A DNA stretch of 30,456 nt from a virus. Below the pieces are notes generated by a model. That model was not told where the DNA came from and searched no databases. It saw only the letters and a list, made by a program, of their open reading frames with translations. The stretch's first letter is position 1, and every line of letters starts with the position of its first letter. The stretch spans positions 1 through 30,456 of the IMG/VR virus record IMGVR_UViG_3300030106_002189; one strand, 5' to 3'. Below, one piece after another: positions 1 through 30,456 of this stretch. The translations under genes were made by a program, and so were the position numbers.

Positions 1-98
1 TTTTGGGATAAAGCATACAAAGAAATATCAACGGGTAAGATATTTAAACAACTAGAAAAAGATTTAAGAACTGCGGGGGTTAACGCAACTACTGAAGG
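1..98. repeat. Terminal direct repeat, left copy
   Basis: Bases 1-98 are identical to 30357-30454; the next two bases differ (AA here, TG at the far end, which are the last two bases of the window). A perfect end-to-start overlap of this size on a phage-sized contig is the usual signature of a circularly closed assembly from a circular or circularly permuted genome. A true short terminal repeat of a linear virion molecule cannot be excluded from sequence alone. The gene that crosses the junction stays in frame, which supports closure. Confidence 0.9.
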
Positions 99-126
99 AA
101 TAAGAAACTTATTTAAAAAAAATTAA
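1..126 (+). CDS. Connector/tail-completion-like protein, C-terminal part (gene crosses the junction)
   Basis: These 42 codons (41 residues plus TAA at 124-126) continue the gene that starts at 29925. Joining the two parts across the 98-base overlap gives one uninterrupted 185-residue protein. The tail end is basic and helical, ending in FKKN. The next gene starts one base after this stop. See the entry at 29925 for the functional discussion. Confidence 0.85.
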   Translation, partial: FWDKAYKEISTGKIFKQLEKDLRTAGVNATTEGIRNLFKKN

Positions 127-127
127 A

Positions 128-1408
128 ATGGCAATAACAGGCGTAACGCAAGAACCACAAGATTATAGAACAGTTTACAACCCAATAGAGTATGTTGCAA
201 CTAGTAACCAAACCGCAACGGCTAGGTTTAAATTTATCTTTGACGTTTACGATGGGGCTACACTACTAGGACGTTTAAAAGTTCCCGCTGATCCTAACGG
301 TTACGGACGTTCGGACGTTCACGGAATATGTGAAAGCTATTTAAGTAAAGACTTAGGGGCTATAAACACAGGTGCAACCGCTGACGGGTTTACAGACAAC
401 CCTAATAGTTACAAAGAATTTACAATTAAGATAGGCGAGGAATACGAAGTGGGGGGAACGTTAACGCAATTCCTAGCACAAGAAACTAGAACGGTTGTTA
501 CCTTTAACGGAAGCTTACCAAATTATAGAGGAACAACGGTAAACTTTTACGACTGGCAAACTAACAATTATTTTCAAAACTATACGGTAAACACTACTAA
601 CAGAAAATGGTTAACTAACGCACCAAAGGGAAGCGGAGCAAACAAAAGCGACAACCAAAAGGTAGAGCTTACAGACGAAGGTTGGTTATATTTCCTTTAC
701 GACCATTCGGGCAACCCAATAACAGACGCACAAATAACAACGTATAACTCTGCGGGTGGTTTAGTTGCTACTTATACCCTAGACAATAATGTATCTTCTT
801 TAACAAATAAAAAAATGTTAAAGATACCTTACGCACCTAACACCCTAAACAATATTAACCCTACCGAGTTTACGGGAACAGTTACACAACCAATTATAAC
901 CGCTTCAGTAACAAGTTATAGAATACTATTGTTAGATACTATTTCTTCAGTTGTAACCGAAGCAATTTATTTTAATGTTGATAGTGAATGTCGATACGAA
1001 ACAAGGCGTTTAGAGTTCCTTAATTCGTTAGGTGGTTTTGATGGTTTTAACTTTACAAAGGTAAGTAGAAGAACCGAAGAAATAGAACGAAAGTTTTTTA
1101 AACAAAACCCCGACAATATGTCTTCAGGTGTTATTAGTTACGATTTAAGCGATAGACAAAAAGTCCAATACTATACAAAGTCAAAACCAAAAATGAAATT
1201 AACATCTGACTGGGTAGACGTAGCAACCTTTAACTGGTTACTAGAACTAATTGAAAGCCCCGAAATTTATTTATATGAAGGTGGCAAAAGAATAGCAGTT
1301 CAAAACATTGAAGGTAATTGGGAGGAAAAGCGAAGCGATACGGACAGCGTATTTAATTTAGAGGTTAATTTAGAGTTTGGAATGGATAATTATAGACAAC
1401 GATACTAA
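128..1408 (+). CDS. Virion structural protein, probable tail component
   Basis: This 426-residue protein is rich in Thr, Asn, Tyr and predicted beta structure, with no signal peptide, membrane segment or catalytic motif that I can identify. It lies one base after the junction-spanning gene and abuts the 987-residue tail protein (its stop ends at 1408 and the next ATG is at 1409), so the two are very likely co-translated. Position between the tail chaperone and the hub-like and tape-measure genes suggests a distal-tail or baseplate role. That role is inferred from context; the family is not one I can name. Proteins with this look recur in Bacteroidota siphophages at the same place. Confidence 0.6.
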   Translation: MAITGVTQEPQDYRTVYNPIEYVATSNQTATARFKFIFDVYDGATLLGRLKVPADPNGYGRSDVHGICESYLSKDLGAINTGATADGFTDNPNSYKEFTIKIGEEYEVGGTLTQFLAQETRTVVTFNGSLPNYRGTTVNFYDWQTNNYFQNYTVNTTNRKWLTNAPKGSGANKSDNQKVELTDEGWLYFLYDHSGNPITDAQITTYNSAGGLVATYTLDNNVSSLTNKKMLKIPYAPNTLNNINPTEFTGTVTQPIITASVTSYRILLLDTISSVVTEAIYFNVDSECRYETRRLEFLNSLGGFDGFNFTKVSRRTEEIERKFFKQNPDNMSSGVISYDLSDRQKVQYYTKSKPKMKLTSDWVDVATFNWLLELIESPEIYLYEGGKRIAVQNIEGNWEEKRSDTDSVFNLEVNLEFGMDNYRQRY

Positions 1409-4372
1409 ATGCAAAAAGAGGAATTATATATTAATGGTGAACGTATAGAGTTATTAGAAAGCCTTAACCCTTCGTTAACGTTTAATGTTTCGGATATTGC
1501 AAAACCCGACACTAGAAAAGCGGACTTTTCGAAAACGATAACGTTACCAGGATCTAAAAAACTTAATAAACAATTCGAACACATCTTTGAGGTTAATTTA
1601 GACTTACAAACGTTTAACCCTAACCTAAAGACTGAAGTAATTTATTTAGTAGATGGAGAGATTAATATAGACGGTTATCTACAACTCAAACAAATTAACA
1701 TTTTAGACAATGACGATGTTACCTACAATTGTACGATAGTAGGGCGGTTGGGTGACTTTATAACCGACTTGGGGAATAAGGAGTTAGACGACTCTACAAT
1801 GTTATGGGGAAACCTAAACCACGATTACACTTTAGCAAATCAACAAACTTCGTGGAGTGCTACAACTGGTTATGTTTACCCTATTGTAGATTATGGATTT
1901 AACACAGGTTTAGTAGATTGGTGGGTAGATGAATTATTCCCGTCTGTATATGCTAAAGAATATATTGATAGAATGTTTTCCGCTGCGGGTTATACTTTCA
2001 CCTCTACCTTTTTAACGTCAGCACCTTTTAATAAATTAATAATTCCTTTTAATGGTTTAGATTTTGCTATAGGTTCGACTGAAATAACCAATAGAATATT
2101 TTCAGCAAATACACCCGTTTTCGATACACCTGGAACAGATACTATTGACGTACCTAACACATTTGCCTCTTACCCCGCTTTGTTGTCTACAAATTTGATT
2201 AGATGTACTAACGAGGTCGCAGACGTTGGAAATGTTTACACACCATCAACTGGAGTATTTGAAGCCCCACAAAATGGAAGTTATAGTTTCCAATTTACAA
2301 CAGACCTTCAGGGTGAGTTTTTTGGTGACGCTTCAAACGATACGTTTTGTAAAACATTAATAGCTGGTATTTTAATTCTAGTAAAAACAGACAACGCGGG
2401 AGTAGTTACAACCGATTTAGACGCTATCAATTTTCAAATTACTTACGATCAAACAACAACAATACCAGCAAACACCACCGTAACAACAACCGCAGTTCCT
2501 ACCTATCCAAGTAGTGAACATTTAGAAGGCACAACTTTTGAAACTTATAATTCAGGAGGTAATAATGTTTTTAGGGCAGACATAACAACCGCAACAGACA
2601 AACAATTTAACCCACCAAATAAATATATATTAAACGCTATTAATATTCCAATGGTAGCGGGTGAAAAAATAAAAGTAAGAGCTAAATTTGGTTTATATCC
2701 TTTAGATGGTGTACCCTTAACCCTCTTAAATGCTGGTCACTTTCAAGACACTACAACATCAAGCACTTATTATACAGGAGATGTTAATCTTAAAATGATT
2801 AATGCAACCTTTAAAAATGAAGTAGTTAACGCAACTTATAACGAAGGTAATACAATTGATATGTTTGACGCAATACCAAAGAAGATTAAACAAAAAGACT
2901 TCTTTATGTCAATTGTAAAAATGTTTAATTTATACGTCCAAACAGACACGGCTAACGACAGAAATTTATTTATAGAACCAAGAGATGACTTTTACAATTC
3001 TAACATTAACGACTGGTCGCAGAAGTTAGACATTTCGCAACCGTTAGAGTTTTTACCTATGGGAGCTTTAGATAGTCAACGATATTTATTTACTTATAAA
3101 CCCGACAAAGATTACTATAACGAATTATATACCGATACTTGGGGCGAGGTTTACGGTGAAAGATTAAAGCGTGTAACTAACGACTTTTTAAAAAATGAGT
3201 ATAAAACAGAATTAATATTTTCACCAACTCCAAGCGTTGGACAGAGTTATAACGACAAAGTAATACCAACCATTAAAAAAGTAGACAACAACGGGCAAGA
3301 GGTTAGAACAATTTCAAACATTAGAATTTTATATTATGGCGGTTTAAAAGATACTGTTTACACTTGGACACACCAAAGTGACTTAGTAACCGACCAAGTA
3401 GAATTACAATACCCTTACGCTGGACATTATGACGATCCGTTTACGCCTACAATAGATATTAATTTCGGACTTACAAAAGAAATATATTGGGATAATACAT
3501 TTAATACAATTACTTGGACGGACAATAATTTATTTAACAAATATCACAGTAAATTTATTGAAGAAATTACAGATACAAATAGTAAAATTGTTCGAGGTTG
3601 GTTTTATTTAAAACCTGGTGACATTAGAAAACTTTCTTTTAGGGAACAATATTATTTTGATGGAGCTTATTTTAGATTAAATAAAGTAGAAAATTACAAC
3701 CCTTCGAACCCTGTTACAAAGTGCGAGTTTTTAAAACTTAAAGACGCAGAAGCATTTACACCAACAACAGACACAGCAAACGGTGGCGTTACGGCTATAA
3801 CAACACAGGAAAACGCACCGAGATTTTCAACCGCAGTTAGTAGGTCAACAGACAACAATAGTATAGGCAACCAAAAAGTTAACGTTTCAGGACAGTATAA
3901 TTATGTTAGTAGGTCAGCGGAAAACGTGGAGATTATGGGCGATAATAATAGAGTATTTGCAGATAGTAGAAACATAACTATTGACGGTTCGGGTAATAGT
4001 ATTGTTGGAGGGTTGCAAAATGTTGTATTAATAAATACTAATAATCAAACGGTAACAAGTTCTAATGTTACTTATGTAAATAATGAATTAAGGGGCGATG
4101 GTAGTATAGTAACGGTATCGACAAACACTACCGCAGACGAAACAGTAACAACTTATATAGGCGACACTTCAGGCGGAAATGTTACTATTATAATTCCTTC
4201 GGGAACAACTAGAGGTAAGATATACAACTTTAAAAAACCGTCTGCCTCAAATACTTTACAGGTTCGAGGTGCTGGGGGTGAAACAATAGACGGTGCGGGA
4301 ACGTTAAGTTTAACGGGTTTAAATGACTCTGCAACGTTACAATTTGACGGAGAAAAATTTATAATATTATAA
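1409..4372 (+). CDS. Large tail protein, hub/fibre-like
   Basis: This 987-residue protein is the largest in the genome. The N-terminal ~150 residues contain a segment of the type SDIAKPDTRKADFSKTI followed by TLPGSK and a 'DGYLQLKQI' stretch. This style resembles hub or tail-tip proteins of Bacteroidota phages that form a beta-barrel ring below the tail tube. The middle is Thr/Asn-rich and beta-structured. The last ~180 residues contain short repeated beta-turn units rich in N, S and G (for example NNSIGNQ, NRVFADS, GNSIVGG), suggesting a beta-helix, and end in 'LQFDGEKFIIL', a fibre-tip-like ending. It follows the 426-residue gene with no gap and precedes the tape measure by 10 bases. A host-contact role is an inference. 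Confidence 0.6.
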   Translation: MQKEELYINGERIELLESLNPSLTFNVSDIAKPDTRKADFSKTITLPGSKKLNKQFEHIFEVNLDLQTFNPNLKTEVIYLVDGEINIDGYLQLKQINILDNDDVTYNCTIVGRLGDFITDLGNKELDDSTMLWGNLNHDYTLANQQTSWSATTGYVYPIVDYGFNTGLVDWWVDELFPSVYAKEYIDRMFSAAGYTFTSTFLTSAPFNKLIIPFNGLDFAIGSTEITNRIFSANTPVFDTPGTDTIDVPNTFASYPALLSTNLIRCTNEVADVGNVYTPSTGVFEAPQNGSYSFQFTTDLQGEFFGDASNDTFCKTLIAGILILVKTDNAGVVTTDLDAINFQITYDQTTTIPANTTVTTTAVPTYPSSEHLEGTTFETYNSGGNNVFRADITTATDKQFNPPNKYILNAINIPMVAGEKIKVRAKFGLYPLDGVPLTLLNAGHFQDTTTSSTYYTGDVNLKMINATFKNEVVNATYNEGNTIDMFDAIPKKIKQKDFFMSIVKMFNLYVQTDTANDRNLFIEPRDDFYNSNINDWSQKLDISQPLEFLPMGALDSQRYLFTYKPDKDYYNELYTDTWGEVYGERLKRVTNDFLKNEYKTELIFSPTPSVGQSYNDKVIPTIKKVDNNGQEVRTISNIRILYYGGLKDTVYTWTHQSDLVTDQVELQYPYAGHYDDPFTPTIDINFGLTKEIYWDNTFNTITWTDNNLFNKYHSKFIEEITDTNSKIVRGWFYLKPGDIRKLSFREQYYFDGAYFRLNKVENYNPSNPVTKCEFLKLKDAEAFTPTTDTANGGVTAITTQENAPRFSTAVSRSTDNNSIGNQKVNVSGQYNYVSRSAENVEIMGDNNRVFADSRNITIDGSGNSIVGGLQNVVLINTNNQTVTSSNVTYVNNELRGDGSIVTVSTNTTADETVTTYIGDTSGGNVTIIIPSGTTRGKIYNFKKPSASNTLQVRGAGGETIDGAGTLSLTGLNDSATLQFDGEKFIIL

Positions 4373-4382
4373 ACTAATTACA

Positions 4383-6212
4383 ATGGCGGAAAAGATAGTT
4401 TTAGACGTAGCAATTGAAACAGGCGGAAGTCAAAGAACCTTAGGACAATTAGAAAAAGAGGCGGAATTGTTAAACGAGGAACTGCGAAAAGTTCCTTTAG
4501 GCACTAAAGCGTTTAAGGACTTACAGACGCAATTAGTAGGCGTAAACAAACAAATCAAAAATACTGAATTGTCAATGGAAGCCCTAGACAACGAACAGGT
4601 AGCGTCAGAACTTGGTAGCGTTGCGGGTGCGGTTGGAGATGTTACGGCTGCCTTTGTTTTGTTAGGTGGCACAGGTGGGGCGTTAGAAGAAACCGCCCAA
4701 AATATCGAAAAGGCTTTAGGTATTTCAATGGCGTTTAAAGGTGCTATTGAAGGTGTTAGTTCTGCCAGAAAATTATTTAACAATATATTAAAGCAAAGTA
4801 ATGTATTACAAAAAGTAAACAATACTTCTACCGTACTAGCTACTGGAATAATGAAACTTTTTGGAGGAAGTGTTAACACTACGAGCGTAGCGTTTAAAGG
4901 TTTACGAACTGCAATAATTGCTACTGGAATAGGGGCTTTAGCGGTTGGGGTTGGTTTGTTGATTGCAAACTTTGACAAATTAAAAGCTGCAATAAATGGC
5001 GTATCGTTAGAACAAAAGAAACTTATAGCAGACGCACAAAAAGACGTAGAGTTGTCACAGGAAAAATTAGACGCTATTTCTAGGCAAGAAAATATTTTAA
5101 AACTTCAGGGTAAGACAGAACGGGAAATATTAAACATAAAACTAAAAGGAGTTGAAGCCGTTTTAATTTCTCAAGAAAAAGAACTAGAACACCAACAAAA
5201 TATAAAACAGGCTCAAATAGAAAGCGAAACAAGGAATAAAGAAATATTAACGGGTTTAATTGCGTTTGTGACCGCTCCCTTTACTTTAGTGTTAGCTTCA
5301 ATTGACGAACTAACAAAACAACTTGTTAGGCTTGGATTATTAGAAGAACAAACCGATTTAGCTATGGGTTTTGCTGGTGGTTTGGCGGGGTTGGTTTTTG
5401 ATCCTGTTGCAACAGAAGAACAGGCAAACGCAACAATAGAGGAATTAAAAAAAGGAATTGAAAATTCTAAAAACGAACTAGCTGGTTTTAAATTATCTAT
5501 AAAAGCCTTAGACGAAAAAGAGGCAGAAGACCAAAAGAAACTACAAGACGAAGATAAAAAAAGGCGTAAAGAATTAGAAAAAATAAAAATTAGAGGAAAT
5601 GAAGAAACGAATTTAAAACTAGTAGAACAACAAAAAACACTTAACCAAAGATTATTAGAGCTTTACGGTGAAGACGCTTTAGCCTACGAACAACAACAAG
5701 AGGCAAAACGTCAGGCTCAACTAGAATCCCAAAACGCCACCTTTGATTTAGCCCAAACGGGTGTTAATGCATTATTACAATTAAATGAAGCGTTTACTGG
5801 TGAAAGTGAAGCCCAACAAAAAAAGGCTTTTGAACGTAGGAAAAAACTAGAAATAGCGGGGGCGTTGATTTCTTCTGCTCAAGGTGTTGTTAATATAATA
5901 GCAAATAAATCAGCAGTACCAACTCCTTTTGATATACCTTTTAAAGCTGCTCAAATTGGTTTTTTACTTGCAACAACAGTAGCCCAAATATCAAAGATTA
6001 AACAACAACAATTTAGTGGTAGTGGCTCAACGGGTGGCGGTGTTCCAAATTTAAACGGAACAGGAGGAGGAGCAGTACCAGGACTTTCACCCGTTACAAA
6101 TACGTCAACGTTAGTACCTCAAGAACCTACAAAAGTGTTTGTAACTGAAACGGATATTACAAACACTCAAAACAAAGTTAACGTAATAGAAGACCAAGCG
6201 ACAATACAATAA
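4383..6212 (+). CDS. Tail tape measure protein
   Basis: This 609-residue protein has the composition and layout of a tape measure. A helical Gln/Lys/Glu-rich N-terminus (about 1-80) is followed by an Ala/Gly-rich hydrophobic zone (about 80-205) that includes a strong membrane-like segment AIIATGIGALAVGVGLLIA. Long charged coiled coils (about 205-290 and 340-480) come next. A C-terminal helix pair with a pattern typical of phage tape measures (ALISSAQGVVNIIA ... AAQIGFLLATTVAQISKIKQQQF) leads into a Gly/Ser/Pro-rich tail. Such proteins set tail length and may help DNA entry. The moderate length suggests a tail of roughly 90 nm, using the usual 1.5 Angstrom per residue. It lies downstream of the hub-like gene, which is not the common order. 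Confidence 0.8.
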   Translation: MAEKIVLDVAIETGGSQRTLGQLEKEAELLNEELRKVPLGTKAFKDLQTQLVGVNKQIKNTELSMEALDNEQVASELGSVAGAVGDVTAAFVLLGGTGGALEETAQNIEKALGISMAFKGAIEGVSSARKLFNNILKQSNVLQKVNNTSTVLATGIMKLFGGSVNTTSVAFKGLRTAIIATGIGALAVGVGLLIANFDKLKAAINGVSLEQKKLIADAQKDVELSQEKLDAISRQENILKLQGKTEREILNIKLKGVEAVLISQEKELEHQQNIKQAQIESETRNKEILTGLIAFVTAPFTLVLASIDELTKQLVRLGLLEEQTDLAMGFAGGLAGLVFDPVATEEQANATIEELKKGIENSKNELAGFKLSIKALDEKEAEDQKKLQDEDKKRRKELEKIKIRGNEETNLKLVEQQKTLNQRLLELYGEDALAYEQQQEAKRQAQLESQNATFDLAQTGVNALLQLNEAFTGESEAQQKKAFERRKKLEIAGALISSAQGVVNIIANKSAVPTPFDIPFKAAQIGFLLATTVAQISKIKQQQFSGSGSTGGGVPNLNGTGGGAVPGLSPVTNTSTLVPQEPTKVFVTETDITNTQNKVNVIEDQATIQ

Positions 6213-6224
6213 AAATTATATAAA

Positions 6225-7406
6225 ATGAAAATATTTGAATTAGTAATAGACGAAAACGTAGAAGACGAAAGCGGTGTAGATTATATTGCACTAGTGGACG
6301 CTCCCGCAATACAGAGTAATTGGATGGCGTTTAGAAAACAACAGTTCGAAGAAACGTTTAACGATTATCCAGAAAGTGCTAGTAATAACGCTAAAAGAGG
6401 GTTAAGATATATTGAGGAATACGGTGACGAAATAAACTGTAACTATACTAGGGTTGGACTTGCGAGAGCTAACCAATTAGCAAATAAAGAAAATATTTCT
6501 TGGGATACTATTTCGAGAATGGCTTCTTTTAATAGACACAAACAAAACGCAGAAGTAAGCGAAGAAAATAAAAATACACCTTATAAAGATTGCGGTTATT
6601 TAGCGTGGTTATTATGGGGGGGAACTTCGGGGGTAAATTGGGCTATTAAGAAAATGGAAACTAGAGATAATTTTAAACACTCTTTTAAAGTACAAGACGA
6701 AGAAAAGCGTATCGTAAGCGGTTATTTTATGATTGCCGACTTACCAATAGCCCGTATAGATGACGAAGGTAAAATATTTTACGTTGTATTTAGAAAAAAT
6801 ACTATTGAAAAAATAGTTAACAAATTTATGCGTAACGGTTATAATTCAAATATTAATTTAATGCACGATAGCAACGAAATAGCTAAAGGTGTTTATGTTA
6901 TTGAAAGTTTAATCGTAGATAGCAAACGAGGGGTTAAAGCTCCTAAAGGTTTTGAGAAAGTGCCAGATGGTAGTTGGTGGGGATCTATGAGAGTCGAAGA
7001 CGATAAAATATGGCAACAGGTAAAAGACGGAACGTTTAAAGGTTTCTCTGTCGAGGGTATGTTTGGACAGGAACGCGACTACGAACTACCCGAAAAAGTT
7101 ATTCAAAAGATAAAACAAGTAATTAAGAAATACAGGGAAACCAAAAAAAACAAATTTGTTTCAATGGTTGTAAGTAACGACTTGGCAATTATAGACGATA
7201 GACTAGCTTACTCAACGCAACAGAAAGCTGAAGAAATGGCAATTAATATTGGTTGCGAAGGTTTTCACACTCACGAGTTTGAGGGTAAAACTTGGTTTAT
7301 GCCTTGCGAGAAACATATAAACGATGAAATGTATAAGCCTAAATGTCCAAAGGGTTATAAAAAGAAAAGCGGGAAATGTGTTAAAATGAGCAACACAAAA
7401 AAATAA
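6225..7406 (+). CDS. Prohead protease, XkdF-like, with an inserted 'WGG' module
   Basis: This 393-residue protein appears composite. Residues 1-35 (FELVIDEN...VDYIALVDAPAI) and about 160-285 (SGYFMIADLPI, NLMHD, GVYVIESLIVD, GFSVEGMF) match the pattern of XkdF-type prohead proteases, which cut scaffold and capsid during head maturation. Between them, at about 42-146, is a module with RVGLARANQLA, ISRMASFNRHKQN and YLAWLLWGGTSGVNWA, a recurring phage motif of unclear function. The C-terminus holds an H-x-H ... C-x-x-H motif (HTHEFEGKTWFMPCEKH) and a Lys/Cys-rich end (KPKCPKGYKKKSGKC) that could bind a metal. It sits directly upstream of scaffold and capsid genes, as expected for the maturation protease. 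Confidence 0.7.
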   Translation: MKIFELVIDENVEDESGVDYIALVDAPAIQSNWMAFRKQQFEETFNDYPESASNNAKRGLRYIEEYGDEINCNYTRVGLARANQLANKENISWDTISRMASFNRHKQNAEVSEENKNTPYKDCGYLAWLLWGGTSGVNWAIKKMETRDNFKHSFKVQDEEKRIVSGYFMIADLPIARIDDEGKIFYVVFRKNTIEKIVNKFMRNGYNSNINLMHDSNEIAKGVYVIESLIVDSKRGVKAPKGFEKVPDGSWWGSMRVEDDKIWQQVKDGTFKGFSVEGMFGQERDYELPEKVIQKIKQVIKKYRETKKNKFVSMVVSNDLAIIDDRLAYSTQQKAEEMAINIGCEGFHTHEFEGKTWFMPCEKHINDEMYKPKCPKGYKKKSGKCVKMSNTKK

Positions 7407-7411
7407 ATTTA

Positions 7412-7449
7412 TTGCAAAGTGTAATAAATCCAATTATTTTATATATATC
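7412..7449 (+). promoter_or_regulatory. Candidate promoter before the scaffold/capsid genes
   Basis: The gap between the protease and scaffold genes contains TTG at 7412-7414, 20 bases of spacer and TATTTTAT at 7435-7442. This approximates the Bacteroidota sigma-ABfr pattern (TTTG, 19-20 bases, TAnnTTTG), with mismatches in the last positions of the -7 box. A TTTTATATATAT run (7437-7448) overlaps it; similar runs precede the genes at 18016 and 29134. High expression of the capsid would fit a local promoter. The match is weak in this AT-rich DNA. Confidence 0.3.
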
Positions 7450-7469
7450 AATTAATAAACTATTATTTT

Positions 7470-8162
7470 ATGTCAAATTTAAAAGATTTATTTAACGACA
7501 TTAAAAATGTCTTTAAAGAGGAAGGTATCGAAACAGATACCGAAGTAAATGTTGAGGCTACCGAAACAGTAGAAACCGAAACAACAGAAAAGGAAGAAAC
7601 TACTTCCGAAGAAATTACAAAAGAAAAATTCGAAGACGTTGTACTAGAGGACGGAACAGTCGCACAGGTTGAGCCTGACGTAAGCGTAGGGGCTGCGGTT
7701 GTTGTTGCAGTTGATGACGAACTAGTCCCAGCTCCAGACGGTGAACACGTTCTAGCAGACGGTAGAAGTATCGTAACAGAAGGTGGTGTTATCGTTGCAG
7801 TTGAAGAAGCGGAAGAAGAAGAAGTTGTAGAGGAAGAAGCAGAAAAAGAGGTAGACGAAGAAATGGAAGAAGAAAAACCATTTACAGAAGCCCAAGAGAG
7901 AGAGGCTAAAAAAATTATTGAGTCGATCGTAACTGAAAGAGTTTTCTCTATGGAAACAACAATTACAGTTGAAAACGAAGATTTAAAGAAACAAGTTGAA
8001 AAGCTTAAAACTGCCTTTAACGGTTTACTAGAATTAACTGAAAAGTTGATAGCAGAACCAACAAAAGACGCAGTAAAGAAATCGAAAAGCGGTTTCGCAA
8101 AATTAAAGAAAAACAAAAAAGACATTATTGAAGTCTTAAAATCTAAAAATATTATTAACTAA
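7470..8162 (+). CDS. Acidic head scaffold-like protein
   Basis: This 230-residue protein lies between the protease and the major capsid gene, the usual scaffold position. The N-terminal 65 residues are Thr/Glu-rich. A Val/Asp/Glu middle (about 55-110) reads as short beta strands (DGTVAQVEPDVSVGAAVVV, DGEHVLADGRSIV). A very acidic block (about 111-140, mostly Glu) follows, and then a helical, coiled-coil-like and basic C-terminus (KKQVEKLKTAFNGLL ... KLKKNKKD). Acidic coiled-coil scaffolds with a basic capsid-binding tail are common in HK97-fold phages. Scaffold identity is inferred from position and composition, not from a recognised family. The antisense frame is open only because the Glu-rich codons read as Ser/Thr-rich on the other strand. 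Confidence 0.65.
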   Translation: MSNLKDLFNDIKNVFKEEGIETDTEVNVEATETVETETTEKEETTSEEITKEKFEDVVLEDGTVAQVEPDVSVGAAVVVAVDDELVPAPDGEHVLADGRSIVTEGGVIVAVEEAEEEEVVEEEAEKEVDEEMEEEKPFTEAQEREAKKIIESIVTERVFSMETTITVENEDLKKQVEKLKTAFNGLLELTEKLIAEPTKDAVKKSKSGFAKLKKNKKDIIEVLKSKNIIN

Positions 8163-8176
8163 AAAAACAAAAAATT

Positions 8177-9118
8177 ATGAGTTTCGATGTAAGTTCGCTT
8201 CCAGCGTACACAGAACAGAACGCAATGGAGATTATAGTAAAATCCGTTGCTCAAGGGCAGTTATCAAAATACGCCCAAATTCAACCAGGAGTTAAAGGAC
8301 CAACAACAATTAATATCCTTGAAACTGACGTAGTTTTCCAAGCTGACGGATGTTCTAGAAGTGCTAGTGGAACAACAACCCTAACACAAAGAACTATCAC
8401 GCCTGGAGCTATTGCAGTTCACGAAGATTTATGTATGACTGACTTAGCTGCTAAATATACTGCGGTTATGTTAAAGCAAGGTTTAACTGCTGAAAAAGAA
8501 GAGATTCCATTCGCAGAGTTATATTTCGCTCAAAAAGTCGCTAAAGTACAAGACGCTTTAGGTAAGGCTTACTGGCAAGGAGATACTGCTTCAGGTAGTG
8601 CAAACCTTAACAAATTTGATGGACTAGATAAATTGATTTTAGCTGCTGGTTCTTCAGTAAACGGTAACCCAACAGGTATTACAACAGGTACAGGTTATAC
8701 TTCAGGTAACATTATCGGTATTCTTTTAGGAATGGCTGAATTAGTTCCAGAAGCTATTGCGGGTGCAGACGATTTAAAATTATTTGTTGCTCCAGCTCAA
8801 TTCTTATTATACCAAAGAGCTTTAGCAGATGGTAATTATTTTCATTATGTTTCTGAAGGACAGACTCAATCAATGCCGTTAATTGGTTTCCCAAATATCG
8901 AAGTTGTTTCCGATCCTGGTCTTACACAGTCTAACAACCACATTTACTTGATGAGAGCTTCAAACATTCACATTGGTGTTGATTTACCAGAAGAGGAAGC
9001 TAATGACGTAAGAAGTTGGTACGATGAAAACGATAGAATTTATAAAGTAACAATGGCGTTTAGAACAGGTGTTAACGTTGCTTTCCCTGACGAAATTGTA
9101 AGATTTGCGTTAGTATAA
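8177..9118 (+). CDS. Major capsid protein, HK97 fold
   Basis: This 313-residue protein follows the scaffold gene and precedes a strong terminator. It starts with an N-arm (DVSSLPAYTEQNAMEIIVKS) and then has features of HK97-type capsids without a long propeptide: a long helix region (EIPFAELYFAQKVAKVQDAL), a Gly/Ser/Thr-rich loop, an A-domain-like stretch (LKLFVAPAQFLLYQRAL), PLIGFPNIEVVSDPGL and a C-terminal RTGVNVAFPDEIVRFAL strand. The codons here are less AT-biased in a regular way, as is common for the most highly expressed phage gene. I cannot assign a named subfamily. Confidence 0.8.
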   Translation: MSFDVSSLPAYTEQNAMEIIVKSVAQGQLSKYAQIQPGVKGPTTINILETDVVFQADGCSRSASGTTTLTQRTITPGAIAVHEDLCMTDLAAKYTAVMLKQGLTAEKEEIPFAELYFAQKVAKVQDALGKAYWQGDTASGSANLNKFDGLDKLILAAGSSVNGNPTGITTGTGYTSGNIIGILLGMAELVPEAIAGADDLKLFVAPAQFLLYQRALADGNYFHYVSEGQTQSMPLIGFPNIEVVSDPGLTQSNNHIYLMRASNIHIGVDLPEEEANDVRSWYDENDRIYKVTMAFRTGVNVAFPDEIVRFALV

Positions 9119-9133
9119 AAACTAAATAATAAC

Positions 9134-9159
9134 GGGGAGATGTAATTTCTCCCCTTTTT
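9134..9159 (+). terminator. Rho-independent terminator after the capsid gene
   Basis: GGGGAGA (9134-9140) pairs perfectly with TCTCCCC (9148-9154) around a 7-base loop, and a run of five T follows (9155-9159). It lies 15 bases after the capsid stop and just before the tail tube gene. It could act as a partial stop that sets the ratio of capsid to downstream products. Confidence 0.85.
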
Positions 9160-9171
9160 AAATTAACATTT

Positions 9172-9687
9172 ATGCCTTGTACATTATCAAGCGGTTTTGC
9201 TCGTGACTGTTCCGACTCAACAGGAGGTTTAGAAGAATTATATATTCTAGAACGTGCTTCAGTTACCGCATATACAGAAGCCTCTAGTGAAGTAACCGCT
9301 ATAACAGACGGTGGTTCTACTTGGAGGAAATACGAATTAAAAAAAGAAGTTGGTAGTGTAACAGCTACAACGACAATAGATCCAGCAAACGGAACTAGAT
9401 TTTCAGAAGGCGTTATTGCTTTTTCAATTAACAAATTTACAGCTGCTAAAATTAACGAGTTGCGTATTATGATTTTAGGTCAAATAATTGTTATTTGTAA
9501 AGACAATAACGGAAAATATTGGGGGCTTGGTTTCCAAAACTTTGCAGAAGGTCAAAGTATGGTCGCTAACTCTGGTACTGCTTACGGTGACAGAAACGGC
9601 GTCGATATTGAACTAATGGCGAAAGAGCCGTTAGCACCTTTTGAAGTAGCTGCTTCAGTTGTTGCTGGTTTAACGATTTCAACGTAA
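9172..9687 (+). CDS. Probable tail tube (major tail) protein
   Basis: This 171-residue, mostly beta protein starts MPCTLSSGFARDCSDSTGG followed by 'LEELYILERASVTAYT'. I recognise this style of N-terminus from tail tube-like proteins of Bacteroidota siphophages, where it is followed by a long beta-hairpin and a sheet (SVTATTTIDPANGTRFSEG, VIAFSINKFTAAKINEL). The size suits a tail tube subunit. The gene stands alone between two terminators (9134-9159 and 9733-9767), which suits a protein needed in many copies. Its location downstream of the capsid and upstream of the portal is unusual; a head-associated role is the main alternative. Confidence 0.6.
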   Translation: MPCTLSSGFARDCSDSTGGLEELYILERASVTAYTEASSEVTAITDGGSTWRKYELKKEVGSVTATTTIDPANGTRFSEGVIAFSINKFTAAKINELRIMILGQIIVICKDNNGKYWGLGFQNFAEGQSMVANSGTAYGDRNGVDIELMAKEPLAPFEVAASVVAGLTIST

Positions 9688-9732
9688 TTAAAAGACTTTG
9701 TTTAGTGTTCTTTCTTCATAGTTGATTGAAAA

Positions 9733-9767
9733 GGGGGAAGGTGAATTATTGCCTCCCCTTTTTTTTT
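9733..9767 (+). terminator. Rho-independent terminator after the tail tube gene
   Basis: GGGG (9733-9736) and AGG (9739-9741) pair with CCT (9752-9754) and CCCC (9755-9758), with a 2-base bulge (GA) and a 10-base loop. Nine T follow (9759-9767). The stem is flanked by A on the 5' side, so it could be extended by A-U pairs. Confidence 0.75.
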
Positions 9768-9780
9768 AAATATAAAAGTT

Positions 9781-9942
9781 ATGGGATTAAAAAAAAATTT
9801 AATAGGTGGGAACTGGAATGGAAAAGGTTTTAGTGTACCAATAACAGAAGATAACATTGAGTTATTAAAAAAACTTGGTGCTGACGTATTCGAGAGTAAA
9901 AAATCTAAACCTAAAAAGTCTAATGATACACCTAAACAATAG
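9781..9942 (+). CDS. Small basic protein, unknown function
   Basis: ATG at 9781 opens a 53-residue frame: a short N-terminus with LIGGNWNGKGFSVPITEDN, a helix (IELLKKLGADVFE) and a Lys/Ser-rich tail. It fills the space between the second terminator and the next structural gene, which overlaps it by 20 bases in another frame. The Trp/Gly start followed by a 'T/E-D-N-I-E-L-L-K-K' helix looks like a genuine fold, and the close packing with the next gene supports translation. Function unknown; probably structural or assembly-related by position. Confidence 0.6.
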   Translation: MGLKKNLIGGNWNGKGFSVPITEDNIELLKKLGADVFESKKSKPKKSNDTPKQ

Positions 9943-10324
9943 TACATCTACAACGTTTGCGGTAACACTATACGAAAAGACAACGCTAACAAATCCTGTT
10001 TACTTATTTCATTTTAAGAATGACACTAGTAAATCAAACTACTATTGTATAATTTCTGACACGTCAACACAGAAACAACGATTTAATTTATTTAATTTTA
10101 CAGAAGGTGTTAATGACGCTTTAAACGGCTCTTTAATACTTGGTAAAAGTGGGTATTACGATTACTATATTTACGAACAGAGTAGCTCTACAAATTTAGA
10201 TCCCGCTAACGCTACGGGATTAGTTGAACAGGGTAAAATGCGTTTATTGAATGTCAACGATAACCCGAACTATACTACTCACACAATAGAGGGGGTAACA
10301 AATTATGTATATAATCCTAGTTAG
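9923..10324 (+). CDS. Predicted virion-associated beta-sandwich protein
   Basis: The start at ATG 9923 (MIHLNNSTSTTFAVTLYEK) gives 133 residues. The frame is open further upstream, but the residues before this Met overlap the preceding gene and read as shadow sequence. The protein is beta-rich with aromatic pairs (PVYLFHFKNDTS, YYDYYIYEQSSSTNL) and ends in YVYNPS. Small proteins of this pattern occur among structural genes of Bacteroidota phages. Location immediately before the portal (2 bases) suggests a head or neck component, but I cannot name a family. Confidence 0.6.
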   Translation: MIHLNNSTSTTFAVTLYEKTTLTNPVYLFHFKNDTSKSNYYCIISDTSTQKQRFNLFNFTEGVNDALNGSLILGKSGYYDYYIYEQSSSTNLDPANATGLVEQGKMRLLNVNDNPNYTTHTIEGVTNYVYNPS

Positions 10325-10326
10325 AA

Positions 10327-12189
10327 ATGAGCATTAAATTAATACCTATAAATTTTAAGGGCTACGACTTACCAAAGTTTAAAGAAAGTCGTAAGGGTGA
10401 CTGGTACGAATACGGGAGTGAACGACCGTATAAGAATTGTTACGGAGATTTTCTAGTAAAGCTCTTAAATGAGAGTTCTAAACAGTCTACAATTATAGAC
10501 GCTAAAACAAAGTTTATTGTTGGAAAAGGTTTTGTTGTTGAAAAGGATAAATTGAACTTTCAACAATTGGCGTTAGTCGAAGGGTTTTTAAGAACGCCCA
10601 ACGAAGACGGCAATATGAACGATTTACTAGTAAAGATTACCAAAGATAAAAAAGTGTTTGGTGGTTTTGCTATGCAAATTAGAGTTAACGCAGTTGGTAA
10701 GATTGCTAGTGTTGACCATATAGACTTTAACTATATTCGAGTAGGTATTGAAGAAAACACTTATTATTATACCTCAGACTGGAAGTCTAGAAACCCTGAA
10801 AAGAACGAAGACTTTACAGAAATGGAATTATTTCCGTTTGACGATACTGTAACAACCGATAGAAATTATTTAATTTACTATAAGGAATACCGCCCAGACT
10901 TAGGAGAATATCCTTTGCCTGACTATATTGCAGCTATACCGTATTTAGAAGCAGACGCAGAAATCAGCAACTTTACGTTGATGAATATTAAAAACAATCT
11001 AAGTTCTGGCTACTTAATAAGTTTTGCTAATGGTCAATGTTCGGACGAAGAAATGGCAATAATTGAACGCAGATTTAAAGACTACGCAACGGGAACGGAT
11101 AACGCTGGTAAGCCTTTATTATCGTTTACAGACCAAGCTGCTGACCATCCGCAAATTATCCCCATTCCAACCAACGGACAAGACGACAGGTTTATAAACC
11201 TAAACAACCAAATAACCCAAGAAATATTTACCGCACACTCTATCGTGTCGCCAATGTTGTTTGGTATAAAAGACAATACAGGACTAGGAAATAACGCAGA
11301 CGAATTAAGAAGTAGTGCGGATTTGTACCAAAACTTACATATAGATCCTGAACAGGATTTATTAAACAACCTATTTAACGAACTACTAAACTTTAACGGT
11401 TTACCAAAGTGTTTACACATACAGAAAATAGAGCCTATACAAAAAGAATTAAGCGAGGCGGTTGTTGTTGGTGTAATGACACAGGACGAAATACGGGAAA
11501 AGGTAGGATTGCCACCTTTAGAAGCTGGGCAACGTGTTCAAATGGACGACCAACTAGACGATATGATCTTCGCACAATTAGAACGAACAGGTTTTAATAG
11601 TGCTGACTACGAAATATTAGAAAGTATCAACAACGAAATAACCAATATTAAAGACGCTGAAAGGTTCGAAAGTGATTTATTAAGTAAACACAAGTTTGCG
11701 TTAGAAAGAGCGTTAACGGATATGGAAAAGGCGGTTTTAGATATGTTAATAGATAACCCTAGCTTACCAAATAACGAAATTAGAAAAGCGTTAGAAATAT
11801 CCCTAGACGATGTTAACGACATAGTACAAGAACTGCAAAATATTGGAGCGTTAGATGTTAACTTTAAACCGACACAAAACGCAATAGATAGTATTCAGAA
11901 ACCTGACGAAGAGATATTCGTAGCTTATAAATACGTAAAACGCCCTGACGCAGACGGACCAGAGTTATTGGATACTAGTAGAAGATTTTGCCGTCAAATG
12001 ATTGCTTTTGCTCAAGCGGGGAGGCTATACACTTTAGACCAATTAAAACTATTAAGAAACGATTTTAACCAAACGGGGATAGATATATTTACTAAAAGAG
12101 GCGGTTGGTATACTTTACCAGGAACTAACATACACCGCCCCTTCTGTCGTCACATTTGGCAACAACAAGTATTAAGGAAAAAAAGATAG
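10327..12189 (+). CDS. Portal protein with C-terminal winged-helix-like and MuF-like extensions
   Basis: At 620 residues this is longer than a usual portal. Residues ~1-395 follow the portal pattern: an N-terminal clip and wing region, SVDHIDFNYIRVG, a conserved DYIAAIPYLEADAEISNFTL block, and a C-terminal stretch typical of portals that reads FTAHSIVSPMLFGI, then DNTGLGNNADELRSSADLY and MTQDEIREKVGLPPLEAGQ. Residues ~459-520 (ALTDMEKAVLDMLIDNPSL ... DDVNDIVQELQNIGAL) look like a small winged-helix or HTH domain. Residues ~540-620 (SRRFCRQMIAFAQAGRLYT ... HRPFCRHIWQQQVL) resemble the C-terminal part of MuF-like head morphogenesis proteins. The portal forms the dodecameric DNA channel of the head. 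The following genes are joining proteins. Confidence 0.75.
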   Translation: MSIKLIPINFKGYDLPKFKESRKGDWYEYGSERPYKNCYGDFLVKLLNESSKQSTIIDAKTKFIVGKGFVVEKDKLNFQQLALVEGFLRTPNEDGNMNDLLVKITKDKKVFGGFAMQIRVNAVGKIASVDHIDFNYIRVGIEENTYYYTSDWKSRNPEKNEDFTEMELFPFDDTVTTDRNYLIYYKEYRPDLGEYPLPDYIAAIPYLEADAEISNFTLMNIKNNLSSGYLISFANGQCSDEEMAIIERRFKDYATGTDNAGKPLLSFTDQAADHPQIIPIPTNGQDDRFINLNNQITQEIFTAHSIVSPMLFGIKDNTGLGNNADELRSSADLYQNLHIDPEQDLLNNLFNELLNFNGLPKCLHIQKIEPIQKELSEAVVVGVMTQDEIREKVGLPPLEAGQRVQMDDQLDDMIFAQLERTGFNSADYEILESINNEITNIKDAERFESDLLSKHKFALERALTDMEKAVLDMLIDNPSLPNNEIRKALEISLDDVNDIVQELQNIGALDVNFKPTQNAIDSIQKPDEEIFVAYKYVKRPDADGPELLDTSRRFCRQMIAFAQAGRLYTLDQLKLLRNDFNQTGIDIFTKRGGWYTLPGTNIHRPFCRHIWQQQVLRKKR

Positions 12190-12192
12190 ATT

Positions 12193-12744
12193 ATGGCAAA
12201 CGTTTTATTTATATCAGAAGCTTATTTAAAGAATAATACTTTAATTGACGATAACGTAGACCAACGTTTATTATTACCTAGTATTAAAGTTAGTCAGGAT
12301 ATACGTCTTCACCCAACATTGGGAACTCCTTTCTACGAAGATTTAAAATCTAAAATAGTAGCGGGAACGTTAAACGCTGACGAAACAACCCTTTTGGATT
12401 CTTATATAGCCCCGTCAATGTTACAGTGGACTATGTACGAATGTTCTACTTCAATGTTGTTTAAATACAGAAATAAAAGCGTAGCAACAAAATCTAGTGA
12501 AAACGCCCAACCAATAGACTACCAAGCATTACAATTTTTAAGAGATGACTGGAAAACTAAGGCGGAATTTTACGATAAAAGATTAATTAATTATCTTTGT
12601 GAATACGATAATTTATTCCCTAAATACACCGAAACAAGCAAGGATATGCACCCCGACAAAACCGCCTACCAGTCTAGTTTTTATCTAGGTGGTGCTAGTG
12701 GCAGTTGTTGGAGAGATGACTATATATATTTTAGTAATAAATGA
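12193..12744 (+). CDS. Head-tail connector-like protein
   Basis: This 183-residue helical protein lies 3 bases after the portal. The pattern ISEAYLKNNTLIDDNVDQRL, then SIKVSQDIRLHPTLGTPFYE, LLDSYIAPSMLQWTMYE and YQALQFLRDDWKTKAEFYDK resembles the connector (gp6-like) helical bundle proteins common in Bacteroidota phages (DUF6712-like, by memory of the pattern). Such proteins form the ring below the portal. It overlaps the next gene by 4 bases (ATGA), indicating translational coupling. Confidence 0.65.
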   Translation: MANVLFISEAYLKNNTLIDDNVDQRLLLPSIKVSQDIRLHPTLGTPFYEDLKSKIVAGTLNADETTLLDSYIAPSMLQWTMYECSTSMLFKYRNKSVATKSSENAQPIDYQALQFLRDDWKTKAEFYDKRLINYLCEYDNLFPKYTETSKDMHPDKTAYQSSFYLGGASGSCWRDDYIYFSNK

Positions 12745-13208
12745 AACTAACTTATAACCAAATACTAAAACAGTTAGAAGACTTTACGACTGCTCACAGG
12801 CAATTGAAAAGTTTTGGAAATGGAAATCTTTGGGAGGTGGTACAACATAACCAACTAACGAATTTTGAATATCCGTTATTGTGGGTTAACGATCAACCCG
12901 CTTCTTTAGGAACGGGCGATTTTACTTGGAACTTTCAGGTTTTAATAATGGATATTGTAAGAAAAGACGAAAGCAACGAAAACGAAGTTAAAAGCGACTG
13001 CGTACAAATATTGATTGATTTGATTGCTTATTTTGAACAGTTAAACGCTACAAGTAATAATGTTAATTGGAACCAAGTACAATTAGTAAAAAGCGGAAGC
13101 GTTGAAATGTTTACCGAACGATTCGAAGACGAATTAAGTGGGGCGACTATAAACTTAGGTTTACGATTTCCCCAAAATTATAACTATTGTGAAGTACCAA
13201 TAATTTAA
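12741..13208 (+). CDS. Head-tail joining or tail terminator-like protein
   Basis: This 155-residue alpha/beta protein starts in an ATGA overlap with the connector gene. The pattern is helix (ILKQLEDFTTAHRQLKSFG), strands (YPLLWVNDQPASL, WNFQVLIMDIV), helix (CVQILIDLIAYFEQLN) and strand pairs (VEMFTERFEDELSGATINL). This order resembles head-closure or tail terminator proteins. Context (portal, connector, this gene) supports a neck role. No catalytic motif. The exact ring cannot be assigned. Confidence 0.55.
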   Translation: MKLTYNQILKQLEDFTTAHRQLKSFGNGNLWEVVQHNQLTNFEYPLLWVNDQPASLGTGDFTWNFQVLIMDIVRKDESNENEVKSDCVQILIDLIAYFEQLNATSNNVNWNQVQLVKSGSVEMFTERFEDELSGATINLGLRFPQNYNYCEVPII

Positions 13209-13212
13209 TATT

Positions 13213-14943
13213 ATGCCGATAATTTACAACCCATATAAGAAAAAAGGATTTTTTAAAGTACCAAGTGGAGGAACTAAAAAACCGTCAGACGCTTCGTTTA
13301 GTTATGCAGAATCTAGTTACGCTAAAGACGGAACAGATCCAACACCAACTATAACAGGGGATTCGGGCGGAACATTTACCGCCACACCTTCAGGATTAAC
13401 TATTAATTCTTCAACTGGCGAAGTTACTTTGTCAACCTCAACAATAAACTCTTATACTGTAAAATACACATTATCGGATGGAACTTTTACAACTCAAACT
13501 TTAGGTATTACTGCCGCAAGTTTCAGCTCTACCAAATCAATGAGTTACGATGGAATTGACGATTATATAGGGGTAAATTCATTAGATACAAGTGTTTTAC
13601 CAACTGGAAGTTTTTCTGTTTCTGTTTGGTTTTACGCAACAGCAAACGGTCACGGAGGTTTATTTCAAATAGGTGATTTTGCTGGAAATACAGCAATTAA
13701 TTTTAATAAACGTTCAAACGGTGCTTTAAGGTTTATTATTAATTTAAGTGGTGGTTCTTTTTCTCAAAATACTTTAAACAATAAATATAATTTAAACGAG
13801 TGGAATCACGCTGTTTTAGTTTTTGATAATTCTATAACTACAGGAGCAGCTAAATTTTATATTAATGGAGTTTTAGATACGTCAGTAAATGAGAGTCCTT
13901 CAGGTCAAACTATAAGTTATCCCTCTGGTTCAGAGTTAAGGCTTGGTCAATATAATAGCTCAGGGACAACTTATTCTTTTTTTAGTGGTAACATTGACGA
14001 AACCGCTCTTTTTAATTCTGCTTTAACTTCTTCAGACGTAACTTCAATTTATAACTCAGGAGTTCCAGCAGATTTAAGCAGTTATTCTCCTACAGCTTGG
14101 TATCGTATGGGAGAAAATGGTTCTTGGAAATCTACTCAGTGGCTACTACCTGAAAATAGCAACAAGGACAAAATATCAAACTTTAGCTTTGAATTTGATG
14201 GGGTAGACGATTATATAGATTGTGGTAATATAAGTGCTTTAAATGGTGTTACAGAAGCTACTTGGATGGGTTGGTTTAATAGAAGTGGTACTTCAAGTTA
14301 TTACTTATTTGGAACTTGGGGAACTACATCTGGAGAAAAACAATTTGTTCCCTTACAAAATGGTGGCGTTACTGGTTCAATTGTGGTTTATATGGCTACT
14401 TCAACTGGTGTTCAAAAAACAATGTTTAAACACACTTATAATGTTACTGCAACCATTGGCAATTGGCATCATTATGCTTTTGTATATAACGAAGCAGAAT
14501 CAAGCAATGCAGATAAAATGAAAGTTTATATGGATGGAGTTGAATTAGCAAATACACTTTCAGGTGCAGCTTTAACTTCTTTAAATTCCTCAACTGCTAA
14601 TTTTGAAATAGGTAAATTAGGTGGCTATACTACTAACGAATTTAGTGGAAACATTGACGAGGTTGCAGTTTTTACAAGTGCTTTAAGTTCTTCAGATATT
14701 AGTTCTATTTATAACTCAGGTACTCCAACAACATTACCAGCTGGTGCAGTAGCACATTATAAAATGGGTGAAGCAGCAACATTTAGCACTAACTGGACAG
14801 TGCCAGACCAAATAGGAAGTAATGATGGAACGTCAGCAAATATGACCATAGAGGATAGAACAGGAAATGCAAGTAACAGTACTTCAAATGCTCTTAGTTA
14901 CAATATGACCGAATCTGACAGAGAGGAAGATACTCCGTCGTAA
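13213..14943 (+). CDS. Tandem LamG-domain adhesin, probable receptor-binding protein
   Basis: This 576-residue protein has three parts. Residues ~20-105 read as an Ig/cadherin-like beta domain (PTITGDSGGTFTATPSGLTI, YTVKYTLSDGTF). Residues ~108-290 and ~320-510 are two related LamG/concanavalin-like jelly rolls with matching motifs: YDGIDDYI / FDGVDDYI, WNHAVLVF / WHHYAFVY, KFYINGVLD / KVYMDGVEL, GNIDETALFNSALTSSDV / GNIDEVAVFTSALSSSDI, SIYNSG / SIYNSG. The C-terminus has YNMTESDREEDTPS, an ending I associate with LamG proteins of marine phages. LamG domains bind glycans, so a tail-fibre or head-decoration adhesin is likely. It ends the structural block. Confidence 0.8.
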   Translation: MPIIYNPYKKKGFFKVPSGGTKKPSDASFSYAESSYAKDGTDPTPTITGDSGGTFTATPSGLTINSSTGEVTLSTSTINSYTVKYTLSDGTFTTQTLGITAASFSSTKSMSYDGIDDYIGVNSLDTSVLPTGSFSVSVWFYATANGHGGLFQIGDFAGNTAINFNKRSNGALRFIINLSGGSFSQNTLNNKYNLNEWNHAVLVFDNSITTGAAKFYINGVLDTSVNESPSGQTISYPSGSELRLGQYNSSGTTYSFFSGNIDETALFNSALTSSDVTSIYNSGVPADLSSYSPTAWYRMGENGSWKSTQWLLPENSNKDKISNFSFEFDGVDDYIDCGNISALNGVTEATWMGWFNRSGTSSYYLFGTWGTTSGEKQFVPLQNGGVTGSIVVYMATSTGVQKTMFKHTYNVTATIGNWHHYAFVYNEAESSNADKMKVYMDGVELANTLSGAALTSLNSSTANFEIGKLGGYTTNEFSGNIDEVAVFTSALSSSDISSIYNSGTPTTLPAGAVAHYKMGEAATFSTNWTVPDQIGSNDGTSANMTIEDRTGNASNSTSNALSYNMTESDREEDTPS

Positions 14944-14954
14944 TAATATAAAAA

Positions 14955-15227
14955 ATGGAAACAAGATTAAATAACTTAAATTATGCAATTTGCAACATAG
15001 CAACAGATTTGCAAAACATTGACTTTAGCCAAGTTGGACAAAGTTCAGCTTCAACAGTTAGAAGGTCACTAGATGACACTCTATTTGTAATTAAATACAA
15101 TGTAGAGCCTACTTTTATTAAAGATGGTAGTGTAACACCTTCACAAGTTTTAACACACGCTGAAGCTTTAGAATTAATGAGTACTGAAGCTTGGAGTGAA
15201 CCAATTGAGGAAGTAGCTAAGAAATGA
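14955..15227 (+). CDS. Small conserved phage protein, unknown function
   Basis: This 90-residue protein is helical and neutral (LNNLNYAICNIATDLQNI ... STVRRSLDDTLFVIKYNVE ... ILTHAEALELM-like C-terminus). No membrane segment, signal or catalytic motif. It sits 11 bases after the LamG adhesin gene and overlaps the next small gene by ATGA. A fibre chaperone or assembly role could be imagined from position, but nothing in the sequence shows it. Confidence 0.6.
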   Translation: METRLNNLNYAICNIATDLQNIDFSQVGQSSASTVRRSLDDTLFVIKYNVEPTFIKDGSVTPSQVLTHAEALELMSTEAWSEPIEEVAKK

Positions 15228-15355
15228 GAAAAGCAATAATTGACATAGTAGCAAAAGCGAAAAAAAAAAGAAAGGGAGTACACGCTAAAAGTAAAACGAG
15301 TAAATTAAAAAACAGTAGAAACTATAAAAAAGCCTATCGTGGACAGGGTAAATAA
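15224..15355 (+). CDS. Small Lys/Arg-rich protein
   Basis: ATG at 15224 overlaps the previous stop (ATGA) and opens a 43-residue, strongly basic protein: a short helix (RKAIIDIVAKAKKK) followed by RKGVHAKSKTSK and NYKKAYRGQGK. I have seen this 'GVHAKSKTS ... YRGQGK' pattern in small proteins between the fibre and lysis genes of Bacteroidota phages. The charge suggests nucleic acid or lipid binding, but no function is established. The tight overlap and recognisable motif support it as a real gene despite its size. Confidence 0.7.
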   Translation: MRKAIIDIVAKAKKKRKGVHAKSKTSKLKNSRNYKKAYRGQGK

Positions 15356-15362
15356 TTTTAAT

Positions 15363-15671
15363 ATGGAAGATCATTCATTAATCGTAATAATAACGGGTTT
15401 GGTAACTGCGTTAGGACTAAAAGAAATTTGGGGAATTATCAAACAAAGAATTGATATTAAAGCTAAAAAAGAGGAACGTACTGACAACCTTTCAGTTAAA
15501 GTTATTGACGAACTAAAGAAAAAGATTGAAACCCTTGAGTTTAAAATTGACGCTTTAATCGAAGAAAACACCGAACTACATCGACAGGTTGCAAAGATGG
15601 AAGAACGCCTTTTACAAAACGCCCGTAAGAAATCAGCTAGGACACAAAAAAGAAGAGAGTCTAATGGGTGA
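15363..15671 (+). CDS. Membrane-anchored coiled-coil protein, lysis module
   Basis: From ATG 15363 this is 102 residues. An alternative GTG at 15339 would add eight residues inside the previous gene and is less likely. One hydrophobic segment at the N-terminus (LIVIITGLVTALGL, about residues 5-18) is followed by a charged helix and a long coiled coil (about 37-85, heptads in KKKIETLEFKIDALIEENTEL) and a basic tail. The gene overlaps the M15 peptidase start by 8 bases. It could be a holin, an antiholin or a spanin partner; the topology alone does not decide. Confidence 0.6.
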   Translation: MEDHSLIVIITGLVTALGLKEIWGIIKQRIDIKAKKEERTDNLSVKVIDELKKKIETLEFKIDALIEENTELHRQVAKMEERLLQNARKKSARTQKRRESNG

Positions 15672-16053
15672 TTTAACAAAGAATTTTAGTAAATCGGAGT
15701 TTAATTGTAACGATGGTTCGGAAATGCCTTTAGATGTTTTCGAAAACGTACAAGTTCACGCTTACAATTTACAAACAATTAGAGATTTTTGTAACGCTAC
15801 CGTAACAATAAATAGTGCGTACCGTTCACCGTCTTATAATTCAAAGATAGGAGGGGCTAAATATTCTCAACATTTGACAGGCAACGCAACAGATATTACG
15901 GTAAAAGGTTACACACCCGACCAAGTGGCGGACATTATAGAAGGATTAATAAGGATTGACGCAATAGAGGAAGGCGGAGTAGGGAGATACAACACATTTA
16001 CACACTACGACAGAAGGGGCAATAAAGCCCGTTGGGATAATAGAACTAAATAA
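15664..16053 (+). CDS. Peptidase M15-family endolysin
   Basis: Starting at ATG 15664 the protein has 129 residues. The frame is open upstream, but the extension overlaps the coding sequence of the previous gene. It carries the M15 (VanY/D-Ala-D-Ala carboxypeptidase-like) zinc site: INSAYRSPSYN (about 48-58), SQHLTGNATD (about 68-77, the S-x-H-x6-D signature with H and D ligands) and a C-terminal FTHYD at about 110-114 (third zinc ligand H). It would cut peptide cross-links of peptidoglycan. No signal peptide is present, so export depends on a holin, consistent with membrane proteins encoded on both sides. Confidence 0.85.
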   Translation: MGDLTKNFSKSEFNCNDGSEMPLDVFENVQVHAYNLQTIRDFCNATVTINSAYRSPSYNSKIGGAKYSQHLTGNATDITVKGYTPDQVADIIEGLIRIDAIEEGGVGRYNTFTHYDRRGNKARWDNRTK

Positions 16054-16054
16054 A

Positions 16055-16207
16055 ATGAAAGAACAAATTAAGGAATTAAAACGCCAATTAACGGGCGATA
16101 TGGTAAAGGATATGGAAATAAGAGATAAAATCCACCAATTAGAAATGAAATTAAACAACGTAAAACCAACCGATTCACATTTTGAATGTGTAGGTTGCGG
16201 ATCGTAA
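16055..16207 (+). CDS. Small protein with C-terminal C-x-x-C-G-S motif
   Basis: ATG at 16055, one base after the peptidase stop, gives 50 residues: a helical charged region (EQIKELKRQLTGDMVKDME, IRDKIHQLEMKL) followed by KPTDSHFECVGCGS. The pattern 'LTGDM...DIRDKIHxLEMK...PTDSxFxCxGCGS' is one I recognise as recurrent in Bacteroidota phages. The two cysteines could bind zinc in a dimer. Function unknown; its place within the lysis module may be conserved. Confidence 0.7.
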   Translation: MKEQIKELKRQLTGDMVKDMEIRDKIHQLEMKLNNVKPTDSHFECVGCGS

Positions 16208-16218
16208 AACTTAGTAAA

Positions 16219-16431
16219 ATGAATGATAAACAAAAAAATATTTTAACTAATATTATAGGGTTGGCTCTATTAGGGTTAAACGTCTACGCTTTTTACTGGA
16301 GGCAGTTAGATTTAATTGACTTCTGCGTAATATTGTGCCTTTCATTGGCGTTATTTTTATTTAAAGCAGATAACACAAAACTATGGTTAAAAAAGGCTTT
16401 AAAGGGTATATTGTCCAAGTTCTCACGGTAG
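16219..16431 (+). CDS. Holin-like two-helix membrane protein
   Basis: From ATG 16219 (MNDKQKN) this is a 70-residue protein with two hydrophobic helices: ILTNIIGLALLGLNVYAFYW (about 8-27) and LIDFCVILCLSLALFLF (about 32-48). The loop between them is short and the C-terminus is basic (KLWLKKALKGILSKFSR). That matches a class II-like holin topology. It lies between the endolysin and a spanin candidate and overlaps the latter by 49 bases. An upstream in-frame extension overlaps the 50-residue gene and seems unlikely. Confidence 0.65.
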   Translation: MNDKQKNILTNIIGLALLGLNVYAFYWRQLDLIDFCVILCLSLALFLFKADNTKLWLKKALKGILSKFSR

Positions 16432-16820
16432 TTTTATTAGTTGCCTGTTCACCTCAAAAAAGAATGAATAGGTTAATTAAAAAGTTTCCTGATTTAGTAG
16501 AATTAGACACTATTAAAATAGTTGATACTATTATAGTGCCTACTATTGAACACGATACAACTACAATATTTAAAGTTTCTACACACGATACTGTAATAAA
16601 TACCGAAAAAGTTTTTTTAAAATACTTCTATGACACACTTACCAGAGAAATACACCACGAATATATATGCTTTGGGGATACGATTATACAGGAGAAAATT
16701 GTTCCGATTGAGAAAGTCGTTTACAAGGAGCTTGACTGGTGGGAAAAGTACCAAAGTTTAATTTATATTGGGTTGGCTTTGTTTGTGTTGTTGGTAATAT
16801 ATAAACGCCTAACAAAGTGA
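16383..16820 (+). CDS. Lipoprotein with C-terminal membrane helix: unimolecular spanin candidate
   Basis: This 145-residue protein has a short basic N-terminus, a hydrophobic signal and a lipobox LLVAC with the lipidated Cys at 22 (followed by Ser, not Asp, consistent with outer-membrane sorting). The periplasmic middle has repeated D-T/I units (DTIKIVDTI, HDTTTI, THDTVI, YDTLT, GDTIIQ), likely beta structure. A C-terminal membrane helix (LIYIGLALFVLLVIY, about 126-140) is followed by KRLTK. An outer-membrane lipid anchor plus an inner-membrane helix in a single chain is the definition of a u-spanin, which fuses the two membranes at the end of lysis. The frame overlaps the holin-like gene by 49 bases and the next gene by 4 bases. 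Confidence 0.75.
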   Translation: MVKKGFKGYIVQVLTVVLLVACSPQKRMNRLIKKFPDLVELDTIKIVDTIIVPTIEHDTTTIFKVSTHDTVINTEKVFLKYFYDTLTREIHHEYICFGDTIIQEKIVPIEKVVYKELDWWEKYQSLIYIGLALFVLLVIYKRLTK

Positions 16821-17890
16821 AAGACAGGGGAATAAATAAAGATTACAAAAATAGGTATAAAGAAAAAAAATCAAACCCTAGATTTAGGTTAAAACCTGAC
16901 GAAGCCGAGATAATTTTAGAATATCGAAGAATTAGAGATGAAGCCCAACAAGAAGGTATTAACCCAAACGATATTAAACACGGTTGGATAAAGTCAAAAA
17001 AAGCCTCTTTATTTTTTAAAAACTCACAATACAGAAAAGACGAAAAAGATAAATTTTACTCTGAAATGTTAGAAAGCTTTCAGGAACACGCCCCCAATTA
17101 TGAGCCTTTCGAATATACTAAACACCTAAACAACCATTTGCTAGTTATAGATCCCGCAGACGTACATTTGGGGAAAATTGCTAGTGAACTAGAAACGGGG
17201 CAGAGTTACGACACACAGGAAGCCGTTATTCGTGTTATTAAGGGCGTTAACGGTATTTTAAATAAAGTTAAAGGGTTTCCTATAAATAAGATTTGTTTAG
17301 TTCTAGGAAACGATATTTTACACTACGACACACCCAACAAGACAACCAAAGGAACTTTAGTAGATAGTGACGGGTTAATGTGGTACGAACTTTTCTTAAT
17401 GGCTAAAAAGCTTTACGTTGAGGTTATAGAAACGTTGTTAAAAATTGCTCCCGTACATTGTGTTTACTGCCCTTCAAACCACGACTACCAAAGTGGTTTT
17501 TACTTGGCTCAACTTATACAAACACATTTTAAAAATTGCCAAGATGTTTCATTTGATGTTTCCCCAGCTTACCGTAAATACGTTGGTTACGAAAGTAATT
17601 TATTAGGATTTTCTCACGGTGACAAAGGAAAAGCCAACGAACTACCGTTAATTATGGCGACCGAATGTCCTAAACTTTGGGGGAATTGCAACAGAAGATA
17701 TATTTATTTACACCATTTCCATTCTAAACGCTCAAACGATATAGTTTCGGTTTGTGTCGAAACAATGCGAAGCCCTTCACCCCCTGACTCCTGGCACCAT
17801 TCCAACGGTTATTTAAATTTACCCGCCATTGAGGGCTTTATCCACCACCCAACAGGCGGACAGGTCGCCCGAATTACCCACTTTTTTTAG
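16817..17890 (+). CDS. Calcineurin-like metallophosphoesterase
   Basis: A GTG start at 16817 overlaps the previous stop (GTGA) and gives 357 residues. Metal-site motifs of the calcineurin superfamily occur in order: DPADVHLGK (about 112-120, D-x-H), VLGNDILHYD (about 162-171), PSNHDY (about 220-225, the NHD/E box), SHGDKG (about 266-271) and YLHHFHS (about 296-302, final H-x-H). The N-terminal ~100 residues are basic and helical and may bind DNA. The pattern places it among phage MPE proteins of Mre11/SbcD-like or other phosphodiesterase type; substrate unknown. It is the last gene of the late block and is followed by 125 bases without a gene. Confidence 0.8.
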   Translation: MKDRGINKDYKNRYKEKKSNPRFRLKPDEAEIILEYRRIRDEAQQEGINPNDIKHGWIKSKKASLFFKNSQYRKDEKDKFYSEMLESFQEHAPNYEPFEYTKHLNNHLLVIDPADVHLGKIASELETGQSYDTQEAVIRVIKGVNGILNKVKGFPINKICLVLGNDILHYDTPNKTTKGTLVDSDGLMWYELFLMAKKLYVEVIETLLKIAPVHCVYCPSNHDYQSGFYLAQLIQTHFKNCQDVSFDVSPAYRKYVGYESNLLGFSHGDKGKANELPLIMATECPKLWGNCNRRYIYLHHFHSKRSNDIVSVCVETMRSPSPPDSWHHSNGYLNLPAIEGFIHHPTGGQVARITHFF

Positions 17891-17958
17891 TATTAACATT
17901 TATTTTAATTTTTTTTTACAGAGGTAGAAGCAAGTTTTTTTAAAGTTTTTTTATGTGT

Positions 17959-17992
17959 TTTGTAATTTGTATTGTATTTATATATATATTTA
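17959..17992 (+). promoter_or_regulatory. Candidate early promoter
   Basis: In the gap between 17890 and 18016 there is TTTG (17959-17962), a 22-base spacer and TATATTTA (17985-17992), one base off the Bacteroidota -7 consensus TAnnTTTG and with a slightly long spacer. The rest of the gap is T-rich with no clear hairpin. It precedes the whole small-gene region, where a promoter would be needed. Weak evidence in AT-rich DNA. Confidence 0.3.
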
Positions 17993-18015
17993 CAGAAACA
18001 ATTAAAATTACAACT

Positions 18016-18135
18016 ATGAATTTTGACAAATACAGTATAAAAGAGATTAAAGAAATGATTAAAAAAAATCTTATTAAAGAAGCTGATGTTATAAAATTTT
18101 ATAACAATCAGTGGTGGGATGAAGAAAATGATTAA
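18016..18135 (+). CDS. Small acidic/helical protein, unknown
   Basis: ATG at 18016 gives 39 residues (MNFDKYSIKEIKEMIKKNL ... YNNQWWDEEND). The frame is open back to 17953, but that part is an AT-repeat translation with no sensible composition. The protein is one amphipathic helix with an acidic Trp-containing end. It is followed after 5 bases by a terminator, so it may be a monocistronic early transcript. Function unknown. Confidence 0.45.
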   Translation: MNFDKYSIKEIKEMIKKNLIKEADVIKFYNNQWWDEEND

Positions 18136-18140
18136 TTAAC

Positions 18141-18168
18141 AAGGGTGTGTAATAGCACCCTTTTTTTT
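18141..18168 (+). terminator. Rho-independent terminator
   Basis: AAGGGTG (18141-18147) pairs with CACCCTT (18156-18162) around an 8-base loop; the T run extends to 18168. It lies between the 39-residue gene and the next small gene, so early transcription is either attenuated here or restarts downstream. Confidence 0.85.
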
Positions 18169-18177
18169 ATTACAACT

Positions 18178-18267
18178 ATGAAAAAAGAAATATTTAATAT
18201 TATGGCAATCGTAACCGCCTTTTATTTGAGTTACAAAATTTTATTTTATTTAATAACTAACGTTTAA
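18178..18267 (+). CDS. Very small single-helix membrane peptide
   Basis: ATG at 18178 gives 29 residues with one hydrophobic helix (IMAIVTAFYLSYKILFYLI) after a short charged start (MKKEIFN). It starts 9 bases after the terminator and ends 4 bases before the next ATG, so spacing suits a real gene, but the length gives little statistical support. Function unknown. Confidence 0.35.
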   Translation: MKKEIFNIMAIVTAFYLSYKILFYLITNV

Positions 18268-18271
18268 AACA

Positions 18272-18436
18272 ATGGTAAGAACATTTTACGTCCAAAAAGG
18301 AAAAGAGGACATTATGCACAAATTCAAAGAAACTAACGAAAAGTTAGGTTTGAATTATTCGGCTACAATAGTCGATTTGATGGAAAAATTTAACAAGTCT
18401 AACGCTAAAAAGATTAAAGATGGAAACAGAGATTAA
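18272..18436 (+). CDS. Small protein, possible ribbon-helix-helix regulator
   Basis: ATG at 18272 gives 54 residues. The order strand (RTFYVQK), helix (KEDIMHKFKETNEKLG), N-Y-S and helix (SATIVDLMEKFNK), followed by a basic tail, resembles an Arc/CopG-type ribbon-helix-helix DNA-binding fold. The gene overlaps the start of the next gene by 17 bases. It would be a candidate regulator of the early operon; the fold call is by pattern only. Confidence 0.5.
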   Translation: MVRTFYVQKGKEDIMHKFKETNEKLGLNYSATIVDLMEKFNKSNAKKIKDGNRD

Positions 18437-18620
18437 ATACAGTAAAAACATTTTTACACTATCCGACCACCATACAGAGGTTGATATAGAACTAAGTAAA
18501 AACCACGACACAACAACTGTAAGCTTTAATAGTTTTAAAACCGATTATAATTTATGTATTAATAATGGCGAGTTTATGCAACTGTTAAAAATTCTTCAAA
18601 CTATAAAAGAACAGCTATGA
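18420..18620 (+). CDS. Hypothetical protein
   Basis: This 66-residue protein has beta-strand-like segments (VDIELSKNHDTTTVSFNSF) followed by a C-terminal helix (GEFMQLLKILQTIKEQL). It overlaps its neighbours on both sides (17 bases upstream, ATGA-type overlap downstream), which supports translation as part of the operon. No recognised family. Confidence 0.55.
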   Translation: METEIKYSKNIFTLSDHHTEVDIELSKNHDTTTVSFNSFKTDYNLCINNGEFMQLLKILQTIKEQL

Positions 18621-18970
18621 ATTTAACGAGGGAAGAACAAGCACACTACCGCCATATTCAAGACCGTTTAGAACAATGGCAACGCCACGATTTCGAAAAG
18701 GAACTATTAAACAACGTTAAAGCGTCTTTAAATCGTGTTAATTGGCACAAAAATATTTTAATAAAGAAACATAAGGAAATTAAAATAGAGTCGCTTATAA
18801 GTCTTTTAAATGGTTTTGAAAAGGAAATTAAGGAACTAGAAAACTTAAAAACTAAATTAAGATTATTAAACGGAAATACTTTACGTTGTAATTTTATACT
18901 TTCAAAGACTAAACAACTACAATTATTAACACTAAAATTTATTGAAGATGGACATAAAAGAACTAGCTAA
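18617..18970 (+). CDS. Helical hypothetical protein
   Basis: This 117-residue basic, helical protein begins LTREEQAHYRHIQDRLEQWQ and has a coiled-coil-like middle (LNGFEKEIKELENLKTKLRL). No signal or membrane segment. It overlaps the previous gene by 4 bases and the next by 23 bases. Probably an early gene; no function visible. Confidence 0.55.
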   Translation: MNLTREEQAHYRHIQDRLEQWQRHDFEKELLNNVKASLNRVNWHKNILIKKHKEIKIESLISLLNGFEKEIKELENLKTKLRLLNGNTLRCNFILSKTKQLQLLTLKFIEDGHKRTS

Positions 18971-19331
18971 AAAATACCACCTTAACAAATCCGATTTTTG
19001 GGAGCTTAAAAGAGGTAATTTAAGTAAATGGATAATAACACACGACGCAGTTGAAAAAATTGCTTATATTGAAGGTATTACATTTTCTAAGCCTGAATTA
19101 TTAAGAAACATTGATACTGATGTTGCAATATTAGGCGAGGCAACTTTAAAAGAGCGTACGGAATGGAGTACTGGCGAAGCGTCACCAAAGAATTGTAAAG
19201 CTCCTTATCCTTTTGCAATGGCAGAAAAGCGTTTAAAAGATCGTTTGACATTAAAATTAATTAACGCTTATCAGTATGGTATTTATTCAGACGTTGAAGC
19301 AGACGCATTTAAACGACAAAATAATGAGTAA
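18948..19331 (+). CDS. Conserved phage early protein with 'TGEASPKN...AMAEKR' motif
   Basis: From ATG 18948 the protein has 127 residues; a TTG at 18942 is a less likely start. The central motif WSTGEASPKNCKAPYPFAM followed by AEKRLKDRLTLKLI and YSDVEAD is a pattern I have seen in many phage early proteins from Bacteroidota and other phyla, near SSB and recombination genes. Its function is, to my knowledge, not established. The N-terminus (LAKKYHLNKSDFWEL) looks helical. It overlaps the next gene by 8 bases. Confidence 0.6.
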   Translation: MDIKELAKKYHLNKSDFWELKRGNLSKWIITHDAVEKIAYIEGITFSKPELLRNIDTDVAILGEATLKERTEWSTGEASPKNCKAPYPFAMAEKRLKDRLTLKLINAYQYGIYSDVEADAFKRQNNE

Positions 19332-19491
19332 AGAAGGACATAAATATTTTTTAAATGTAATGCTTTCAAATATCAATAAACGTATTATTGAAATAGAAAC
19401 TTCAAAAGCAAAAGCAGAAGAAAAAGTAATTCGATATAGAACAATTTTAGAACAAATTTCAGAACAATATAATAAAACTCAAAATGATTAA
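19324..19491 (+). CDS. Small coiled-coil protein
   Basis: The start at ATG 19324 gives 55 residues (SKEGHKYFLNVMLSNINKR, then a charged helix with AKAEEKVIRYRTILEQISEQ). The longer upstream frame overlaps the previous gene and is unlikely. It overlaps both neighbours by 8 bases. Function unknown. Confidence 0.5.
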   Translation: MSKEGHKYFLNVMLSNINKRIIEIETSKAKAEEKVIRYRTILEQISEQYNKTQND

Positions 19492-19972
19492 AGAATACTT
19501 AATACAATACACGGGTGTATTTGGTGAAGTTTTAGAGCAAGACGTAACAGGCTTAAAATATGTTGCTGGTTCTGAAGGTTGGGGAGCTTTTAGAGTAAAG
19601 TGTACCGACAAAGAACTTAAACAAATGGAAAAAGAATGGGATAAATTGAGCGGTTTTTTTGTTAAAGAAATACAGGATCTAAGTATCTGCTTAATATCTA
19701 TTAAAGAATATCAAAACAACCCAGACAAACCAAGTATATTCAAACTATCTGAATACTATACTTTGCATACTGACAAAATTAAATTTGTTACTATCTCGCA
19801 AATTGTTGAGTTTTTAAAAGAAGCTGGAAACAATTCTTATGACGGTGAAGACTATAAAAGGTTTTTAATTGAAAATGTAAAAGAGTTTTTCGCTTGGGTT
19901 AATACTGAAAAGCTACTAGAATTTTTAAACAAAGAAAACACATTTAAAAAAGATTATTTTAACAACTTTTAA
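19484..19972 (+). CDS. Hypothetical protein
   Basis: This 162-residue mixed alpha/beta protein starts IKEYLIQYTGVFGEVLEQD and ends in a charged helical part (FLIENVKEFFAWVNTEKL). No motif that I recognise. It overlaps the previous gene by 8 bases and is followed by a 78-base gap holding a potential RNA hairpin (19976-20037). Confidence 0.5.
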   Translation: MIKEYLIQYTGVFGEVLEQDVTGLKYVAGSEGWGAFRVKCTDKELKQMEKEWDKLSGFFVKEIQDLSICLISIKEYQNNPDKPSIFKLSEYYTLHTDKIKFVTISQIVEFLKEAGNNSYDGEDYKRFLIENVKEFFAWVNTEKLLEFLNKENTFKKDYFNNF

Positions 19973-19975
19973 CTT

Positions 19976-20037
19976 ATTGCGTCAGTTAGTATATTTATTA
20001 GCTAGGGACAGTAAAATAATTGGAAAGCTGACGTAAT
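19976..20037 (+). ncRNA. Possible structured RNA or leader element
   Basis: The gap after the 162-residue gene is closed by ATTGCGTCAG (19976-19985) and CTGACGTAAT (20028-20037). These pair over ten positions with one G-U wobble, which works in RNA but would be a mismatch in a DNA palindrome. A weaker inner helix TTATT/AATAA (19995-19999 with 20015-20019) encloses AGCTAGGGACAGTA. No T tract follows, so it is not a typical terminator. It may be a 5' leader of the next gene, a small RNA or a protein-binding site. I do not recognise a known riboswitch. Confidence 0.4.
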
Positions 20038-20050
20038 TAATTTTAAAACT

Positions 20051-20242
20051 ATGGAAATAGAAAAATTAGATAAAAACAATATAGAATATTTACTTAAAAC
20101 AATTGAAATAGAAATTAATAGTAATCCAATAATTATTAAACAGAAAAAAAATCAAAACAATATTGATTTAGTAAATATTAGATTAGAAACAAAATCTAAA
20201 TTATTTAGACAATTAACTATTTTAAAAACAAACAATTTATAA
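20051..20242 (+). CDS. Hypothetical protein
   Basis: This 63-residue, Asn/Ile/Lys-rich helical protein (EIEKLDKNNIEYLLKTIEI ... TKSKLFRQLTIL) begins 13 bases after the potential RNA element. It is more AT-rich than its structural-gene neighbours. One base separates it from the next ATG. No function visible. Confidence 0.45.
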   Translation: MEIEKLDKNNIEYLLKTIEIEINSNPIIIKQKKNQNNIDLVNIRLETKSKLFRQLTILKTNNL

Positions 20243-20243
20243 A

Positions 20244-20423
20244 ATGAAACCATACTGGAAAGTAATACCAGGTTCAATTGAACAGGAAATGCAACATAAA
20301 AAAATTATAGAATTACATTCTAAAGGTTACTCAACTAGACAAATTGCAAACTTTGATTATATTTTATATAGCAAATCCTACATAAATAAATTTATTAATA
20401 ACCAAAAAAACAAACAAAAATGA
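20244..20423 (+). CDS. Small helix-turn-helix protein
   Basis: ATG at 20244 gives 59 residues. The central part (KKIIELHSKGYSTRQIANF ... SKSYINKFI) reads like a resolvase/homeodomain-type HTH: helix, 'KGYSTRQIA' second helix and a recognition helix. The stop overlaps the SSB-like gene start (ATGA). A transcription regulator or replication accessory is plausible. The gene at 20790 has a related HTH pattern. Confidence 0.55.
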   Translation: MKPYWKVIPGSIEQEMQHKKIIELHSKGYSTRQIANFDYILYSKSYINKFINNQKNKQK

Positions 20424-20761
20424 GTGAACAATTAAAATTAACTGGCACTATTACAAAAGTGTTAGAAGTAGAACAAGGAACTAGCAAAGCTGGTAAAGAA
20501 TGGAAAAAACAAAGTTTTGTTATTGATACAGGCGATCAATATAATCCTGAAGTTTGTTTTCAACTATTTGGTGAAGATAAAATTCAAATGTTAAACGGTA
20601 TTAACACGGGCGACAAAATAGAAGTTTTGTTTAATTTGTCTTCTAGAGAATACAACGGGCGTTATTTTCACAACGTTGACGCTTGGAAAATTAACAAAAC
20701 TGAAGCACAAGAACCCACACCAGTAAACGCAGACGAAAGCGAAGACGATTTACCGTTTTGA
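20420..20761 (+). CDS. DUF3127-like OB-fold protein, SSB-like
   Basis: This 113-residue protein has an OB-fold pattern (LTGTITKVLEVEQGTSKAG, KKQSFVIDTGDQYNPEVCF, GDKIEVLFNLSSREYNGRYF) and ends in an acidic tail DESEDDLPF. The acidic tip with D-D-x-P-F is the hallmark of single-stranded DNA-binding proteins, used to recruit partners. The core resembles DUF3127, a family found in Bacteroidota and their phages. It probably coats ssDNA during replication. It lies close upstream of nuclease, initiator and helicase genes. Confidence 0.8.
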   Translation: MSEQLKLTGTITKVLEVEQGTSKAGKEWKKQSFVIDTGDQYNPEVCFQLFGEDKIQMLNGINTGDKIEVLFNLSSREYNGRYFHNVDAWKINKTEAQEPTPVNADESEDDLPF

Positions 20762-20789
20762 GTTAAATATTTTATAAATAAAGGTTGGT

Positions 20790-21086
20790 ATGTTGTCAAA
20801 AGGAATTAATTACTATATCTATAATAGGTTTATAATACTTAAAACATTAGGGTTTAGTCTAAAAGATATAAGCGAAATATTAAATATTAGTTATTCTACA
20901 ATTATTAAATACAATTTTAATTATAATAGTAGAAACATATTTAGAAATAAAGCTTATTTAGGAAGTAAAAAAGAGCCATATTATACAAAAGAAATGGATT
21001 ACTGCAACTTACCAACCTATAAATTTGAAGATTTAAACGAGGCAGAAAAAGAATTTTATTACGATAATTTAAAAAACAATAATTAA
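20790..21086 (+). CDS. HTH-domain protein
   Basis: This 98-residue protein has an N-terminal HTH (NRFIILKTLGFSLKDISEI, then LNISYSTIIKYNF, about 12-45) of the type found in sigma-region-4 or resolvase-like domains. A Lys/Tyr/Asn-rich C-terminus with an acidic helix (LNEAEKEFYYDNL) follows. Very AT-rich codons. Its stop and the next start share one base. Regulatory role inferred. Confidence 0.5.
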   Translation: MLSKGINYYIYNRFIILKTLGFSLKDISEILNISYSTIIKYNFNYNSRNIFRNKAYLGSKKEPYYTKEMDYCNLPTYKFEDLNEAEKEFYYDNLKNNN

Positions 21087-21595
21087 TGAGAGATATATCA
21101 AAAAAAAGATTACAAATTTCTAAGAAGTTAGGCGAAGACGCAGAAAATTTATTTATAAAATTAATGTCTGATTATTTAAAATCAAAAAACAAAAAAGTTA
21201 ATATAAAAAAAAGTACACCATACGAAGATAAAAATTACCATATAGATTATTATATAAATGGTGGTTCTTTTGATATAAAAGCAAAAAGACATTTAAAAAC
21301 TATTTGGCTAGAAAAAAAGAATATAAACGGTAATAATGGTTGGCTTCTTGGTAAGGTTCAATATATAGCCTTTGATATTTTAGAATTAAAATCTTTTTGT
21401 ATTTTTAAAAGAATTGATTTGTATAATCATATAAAAAACATTAATGAATATACTACTAATAAATTTGAACATAACAAAATTTATACACGATCAAAATGGG
21501 GTAAAAAAGACGAACTAATAAAAGTTACTTATGAAGACATAAAACATTTAGAAGTTTTAAAATTATCTTATGATAAACAAAATAAATTATTTTAA
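21086..21595 (+). CDS. Putative PD-(D/E)XK nuclease
   Basis: This 169-residue protein has an N-terminal helix with an acidic residue (GEDAENLF, Glu20), then a strand HIDYYI (Asp54) and FDIKAKRH (Asp63-x-Lys65), which together read as a PD-(D/E)XK core. A basic C-terminal half follows (WLLGKVQYIAFD). Such nucleases act as resolvases, restriction-like enzymes or end-processing nucleases. Codon use is AT-rich (mostly AAT, GAT, AAA), unlike the structural genes, suggesting recent acquisition. The fold assignment is by motif spacing only. Confidence 0.5.
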   Translation: MRDISKKRLQISKKLGEDAENLFIKLMSDYLKSKNKKVNIKKSTPYEDKNYHIDYYINGGSFDIKAKRHLKTIWLEKKNINGNNGWLLGKVQYIAFDILELKSFCIFKRIDLYNHIKNINEYTTNKFEHNKIYTRSKWGKKDELIKVTYEDIKHLEVLKLSYDKQNKLF

Positions 21596-21604
21596 AAAAC
21601 AACT

Positions 21605-22051
21605 ATGAGCAAAGAACTACCGTATTTAAAATTTTTTCCAGAACAATGGCTTTCAGGCGACATTAATTACTTACCATTTGAATTACAGGGGGCGTTTACG
21701 ACTTGTATGGCTCACTATTGGGCGAACAATTGTAAAATGTGTTACAATAAATTATTAATGCGTTTAAAAGACGAAAAAATACTAAAACAATTAATAGAAA
21801 ATGGATTAATTGAAACAAACAAAAACAATATTAATATTAAATTTTTAGACGAACAATATAAGGAATTTATAGAATTACACGAAAAAAGGGTTAAAAATGG
21901 TCGTAAAGGCGGAAGCCAAACCCAAGCCAAGCTTAAGGGGGGCTTAAGCAACACTAAAGCATTAAGAAAAGATAAAATAAAAAAAGATAAATACGACAAC
22001 GATAATCTTTTGAAAGTAAGTGATGACGTTAAAAAACTACTTTCGAAATGA
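21605..22051 (+). CDS. Replisome organizer / replication initiator-like protein
   Basis: This 148-residue protein starts KELPYLKFFPEQWLSGDINYL and continues FELQGAFTTCMAHYW. This is the DUF1376-like winged-helix pattern seen in phage replication initiation proteins ('y.kfy..dWl.d...Ls...rgay..ll'). A second helical part (LDEQYKEFIELHEKRVKN) leads to the basic GRKGGSQTQAKLKGG linker and a charged C-terminus. The ATPase gene follows with an ATGA-type overlap, the standard organizer-helicase pair. An iteron array with 11-bp period (21931-21972) lies inside this gene, as the lambda origin does in gene O. Specific origin binding is inferred. Confidence 0.65.
   Translation: MSKELPYLKFFPEQWLSGDINYLPFELQGAFTTCMAHYWANNCKMCYNKLLMRLKDEKILKQLIENGLIETNKNNINIKFLDEQYKEFIELHEKRVKNGRKGGSQTQAKLKGGLSNTKALRKDKIKKDKYDNDNLLKVSDDVKKLLSK
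21931..21972 (+). repeat. Iteron array A, candidate replication origin inside initiator gene
   Basis: GCTTAAG occurs at 21931-21937 and 21942-21948, exactly 11 bases apart. A degenerate third unit, ACTAAAGCATT (21953-21963), follows and runs into AAGAAAAGA (21964-21972). The 19 bases 21954-21972 (CTAAAGCATTAAGAAAAGA) recur exactly at 29031-29049, again next to GCTTAAG units with 11-base period. The + strand side is an A-rich tract (to about 21997) that could unwind easily. One helical-turn spacing suggests repeated protein binding on one face. Confidence 0.65.
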
Positions 22052-22905
22052 TTTTAGACGATAAACAAACTTTAAAATACTTACACGCTTATAAAGACGG
22101 TAGAATTAAACAAGGGTTGGGAGTTGGTTTGCCAATGTTAGACAAACACCTAGTTTTAAAAAAAGCTCAATTTGTAATGTGTCTAGGGTTGGACAATTGC
22201 GGTAAAACGTTTTGGTTGCTTTGGTATTTACTTTGTCAGGCAAAACTAAACAACAAAAAATTTATTATTTGGAGCGGTGAAAATAGAGCTGGTCAACTTA
22301 AAAGGGATATTATACAAATGTGGTTAGGTGTTAAATTTAAAGACATTATAAAAAGCAAAATTGACTTTTACAACCAAGAAATAAGTAAATACTTTAAGTT
22401 TTTAGATAACTCTAAAATGTACACCGTTAACGAATTATTAAATATTTTTGCAGACGCAGAAGTAGACGGGTGTGTAATAGATCCCTTTACTGGATTAAAC
22501 CACCCAAGAAACACACCTATTTTTGAACGTAATTATATTTTCTGTAATTTAGTTAGGGAGTTCTGTAATAAAACGGGTAAGAGTGTTTACGTTTGTATGC
22601 ACCCGCAGACCGAAGCAGCTAGGAGGGTTTACCCCGCAGACCATATTTTAAACGGACATATACAACCACCACGAAAAGCAGACTGTGAAGGGGGGCAAGT
22701 GTTCCCTAATAGGGTAGACGACTTTATATGTATTCACAGATTAATATCGCACCCAGATTTGTGGATGATGACAGAACTACACGTTTACAAAGTTAAAGAC
22801 AAAGAAACTGGAGGAAGCCCCACAATGCTAGGCGATCCGTTAAGGTTTGATTATAACAACGGTCTAGGCTTTACTCTAGGAGGTGTTAACCCTTTAAATA
22901 TATAG
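22048..22905 (+). CDS. RecA/DnaB-type ATPase, probable replicative helicase
   Basis: This 285-residue protein has a Walker A motif GLDNCGKT (47-54) after the strand QFVMCL, a second strand FIIWSGEN (DnaB motif H1a-like 'SGE') and a Walker B strand GCVIDPF at about 141-147. Near the end come CEGGQVFPNRVDDFICIHR and VYKVKDKETGG, which correspond to the DnaB H3/H4 region and arginine-finger area. It lacks the DnaB N-terminal domain and is close to a bare RecA-core length. It overlaps the organizer-like gene by 4 bases, as expected for an initiator-helicase pair. It would unwind DNA at the fork. Confidence 0.75.
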   Translation: MILDDKQTLKYLHAYKDGRIKQGLGVGLPMLDKHLVLKKAQFVMCLGLDNCGKTFWLLWYLLCQAKLNNKKFIIWSGENRAGQLKRDIIQMWLGVKFKDIIKSKIDFYNQEISKYFKFLDNSKMYTVNELLNIFADAEVDGCVIDPFTGLNHPRNTPIFERNYIFCNLVREFCNKTGKSVYVCMHPQTEAARRVYPADHILNGHIQPPRKADCEGGQVFPNRVDDFICIHRLISHPDLWMMTELHVYKVKDKETGGSPTMLGDPLRFDYNNGLGFTLGGVNPLNI

Positions 22906-22906
22906 A

Positions 22907-23200
22907 ATGGATTTATTACAGGTAATTAATATTAAAAACAGTTTTCAAATACTTATTTTAAAAGCAAAAGAGAAAGCTAAGAGTAAAGCACAGCTACAAA
23001 ACTTAGAGGTTTTAAGTGACGTATTACTGTTATTAAACTTGTTTCAGGGCAAACTAGAGGAAGTACAAAAGGAGTTGAGAGAAACCAAACTAAACAACGC
23101 TAGGAAACATTTAGAAATAGAAACATTAAAGGTTGAGGTTAATAAACTAAATACTAGAATTAAACAACAAAATAAAGAACTTAAAACACTATTAAAATGA
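22907..23200 (+). CDS. Coiled-coil hypothetical protein
   Basis: This 97-residue, almost entirely helical protein has a coiled coil in the second half (EVQKELRETKLNNARKHLEI, ETLKVEVNKLNTRIKQQ). It is one base after the helicase gene and overlaps the next gene by 4 bases. It could be a helicase partner or assembly factor; nothing specific is visible. Confidence 0.55.
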   Translation: MDLLQVINIKNSFQILILKAKEKAKSKAQLQNLEVLSDVLLLLNLFQGKLEEVQKELRETKLNNARKHLEIETLKVEVNKLNTRIKQQNKELKTLLK

Positions 23201-24036
23201 AAACAGTTAATTCTTTAAGTGGTGGTAAAACAAGTTCGTATATAGCTGCAAACTACCCAGCAGATTATAATGTGTTTGCACTTGTTAGAACAGATGATAA
23301 AAATTGTATTTATCCAGATGCAAAAGTAAGACAGTTAGTAAGTGATAAAATAGGGATGGAGTTTATAGGCACTTTAGAAGATGACGTTATAATAAACACT
23401 ATGTTAGATTTAGAACAGTTTATGGGTAAAGAAATAAATTGGGTTAGTGGTAAAACATTTGATAAAACAATAGATTATAAGGGGGGTTATTTACCTAATA
23501 AAATAGCAAGATATTGTACTACTGAAATGAAAACAATGCCTATACTTTATTGGATTTATGAAATTATAAAAGAGCCTGTTATTATGCGGTTTGGATATAG
23601 AGCAAACGAAACTAATAGAGCGAAAAATATGTTATCTAAATTAGACGAAGATGGATTTACAAAAGTAAAAGCAACATTTTCGAAATTAAAAGATGGTAGA
23701 AATAGTTGGCAAGATGTTAGATATTGTAAGCCCGAATTTCCTTTAATTAAGGATAATATATTTAAGGATAATATAGAAAAATACTGGATAAACAAAGCAG
23801 TTAGATTTGCTTATATGAATAATTGTGTTGGGTGTTGGTGGAGAAGTGAATTATTATTAAAAAAAATGTTTGAAAAACACCCTAATAAAATGAATTGGTT
23901 TGCAGAACAAGAAAGCAAAAGAAAAGGAACTTTTAAAACTGGTATAACTTATAATAAAATTAAAAACCATAAAACACAAATAGAATTGTTTGATGACGAT
24001 TTTAATGAGTGTGATAGCGGTTACTGTGGATTATGA
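23197..24036 (+). CDS. PP-loop (PAPS reductase/adenine nucleotide alpha-hydrolase-like) protein
   Basis: This 279-residue protein starts with a PP-loop SLSGGKTSSYIA (SGGKTS at 8-13), the ATP-binding signature of PAPS reductase, DndC and tRNA thiolation-type enzymes. A second family pattern is ARYCTTEMK (about residue 108) and MRFGYRANE (about 130). Further cysteines cluster as CVGC (about 209-212) and CDSGYC near the C-terminus, suggesting a metal or Fe-S site. Phage members of this superfamily are common, but their substrates are mostly unknown; nucleic-acid sulfur modification or host sulfur metabolism are possible. Codon use differs from the upstream helicase gene (Asp: 17 GAT and 3 GAC here; 7 GAT and 13 GAC there), suggesting separate acquisition. 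Confidence 0.75.
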   Translation: MKTVNSLSGGKTSSYIAANYPADYNVFALVRTDDKNCIYPDAKVRQLVSDKIGMEFIGTLEDDVIINTMLDLEQFMGKEINWVSGKTFDKTIDYKGGYLPNKIARYCTTEMKTMPILYWIYEIIKEPVIMRFGYRANETNRAKNMLSKLDEDGFTKVKATFSKLKDGRNSWQDVRYCKPEFPLIKDNIFKDNIEKYWINKAVRFAYMNNCVGCWWRSELLLKKMFEKHPNKMNWFAEQESKRKGTFKTGITYNKIKNHKTQIELFDDDFNECDSGYCGL

Positions 24037-24119
24037 TAGTTTACTTTACATCAATATCAATAGCTTTTATATGTGTGTTTATTGTAGGTGTGTTAGTAGG
24101 TAAAACAATGTATGAATAA
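24033..24119 (+). CDS. Very small membrane peptide
   Basis: ATG at 24033 overlaps the previous stop (ATGA) and gives 28 residues, almost all hydrophobic (FTSISIAFICVFIVGVLVG) with KTMYE at the end. The coupling with the upstream stop and the lack of other coding sense here favour translation, but the length gives little support. Function unknown. Confidence 0.4.
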   Translation: MIVYFTSISIAFICVFIVGVLVGKTMYE

Positions 24120-24131
24120 AACTAAAAGAAG

Positions 24132-24296
24132 ATGACATTTAAAAAAACAATGAATATATTATGGTATGGTATAACATGTGCATTAGTATACCTACTACTA
24201 GTAGAATTACTAACTGCTAGTAAAAACACATTATGTCCTTTATTGTTAGGATTGGTAATAGCAGTATTTACAACTATTGCTTTAATAGAAGAATAA
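24132..24296 (+). CDS. Small two-helix membrane protein
   Basis: ATG at 24132 gives 54 residues with two hydrophobic helices (ILWYGITCALVYLLLVELL, about 9-27, and LLLGLVIAVFTTIALI, about 37-52). It is preceded by AACTAAAAGAAG, nearly identical to the leader of the next two genes, which supports this start. Candidate for a superinfection exclusion or membrane-acting peptide, but this is only a guess from topology. Confidence 0.55.
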   Translation: MTFKKTMNILWYGITCALVYLLLVELLTASKNTLCPLLLGLVIAVFTTIALIEE

Positions 24297-24297
24297 A

Positions 24298-24308
24298 ACC
24301 AAAAGAAG
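24298..24308 (+). promoter_or_regulatory. Repeated translation-start leader
   Basis: ACCAAAAGAAG directly before ATG 24309 is repeated exactly before ATG 24594 (24583-24593), and a one-base variant ACTAAAAGAAG lies before ATG 24132 (24121-24131). The shared leader (AAAAGAAG touching the ATG) probably acts in ribosome loading, or marks genes that travelled as a set. Confidence 0.5.
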
Positions 24309-24581
24309 ATGAGAAAATTAATAACTAAAATCTTAAAAAGATTTGGATATGTAAAACAGGTTTCATATAGATTTTATATAAAAGATACTAATTGGATTCA
24401 AATAGTAGTATCACCAAAAGGAATAGCTAATAAAACAGTAGAAGGTGTTACATTACCAATAGGTGAATTAAGTATTTATAAAGGTGAATATCTAGAATTA
24501 GAAGATACATATAATGCAGATAGAACTAAAGAAAGAGATTTAATTCACTGGTATAATATGGGTGATTCAGAAATAACTTAA
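24309..24581 (+). CDS. Hypothetical protein
   Basis: This 90-residue protein starts basic (RKLITKILKRFGYVKQV) and continues with a beta-rich part (YRFYIKDTNWIQIVVSPKG, LPIGELSIYKGEYLELEDTY). No membrane or catalytic motif. The start follows the shared AAAAGAAG leader. It belongs to the small AT-rich cassette at 23.2-24.9 kb. Function unknown. Confidence 0.5.
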   Translation: MRKLITKILKRFGYVKQVSYRFYIKDTNWIQIVVSPKGIANKTVEGVTLPIGELSIYKGEYLELEDTYNADRTKERDLIHWYNMGDSEIT

Positions 24582-24593
24582 AACCAAAAGAAG

Positions 24594-24938
24594 ATGAATG
24601 CAAATAAAAAAGGAAAACGTTTTGAATTGCAAGTAGCAAAGTATTTAAGTAATATGTTCAATGAGGATATAAAAAGAACACCAAATTCAGGCGGGCTTAG
24701 TCTAAAAGGGGATATTATGGCAACTCAAGGAATACTAAGTGAATTTAACTGGGAGTGTAAGAACCAAGAAAAACTTAATATTTGGAAGGCTCTTGAGCAG
24801 TCAGCTAATGATTGCATAGGCTCACATAAACAACCATTAGTAGTTTTTACAAAGAACTTTGAAAAAGATTATTGTGCTTTAAGGTTAGAAGATTTTGTAC
24901 AATTATTATTAGAATTAAAACAGTTAAGGAATGAATGA
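24594..24938 (+). CDS. PD-(D/E)XK nuclease, Holliday-junction-resolvase-like
   Basis: This 114-residue protein has the Hjc-like order: NKKGKRFELQVAKYLS with Glu11, KRTPNSGGLSLKGDI with Asp40, and FNWECKNQE with Glu54-x-Lys56. A helix (WKALEQSANDCI) and a strand (PLVVFTKNF) follow. The size and spacing match small archaeal-type resolvases and phage PDDEXK enzymes, which cut branched DNA before packaging or during recombination. The start follows the shared AAAAGAAG leader. It overlaps the next gene by 8 bases. Confidence 0.7.
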   Translation: MNANKKGKRFELQVAKYLSNMFNEDIKRTPNSGGLSLKGDIMATQGILSEFNWECKNQEKLNIWKALEQSANDCIGSHKQPLVVFTKNFEKDYCALRLEDFVQLLLELKQLRNE

Positions 24939-25272
24939 AGTATTAAATAAAATAGCTGAGATTATAGAAGATTATAACAAAAGCCAATTAGACGGAGTTA
25001 AATTAAACAACCATTTAAAGGATTTAACATCTTACCTATATTACATTGAAACAATTAGAACCGAAGCCCACGAACGTTTTGAAGCAGTAATACACAACAA
25101 AGTAAAGGAAGGTTTCAGCGTAGCAAGGGCAACCAACGAAGCAAACGTAAACGTTCCCGAAATGTATAAACTCCGTAGACTCTTGGAAAGTGGTTACCGA
25201 GTGGCAGACGCTATGCGGACAAATATATCGTTTATAAAATCCGAAATGAATAATACCGTAAAAAATTATTAA
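24931..25272 (+). CDS. Helical protein common in Bacteroidota phages, unknown function
   Basis: This 113-residue helical protein has the pattern LKDLTSYLYYIETIRTEAHE, KVKEGFSVARATNEANV and PEMYKLRRLLESGYRVAD. I recognise the 'A...F...I......G.SV..A...A....PE.Y.LR..M' arrangement as recurrent upstream of sigma-like genes in Bacteroidota phages. It overlaps the nuclease gene by 8 bases. No enzymatic motif. Confidence 0.6.
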   Translation: MNEVLNKIAEIIEDYNKSQLDGVKLNNHLKDLTSYLYYIETIRTEAHERFEAVIHNKVKEGFSVARATNEANVNVPEMYKLRRLLESGYRVADAMRTNISFIKSEMNNTVKNY

Positions 25273-25281
25273 TTTTGCAGA

Positions 25282-25773
25282 GTGCCAAACAACAAAGAAA
25301 TAGAAGATATTAGAAAATACATTAAAAATATCGGCTTACACTACAACGTACCTTTTTTAGACGATTATATCCAAGAGGTTTTTCTGGCACTATTCAACAA
25401 AGGAACGGAGTTTATTTTAGATTTAAAGGCAAAAGATAAACTATACAACTATATATATAAAATTTGCGTCTATCAATTGTTATCGATTAACTCACCGTAT
25501 TATCGAACCTATATACTACCAAACACTTTTAACGATCTTACAGGCTCGGAAACCTACAAAAAAGAAAGCTTTAAGGAAGAAAAACTTCAGGAACTATTAA
25601 ACTCTTTGGACGAAGTAGACAAAAAGTTATTAAGTCAATTAATAGAATGTAGGGGAGTACGAACAGATTTAAGCAAAAAATCAAAAATACACTACTCTAG
25701 TTTACTAAAAATGATTGACAGACTAAAAGATAAAATAAAAACTAATTGGACTTTAAACGAATTTTATGGATAA
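25282..25773 (+). CDS. Sigma-70-like (ECF-type) factor
   Basis: A GTG start at 25282 gives 163 residues. Residues ~20-70 match sigma region 2 (NVPFLDDYIQEVFLALFNKG, LYNYIYKICVYQLLSI) and residues ~105-155 match region 4 (LLNSLDEVDKKLLSQLIEC, SKIHYSSLLKMIDRLKDKI, a helix-turn-helix). Divergent ECF-like sigma factors of this type occur in Bacteroidota phages just upstream of terminase genes and are thought to direct late transcription. It ends overlapping the next gene by 8 bases. The match is by pattern; it may also be a sigma-like regulator without full function. Confidence 0.65.
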   Translation: MPNNKEIEDIRKYIKNIGLHYNVPFLDDYIQEVFLALFNKGTEFILDLKAKDKLYNYIYKICVYQLLSINSPYYRTYILPNTFNDLTGSETYKKESFKEEKLQELLNSLDEVDKKLLSQLIECRGVRTDLSKKSKIHYSSLLKMIDRLKDKIKTNWTLNEFYG

Positions 25774-25984
25774 AATAATAGATATATTATTAATTTGTAC
25801 CTTTGCAACAACGTTTGTAGATTATATTTTACCTATCTTAGGGGTAAGGTTTAATTTTAAACCGTTAAATTGTTCTTTTTGCTTATCCTTTTGGTTAAGC
25901 TTACTTTTTGCCATCGTAACGGGGCAGCTCTATTATTTAGTTTCCCCGTTATTTTTAAGAATTATAGAAAGAAGATTATTATGA
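25766..25984 (+). CDS. Small membrane protein with NCSFCLSFW motif
   Basis: This 72-residue protein has hydrophobic segments (IIDILLICTFATTFVDYIL and FWLSLLFAIVTGQLYYLV) and a conserved-looking C-x-x-C motif (NCSFCLSFW) between them. The motif recurs in small membrane proteins of Bacteroidota phages. It overlaps the sigma-like gene by 8 bases and the next gene by 4 bases (ATGA). Function unknown. Confidence 0.6.
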   Translation: MDKIIDILLICTFATTFVDYILPILGVRFNFKPLNCSFCLSFWLSLLFAIVTGQLYYLVSPLFLRIIERRLL

Positions 25985-26256
25985 TAATAGACGATGTAAT
26001 TAACATTTACCGAAAAGTTAAAGTAATTCCTAGCCAATGCCATTTAAATTGGTTAAAAGAAAACTTAAACCCTATACTAAAAGAAATAGATAGTAACCTA
26101 GTTCCTAACTGGGGTTGTTCAACTTGCGTTAATAATTATATGAATATGCTAATAGGTTGGCAAGACCGCAAAATAAAAGCAGAACAAGAGAAACCAAAAC
26201 CCAAGCCCAAACGTAAAACAACAAATGCCAAAAGAAGAACTAAAAAAAGAAGTTAG
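25981..26256 (+). CDS. Hypothetical protein with basic Pro/Lys tail
   Basis: ATG at 25981 overlaps the preceding stop and gives 91 residues. The longer upstream frame reads through the previous gene and is a shadow. The protein has a helical part with a C-x-x-C (WGCSTCVNNYMNML) and a highly basic tail (KPKPKPKRKTTNAKRRTKKR). It may bind nucleic acid. It overlaps the next gene by 32 bases. Confidence 0.6.
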   Translation: MIIDDVINIYRKVKVIPSQCHLNWLKENLNPILKEIDSNLVPNWGCSTCVNNYMNMLIGWQDRKIKAEQEKPKPKPKRKTTNAKRRTKKRS

Positions 26257-26431
26257 CTACGGTTATTTCGTAGACGAAGAAGGGCTTTATTACTATTCCG
26301 AAAAGGACGGGGAAGTAGAAGAATTTTTTTCAATTAATGGCGTGGCAACCATTAGCTTAAATTATAACGAAATTAAATTATTACATTTAGCTTATATATA
26401 CGAGGATGGAGATAATACAAAACTGGAATAG
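26225..26431 (+). CDS. Hypothetical protein
   Basis: This 68-residue acidic, Tyr-rich, beta-like protein (YGYFVDEEGLYYYSEKDGE, then a helix NEIKLLHLAYIY) overlaps neighbours by 32 and 26 bases. Composition changes cleanly at its start, supporting the reading frame. Function unknown. Confidence 0.5.
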   Translation: MPKEELKKEVSYGYFVDEEGLYYYSEKDGEVEEFFSINGVATISLNYNEIKLLHLAYIYEDGDNTKLE

Positions 26432-26588
26432 TTACTACGATAGGGAACTAATGAAAAGAAGACTAACATATAACGGTAATAGGGTTTACATTAAAAGCTT
26501 AACACCCAAATACGCTTTAGTAAGTCACTCAAAAGAAAACAAAAAAAAGTTTAAAGTAAACGTAAAAGACTTAGCAGAGATAAAATAA
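26406..26588 (+). CDS. Hypothetical protein
   Basis: This 60-residue basic protein has a C-terminal beta-like part (RRLTYNGNRVYIKSLTPKYA, KKKFKVNVKDLAEI) reminiscent of a small SH3-like or KOW-like barrel, though this is only an impression. It overlaps the previous gene by 26 bases, and its stop shares one base with the next start. Confidence 0.5.
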   Translation: MEIIQNWNSYYDRELMKRRLTYNGNRVYIKSLTPKYALVSHSKENKKKFKVNVKDLAEIK

Positions 26589-26839
26589 TGCTTTCAGAAA
26601 AAGAAATAAAACACTATAAAGAAAAACACGGCTATAAAGAATTTAGCTTTTATTTACGTTATATAGAAGCCTTAAAAAAATGGCGGTTTTTACCCACTAA
26701 TTTTATTTTAAACGTTTTAGCAAATAGTGAAGATCTCCCAACTAATAAAAAAACTAGAACAGGAAGTAATAGAACACTCAAACGGCAAATACAAAAGCAG
26801 TTGGGAAATAGAGCAATTAAAGTACATAAGGGAAACTAA
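26588..26839 (+). CDS. Hypothetical protein
   Basis: This 83-residue protein has a helical first half (SEKEIKHYKEKHGYKEFSFY, RYIEALKKWRFLP) and a basic second half (RTGSNRTLKRQIQKQLGNRA). The second half overlaps, out of frame, a 53-residue reading frame at 26727 that looks more protein-like, so the C-terminal ~37 residues may be under weak selection or an indel may separate the two frames. Confidence 0.45.
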   Translation: MLSEKEIKHYKEKHGYKEFSFYLRYIEALKKWRFLPTNFILNVLANSEDLPTNKKTRTGSNRTLKRQIQKQLGNRAIKVHKGN

Positions 26840-26888
26840 ACAAGACCTACCTAGATGGGTAAAAGAATTAATTAAAAGTTATGATTAA
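26727..26888 (+). CDS. Overlapping small helical protein
   Basis: In the +1 frame relative to the gene at 26588, GTG at 26727 opens 53 residues: KISQLIKKLEQEVIEHSNG followed by KYKSSWEIEQLKYIRETKQD and LPRWVKELIKSYD. The sequence is a well-formed amphipathic protein and connects by overlap (ATGATTAA) to the next gene, so it is probably translated. The only in-frame start is GTG. Alternative: it is the true C-terminus of the 26588 gene after a frameshift. Confidence 0.5.
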   Translation: MKISQLIKKLEQEVIEHSNGKYKSSWEIEQLKYIRETKQDLPRWVKELIKSYD

Positions 26889-27075
26889 GGAATTTATATT
26901 AAATCAAACATTTGAAAAAAAAATTAAATTACTAGAGTCTGCTTTTGATGAAGGCTTTGGAATGTTTTGGCAAGTGGCAGAAATACTATTGAAAGCACCT
27001 TGTGGAGAGGGTGGTGGTTTACCTTCTGAAACAATAGACAAAGTTTTTAAAAAAAAGTTGAATGAAATAAAATGA
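26881..27075 (+). CDS. Hypothetical protein
   Basis: This 64-residue helical protein (KEFILNQTFEKKIKLLESA, FDEGFGMFWQVAEILLKA) with a Gly-rich turn (CGEGGGLPSE) overlaps the preceding frame by 8 bases and the next ATG by 4. It sits just upstream of the small terminase gene. Function unknown. Confidence 0.5.
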   Translation: MIKEFILNQTFEKKIKLLESAFDEGFGMFWQVAEILLKAPCGEGGGLPSETIDKVFKKKLNEIK

Positions 27076-27173
27076 GAGGATATATAATAGCATTAATATT
27101 TTTAATAATTGAAGGAATTACCAGACATAAAACTAACACCAAAACAAAGAAGGTTCGCAGAAGAATACGTTGA
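27072..27173 (+). CDS. Very small membrane-like peptide overlapping the terminase gene
   Basis: ATG at 27072 overlaps the previous stop and gives 33 residues: a hydrophobic start (RGYIIALIFLIIEGI) and a basic tail (TKTKKVRRRIR). Most of it overlaps the small terminase gene in another frame. It may simply be a coupling frame that brings ribosomes to the TTG start at 27109. Low support. Confidence 0.25.
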   Translation: MRGYIIALIFLIIEGITRHKTNTKTKKVRRRIR

Positions 27174-27600
27174 CTGTGGGAATGGTTCTGAAGCTTATAG
27201 AAGGGCTTACAATGTAAAGCCAACAACGTCAAACGATGTTATTAAAGTTAGTGCAAATGAGTTACTAAGAAACCCTAACATATCCCTAACAATTGACAAA
27301 TTAAGAAAACAACAGGCGGACAAGTTCGAAATAAGCCGCTCAGACGTTGCTAAGGGCTATTTAGAGATAATAAACGCGTGGCGTAGTCTAATGGTACTAG
27401 CTTCAAAAGAAAAGCTCTCTAAGGACGAAAAACAGAAGTTTTATTTATTAAAGGAAATGGTTAAGGGTTCGGACTATCGAGGGGCGTTTGATAGCCTAGC
27501 GAAGATGTTCGGACTAAACGAACCAGACAAAACACAAATAGACCAAACGGTCAAAGAAATCCAAGTAGTAATTAATCGTGGAAGTAACGGAGATATTTGA
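27109..27600 (+). CDS. terS: Terminase small subunit
   Basis: This 163-residue protein has the Terminase_2-like pattern KLTPKQRRFAEEYVDCGNGS, EAYRRAYNVKP, VIKVSANELLRNPNI (an N-terminal HTH region for DNA recognition), then a helical oligomerisation part (SRSDVAKGYLEIINAWRSL) and a C-terminal tail. The only usable start is TTG at 27109, since the frame has a TAA at 27106-27108. It recognises the viral DNA end or pac site and loads the large subunit. It overlaps the terL start by 23 bases, the usual coupled arrangement. Confidence 0.85.
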   Translation: MKELPDIKLTPKQRRFAEEYVDCGNGSEAYRRAYNVKPTTSNDVIKVSANELLRNPNISLTIDKLRKQQADKFEISRSDVAKGYLEIINAWRSLMVLASKEKLSKDEKQKFYLLKEMVKGSDYRGAFDSLAKMFGLNEPDKTQIDQTVKEIQVVINRGSNGDI

Positions 27601-28759
27601 TAAAAATTATTTTAGTGAAGCCAAAATAGTAGTAAACAGAGGGGGTACTAGGTCTAGTAAAACCTATTCTTTAAACCAAATTTGTGCGTTATGGTTAATT
27701 AGTGGAATGTATGGCGAAAACCTTTATTTATCTGAAGGTATTTGGACTTCTGTCCGTAAGTATAGAACCAACCTAGACGGAACAATAATAAGGGATTTTG
27801 AGGAAATACTAAAACAAAACGGTTACTACAATATGGTTGACCATAACAAAACCAAAAAAACGTATAAATTCAAAAAGCGAATGGTTGAGTTTATAGGAGC
27901 AGACGATCAACAGAAGCTAAGGGGAGCAAAACGAAACATTCTATACTGTAACGAGGCTAACGAATTGGAATATAAAAAGGAGTTTTTTCAATTGTTAATG
28001 CGTACTGAAAACAAAATATTTTTAGACTTCAACCCAGATGACGAACAAGTGTGGATTAATCAGGAACTAGAAATAAAACGTTCTGCGGAAGTTGGTGACG
28101 TTGAGGTAATTGTCAGTAATTACAAAAATAATTCCTACCTACCCAAAAGCTTAATTAAAGAAATTGAATACCTACAACAAACCGATAAAGAGTTCTGGAA
28201 AATATATGGGTTAGGTGAATACGGTAATATAAGCGGTTTAATTTACGAAAACGTGGAGTATGTCGAAACAATGCCTGAATGTGATTTAGTATCGTATGGC
28301 TTAGACTGGGGATATAGTTTAGATCCAACCGCCTGTGTTGGTGTTTATAAACGTGGTGAAGAATTGTATTTAAAAGAAATACTTTACGAAAAAGGACTTA
28401 CCAACCAAGACATAGCGGAACGTCTAAAGCCTATTGTTGGAAGGGAAGAAATAATCTGCGATAGTGCCGAACCAAAGTCAATAGAAGAATTGTATCGTTT
28501 AGGTTTAAACGTTAAACCAGCTACTAAAGGCAAGGACAGTATCAACAACGGAATAGACATTTTAAAACGTTATAAAATAAAGGTTGTTAACGGTTCTAAT
28601 TTGCGTAAAGAGTTTAGGTCTTATAAATGGGCAACGGACAAAAATGGTAATTCATTAAACAAACCAATTGACAAATTTAACCACCTATTAGACGCATTAA
28701 GATACGTTGCATTAATACACCTTAAAAAACATAATAGGGGTTGGTATGCAATACGTTAA
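27578..28759 (+). CDS. terL: Terminase large subunit
   Basis: This 393-residue protein has the ATPase motif RGGTRSSKTYS (Walker A variant, 22-29) with an adenine-binding-like region just before it, and a Walker B-like strand ILYCNEA (121-127, catalytic Glu126). The C-terminal nuclease has three acidic positions in GLDWGYS (about 243), ICDSAEP (about 294) and FNHLLDALRY (about 371). This is the PBSX/XtmB-like type of packaging motor, which cuts concatemers and pumps DNA into the prohead through the portal. Length is near the short end for the family (about 400-550). It converges with a minus-strand gene with one base between the stops. Confidence 0.9.
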   Translation: MEVTEIFDKNYFSEAKIVVNRGGTRSSKTYSLNQICALWLISGMYGENLYLSEGIWTSVRKYRTNLDGTIIRDFEEILKQNGYYNMVDHNKTKKTYKFKKRMVEFIGADDQQKLRGAKRNILYCNEANELEYKKEFFQLLMRTENKIFLDFNPDDEQVWINQELEIKRSAEVGDVEVIVSNYKNNSYLPKSLIKEIEYLQQTDKEFWKIYGLGEYGNISGLIYENVEYVETMPECDLVSYGLDWGYSLDPTACVGVYKRGEELYLKEILYEKGLTNQDIAERLKPIVGREEIICDSAEPKSIEELYRLGLNVKPATKGKDSINNGIDILKRYKIKVVNGSNLRKEFRSYKWATDKNGNSLNKPIDKFNHLLDALRYVALIHLKKHNRGWYAIR

Positions 28760-28760
28760 A

Positions 28761-28931
28761 TTATCTTTTTTCTGCTTTCCAAAATTCGCCATTCTTATAA
28801 TAAATTTTAGCCATTATTCGATATTTGTTCCAAAGTTTTTTACTGATTGGCAAAATATGGTTTTCGTCAAATATTCTTGACATTTTGGACTCTGTATTTA
28901 CTAATTCAATTTGTTTTTTTGTTAACTTCAT
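28761..28931 (-). CDS. Only minus-strand gene: small basic protein, unknown
   Basis: Reading the minus strand from ATG at 28931 gives 56 residues (MKLTKKQIELVNTESKMSRI, then FDENHILPISKKLWNKYRI and YYKNGEFWKAEKR), with TAA at 28763-28761. The protein is basic and helical with aromatic residues and no membrane segment. All other genes are on the plus strand. Its promoter region contains the iteron array B (28975-29049), so it may be controlled by, or control, whatever binds there. It could be a DNA-binding regulator, but no family is recognised. Confidence 0.6.
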   Translation of the reverse strand: MKLTKKQIELVNTESKMSRIFDENHILPISKKLWNKYRIMAKIYYKNGEFWKAEKR

Positions 28932-28974
28932 AACGCTAATATAATAAAAAATATTAAATCAAAAATAAAGCCTT

Positions 28975-29049
28975 GCTTAAGTATGGCTTAAGTACTGCTT
29001 AAGTGTTGCTTAAGTACTGCTAACATTTTGCTAAAGCATTAAGAAAAGA
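28975..29049 (+). repeat. Iteron array B, second candidate origin or operator
   Basis: Six 11-base units in tandem: GCTTAAGTATG (28975), GCTTAAGTACT (28986), GCTTAAGTGTT (28997), GCTTAAGTACT (29008), then degenerate GCTAACATTTT (29019) and GCTAAAGCATT (29030). AAGAAAAGA follows. The end (29031-29049) is identical to 21954-21972 in array A. It lies in a 202-base region between the minus-strand gene and the tail chaperone gene. A-rich and AT-rich sequence follows on the plus-strand side. Iteron, operator and packaging-signal roles are all possible. Confidence 0.75.
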
Positions 29050-29068
29050 AAAGAAAAGAAAAGAAAAG
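29041..29068 (+). repeat. AAAAG microsatellite
   Basis: AAG followed by five AAAAG units, purine-only on the plus strand, directly after iteron array B. Such purine tracts are flexible or easily unwound and could belong to an origin; they are also prone to length variation. The sequence from here to 29133 is AT-rich without a gene. Confidence 0.85.
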
Positions 29069-29133
29069 ATATATAAGAAAAAAAATATTTTTGTTAAACG
29101 TGTTATTATTGAAAAATTTTATATATATAGACT

Positions 29134-29769
29134 ATGGAGCTTAAAATACCTACCAGCTGGGAAGACATAACATTAGGACAATACATTGAACTAAGACCAA
29201 TACTACAAACTAAACAAGACGATATTAAAAGGGTAATTAATATTCTTTGTGTTTTAACGGGTAAAAAAAGGGAAGAAATTAGAAACGTAACAATACCAGA
29301 CTTTCACAAATTAGTTAAAAAGATGTCGTTTCTAAATGATCCCTTACCTAAACAACTAAATAAAAGAAGGTTTTTAATTGGAGGTAAATGGTACGAGTTT
29401 AAGTTAGACGCTAAAAAAATGTTGTTTGGAGAGTATATTAGCGTTATGGAAATACTGCAAAAGTCAGGAGATAACGAAGACTTATTATTTAATAACCTAC
29501 ATAAAATATTAACGGTTATTTGCAGACCAGTATATAAAACGTTATTCGGTTTTAAAAGTGTTGACATAGACGGGGATTTAATACGGGAAACGGCTAACAA
29601 CTTTTATAACAATATGCCAATAACAATAGCTTACCCGATAGGTGTTTTTTTTTATCAACGCTATCCAACCTTAACGGAAACTATAAAAACTTCTTTGATG
29701 GAGGAAGCCGAAAAGAAGATAAAGGAAGTAAAAACAGATTTACAGAAAGCTGGGGCTGGTGGAGTTTAA
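29134..29769 (+). CDS. Tail assembly chaperone (short form)
   Basis: This 211-residue protein starts ELKIPTSWEDITLGQYIEL and continues with DIKRVINILCVLTGKKREEI, LIGGKWYEFKLDAKKM, FGEYISVMEILQKSG and a C-terminal AYPIGVFFYQRYP. This pattern resembles the tail assembly chaperone (gpG-like) of Bacteroidota siphophages. Such proteins wrap the tape measure during tail assembly and are made in two forms by a ribosomal frameshift. A slippery run at 29646-29652 and an open -1 frame to 29924 follow (next entries). It is the first gene after the iteron region. The chaperone identity rests on pattern plus the frameshift arrangement. Confidence 0.7.
   Translation: MELKIPTSWEDITLGQYIELRPILQTKQDDIKRVINILCVLTGKKREEIRNVTIPDFHKLVKKMSFLNDPLPKQLNKRRFLIGGKWYEFKLDAKKMLFGEYISVMEILQKSGDNEDLLFNNLHKILTVICRPVYKTLFGFKSVDIDGDLIRETANNFYNNMPITIAYPIGVFFYQRYPTLTETIKTSLMEEAEKKIKEVKTDLQKAGAGGV
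29646..29652 (+). other. Slippery heptamer T-TTT-TTT for -1 frameshift
   Basis: In the chaperone frame the codons are GGT GTT TTT TTT TAT (29641-29655), a run of nine T. The heptamer T TTT TTT (29646-29652) is an X-XXY-YYZ site, on which both tRNAs can re-pair after slipping back one base. The -1 frame is open from 29610 to 29924, well past the zero-frame stop at 29767-29769. I did not find a clear downstream pseudoknot by eye. Confidence 0.7.
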
Positions 29770-29924
29770 TAGACTCACTAACCAATAGTAGGGTAGACAA
29801 ATGGGAAGAGGTGCAACAATGGGAAGTAATAAAGGCTTTGAATATATGTTGTTATTTTAAAGATAAACAACAAATGGAGGCACAAATGCAACAAGAGGCT
29901 TTACAAAAAATGAAACGCAGATAA
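29652..29924 (+). CDS. Tail assembly chaperone, frameshift extension (gpGT-like)
   Basis: After a -1 slip at 29646-29652 translation would continue for 90 residues to TAA 29922-29924, giving a 263-residue fusion to the chaperone. The extension has a conserved-looking core SWGWWSLIDSLTNSRVDKWE, then VQQWEVIKALNICCYFKDKQ, and a helical, Gln-rich end. A 'W..L...L......K...V......LN...Y.KD' pattern is known from chaperone extensions in other siphophages. No independent start codon with a suitable leader precedes the core. The next gene begins immediately after its stop (TAA ATG), which supports this reading frame as real coding sequence. Confidence 0.75.
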   Translation, partial: LSTLSNLNGNYKNFFDGGSRKEDKGSKNRFTESWGWWSLIDSLTNSRVDKWEEVQQWEVIKALNICCYFKDKQQMEAQMQQEALQKMKRR

Positions 29925-30456
29925 ATGGCGGACAATAGCACATACAACGAATTAGTAGGTTTTACAACTGGCACACCTTCGGGAATAGTAGACAACCCCC
30001 GAAATATTGGCGATGTAATGAATAACCTAGCTATTCGGGTTATAGCTGAAACACAAAGGCAACTAGATGAAAACGCTAGTAAAGGAACTAGGGGGGATTT
30101 ACGGCAGTCAATAGAAATGCCTGTTAAGATATTCGGGACTTCGTTTGTTGCTACGCTATCTATGTTAGATTACTACGATTATATAAACAAAGGGGTTAAA
30201 GGAAAAGAAAGTAGCGAGAAAGCTCCCAATAGCCCTTACAAATATACAACGCTAAAACCACCCGTTAAAGCGTTAAAGGAATGGAGTTATTTTAAAGGGC
30301 TTAATCCGTTTGCAGTTCGTGAAAGTATATTTAAAAAAGGTATTAAGGCTAACAGGTTTTGGGATAAAGCATACAAAGAAATATCAACGGGTAAGATATT
30401 TAAACAACTAGAAAAAGATTTAAGAACTGCGGGGGTTAACGCAACTACTGAAGGTG
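29925..30456 (+). CDS. Connector/tail-completion-like protein, N-terminal part (continues at 1-126)
   Basis: ATG at 29925 directly follows the frameshift product's stop. The frame runs off the end and continues at base 1; the joined protein has 185 residues. Features: a helix DVMNNLAIRVIAETQRQLDE, the pattern TRGDLRQSIEMPVKIFGTSF (common in HK97 gp10-like neck and tail-completion proteins, 'G.L..SI'), then MLDYYDYINKGVKG, SPYKYTTLKPP and a basic helical C-terminus. That suggests a role at the tail-head joint or tail end, though the location beside the chaperone is also compatible with a tail protein. The last two bases of the window differ from the repeat and may be assembly noise. Confidence 0.65.
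   Translation, partial: MADNSTYNELVGFTTGTPSGIVDNPRNIGDVMNNLAIRVIAETQRQLDENASKGTRGDLRQSIEMPVKIFGTSFVATLSMLDYYDYINKGVKGKESSEKAPNSPYKYTTLKPPVKALKEWSYFKGLNPFAVRESIFKKGIKANRFWDKAYKEISTGKIFKQLEKDLRTAGVNATTEG
30357..30454. repeat. Terminal direct repeat, right copy
   Basis: Identical to bases 1-98. Removing one copy and the final two bases leaves a circle of about 30,356 bp with every gene intact. Confidence 0.9.

Follow-up and report, generated by a model that had tools for sequence, protein, structure and literature searches.

By analogy, the closest studied system to the locus described here is oriL/oriR of phage SPP1. There, G38P binds oriL, which lies inside gene 38, and oriR, which lies in the late, moron-bearing segment, and fork stalling at oriR has been proposed to start concatemer synthesis (PMC6316719, PMC3485210). 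In lambda, the iterons and AT-rich tract of ori-lambda are located centrally within the initiator gene O, and iteron number varies among lambda relatives and changes the length of the O protein (PMC7466680). Each of these arrangements is compared below with the window, by which we mean the whole 30,456-base stretch of DNA analysed here. The iterons of lambda are about 18-19 bp long and have dyad symmetry. The satellite phage P4 has two distant sites, ori and crr, with the same iterons and one replication protein, and its alpha protein is a primase-helicase. In plasmids P1 and F, a second group of initiator-binding repeats (incA and incC, respectively) lies some distance from the origin; plasmid iterons measure about 19-22 bp, and the second group has no unwinding element.

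Profile matches (Pfam and PHROG) give the window the gene content of a tailed phage, and nearly all of its genes are co-directional. A scan of genome contigs, aimed at the host through prophages, gave four MAG loci, three of them named Bacteroidetes and one Fibrobacteres. The host is probably a Bacteroidetes bacterium. Neither tRNAs nor Rfam families were found in the window, and a search for its DNA-level relatives in the phage collection gave nothing useful. A likely phage SSB is encoded at 20420-20761, with matches to DUF3127 (Pfam, E 2e-29) and to the PHROG annotation "single strand DNA binding protein" (E 4e-28).

Two arrays of the heptamer GCTTAAG at 11-bp spacing are present in the window (Table 1). 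The sequence-only reading had described the first, inside a putative initiator gene and followed by the helicase gene, as two perfect repeats exactly 11 bases apart with a degenerate third unit; the repeats are as it described them. Its inventory was correct for the in-gene array but overlooked a second, longer and noncoding array after terL. This array 2 has more and better units than array 1 and lies between terL and the next structural-side gene, beside a short minus-strand ORF. All plus-strand copies of GCTTAAG in the window, and likewise all six CTTAAG sites, fall in arrays 1 and 2. Four occurrences of GCTTAAG-N1..10-GCTTAAG were found, one in array 1 and three in array 2, versus 0.00 expected from 100 dinucleotide shuffles of the window. 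The minus-strand ORF itself (28761-28931, 56 aa) is located between terL and array 2 in a plus-strand region, and its position looks like a slot for inserted genes, because relatives carry other insertions or none there.

Table 1. Features of the two arrays and their surroundings, in window coordinates
Feature	Position	Strand	Remarks
Replisome-organizer-like gene, 148 aa, putative initiator carrying array 1	21605..22051	+	phrog_29280 match; directly before helicase gene
Array 1, unit 1, GCTTAAG	21931..21937	+	codon phase 0 for CTTAAG
Array 1, unit 2, GCTTAAG	21942..21948	+	codon phase 2; 11 bp from unit 1
Array 1, unit 3, ACTAAAG (5/7 matching)	21953..21959	+	in 11-bp register; codon phase 1; then GCATTAAGAAAAGATAAAATAAAAAAAG
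19-bp tail CTAAAGCATTAAGAAAAGA	21954-21972 and 29031-29049	+	identical at both arrays
A-rich purine tract, putative unwinding element	21967..21992	+	loose 5-bp repeats
Helicase, DnaB/primase-helicase type	22048..22905	+	phrog_18375 E 9e-19, phrog_19 E 1e-7; overlaps organizer stop
Terminase large subunit (terL)	27578..28759	+	Pfam Terminase_3 / 3C, phrog_2; constant reference point before array 2
Array 2, four perfect GCTTAAG (28975, 28986, 28997, 29008)	28975..29014	+	11-bp spacing; noncoding
Array 2, degenerate in-register units GCTAACA (29019), GCTAAAG (29030)	29019..29036	+	
5.8 perfect tandem copies of the 5-bp unit AAGAA, running into TATATAAG; putative unwinding element	29041..29069	+	Tandem Repeats Finder
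Next structural-side gene after array 2	29134-29769	+	

SPP1 and the window share an origin or candidate origin inside the organizer gene, in an operon that also encodes a helicase, and a second, similarly built intergenic site in the late region, with direct repeats and an AT-rich region at both. The SPP1 sites are about 12-13 kb apart and their binding by the organizer has been measured, whereas here the arrays are putative binding sites, are separated by 4.3-7.1 kb, and the second directly follows terL. The system described here also differs from SPP1 in bacterial phylum and in its composition of 11-bp units followed by 5-bp purine repeats. The sequence-only reading had invoked the lambda O/ori arrangement. 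The likeness holds in that both initiator genes harbour iterons and an AT-rich tract in mid-sequence, but lambda has a single site whereas the window has a second array elsewhere, and the 11-bp spacing differs from the lambda-type iteron length. The SPP1 parallel is closer, because array 2, noncoding and placed after terL, repeats the units of array 1 and has the 19-bp tail in common with it. P4 resembles the window in having two distant sites with the same iterons and differs in sequence and host. The plasmids P1 and F resemble it in having a second repeat group away from the origin, but they differ in unit length and in lacking at the second group an unwinding element, a putative one of which is present at array 2.

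The window organizer matches phrog_29280, a family of unknown function that includes Cellulophaga phage organizers (E 8e-19); the organizer of L291, from another group, matches it with E 2.8e-197. Matches to PHROG "primosomal protein" families were weak, none was found to phrog_678 ("O-like") up to E 0.1, none to Pfam above cut-off, and no sequence relatives of the organizer family were found in the PDB. An O-like family match is seen only in a relative with a longer organizer (L112), whose C-terminal part matches "replication initiation O-like" (E 5.7e-14), and not in the window organizer. An AlphaFold model (51 sequences, mean pLDDT 76) consists of a confident, mostly helical domain followed by a low-confidence linker. 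Residues 9-86 of the model gave the winged-helix-like matches; we term this predicted domain only "winged-helix-like", because winged-helix and other matches alike do not exceed Z 7.3, and their Foldseek E values are all higher than 0.08. At residues 111-122, where array 1 is encoded, pLDDT is below 50 and the organizer is predicted to be unstructured; the sequence-only reading had noted a low-complexity linker here.

The repeats of array 1 are rarely produced by the encoded peptide. Among 20,000 synonymous-codon shuffles of the window organizer gene, a spaced GCTTAAG pair arose in 11 and a lag-11 score as high as the observed one in 16. GCTTAAG at the third unit would put a TAA stop in frame. 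The A-rich tract that the sequence-only reading pointed out is present, but its 5-bp periodicity is not significant in the window gene alone (493 of 5,000 synonymous shuffles reach it) and becomes so only across the family.

Relatives were collected without reference to the repeats: the first sample comprised the 80 best of 383 viral-contig relatives, selected by an N-terminal protein motif only, plus the window. These 735,146 bases contain 77 CTTAAG-N5-CTTAAG clusters (at most one mismatch), versus 0-6 clusters for each of ten control palindromes in the same bases. Conservation of the units in related phages, which the sequence-only reading had proposed as a check, is borne out, and in most loci the linker DNA reads GCTTAAGCNNNGCT[A/C]AAGCATTAAGAAAAGA or nearly so. 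Codon usage was compared in 24 of 28 non-redundant short-clade genes (L219, L241, L242 and L243, which differ in linker layout, were left out), with the array region fixed beforehand as columns 112-127 from the reading-frame analysis. In eight of the nine conserved degenerate columns under the array, a single codon serves every gene with the residue (20 to 24 of the 24), and these single-codon columns include six-fold degenerate Leu, Ser and Arg and four-fold degenerate Ala. Excess codon identity is 0.44 under the array versus 0.11 in the 70 other columns, with a P of 1.5e-5 that is only indicative because the sequences are related. Across these 24 relatives, codon choice is thus almost invariant beneath the in-gene array, in contrast to the variable remainder of the gene.

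Another 80 loci, taken as a second sample, contained mostly other organizer groups, including those of L291 and L296. At the corresponding position, many of these linkers have 11-bp units of another sequence, for example AACCGAAANNA, followed by similar purine pentads; the linker of L277 carries four AACCGAAA-type units, then GGCATAAGAGAAGATAAGATAA. Periodicity was determined in 72 of 76 non-redundant organizer genes, L241, L255, L262 and L290 being dropped because they have no anchor motif. Across the 66-nt iteron region, identity is 0.49, 0.44 and 0.45 at lags 11, 22 and 33, versus 0.23-0.38 at other lags, and in the next 62 nt lags 5, 10, 15 and 30 stand out. In 200 synonymous shuffles of the 72 genes, lag-11 identity averaged 0.384 (sd 0.005) versus the observed 0.492, and lag-5 identity in the following tract 0.426 (sd 0.006) versus 0.506. 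The 11/22/33-bp and subsequent 5-bp periodicity of the linker thus exceeds what the protein requires.

Reading frames were assigned in 61 distinct arrays, with genes of fewer than two units or no anchor left out. The CTTAAG core occupies 15 of 28 units in phase 0 and 45 of 64 in phase 2. In phase 1, where CTTAAG is impossible because it creates an in-frame TAA, CTAAAG or CTCAAG (CT[AC]AAG) is found in 50 of 60 units. The phase order 0, 2, degenerate 1, 0 occurs in L004, L029, L250, L252 and L261. One DNA unit is therefore read in two or three frames and yields different peptides, which points to selection on the DNA. Stop avoidance as the sole cause of the degenerate third unit is only partly supported, since a terminal CTAAAG or CTCAAG also recurs in several noncoding arrays (terL groups of the window type and the L169 type). 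We also considered whether CTTAAG is avoided elsewhere through selection against stray initiator sites (75 outside arrays versus about 230 expected for all sites); this reading was dropped because the depletion is equalled or exceeded for many other palindromes.

The position of the second array is fixed after terL. In 21 organizer-selected loci (window included), a complete terL is followed by 100 nt or more; 17 of these 21 have an array 3' of terL, mostly at an offset of -2 to +10 from the terL end, with +219 in the window, +300 in L187 and +961 in L235. No array was found in the available 3' terL flank of L184, L194, L197 and L244, and none of the inspected loci, each exceeding 5 kb or including terL, had a cluster elsewhere than in the organizer or 3' of terL. 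A wider sample, biased in that it includes loci fetched by the repeat pattern, has arrays at 50 of 65 distinct terL ends. In 21 records the two elements share one strand and are separated by 4.3 to 6.5 kb; these are 22 pairs minus L244, whose second element is very poor. The window was missed by this filter owing to its degenerate unit at 29019, and its distance of 7,077 bp was taken from coordinates.

At both sites, the clade has a common module of units, a GCATTWAG joiner and purine pentads. In a search of 25 chosen records, a near-exact copy of the joiner was present at both sites in short-organizer records holding both regions, with two exceptions, L242 (28.7-kb record) and L244 (20.6-kb record), which include terL and have the in-gene copy only. 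The long-organizer records L095 and L112 (38 and 43 kb) have one site each. In four isolates with related organizers (phi19:1, morran9-1, Arctus_1 and Nekkels_1, the last searched over 50,000 of its 53,385 bases), a search for the linker array of each isolate elsewhere in its genome found no further copy, the best ungapped 44-base matches scoring 29-33 and being scattered. The second site is therefore not universal, being absent in the four isolates and in L184, L194, L197 and L244; the in-gene module is thus general, and the second copy belongs to the clade of the window. A separate observation concerns G071 and G088 (the records of L216 and L225), in which the joiner lies near both contig ends, in G071 together with terL; this suggests terminally redundant assemblies of roughly 30-kb genomes.

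We consider it likely that array 1 is the initiator-binding part of an in-gene origin and that the terL-side array of the clade is a second site or origin for the same initiator. The in-gene reading is based on anatomy: the initiator gene contains one-turn repeats, then a joiner and purine repeats that melt readily, and is followed by the helicase gene. As a candidate, the origin proposed in the sequence-only reading has gained good support, since its iteron-like units are conserved in relatives and the organizer model is unstructured where they are encoded. Cumulative GC skew, another check suggested there, rises through both arrays without a clear turn at either, with nearly all genes pointing one way, and was discarded as an origin indicator. 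We hypothesize that the 11-bp units, whose spacing is close to one helical turn, would serve the organizer as binding sites and that it would open the adjacent A-rich 5-bp purine repeats, whereupon the helicase from the neighbouring gene could be loaded; the organizer linker would provide free coding space to house the array. Since array 2 has the full module, the organizer most likely binds there too. The same initiator may bind it as a second origin; alternatively, array 2 may be a bound barrier at which the fork stalls, giving the concatemer mode needed for packaging. A further version would make array 2 a replication-packaging switch, at which bound initiator halts the fork from the in-gene origin so that concatemers form beside the terminase genes; selection would have kept this switch near terL despite the turnover of inserted genes around it, and it would have arisen independently of SPP1 oriR. 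This version is, in our estimate, rather unlikely.

For array 2, the strongest rival is copy-number control, in which array 2 would not be an origin but would titrate or handcuff the initiator, like the inc iterons of plasmids P1 and F. It ranks first because lambda replication is arrested when extra copies of ori are present at ectopic sites (PMC4488673), and the surplus of good units at array 2 of the window would fit such a role. However, the whole module is kept there, including a pentad tract that would be superfluous if the site only titrated, and we regard this explanation as unlikely too. Transcription control is less probable still. Tandem repeats are common operators, and arrays bound by a phage regulator could serve the replication operon from within and the structural operon from upstream, with an incidental A-rich tract; array 2 indeed precedes a structural-side gene beside an opposite-strand ORF. 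Yet array 1 is in the interior of a gene, the units of either site are invariably followed by A-rich pentads, and the window and L017 have an intact module at array 2 despite very different distances to the next gene. In addition, promoter-like sites near array 2 are at chance level (4 versus 3.5 expected by a sigma-70 consensus that may not fit Bacteroidetes).

Terminase sites are often near terminase genes, and the constant position 3' of terL in those 17 of 21 loci would suit a pac/cos element for terminase, the in-gene copy being a relic or decoy. Against this, the in-gene copy is present in every group, four isolates with related organizers do without a terL copy, array 2 is shifted by up to about 1 kb by gene insertions, and pac/cos is usually at terS or upstream of it; a packaging site is thus very improbable. 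That a repetitive, low-complexity linker peptide merely happens to yield DNA repeats draws on the low complexity of the linker and its low confidence in the model, but this purely protein-level cause is already contradicted by the frozen codons, by a periodicity that synonymous shuffles do not reproduce, and by a unit that is read in different frames and has a noncoding copy, and we give it almost no credence.

The in-gene origin with its second initiator site, our preferred reading, would offer a sequence-level handle on where replication starts in uncultured Bacteroidetes-type phages. Searches of an open-access library turned up no publication about such arrays in phages of Bacteroidetes. 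The composite module of group-specific 11-bp units followed by purine pentads is hidden in coding DNA and missed by ordinary annotation, and it presents a clear case of a protein linker whose sequence is dictated by DNA function. If array 2 works like SPP1 oriR, the two-site replication switch, known in detail from one Firmicutes phage, would be a recurrent solution, searchable and testable in many genomes.

Several other observations were made along the way. The window gene at 23197-24036 matches phosphoadenosine phosphosulfate reductase (phrog_424, E 2.8e-17) and may be an auxiliary metabolic gene. Spaced pairs of only two units occur inside a 71-codon ORF in one recurrent family of about 25 loci (e.g., L007:3820, L008:7041 and L019:637), which may be a coincidence carried by descent. 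Other long GCTTAAG arrays with 11-bp spacing are found at L020:3985 (nine units), L037:8705 (four perfect units) and L040:7143-7254 (two arrays). In L105, a different organizer-like gene (1425-2564, starting MSMSEKLPWFKFWVQDFL) contains GCTTAAG units, and three further perfect units form another array about 1.4 kb upstream, at L105:577.

Follow-up and report, generated by a model that had tools for sequence, protein, structure and literature searches.

A putative second iteron-type replication origin behind the large terminase gene of an uncultured phage and its relatives

Results and discussion

The window, that is the whole stretch of DNA analysed here (30,456 nucleotides, positions 1 to 30,456 of the IMG/VR virus record IMGVR_UViG_3300030106_002189), carries two arrays of direct repeats with an 11-bp period, one (array A) inside a putative replication initiator gene and the other (array B) behind the gene of the terminase large subunit (terL). 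We consider it likely that array B serves the phage's own initiator as an origin of the iteron type, and that it is a second copy of a site whose ancestral place is the linker region of the initiator gene, where array A is found. A second or main origin was one of several possibilities listed for array B in the initial annotation, and it is well supported by sequence comparison, since the element is family-wide, is conserved behind terL and covaries with array A. The features on which this reading is built are collected in Table 1. About 100 bp at one end of the genome recur at the other (1-98 is the same as 30357-30454), and the genome is therefore probably a circle of about 30.36 kb.

Table 1. 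Positions of the two arrays and of the neighbouring genes in the window
Feature	Position	Strand	Remarks
Single-strand DNA-binding protein (SSB)	20420..20761	+	DUF3127/phrog_4932; a few genes upstream of the initiator
Replication initiator, putative binder of arrays A and B	21605..22051	+	148 aa; phrog_29280; winged helix and disordered linker
Array A	21931..21972	+	Perfect units at 21931 and 21942; degenerate unit at 21953; shared end
DnaB/primase-helicase-like RecA-fold ATPase	22048..22905	+	Adjoins the initiator gene
Holliday junction resolvase	24594..24938	+	phrog_244; protein type needed by the SPP1 theta-to-sigma switch model
Terminase large subunit (terL)	27578..28759	+	Flanks array B on its left side in all relatives
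56-aa ORF between terL and array B	28761..28931	-	Not present in L007 and L008, which are close relatives
Array B, four perfect GCTTAAG units	28975, 28986, 28997, 29008 (28975..29014)	+	11-bp period
Array B, two degenerate units, GCTAACA (29019) and GCTAAAG (29030)	29019..29036	+	Same 11-bp register
Shared end, 19 bases, CTAAAGCATTAAGAAAAGA	29031..29049	+	Identical to 21954-21972, the end of array A
Purine tract (AAGAA repeats), start of the putative unwinding element	29040..29071	+	By pyrimidine count
AT-rich DNA, putative DNA unwinding element	29049..29133	+	By duplex stability
Conserved gene right of array B	29134..29769	+	phrog_32199, unknown function

Anatomy of the two arrays

The initial annotation had described array B as four GCTTAAG units and two degenerate ones with an 11-bp period, closed by 19 bases shared with array A, and had placed it 44 bp from the minus-strand ORF (28931) and 85 bp from the gene at 29134; the coordinates bear out all of this. 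The 19-base core occurs exactly twice in the window genome. After the degenerate units of array B come CATTAAGAAAAGA, then AAAAG repeats and AT-rich DNA. Nowhere else in the genome does a 30-bp stretch have one pyrimidine or none on the plus strand, as the purine tract does here, and the best 60-bp window of the AT-rich DNA (at 29069) is among the least stable 0.1% genome-wide; the AT tract of array A is weaker and falls in the top 7% of 60-bp windows by instability. Array A has the same orientation as array B, lies 7 kb away from it and covers codons 109-123 of the initiator gene. The statement that the same iteron array is present twice thus holds for the units and for the shared end, but array A is shorter and is located inside a coding gene.

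Such an arrangement had been held unlikely by chance. Of 300 dinucleotide shuffles, none had even two GCTTAAG words in 11-bp register, where four are observed. As a single word GCTTAAG is not enriched (7 found against 4.1 expected), and the non-random feature is the 11-bp register, not the word count. In the same way, the longest repeat in shuffled sequence has a mean length of 16 and a maximum of 22, and the 19-base match is unremarkable by its length; what makes it informative is that both arrays end with it. The GC and AT skews do not change sign and give no polarity signal; being positive throughout the genome, they are uninformative as an origin marker. A search for hosts and prophages in bacterial genome contigs gave two weak matches to MAGs, which were not useful.

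The initiator gene and its array

The ORF that contains array A matches phrog_29280, an unannotated family, and weakly matches "primosomal protein" families; longer members of phrog_29280 match replisome-organizer, O-like, DnaD-like and Phg_2220_C profiles. The AlphaFold model of the window protein, which is of moderate confidence, has a winged helix at residues about 25-77 (pLDDT about 90) followed by a long helix, and residues 107-137, the part in which array A is encoded, are modelled with low confidence and are presumably disordered. Foldseek with this model returned generic winged-helix proteins only, none at E<0.001, a sequence search of the PDB gave no match to a solved initiator, and the window protein did not match the O profiles, which are matched by only a few long relatives. 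The initiator role is a putative one, based on family profiles and on position. The short members of the family (about 130-150 aa) are without the C-terminal domain found in the long ones.

Using 58 closely related genes of the L042-type clade, we compared synonymous diversity along the initiator gene and found 0.07 in the codons of array A versus 0.21 in the remaining gene (p=0.0007). This value ranks with the lowest of all windows, the lowest window of the gene being codons 101-114 (0.016). Synonymous variation is low in the array codons, and therefore the DNA, and not the protein alone, is under selection.

Distant homologues of the initiator were taken from the Cellulophaga phages phi19:1 and Nekkels_1, the Flavobacterium phage morran9-1 and the Leeuwenhoekiella phage Arctus_1; identity over the whole alignment is 28-33%. 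Each of the four has in its linker an array of 11-bp period, with a unit that differs from that of the window, followed by a purine-rich AAGAA/AAGAG tract. In 59 distinct viral initiator homologues the period is seen as peaks at lags 11 and 22. High values are found at lags 10 and 15 as well, and these we ascribe to the 5-bp AAGAA tract. An array in the linker with an AT/purine tract, which is the anatomy of a lambda-type origin, is on these comparisons a trait of the initiator family. No second array outside the initiator gene was found in phi19:1, Nekkels_1, morran9-1 or Arctus_1, nor any convincing one within 10 kb on the contigs with long initiators, and two sites are therefore not required across the family. 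In morran9-1 (L131:14708-14738) and Arctus_1 (L132:8553-8578) a further repeat stretch is present upstream in the same initiator gene.

Distribution of array B behind terL

Two findings had been named in advance as fatal to a functional array, namely units scattered at random over the genome and absence of the units from relatives that keep both flanking genes; the core was instead found exactly twice per genome, and the array is present in almost every relative that keeps both flanking genes. A scan by motif only (GCTTAAGN4GCTTAAG) over 2.9 million viral contigs, with at least 118 loci analysed, placed the array no more than 1.5 kb downstream of terL in at least 43 loci and inside the initiator gene in at least 7, neither gene being found in the locus in at least 67. 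All 52 array occurrences behind terL among the matches listed share one orientation. When contigs were chosen without the motif, by their initiator or terL, array B was present in 15 of 17 (13 by score and 2 by eye), and a selection equally free of the motif gave 119 of 125 distinct terL-to-next-gene intervals with array B (113 by the automatic pattern, 6 by eye); these are counts of distinct sequences, not of independent lineages, and many of the viral contigs are fragments. Six relatives keep both flanking genes and yet have no array B.

In each of ten near-complete phages, leaving aside duplicates near contig ends and one hit with two mismatches, the core is present at two true sites, one within the initiator gene and a second one behind terL. 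Both are on one strand, and the distance between them is mostly 4.5-7 kb. A reading of the units as scattered repeats was rejected, there being two sites per genome.

The 56-aa protein of the minus strand was also rejected as the binder of the array, as close relatives have the array without this protein; L007 and L008 have array B beside the same right-hand gene although this ORF is missing. The ORF has no family match above the cut-off, and relatives 98% identical in terL are without it. The interval between terL and array B is a cargo site, with apparent methyltransferase ORFs in some relatives.

This turnover of the flanking DNA, with a minus-strand ORF that the window has and L007 and L008 do not, and with varying cargo genes, would fit repeats that play no part in replication and are a hotspot of recombination or insertion, or else a small mobile element. 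We find it hardly credible that the repeats are of that kind, given their strict 11-bp period, the two sites per genome, the conservation of array A at the coding level and the clade-specific change of the unit in both copies that is described below.

An operator that links replication to late transcription had also been suggested, the initiator or a regulator bound at array B controlling transcription from 29134 onwards. The short distance between the array and this gene fits such a role, as does a promoter-like sequence between them that is conserved among relatives. In the relatives, however, the distance from the array to the next gene goes from about 60 bp to more than 1 kb, often with ORFs or terminator-like hairpins in between, the element is also found inside initiator genes, where no promoter is needed, and the conserved purine/AT tract belongs to the element. 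The suggestion is weakened by these comparisons and now seems highly improbable.

Covariation of the two sites and the binding protein

The unit behind terL changes with the clade. The clade of the window and the L042-type clade have CTTAAGC there, and the L150-type clade has GCAAATGCT, seen in 48 intervals; the rarer types are AGCATTACTA/CTACAGC (5 intervals) and one with GCGTT (2 intervals). In L396 both arrays are built of CTACAGC, and over 13 non-redundant A/B pairs each array matches its own partner better than the others (permutation p=0.0008, a value that ignores shared ancestry among the pairs). Within the genomes of the CTTAAG clade the fit of the A unit to the B unit is loose, and the spacers differ. 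That one shared protein would bind both arrays, as the initial annotation had proposed, is supported at the sequence level by this covariation and by the tie of the array to the initiator gene.

In the L150-type clade (L150, G005) no array is present in the initiator gene and array B is the sole one found. The unit of this B-only clade, AGCAAATGCT, is that of the intragenic array in L192, and L381, which is without array B, has an extended array A; the initiator-gene site and the site behind terL therefore look interchangeable.

The identity of the protein bears directly on the proposal of a packaging signal near terS/terL, according to which array B would be a pac or cos site bound by the small terminase. 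Array B does adjoin terL, and repeats are common in terminase-binding sites. The small terminase is a Terminase_2 protein in the window clade versus a DUF5681 protein in the L042 clade, with no similarity between the two; these clades nevertheless share the unit, and the initiator, 44% identical between them, is common to both. Conversely, the units GCAAATG, CTACAGC and CTTAAG all occur within a clade that has one kind of small terminase. A pac or cos site would be expected to change together with its small terminase, which is not the pattern seen here: the array unit follows the initiator and not the terminase. As array A is moreover located inside a replication gene, the packaging proposal is contradicted, and we regard it as extremely improbable.

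Proposed mechanism

The steps of binding, melting and firing, and the order in which the sites would be used, are our interpretation of the features read in the sequences above. The winged-helix initiator would bind the 11-bp repeats at A and at B, which, with one repeat per helical turn, would lie on one face of the DNA. Next, the duplex would open at the neighbouring purine/AT-rich tract (29040-29133), and the RecA-fold helicase encoded next door would be loaded at the opened site. Because array B exceeds array A in number of units and its duplex is less stable, it probably serves the window phage as the main origin, or at least as one of equal rank. It probably can fire, because one clade appears to live with B alone. 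By analogy with SPP1, initiator bound at the second site may in addition stall forks and so aid the switch from circle-to-circle replication to concatemers; the Holliday junction resolvase, and an SbcD-like exonuclease that the window also encodes, could serve such a switch.

Stalling could also be all that array B does, if the initiator bound there without firing and the array, as a barrier to forks or a site of titration, set off the theta-to-sigma (concatemer) switch, with array A as the sole origin. In SPP1 initiator-bound oriR has been proposed to block the fork and so bring about the switch (PMC6316719, PMC3485210), the resolvase and the exonuclease are at hand in the window, and A and B are always in the same orientation. 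We consider this rather unlikely, because B is the best origin candidate in L150 and G005, where the initiator gene is free of arrays and a further copy of B was not found in the genome, because array B retains an AT-rich tract of its own that a pure barrier does not need, and because L381, lacking B, has an extended array A.

Taking array B as an origin, the clades may record a lineage that is moving its origin, from the initiator gene (the ancestral state) to two origins, as in the window phage, and then to a place behind terL only, with an initiator gene that is free of repeats and shortened; to our mind this course of events is evenly balanced between true and false. The origin unit changes by clade at both sites, from which it would follow that initiator and origins co-evolve across separate loci.

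Comparison with known origins

A close parallel in arrangement is Bacillus phage SPP1, in which oriL is inside the initiator gene and oriR, a second copy, is in the moron-bearing late segment, both origins having direct repeats and an AT-rich unwinding element and sharing one initiator, gp38 (PMC6316719, PMC3485210). The window phage likewise has one site in the initiator gene and, outside it in the late region, a second set of repeats with its AT tract. It differs from SPP1 in that the sites of the window type are mostly 4.5-7 kb apart, and not 12-13 kb, with the second directly behind terL, in that its initiator (phrog_29280) is apparently of another family than gp38, and in that relatives with only one of the two sites exist.

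In lambda and the Stx phages the iterons are in the middle of gene O and are followed by an AT-rich tract (PMC7466680). The resemblance of array A to this origin lies in the iterons of helical period in the middle of the initiator gene, at the disordered linker, in the adjacent easily melted AT tract and in the helicase-function gene next door. Unlike lambda, the window phage has a second copy of the array outside the gene, and its initiator matches no O profile, so that homology with lambda O was not found. The iterons of lambda are longer than the 11-bp units described here.

Iteron plasmid origins of the RepE/RepA type have direct repeats spaced by about one to two helical turns, an AT-rich unwinding element and a winged-helix initiator. 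The window resembles them in its direct repeats beside an AT-rich element and in its putative winged-helix initiator; unlike them, it is a viral genome, no Rep-type initiator was matched, and the array is in the initiator gene or far from it.

In a literature search that covered few subscription papers, this type of origin was not found described in Bacteroidota phages. The analysis gives a likely function to the unannotated family phrog_29280, which could be annotated as a replication initiator, points to candidate origins in a large number of uncultured viral genomes and provides a second, apparently independent, case of the two-origin plan of SPP1. The natural series formed by these phages (array in the gene only, at both places, or behind terL only) allows the purpose of a second origin to be tested, and also how one initiator stays matched to two sites that lie apart and how an origin moves.

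A hairpin near terL in relatives

Relatives (L150:11842-11897 and L042:12727-12782) have a terminator-like hairpin that includes a T-run and whose 14-nt loop, TCGGCRAAAGAGCG, hardly varies. None occurs in the window, and the hairpin had no match in Rfam. The two sides of its stem change together, and 38 variants were found in the loci of relatives, mostly in the interval from terL to the next gene, which makes it possible that the hairpin is an undescribed structured element of these phages.
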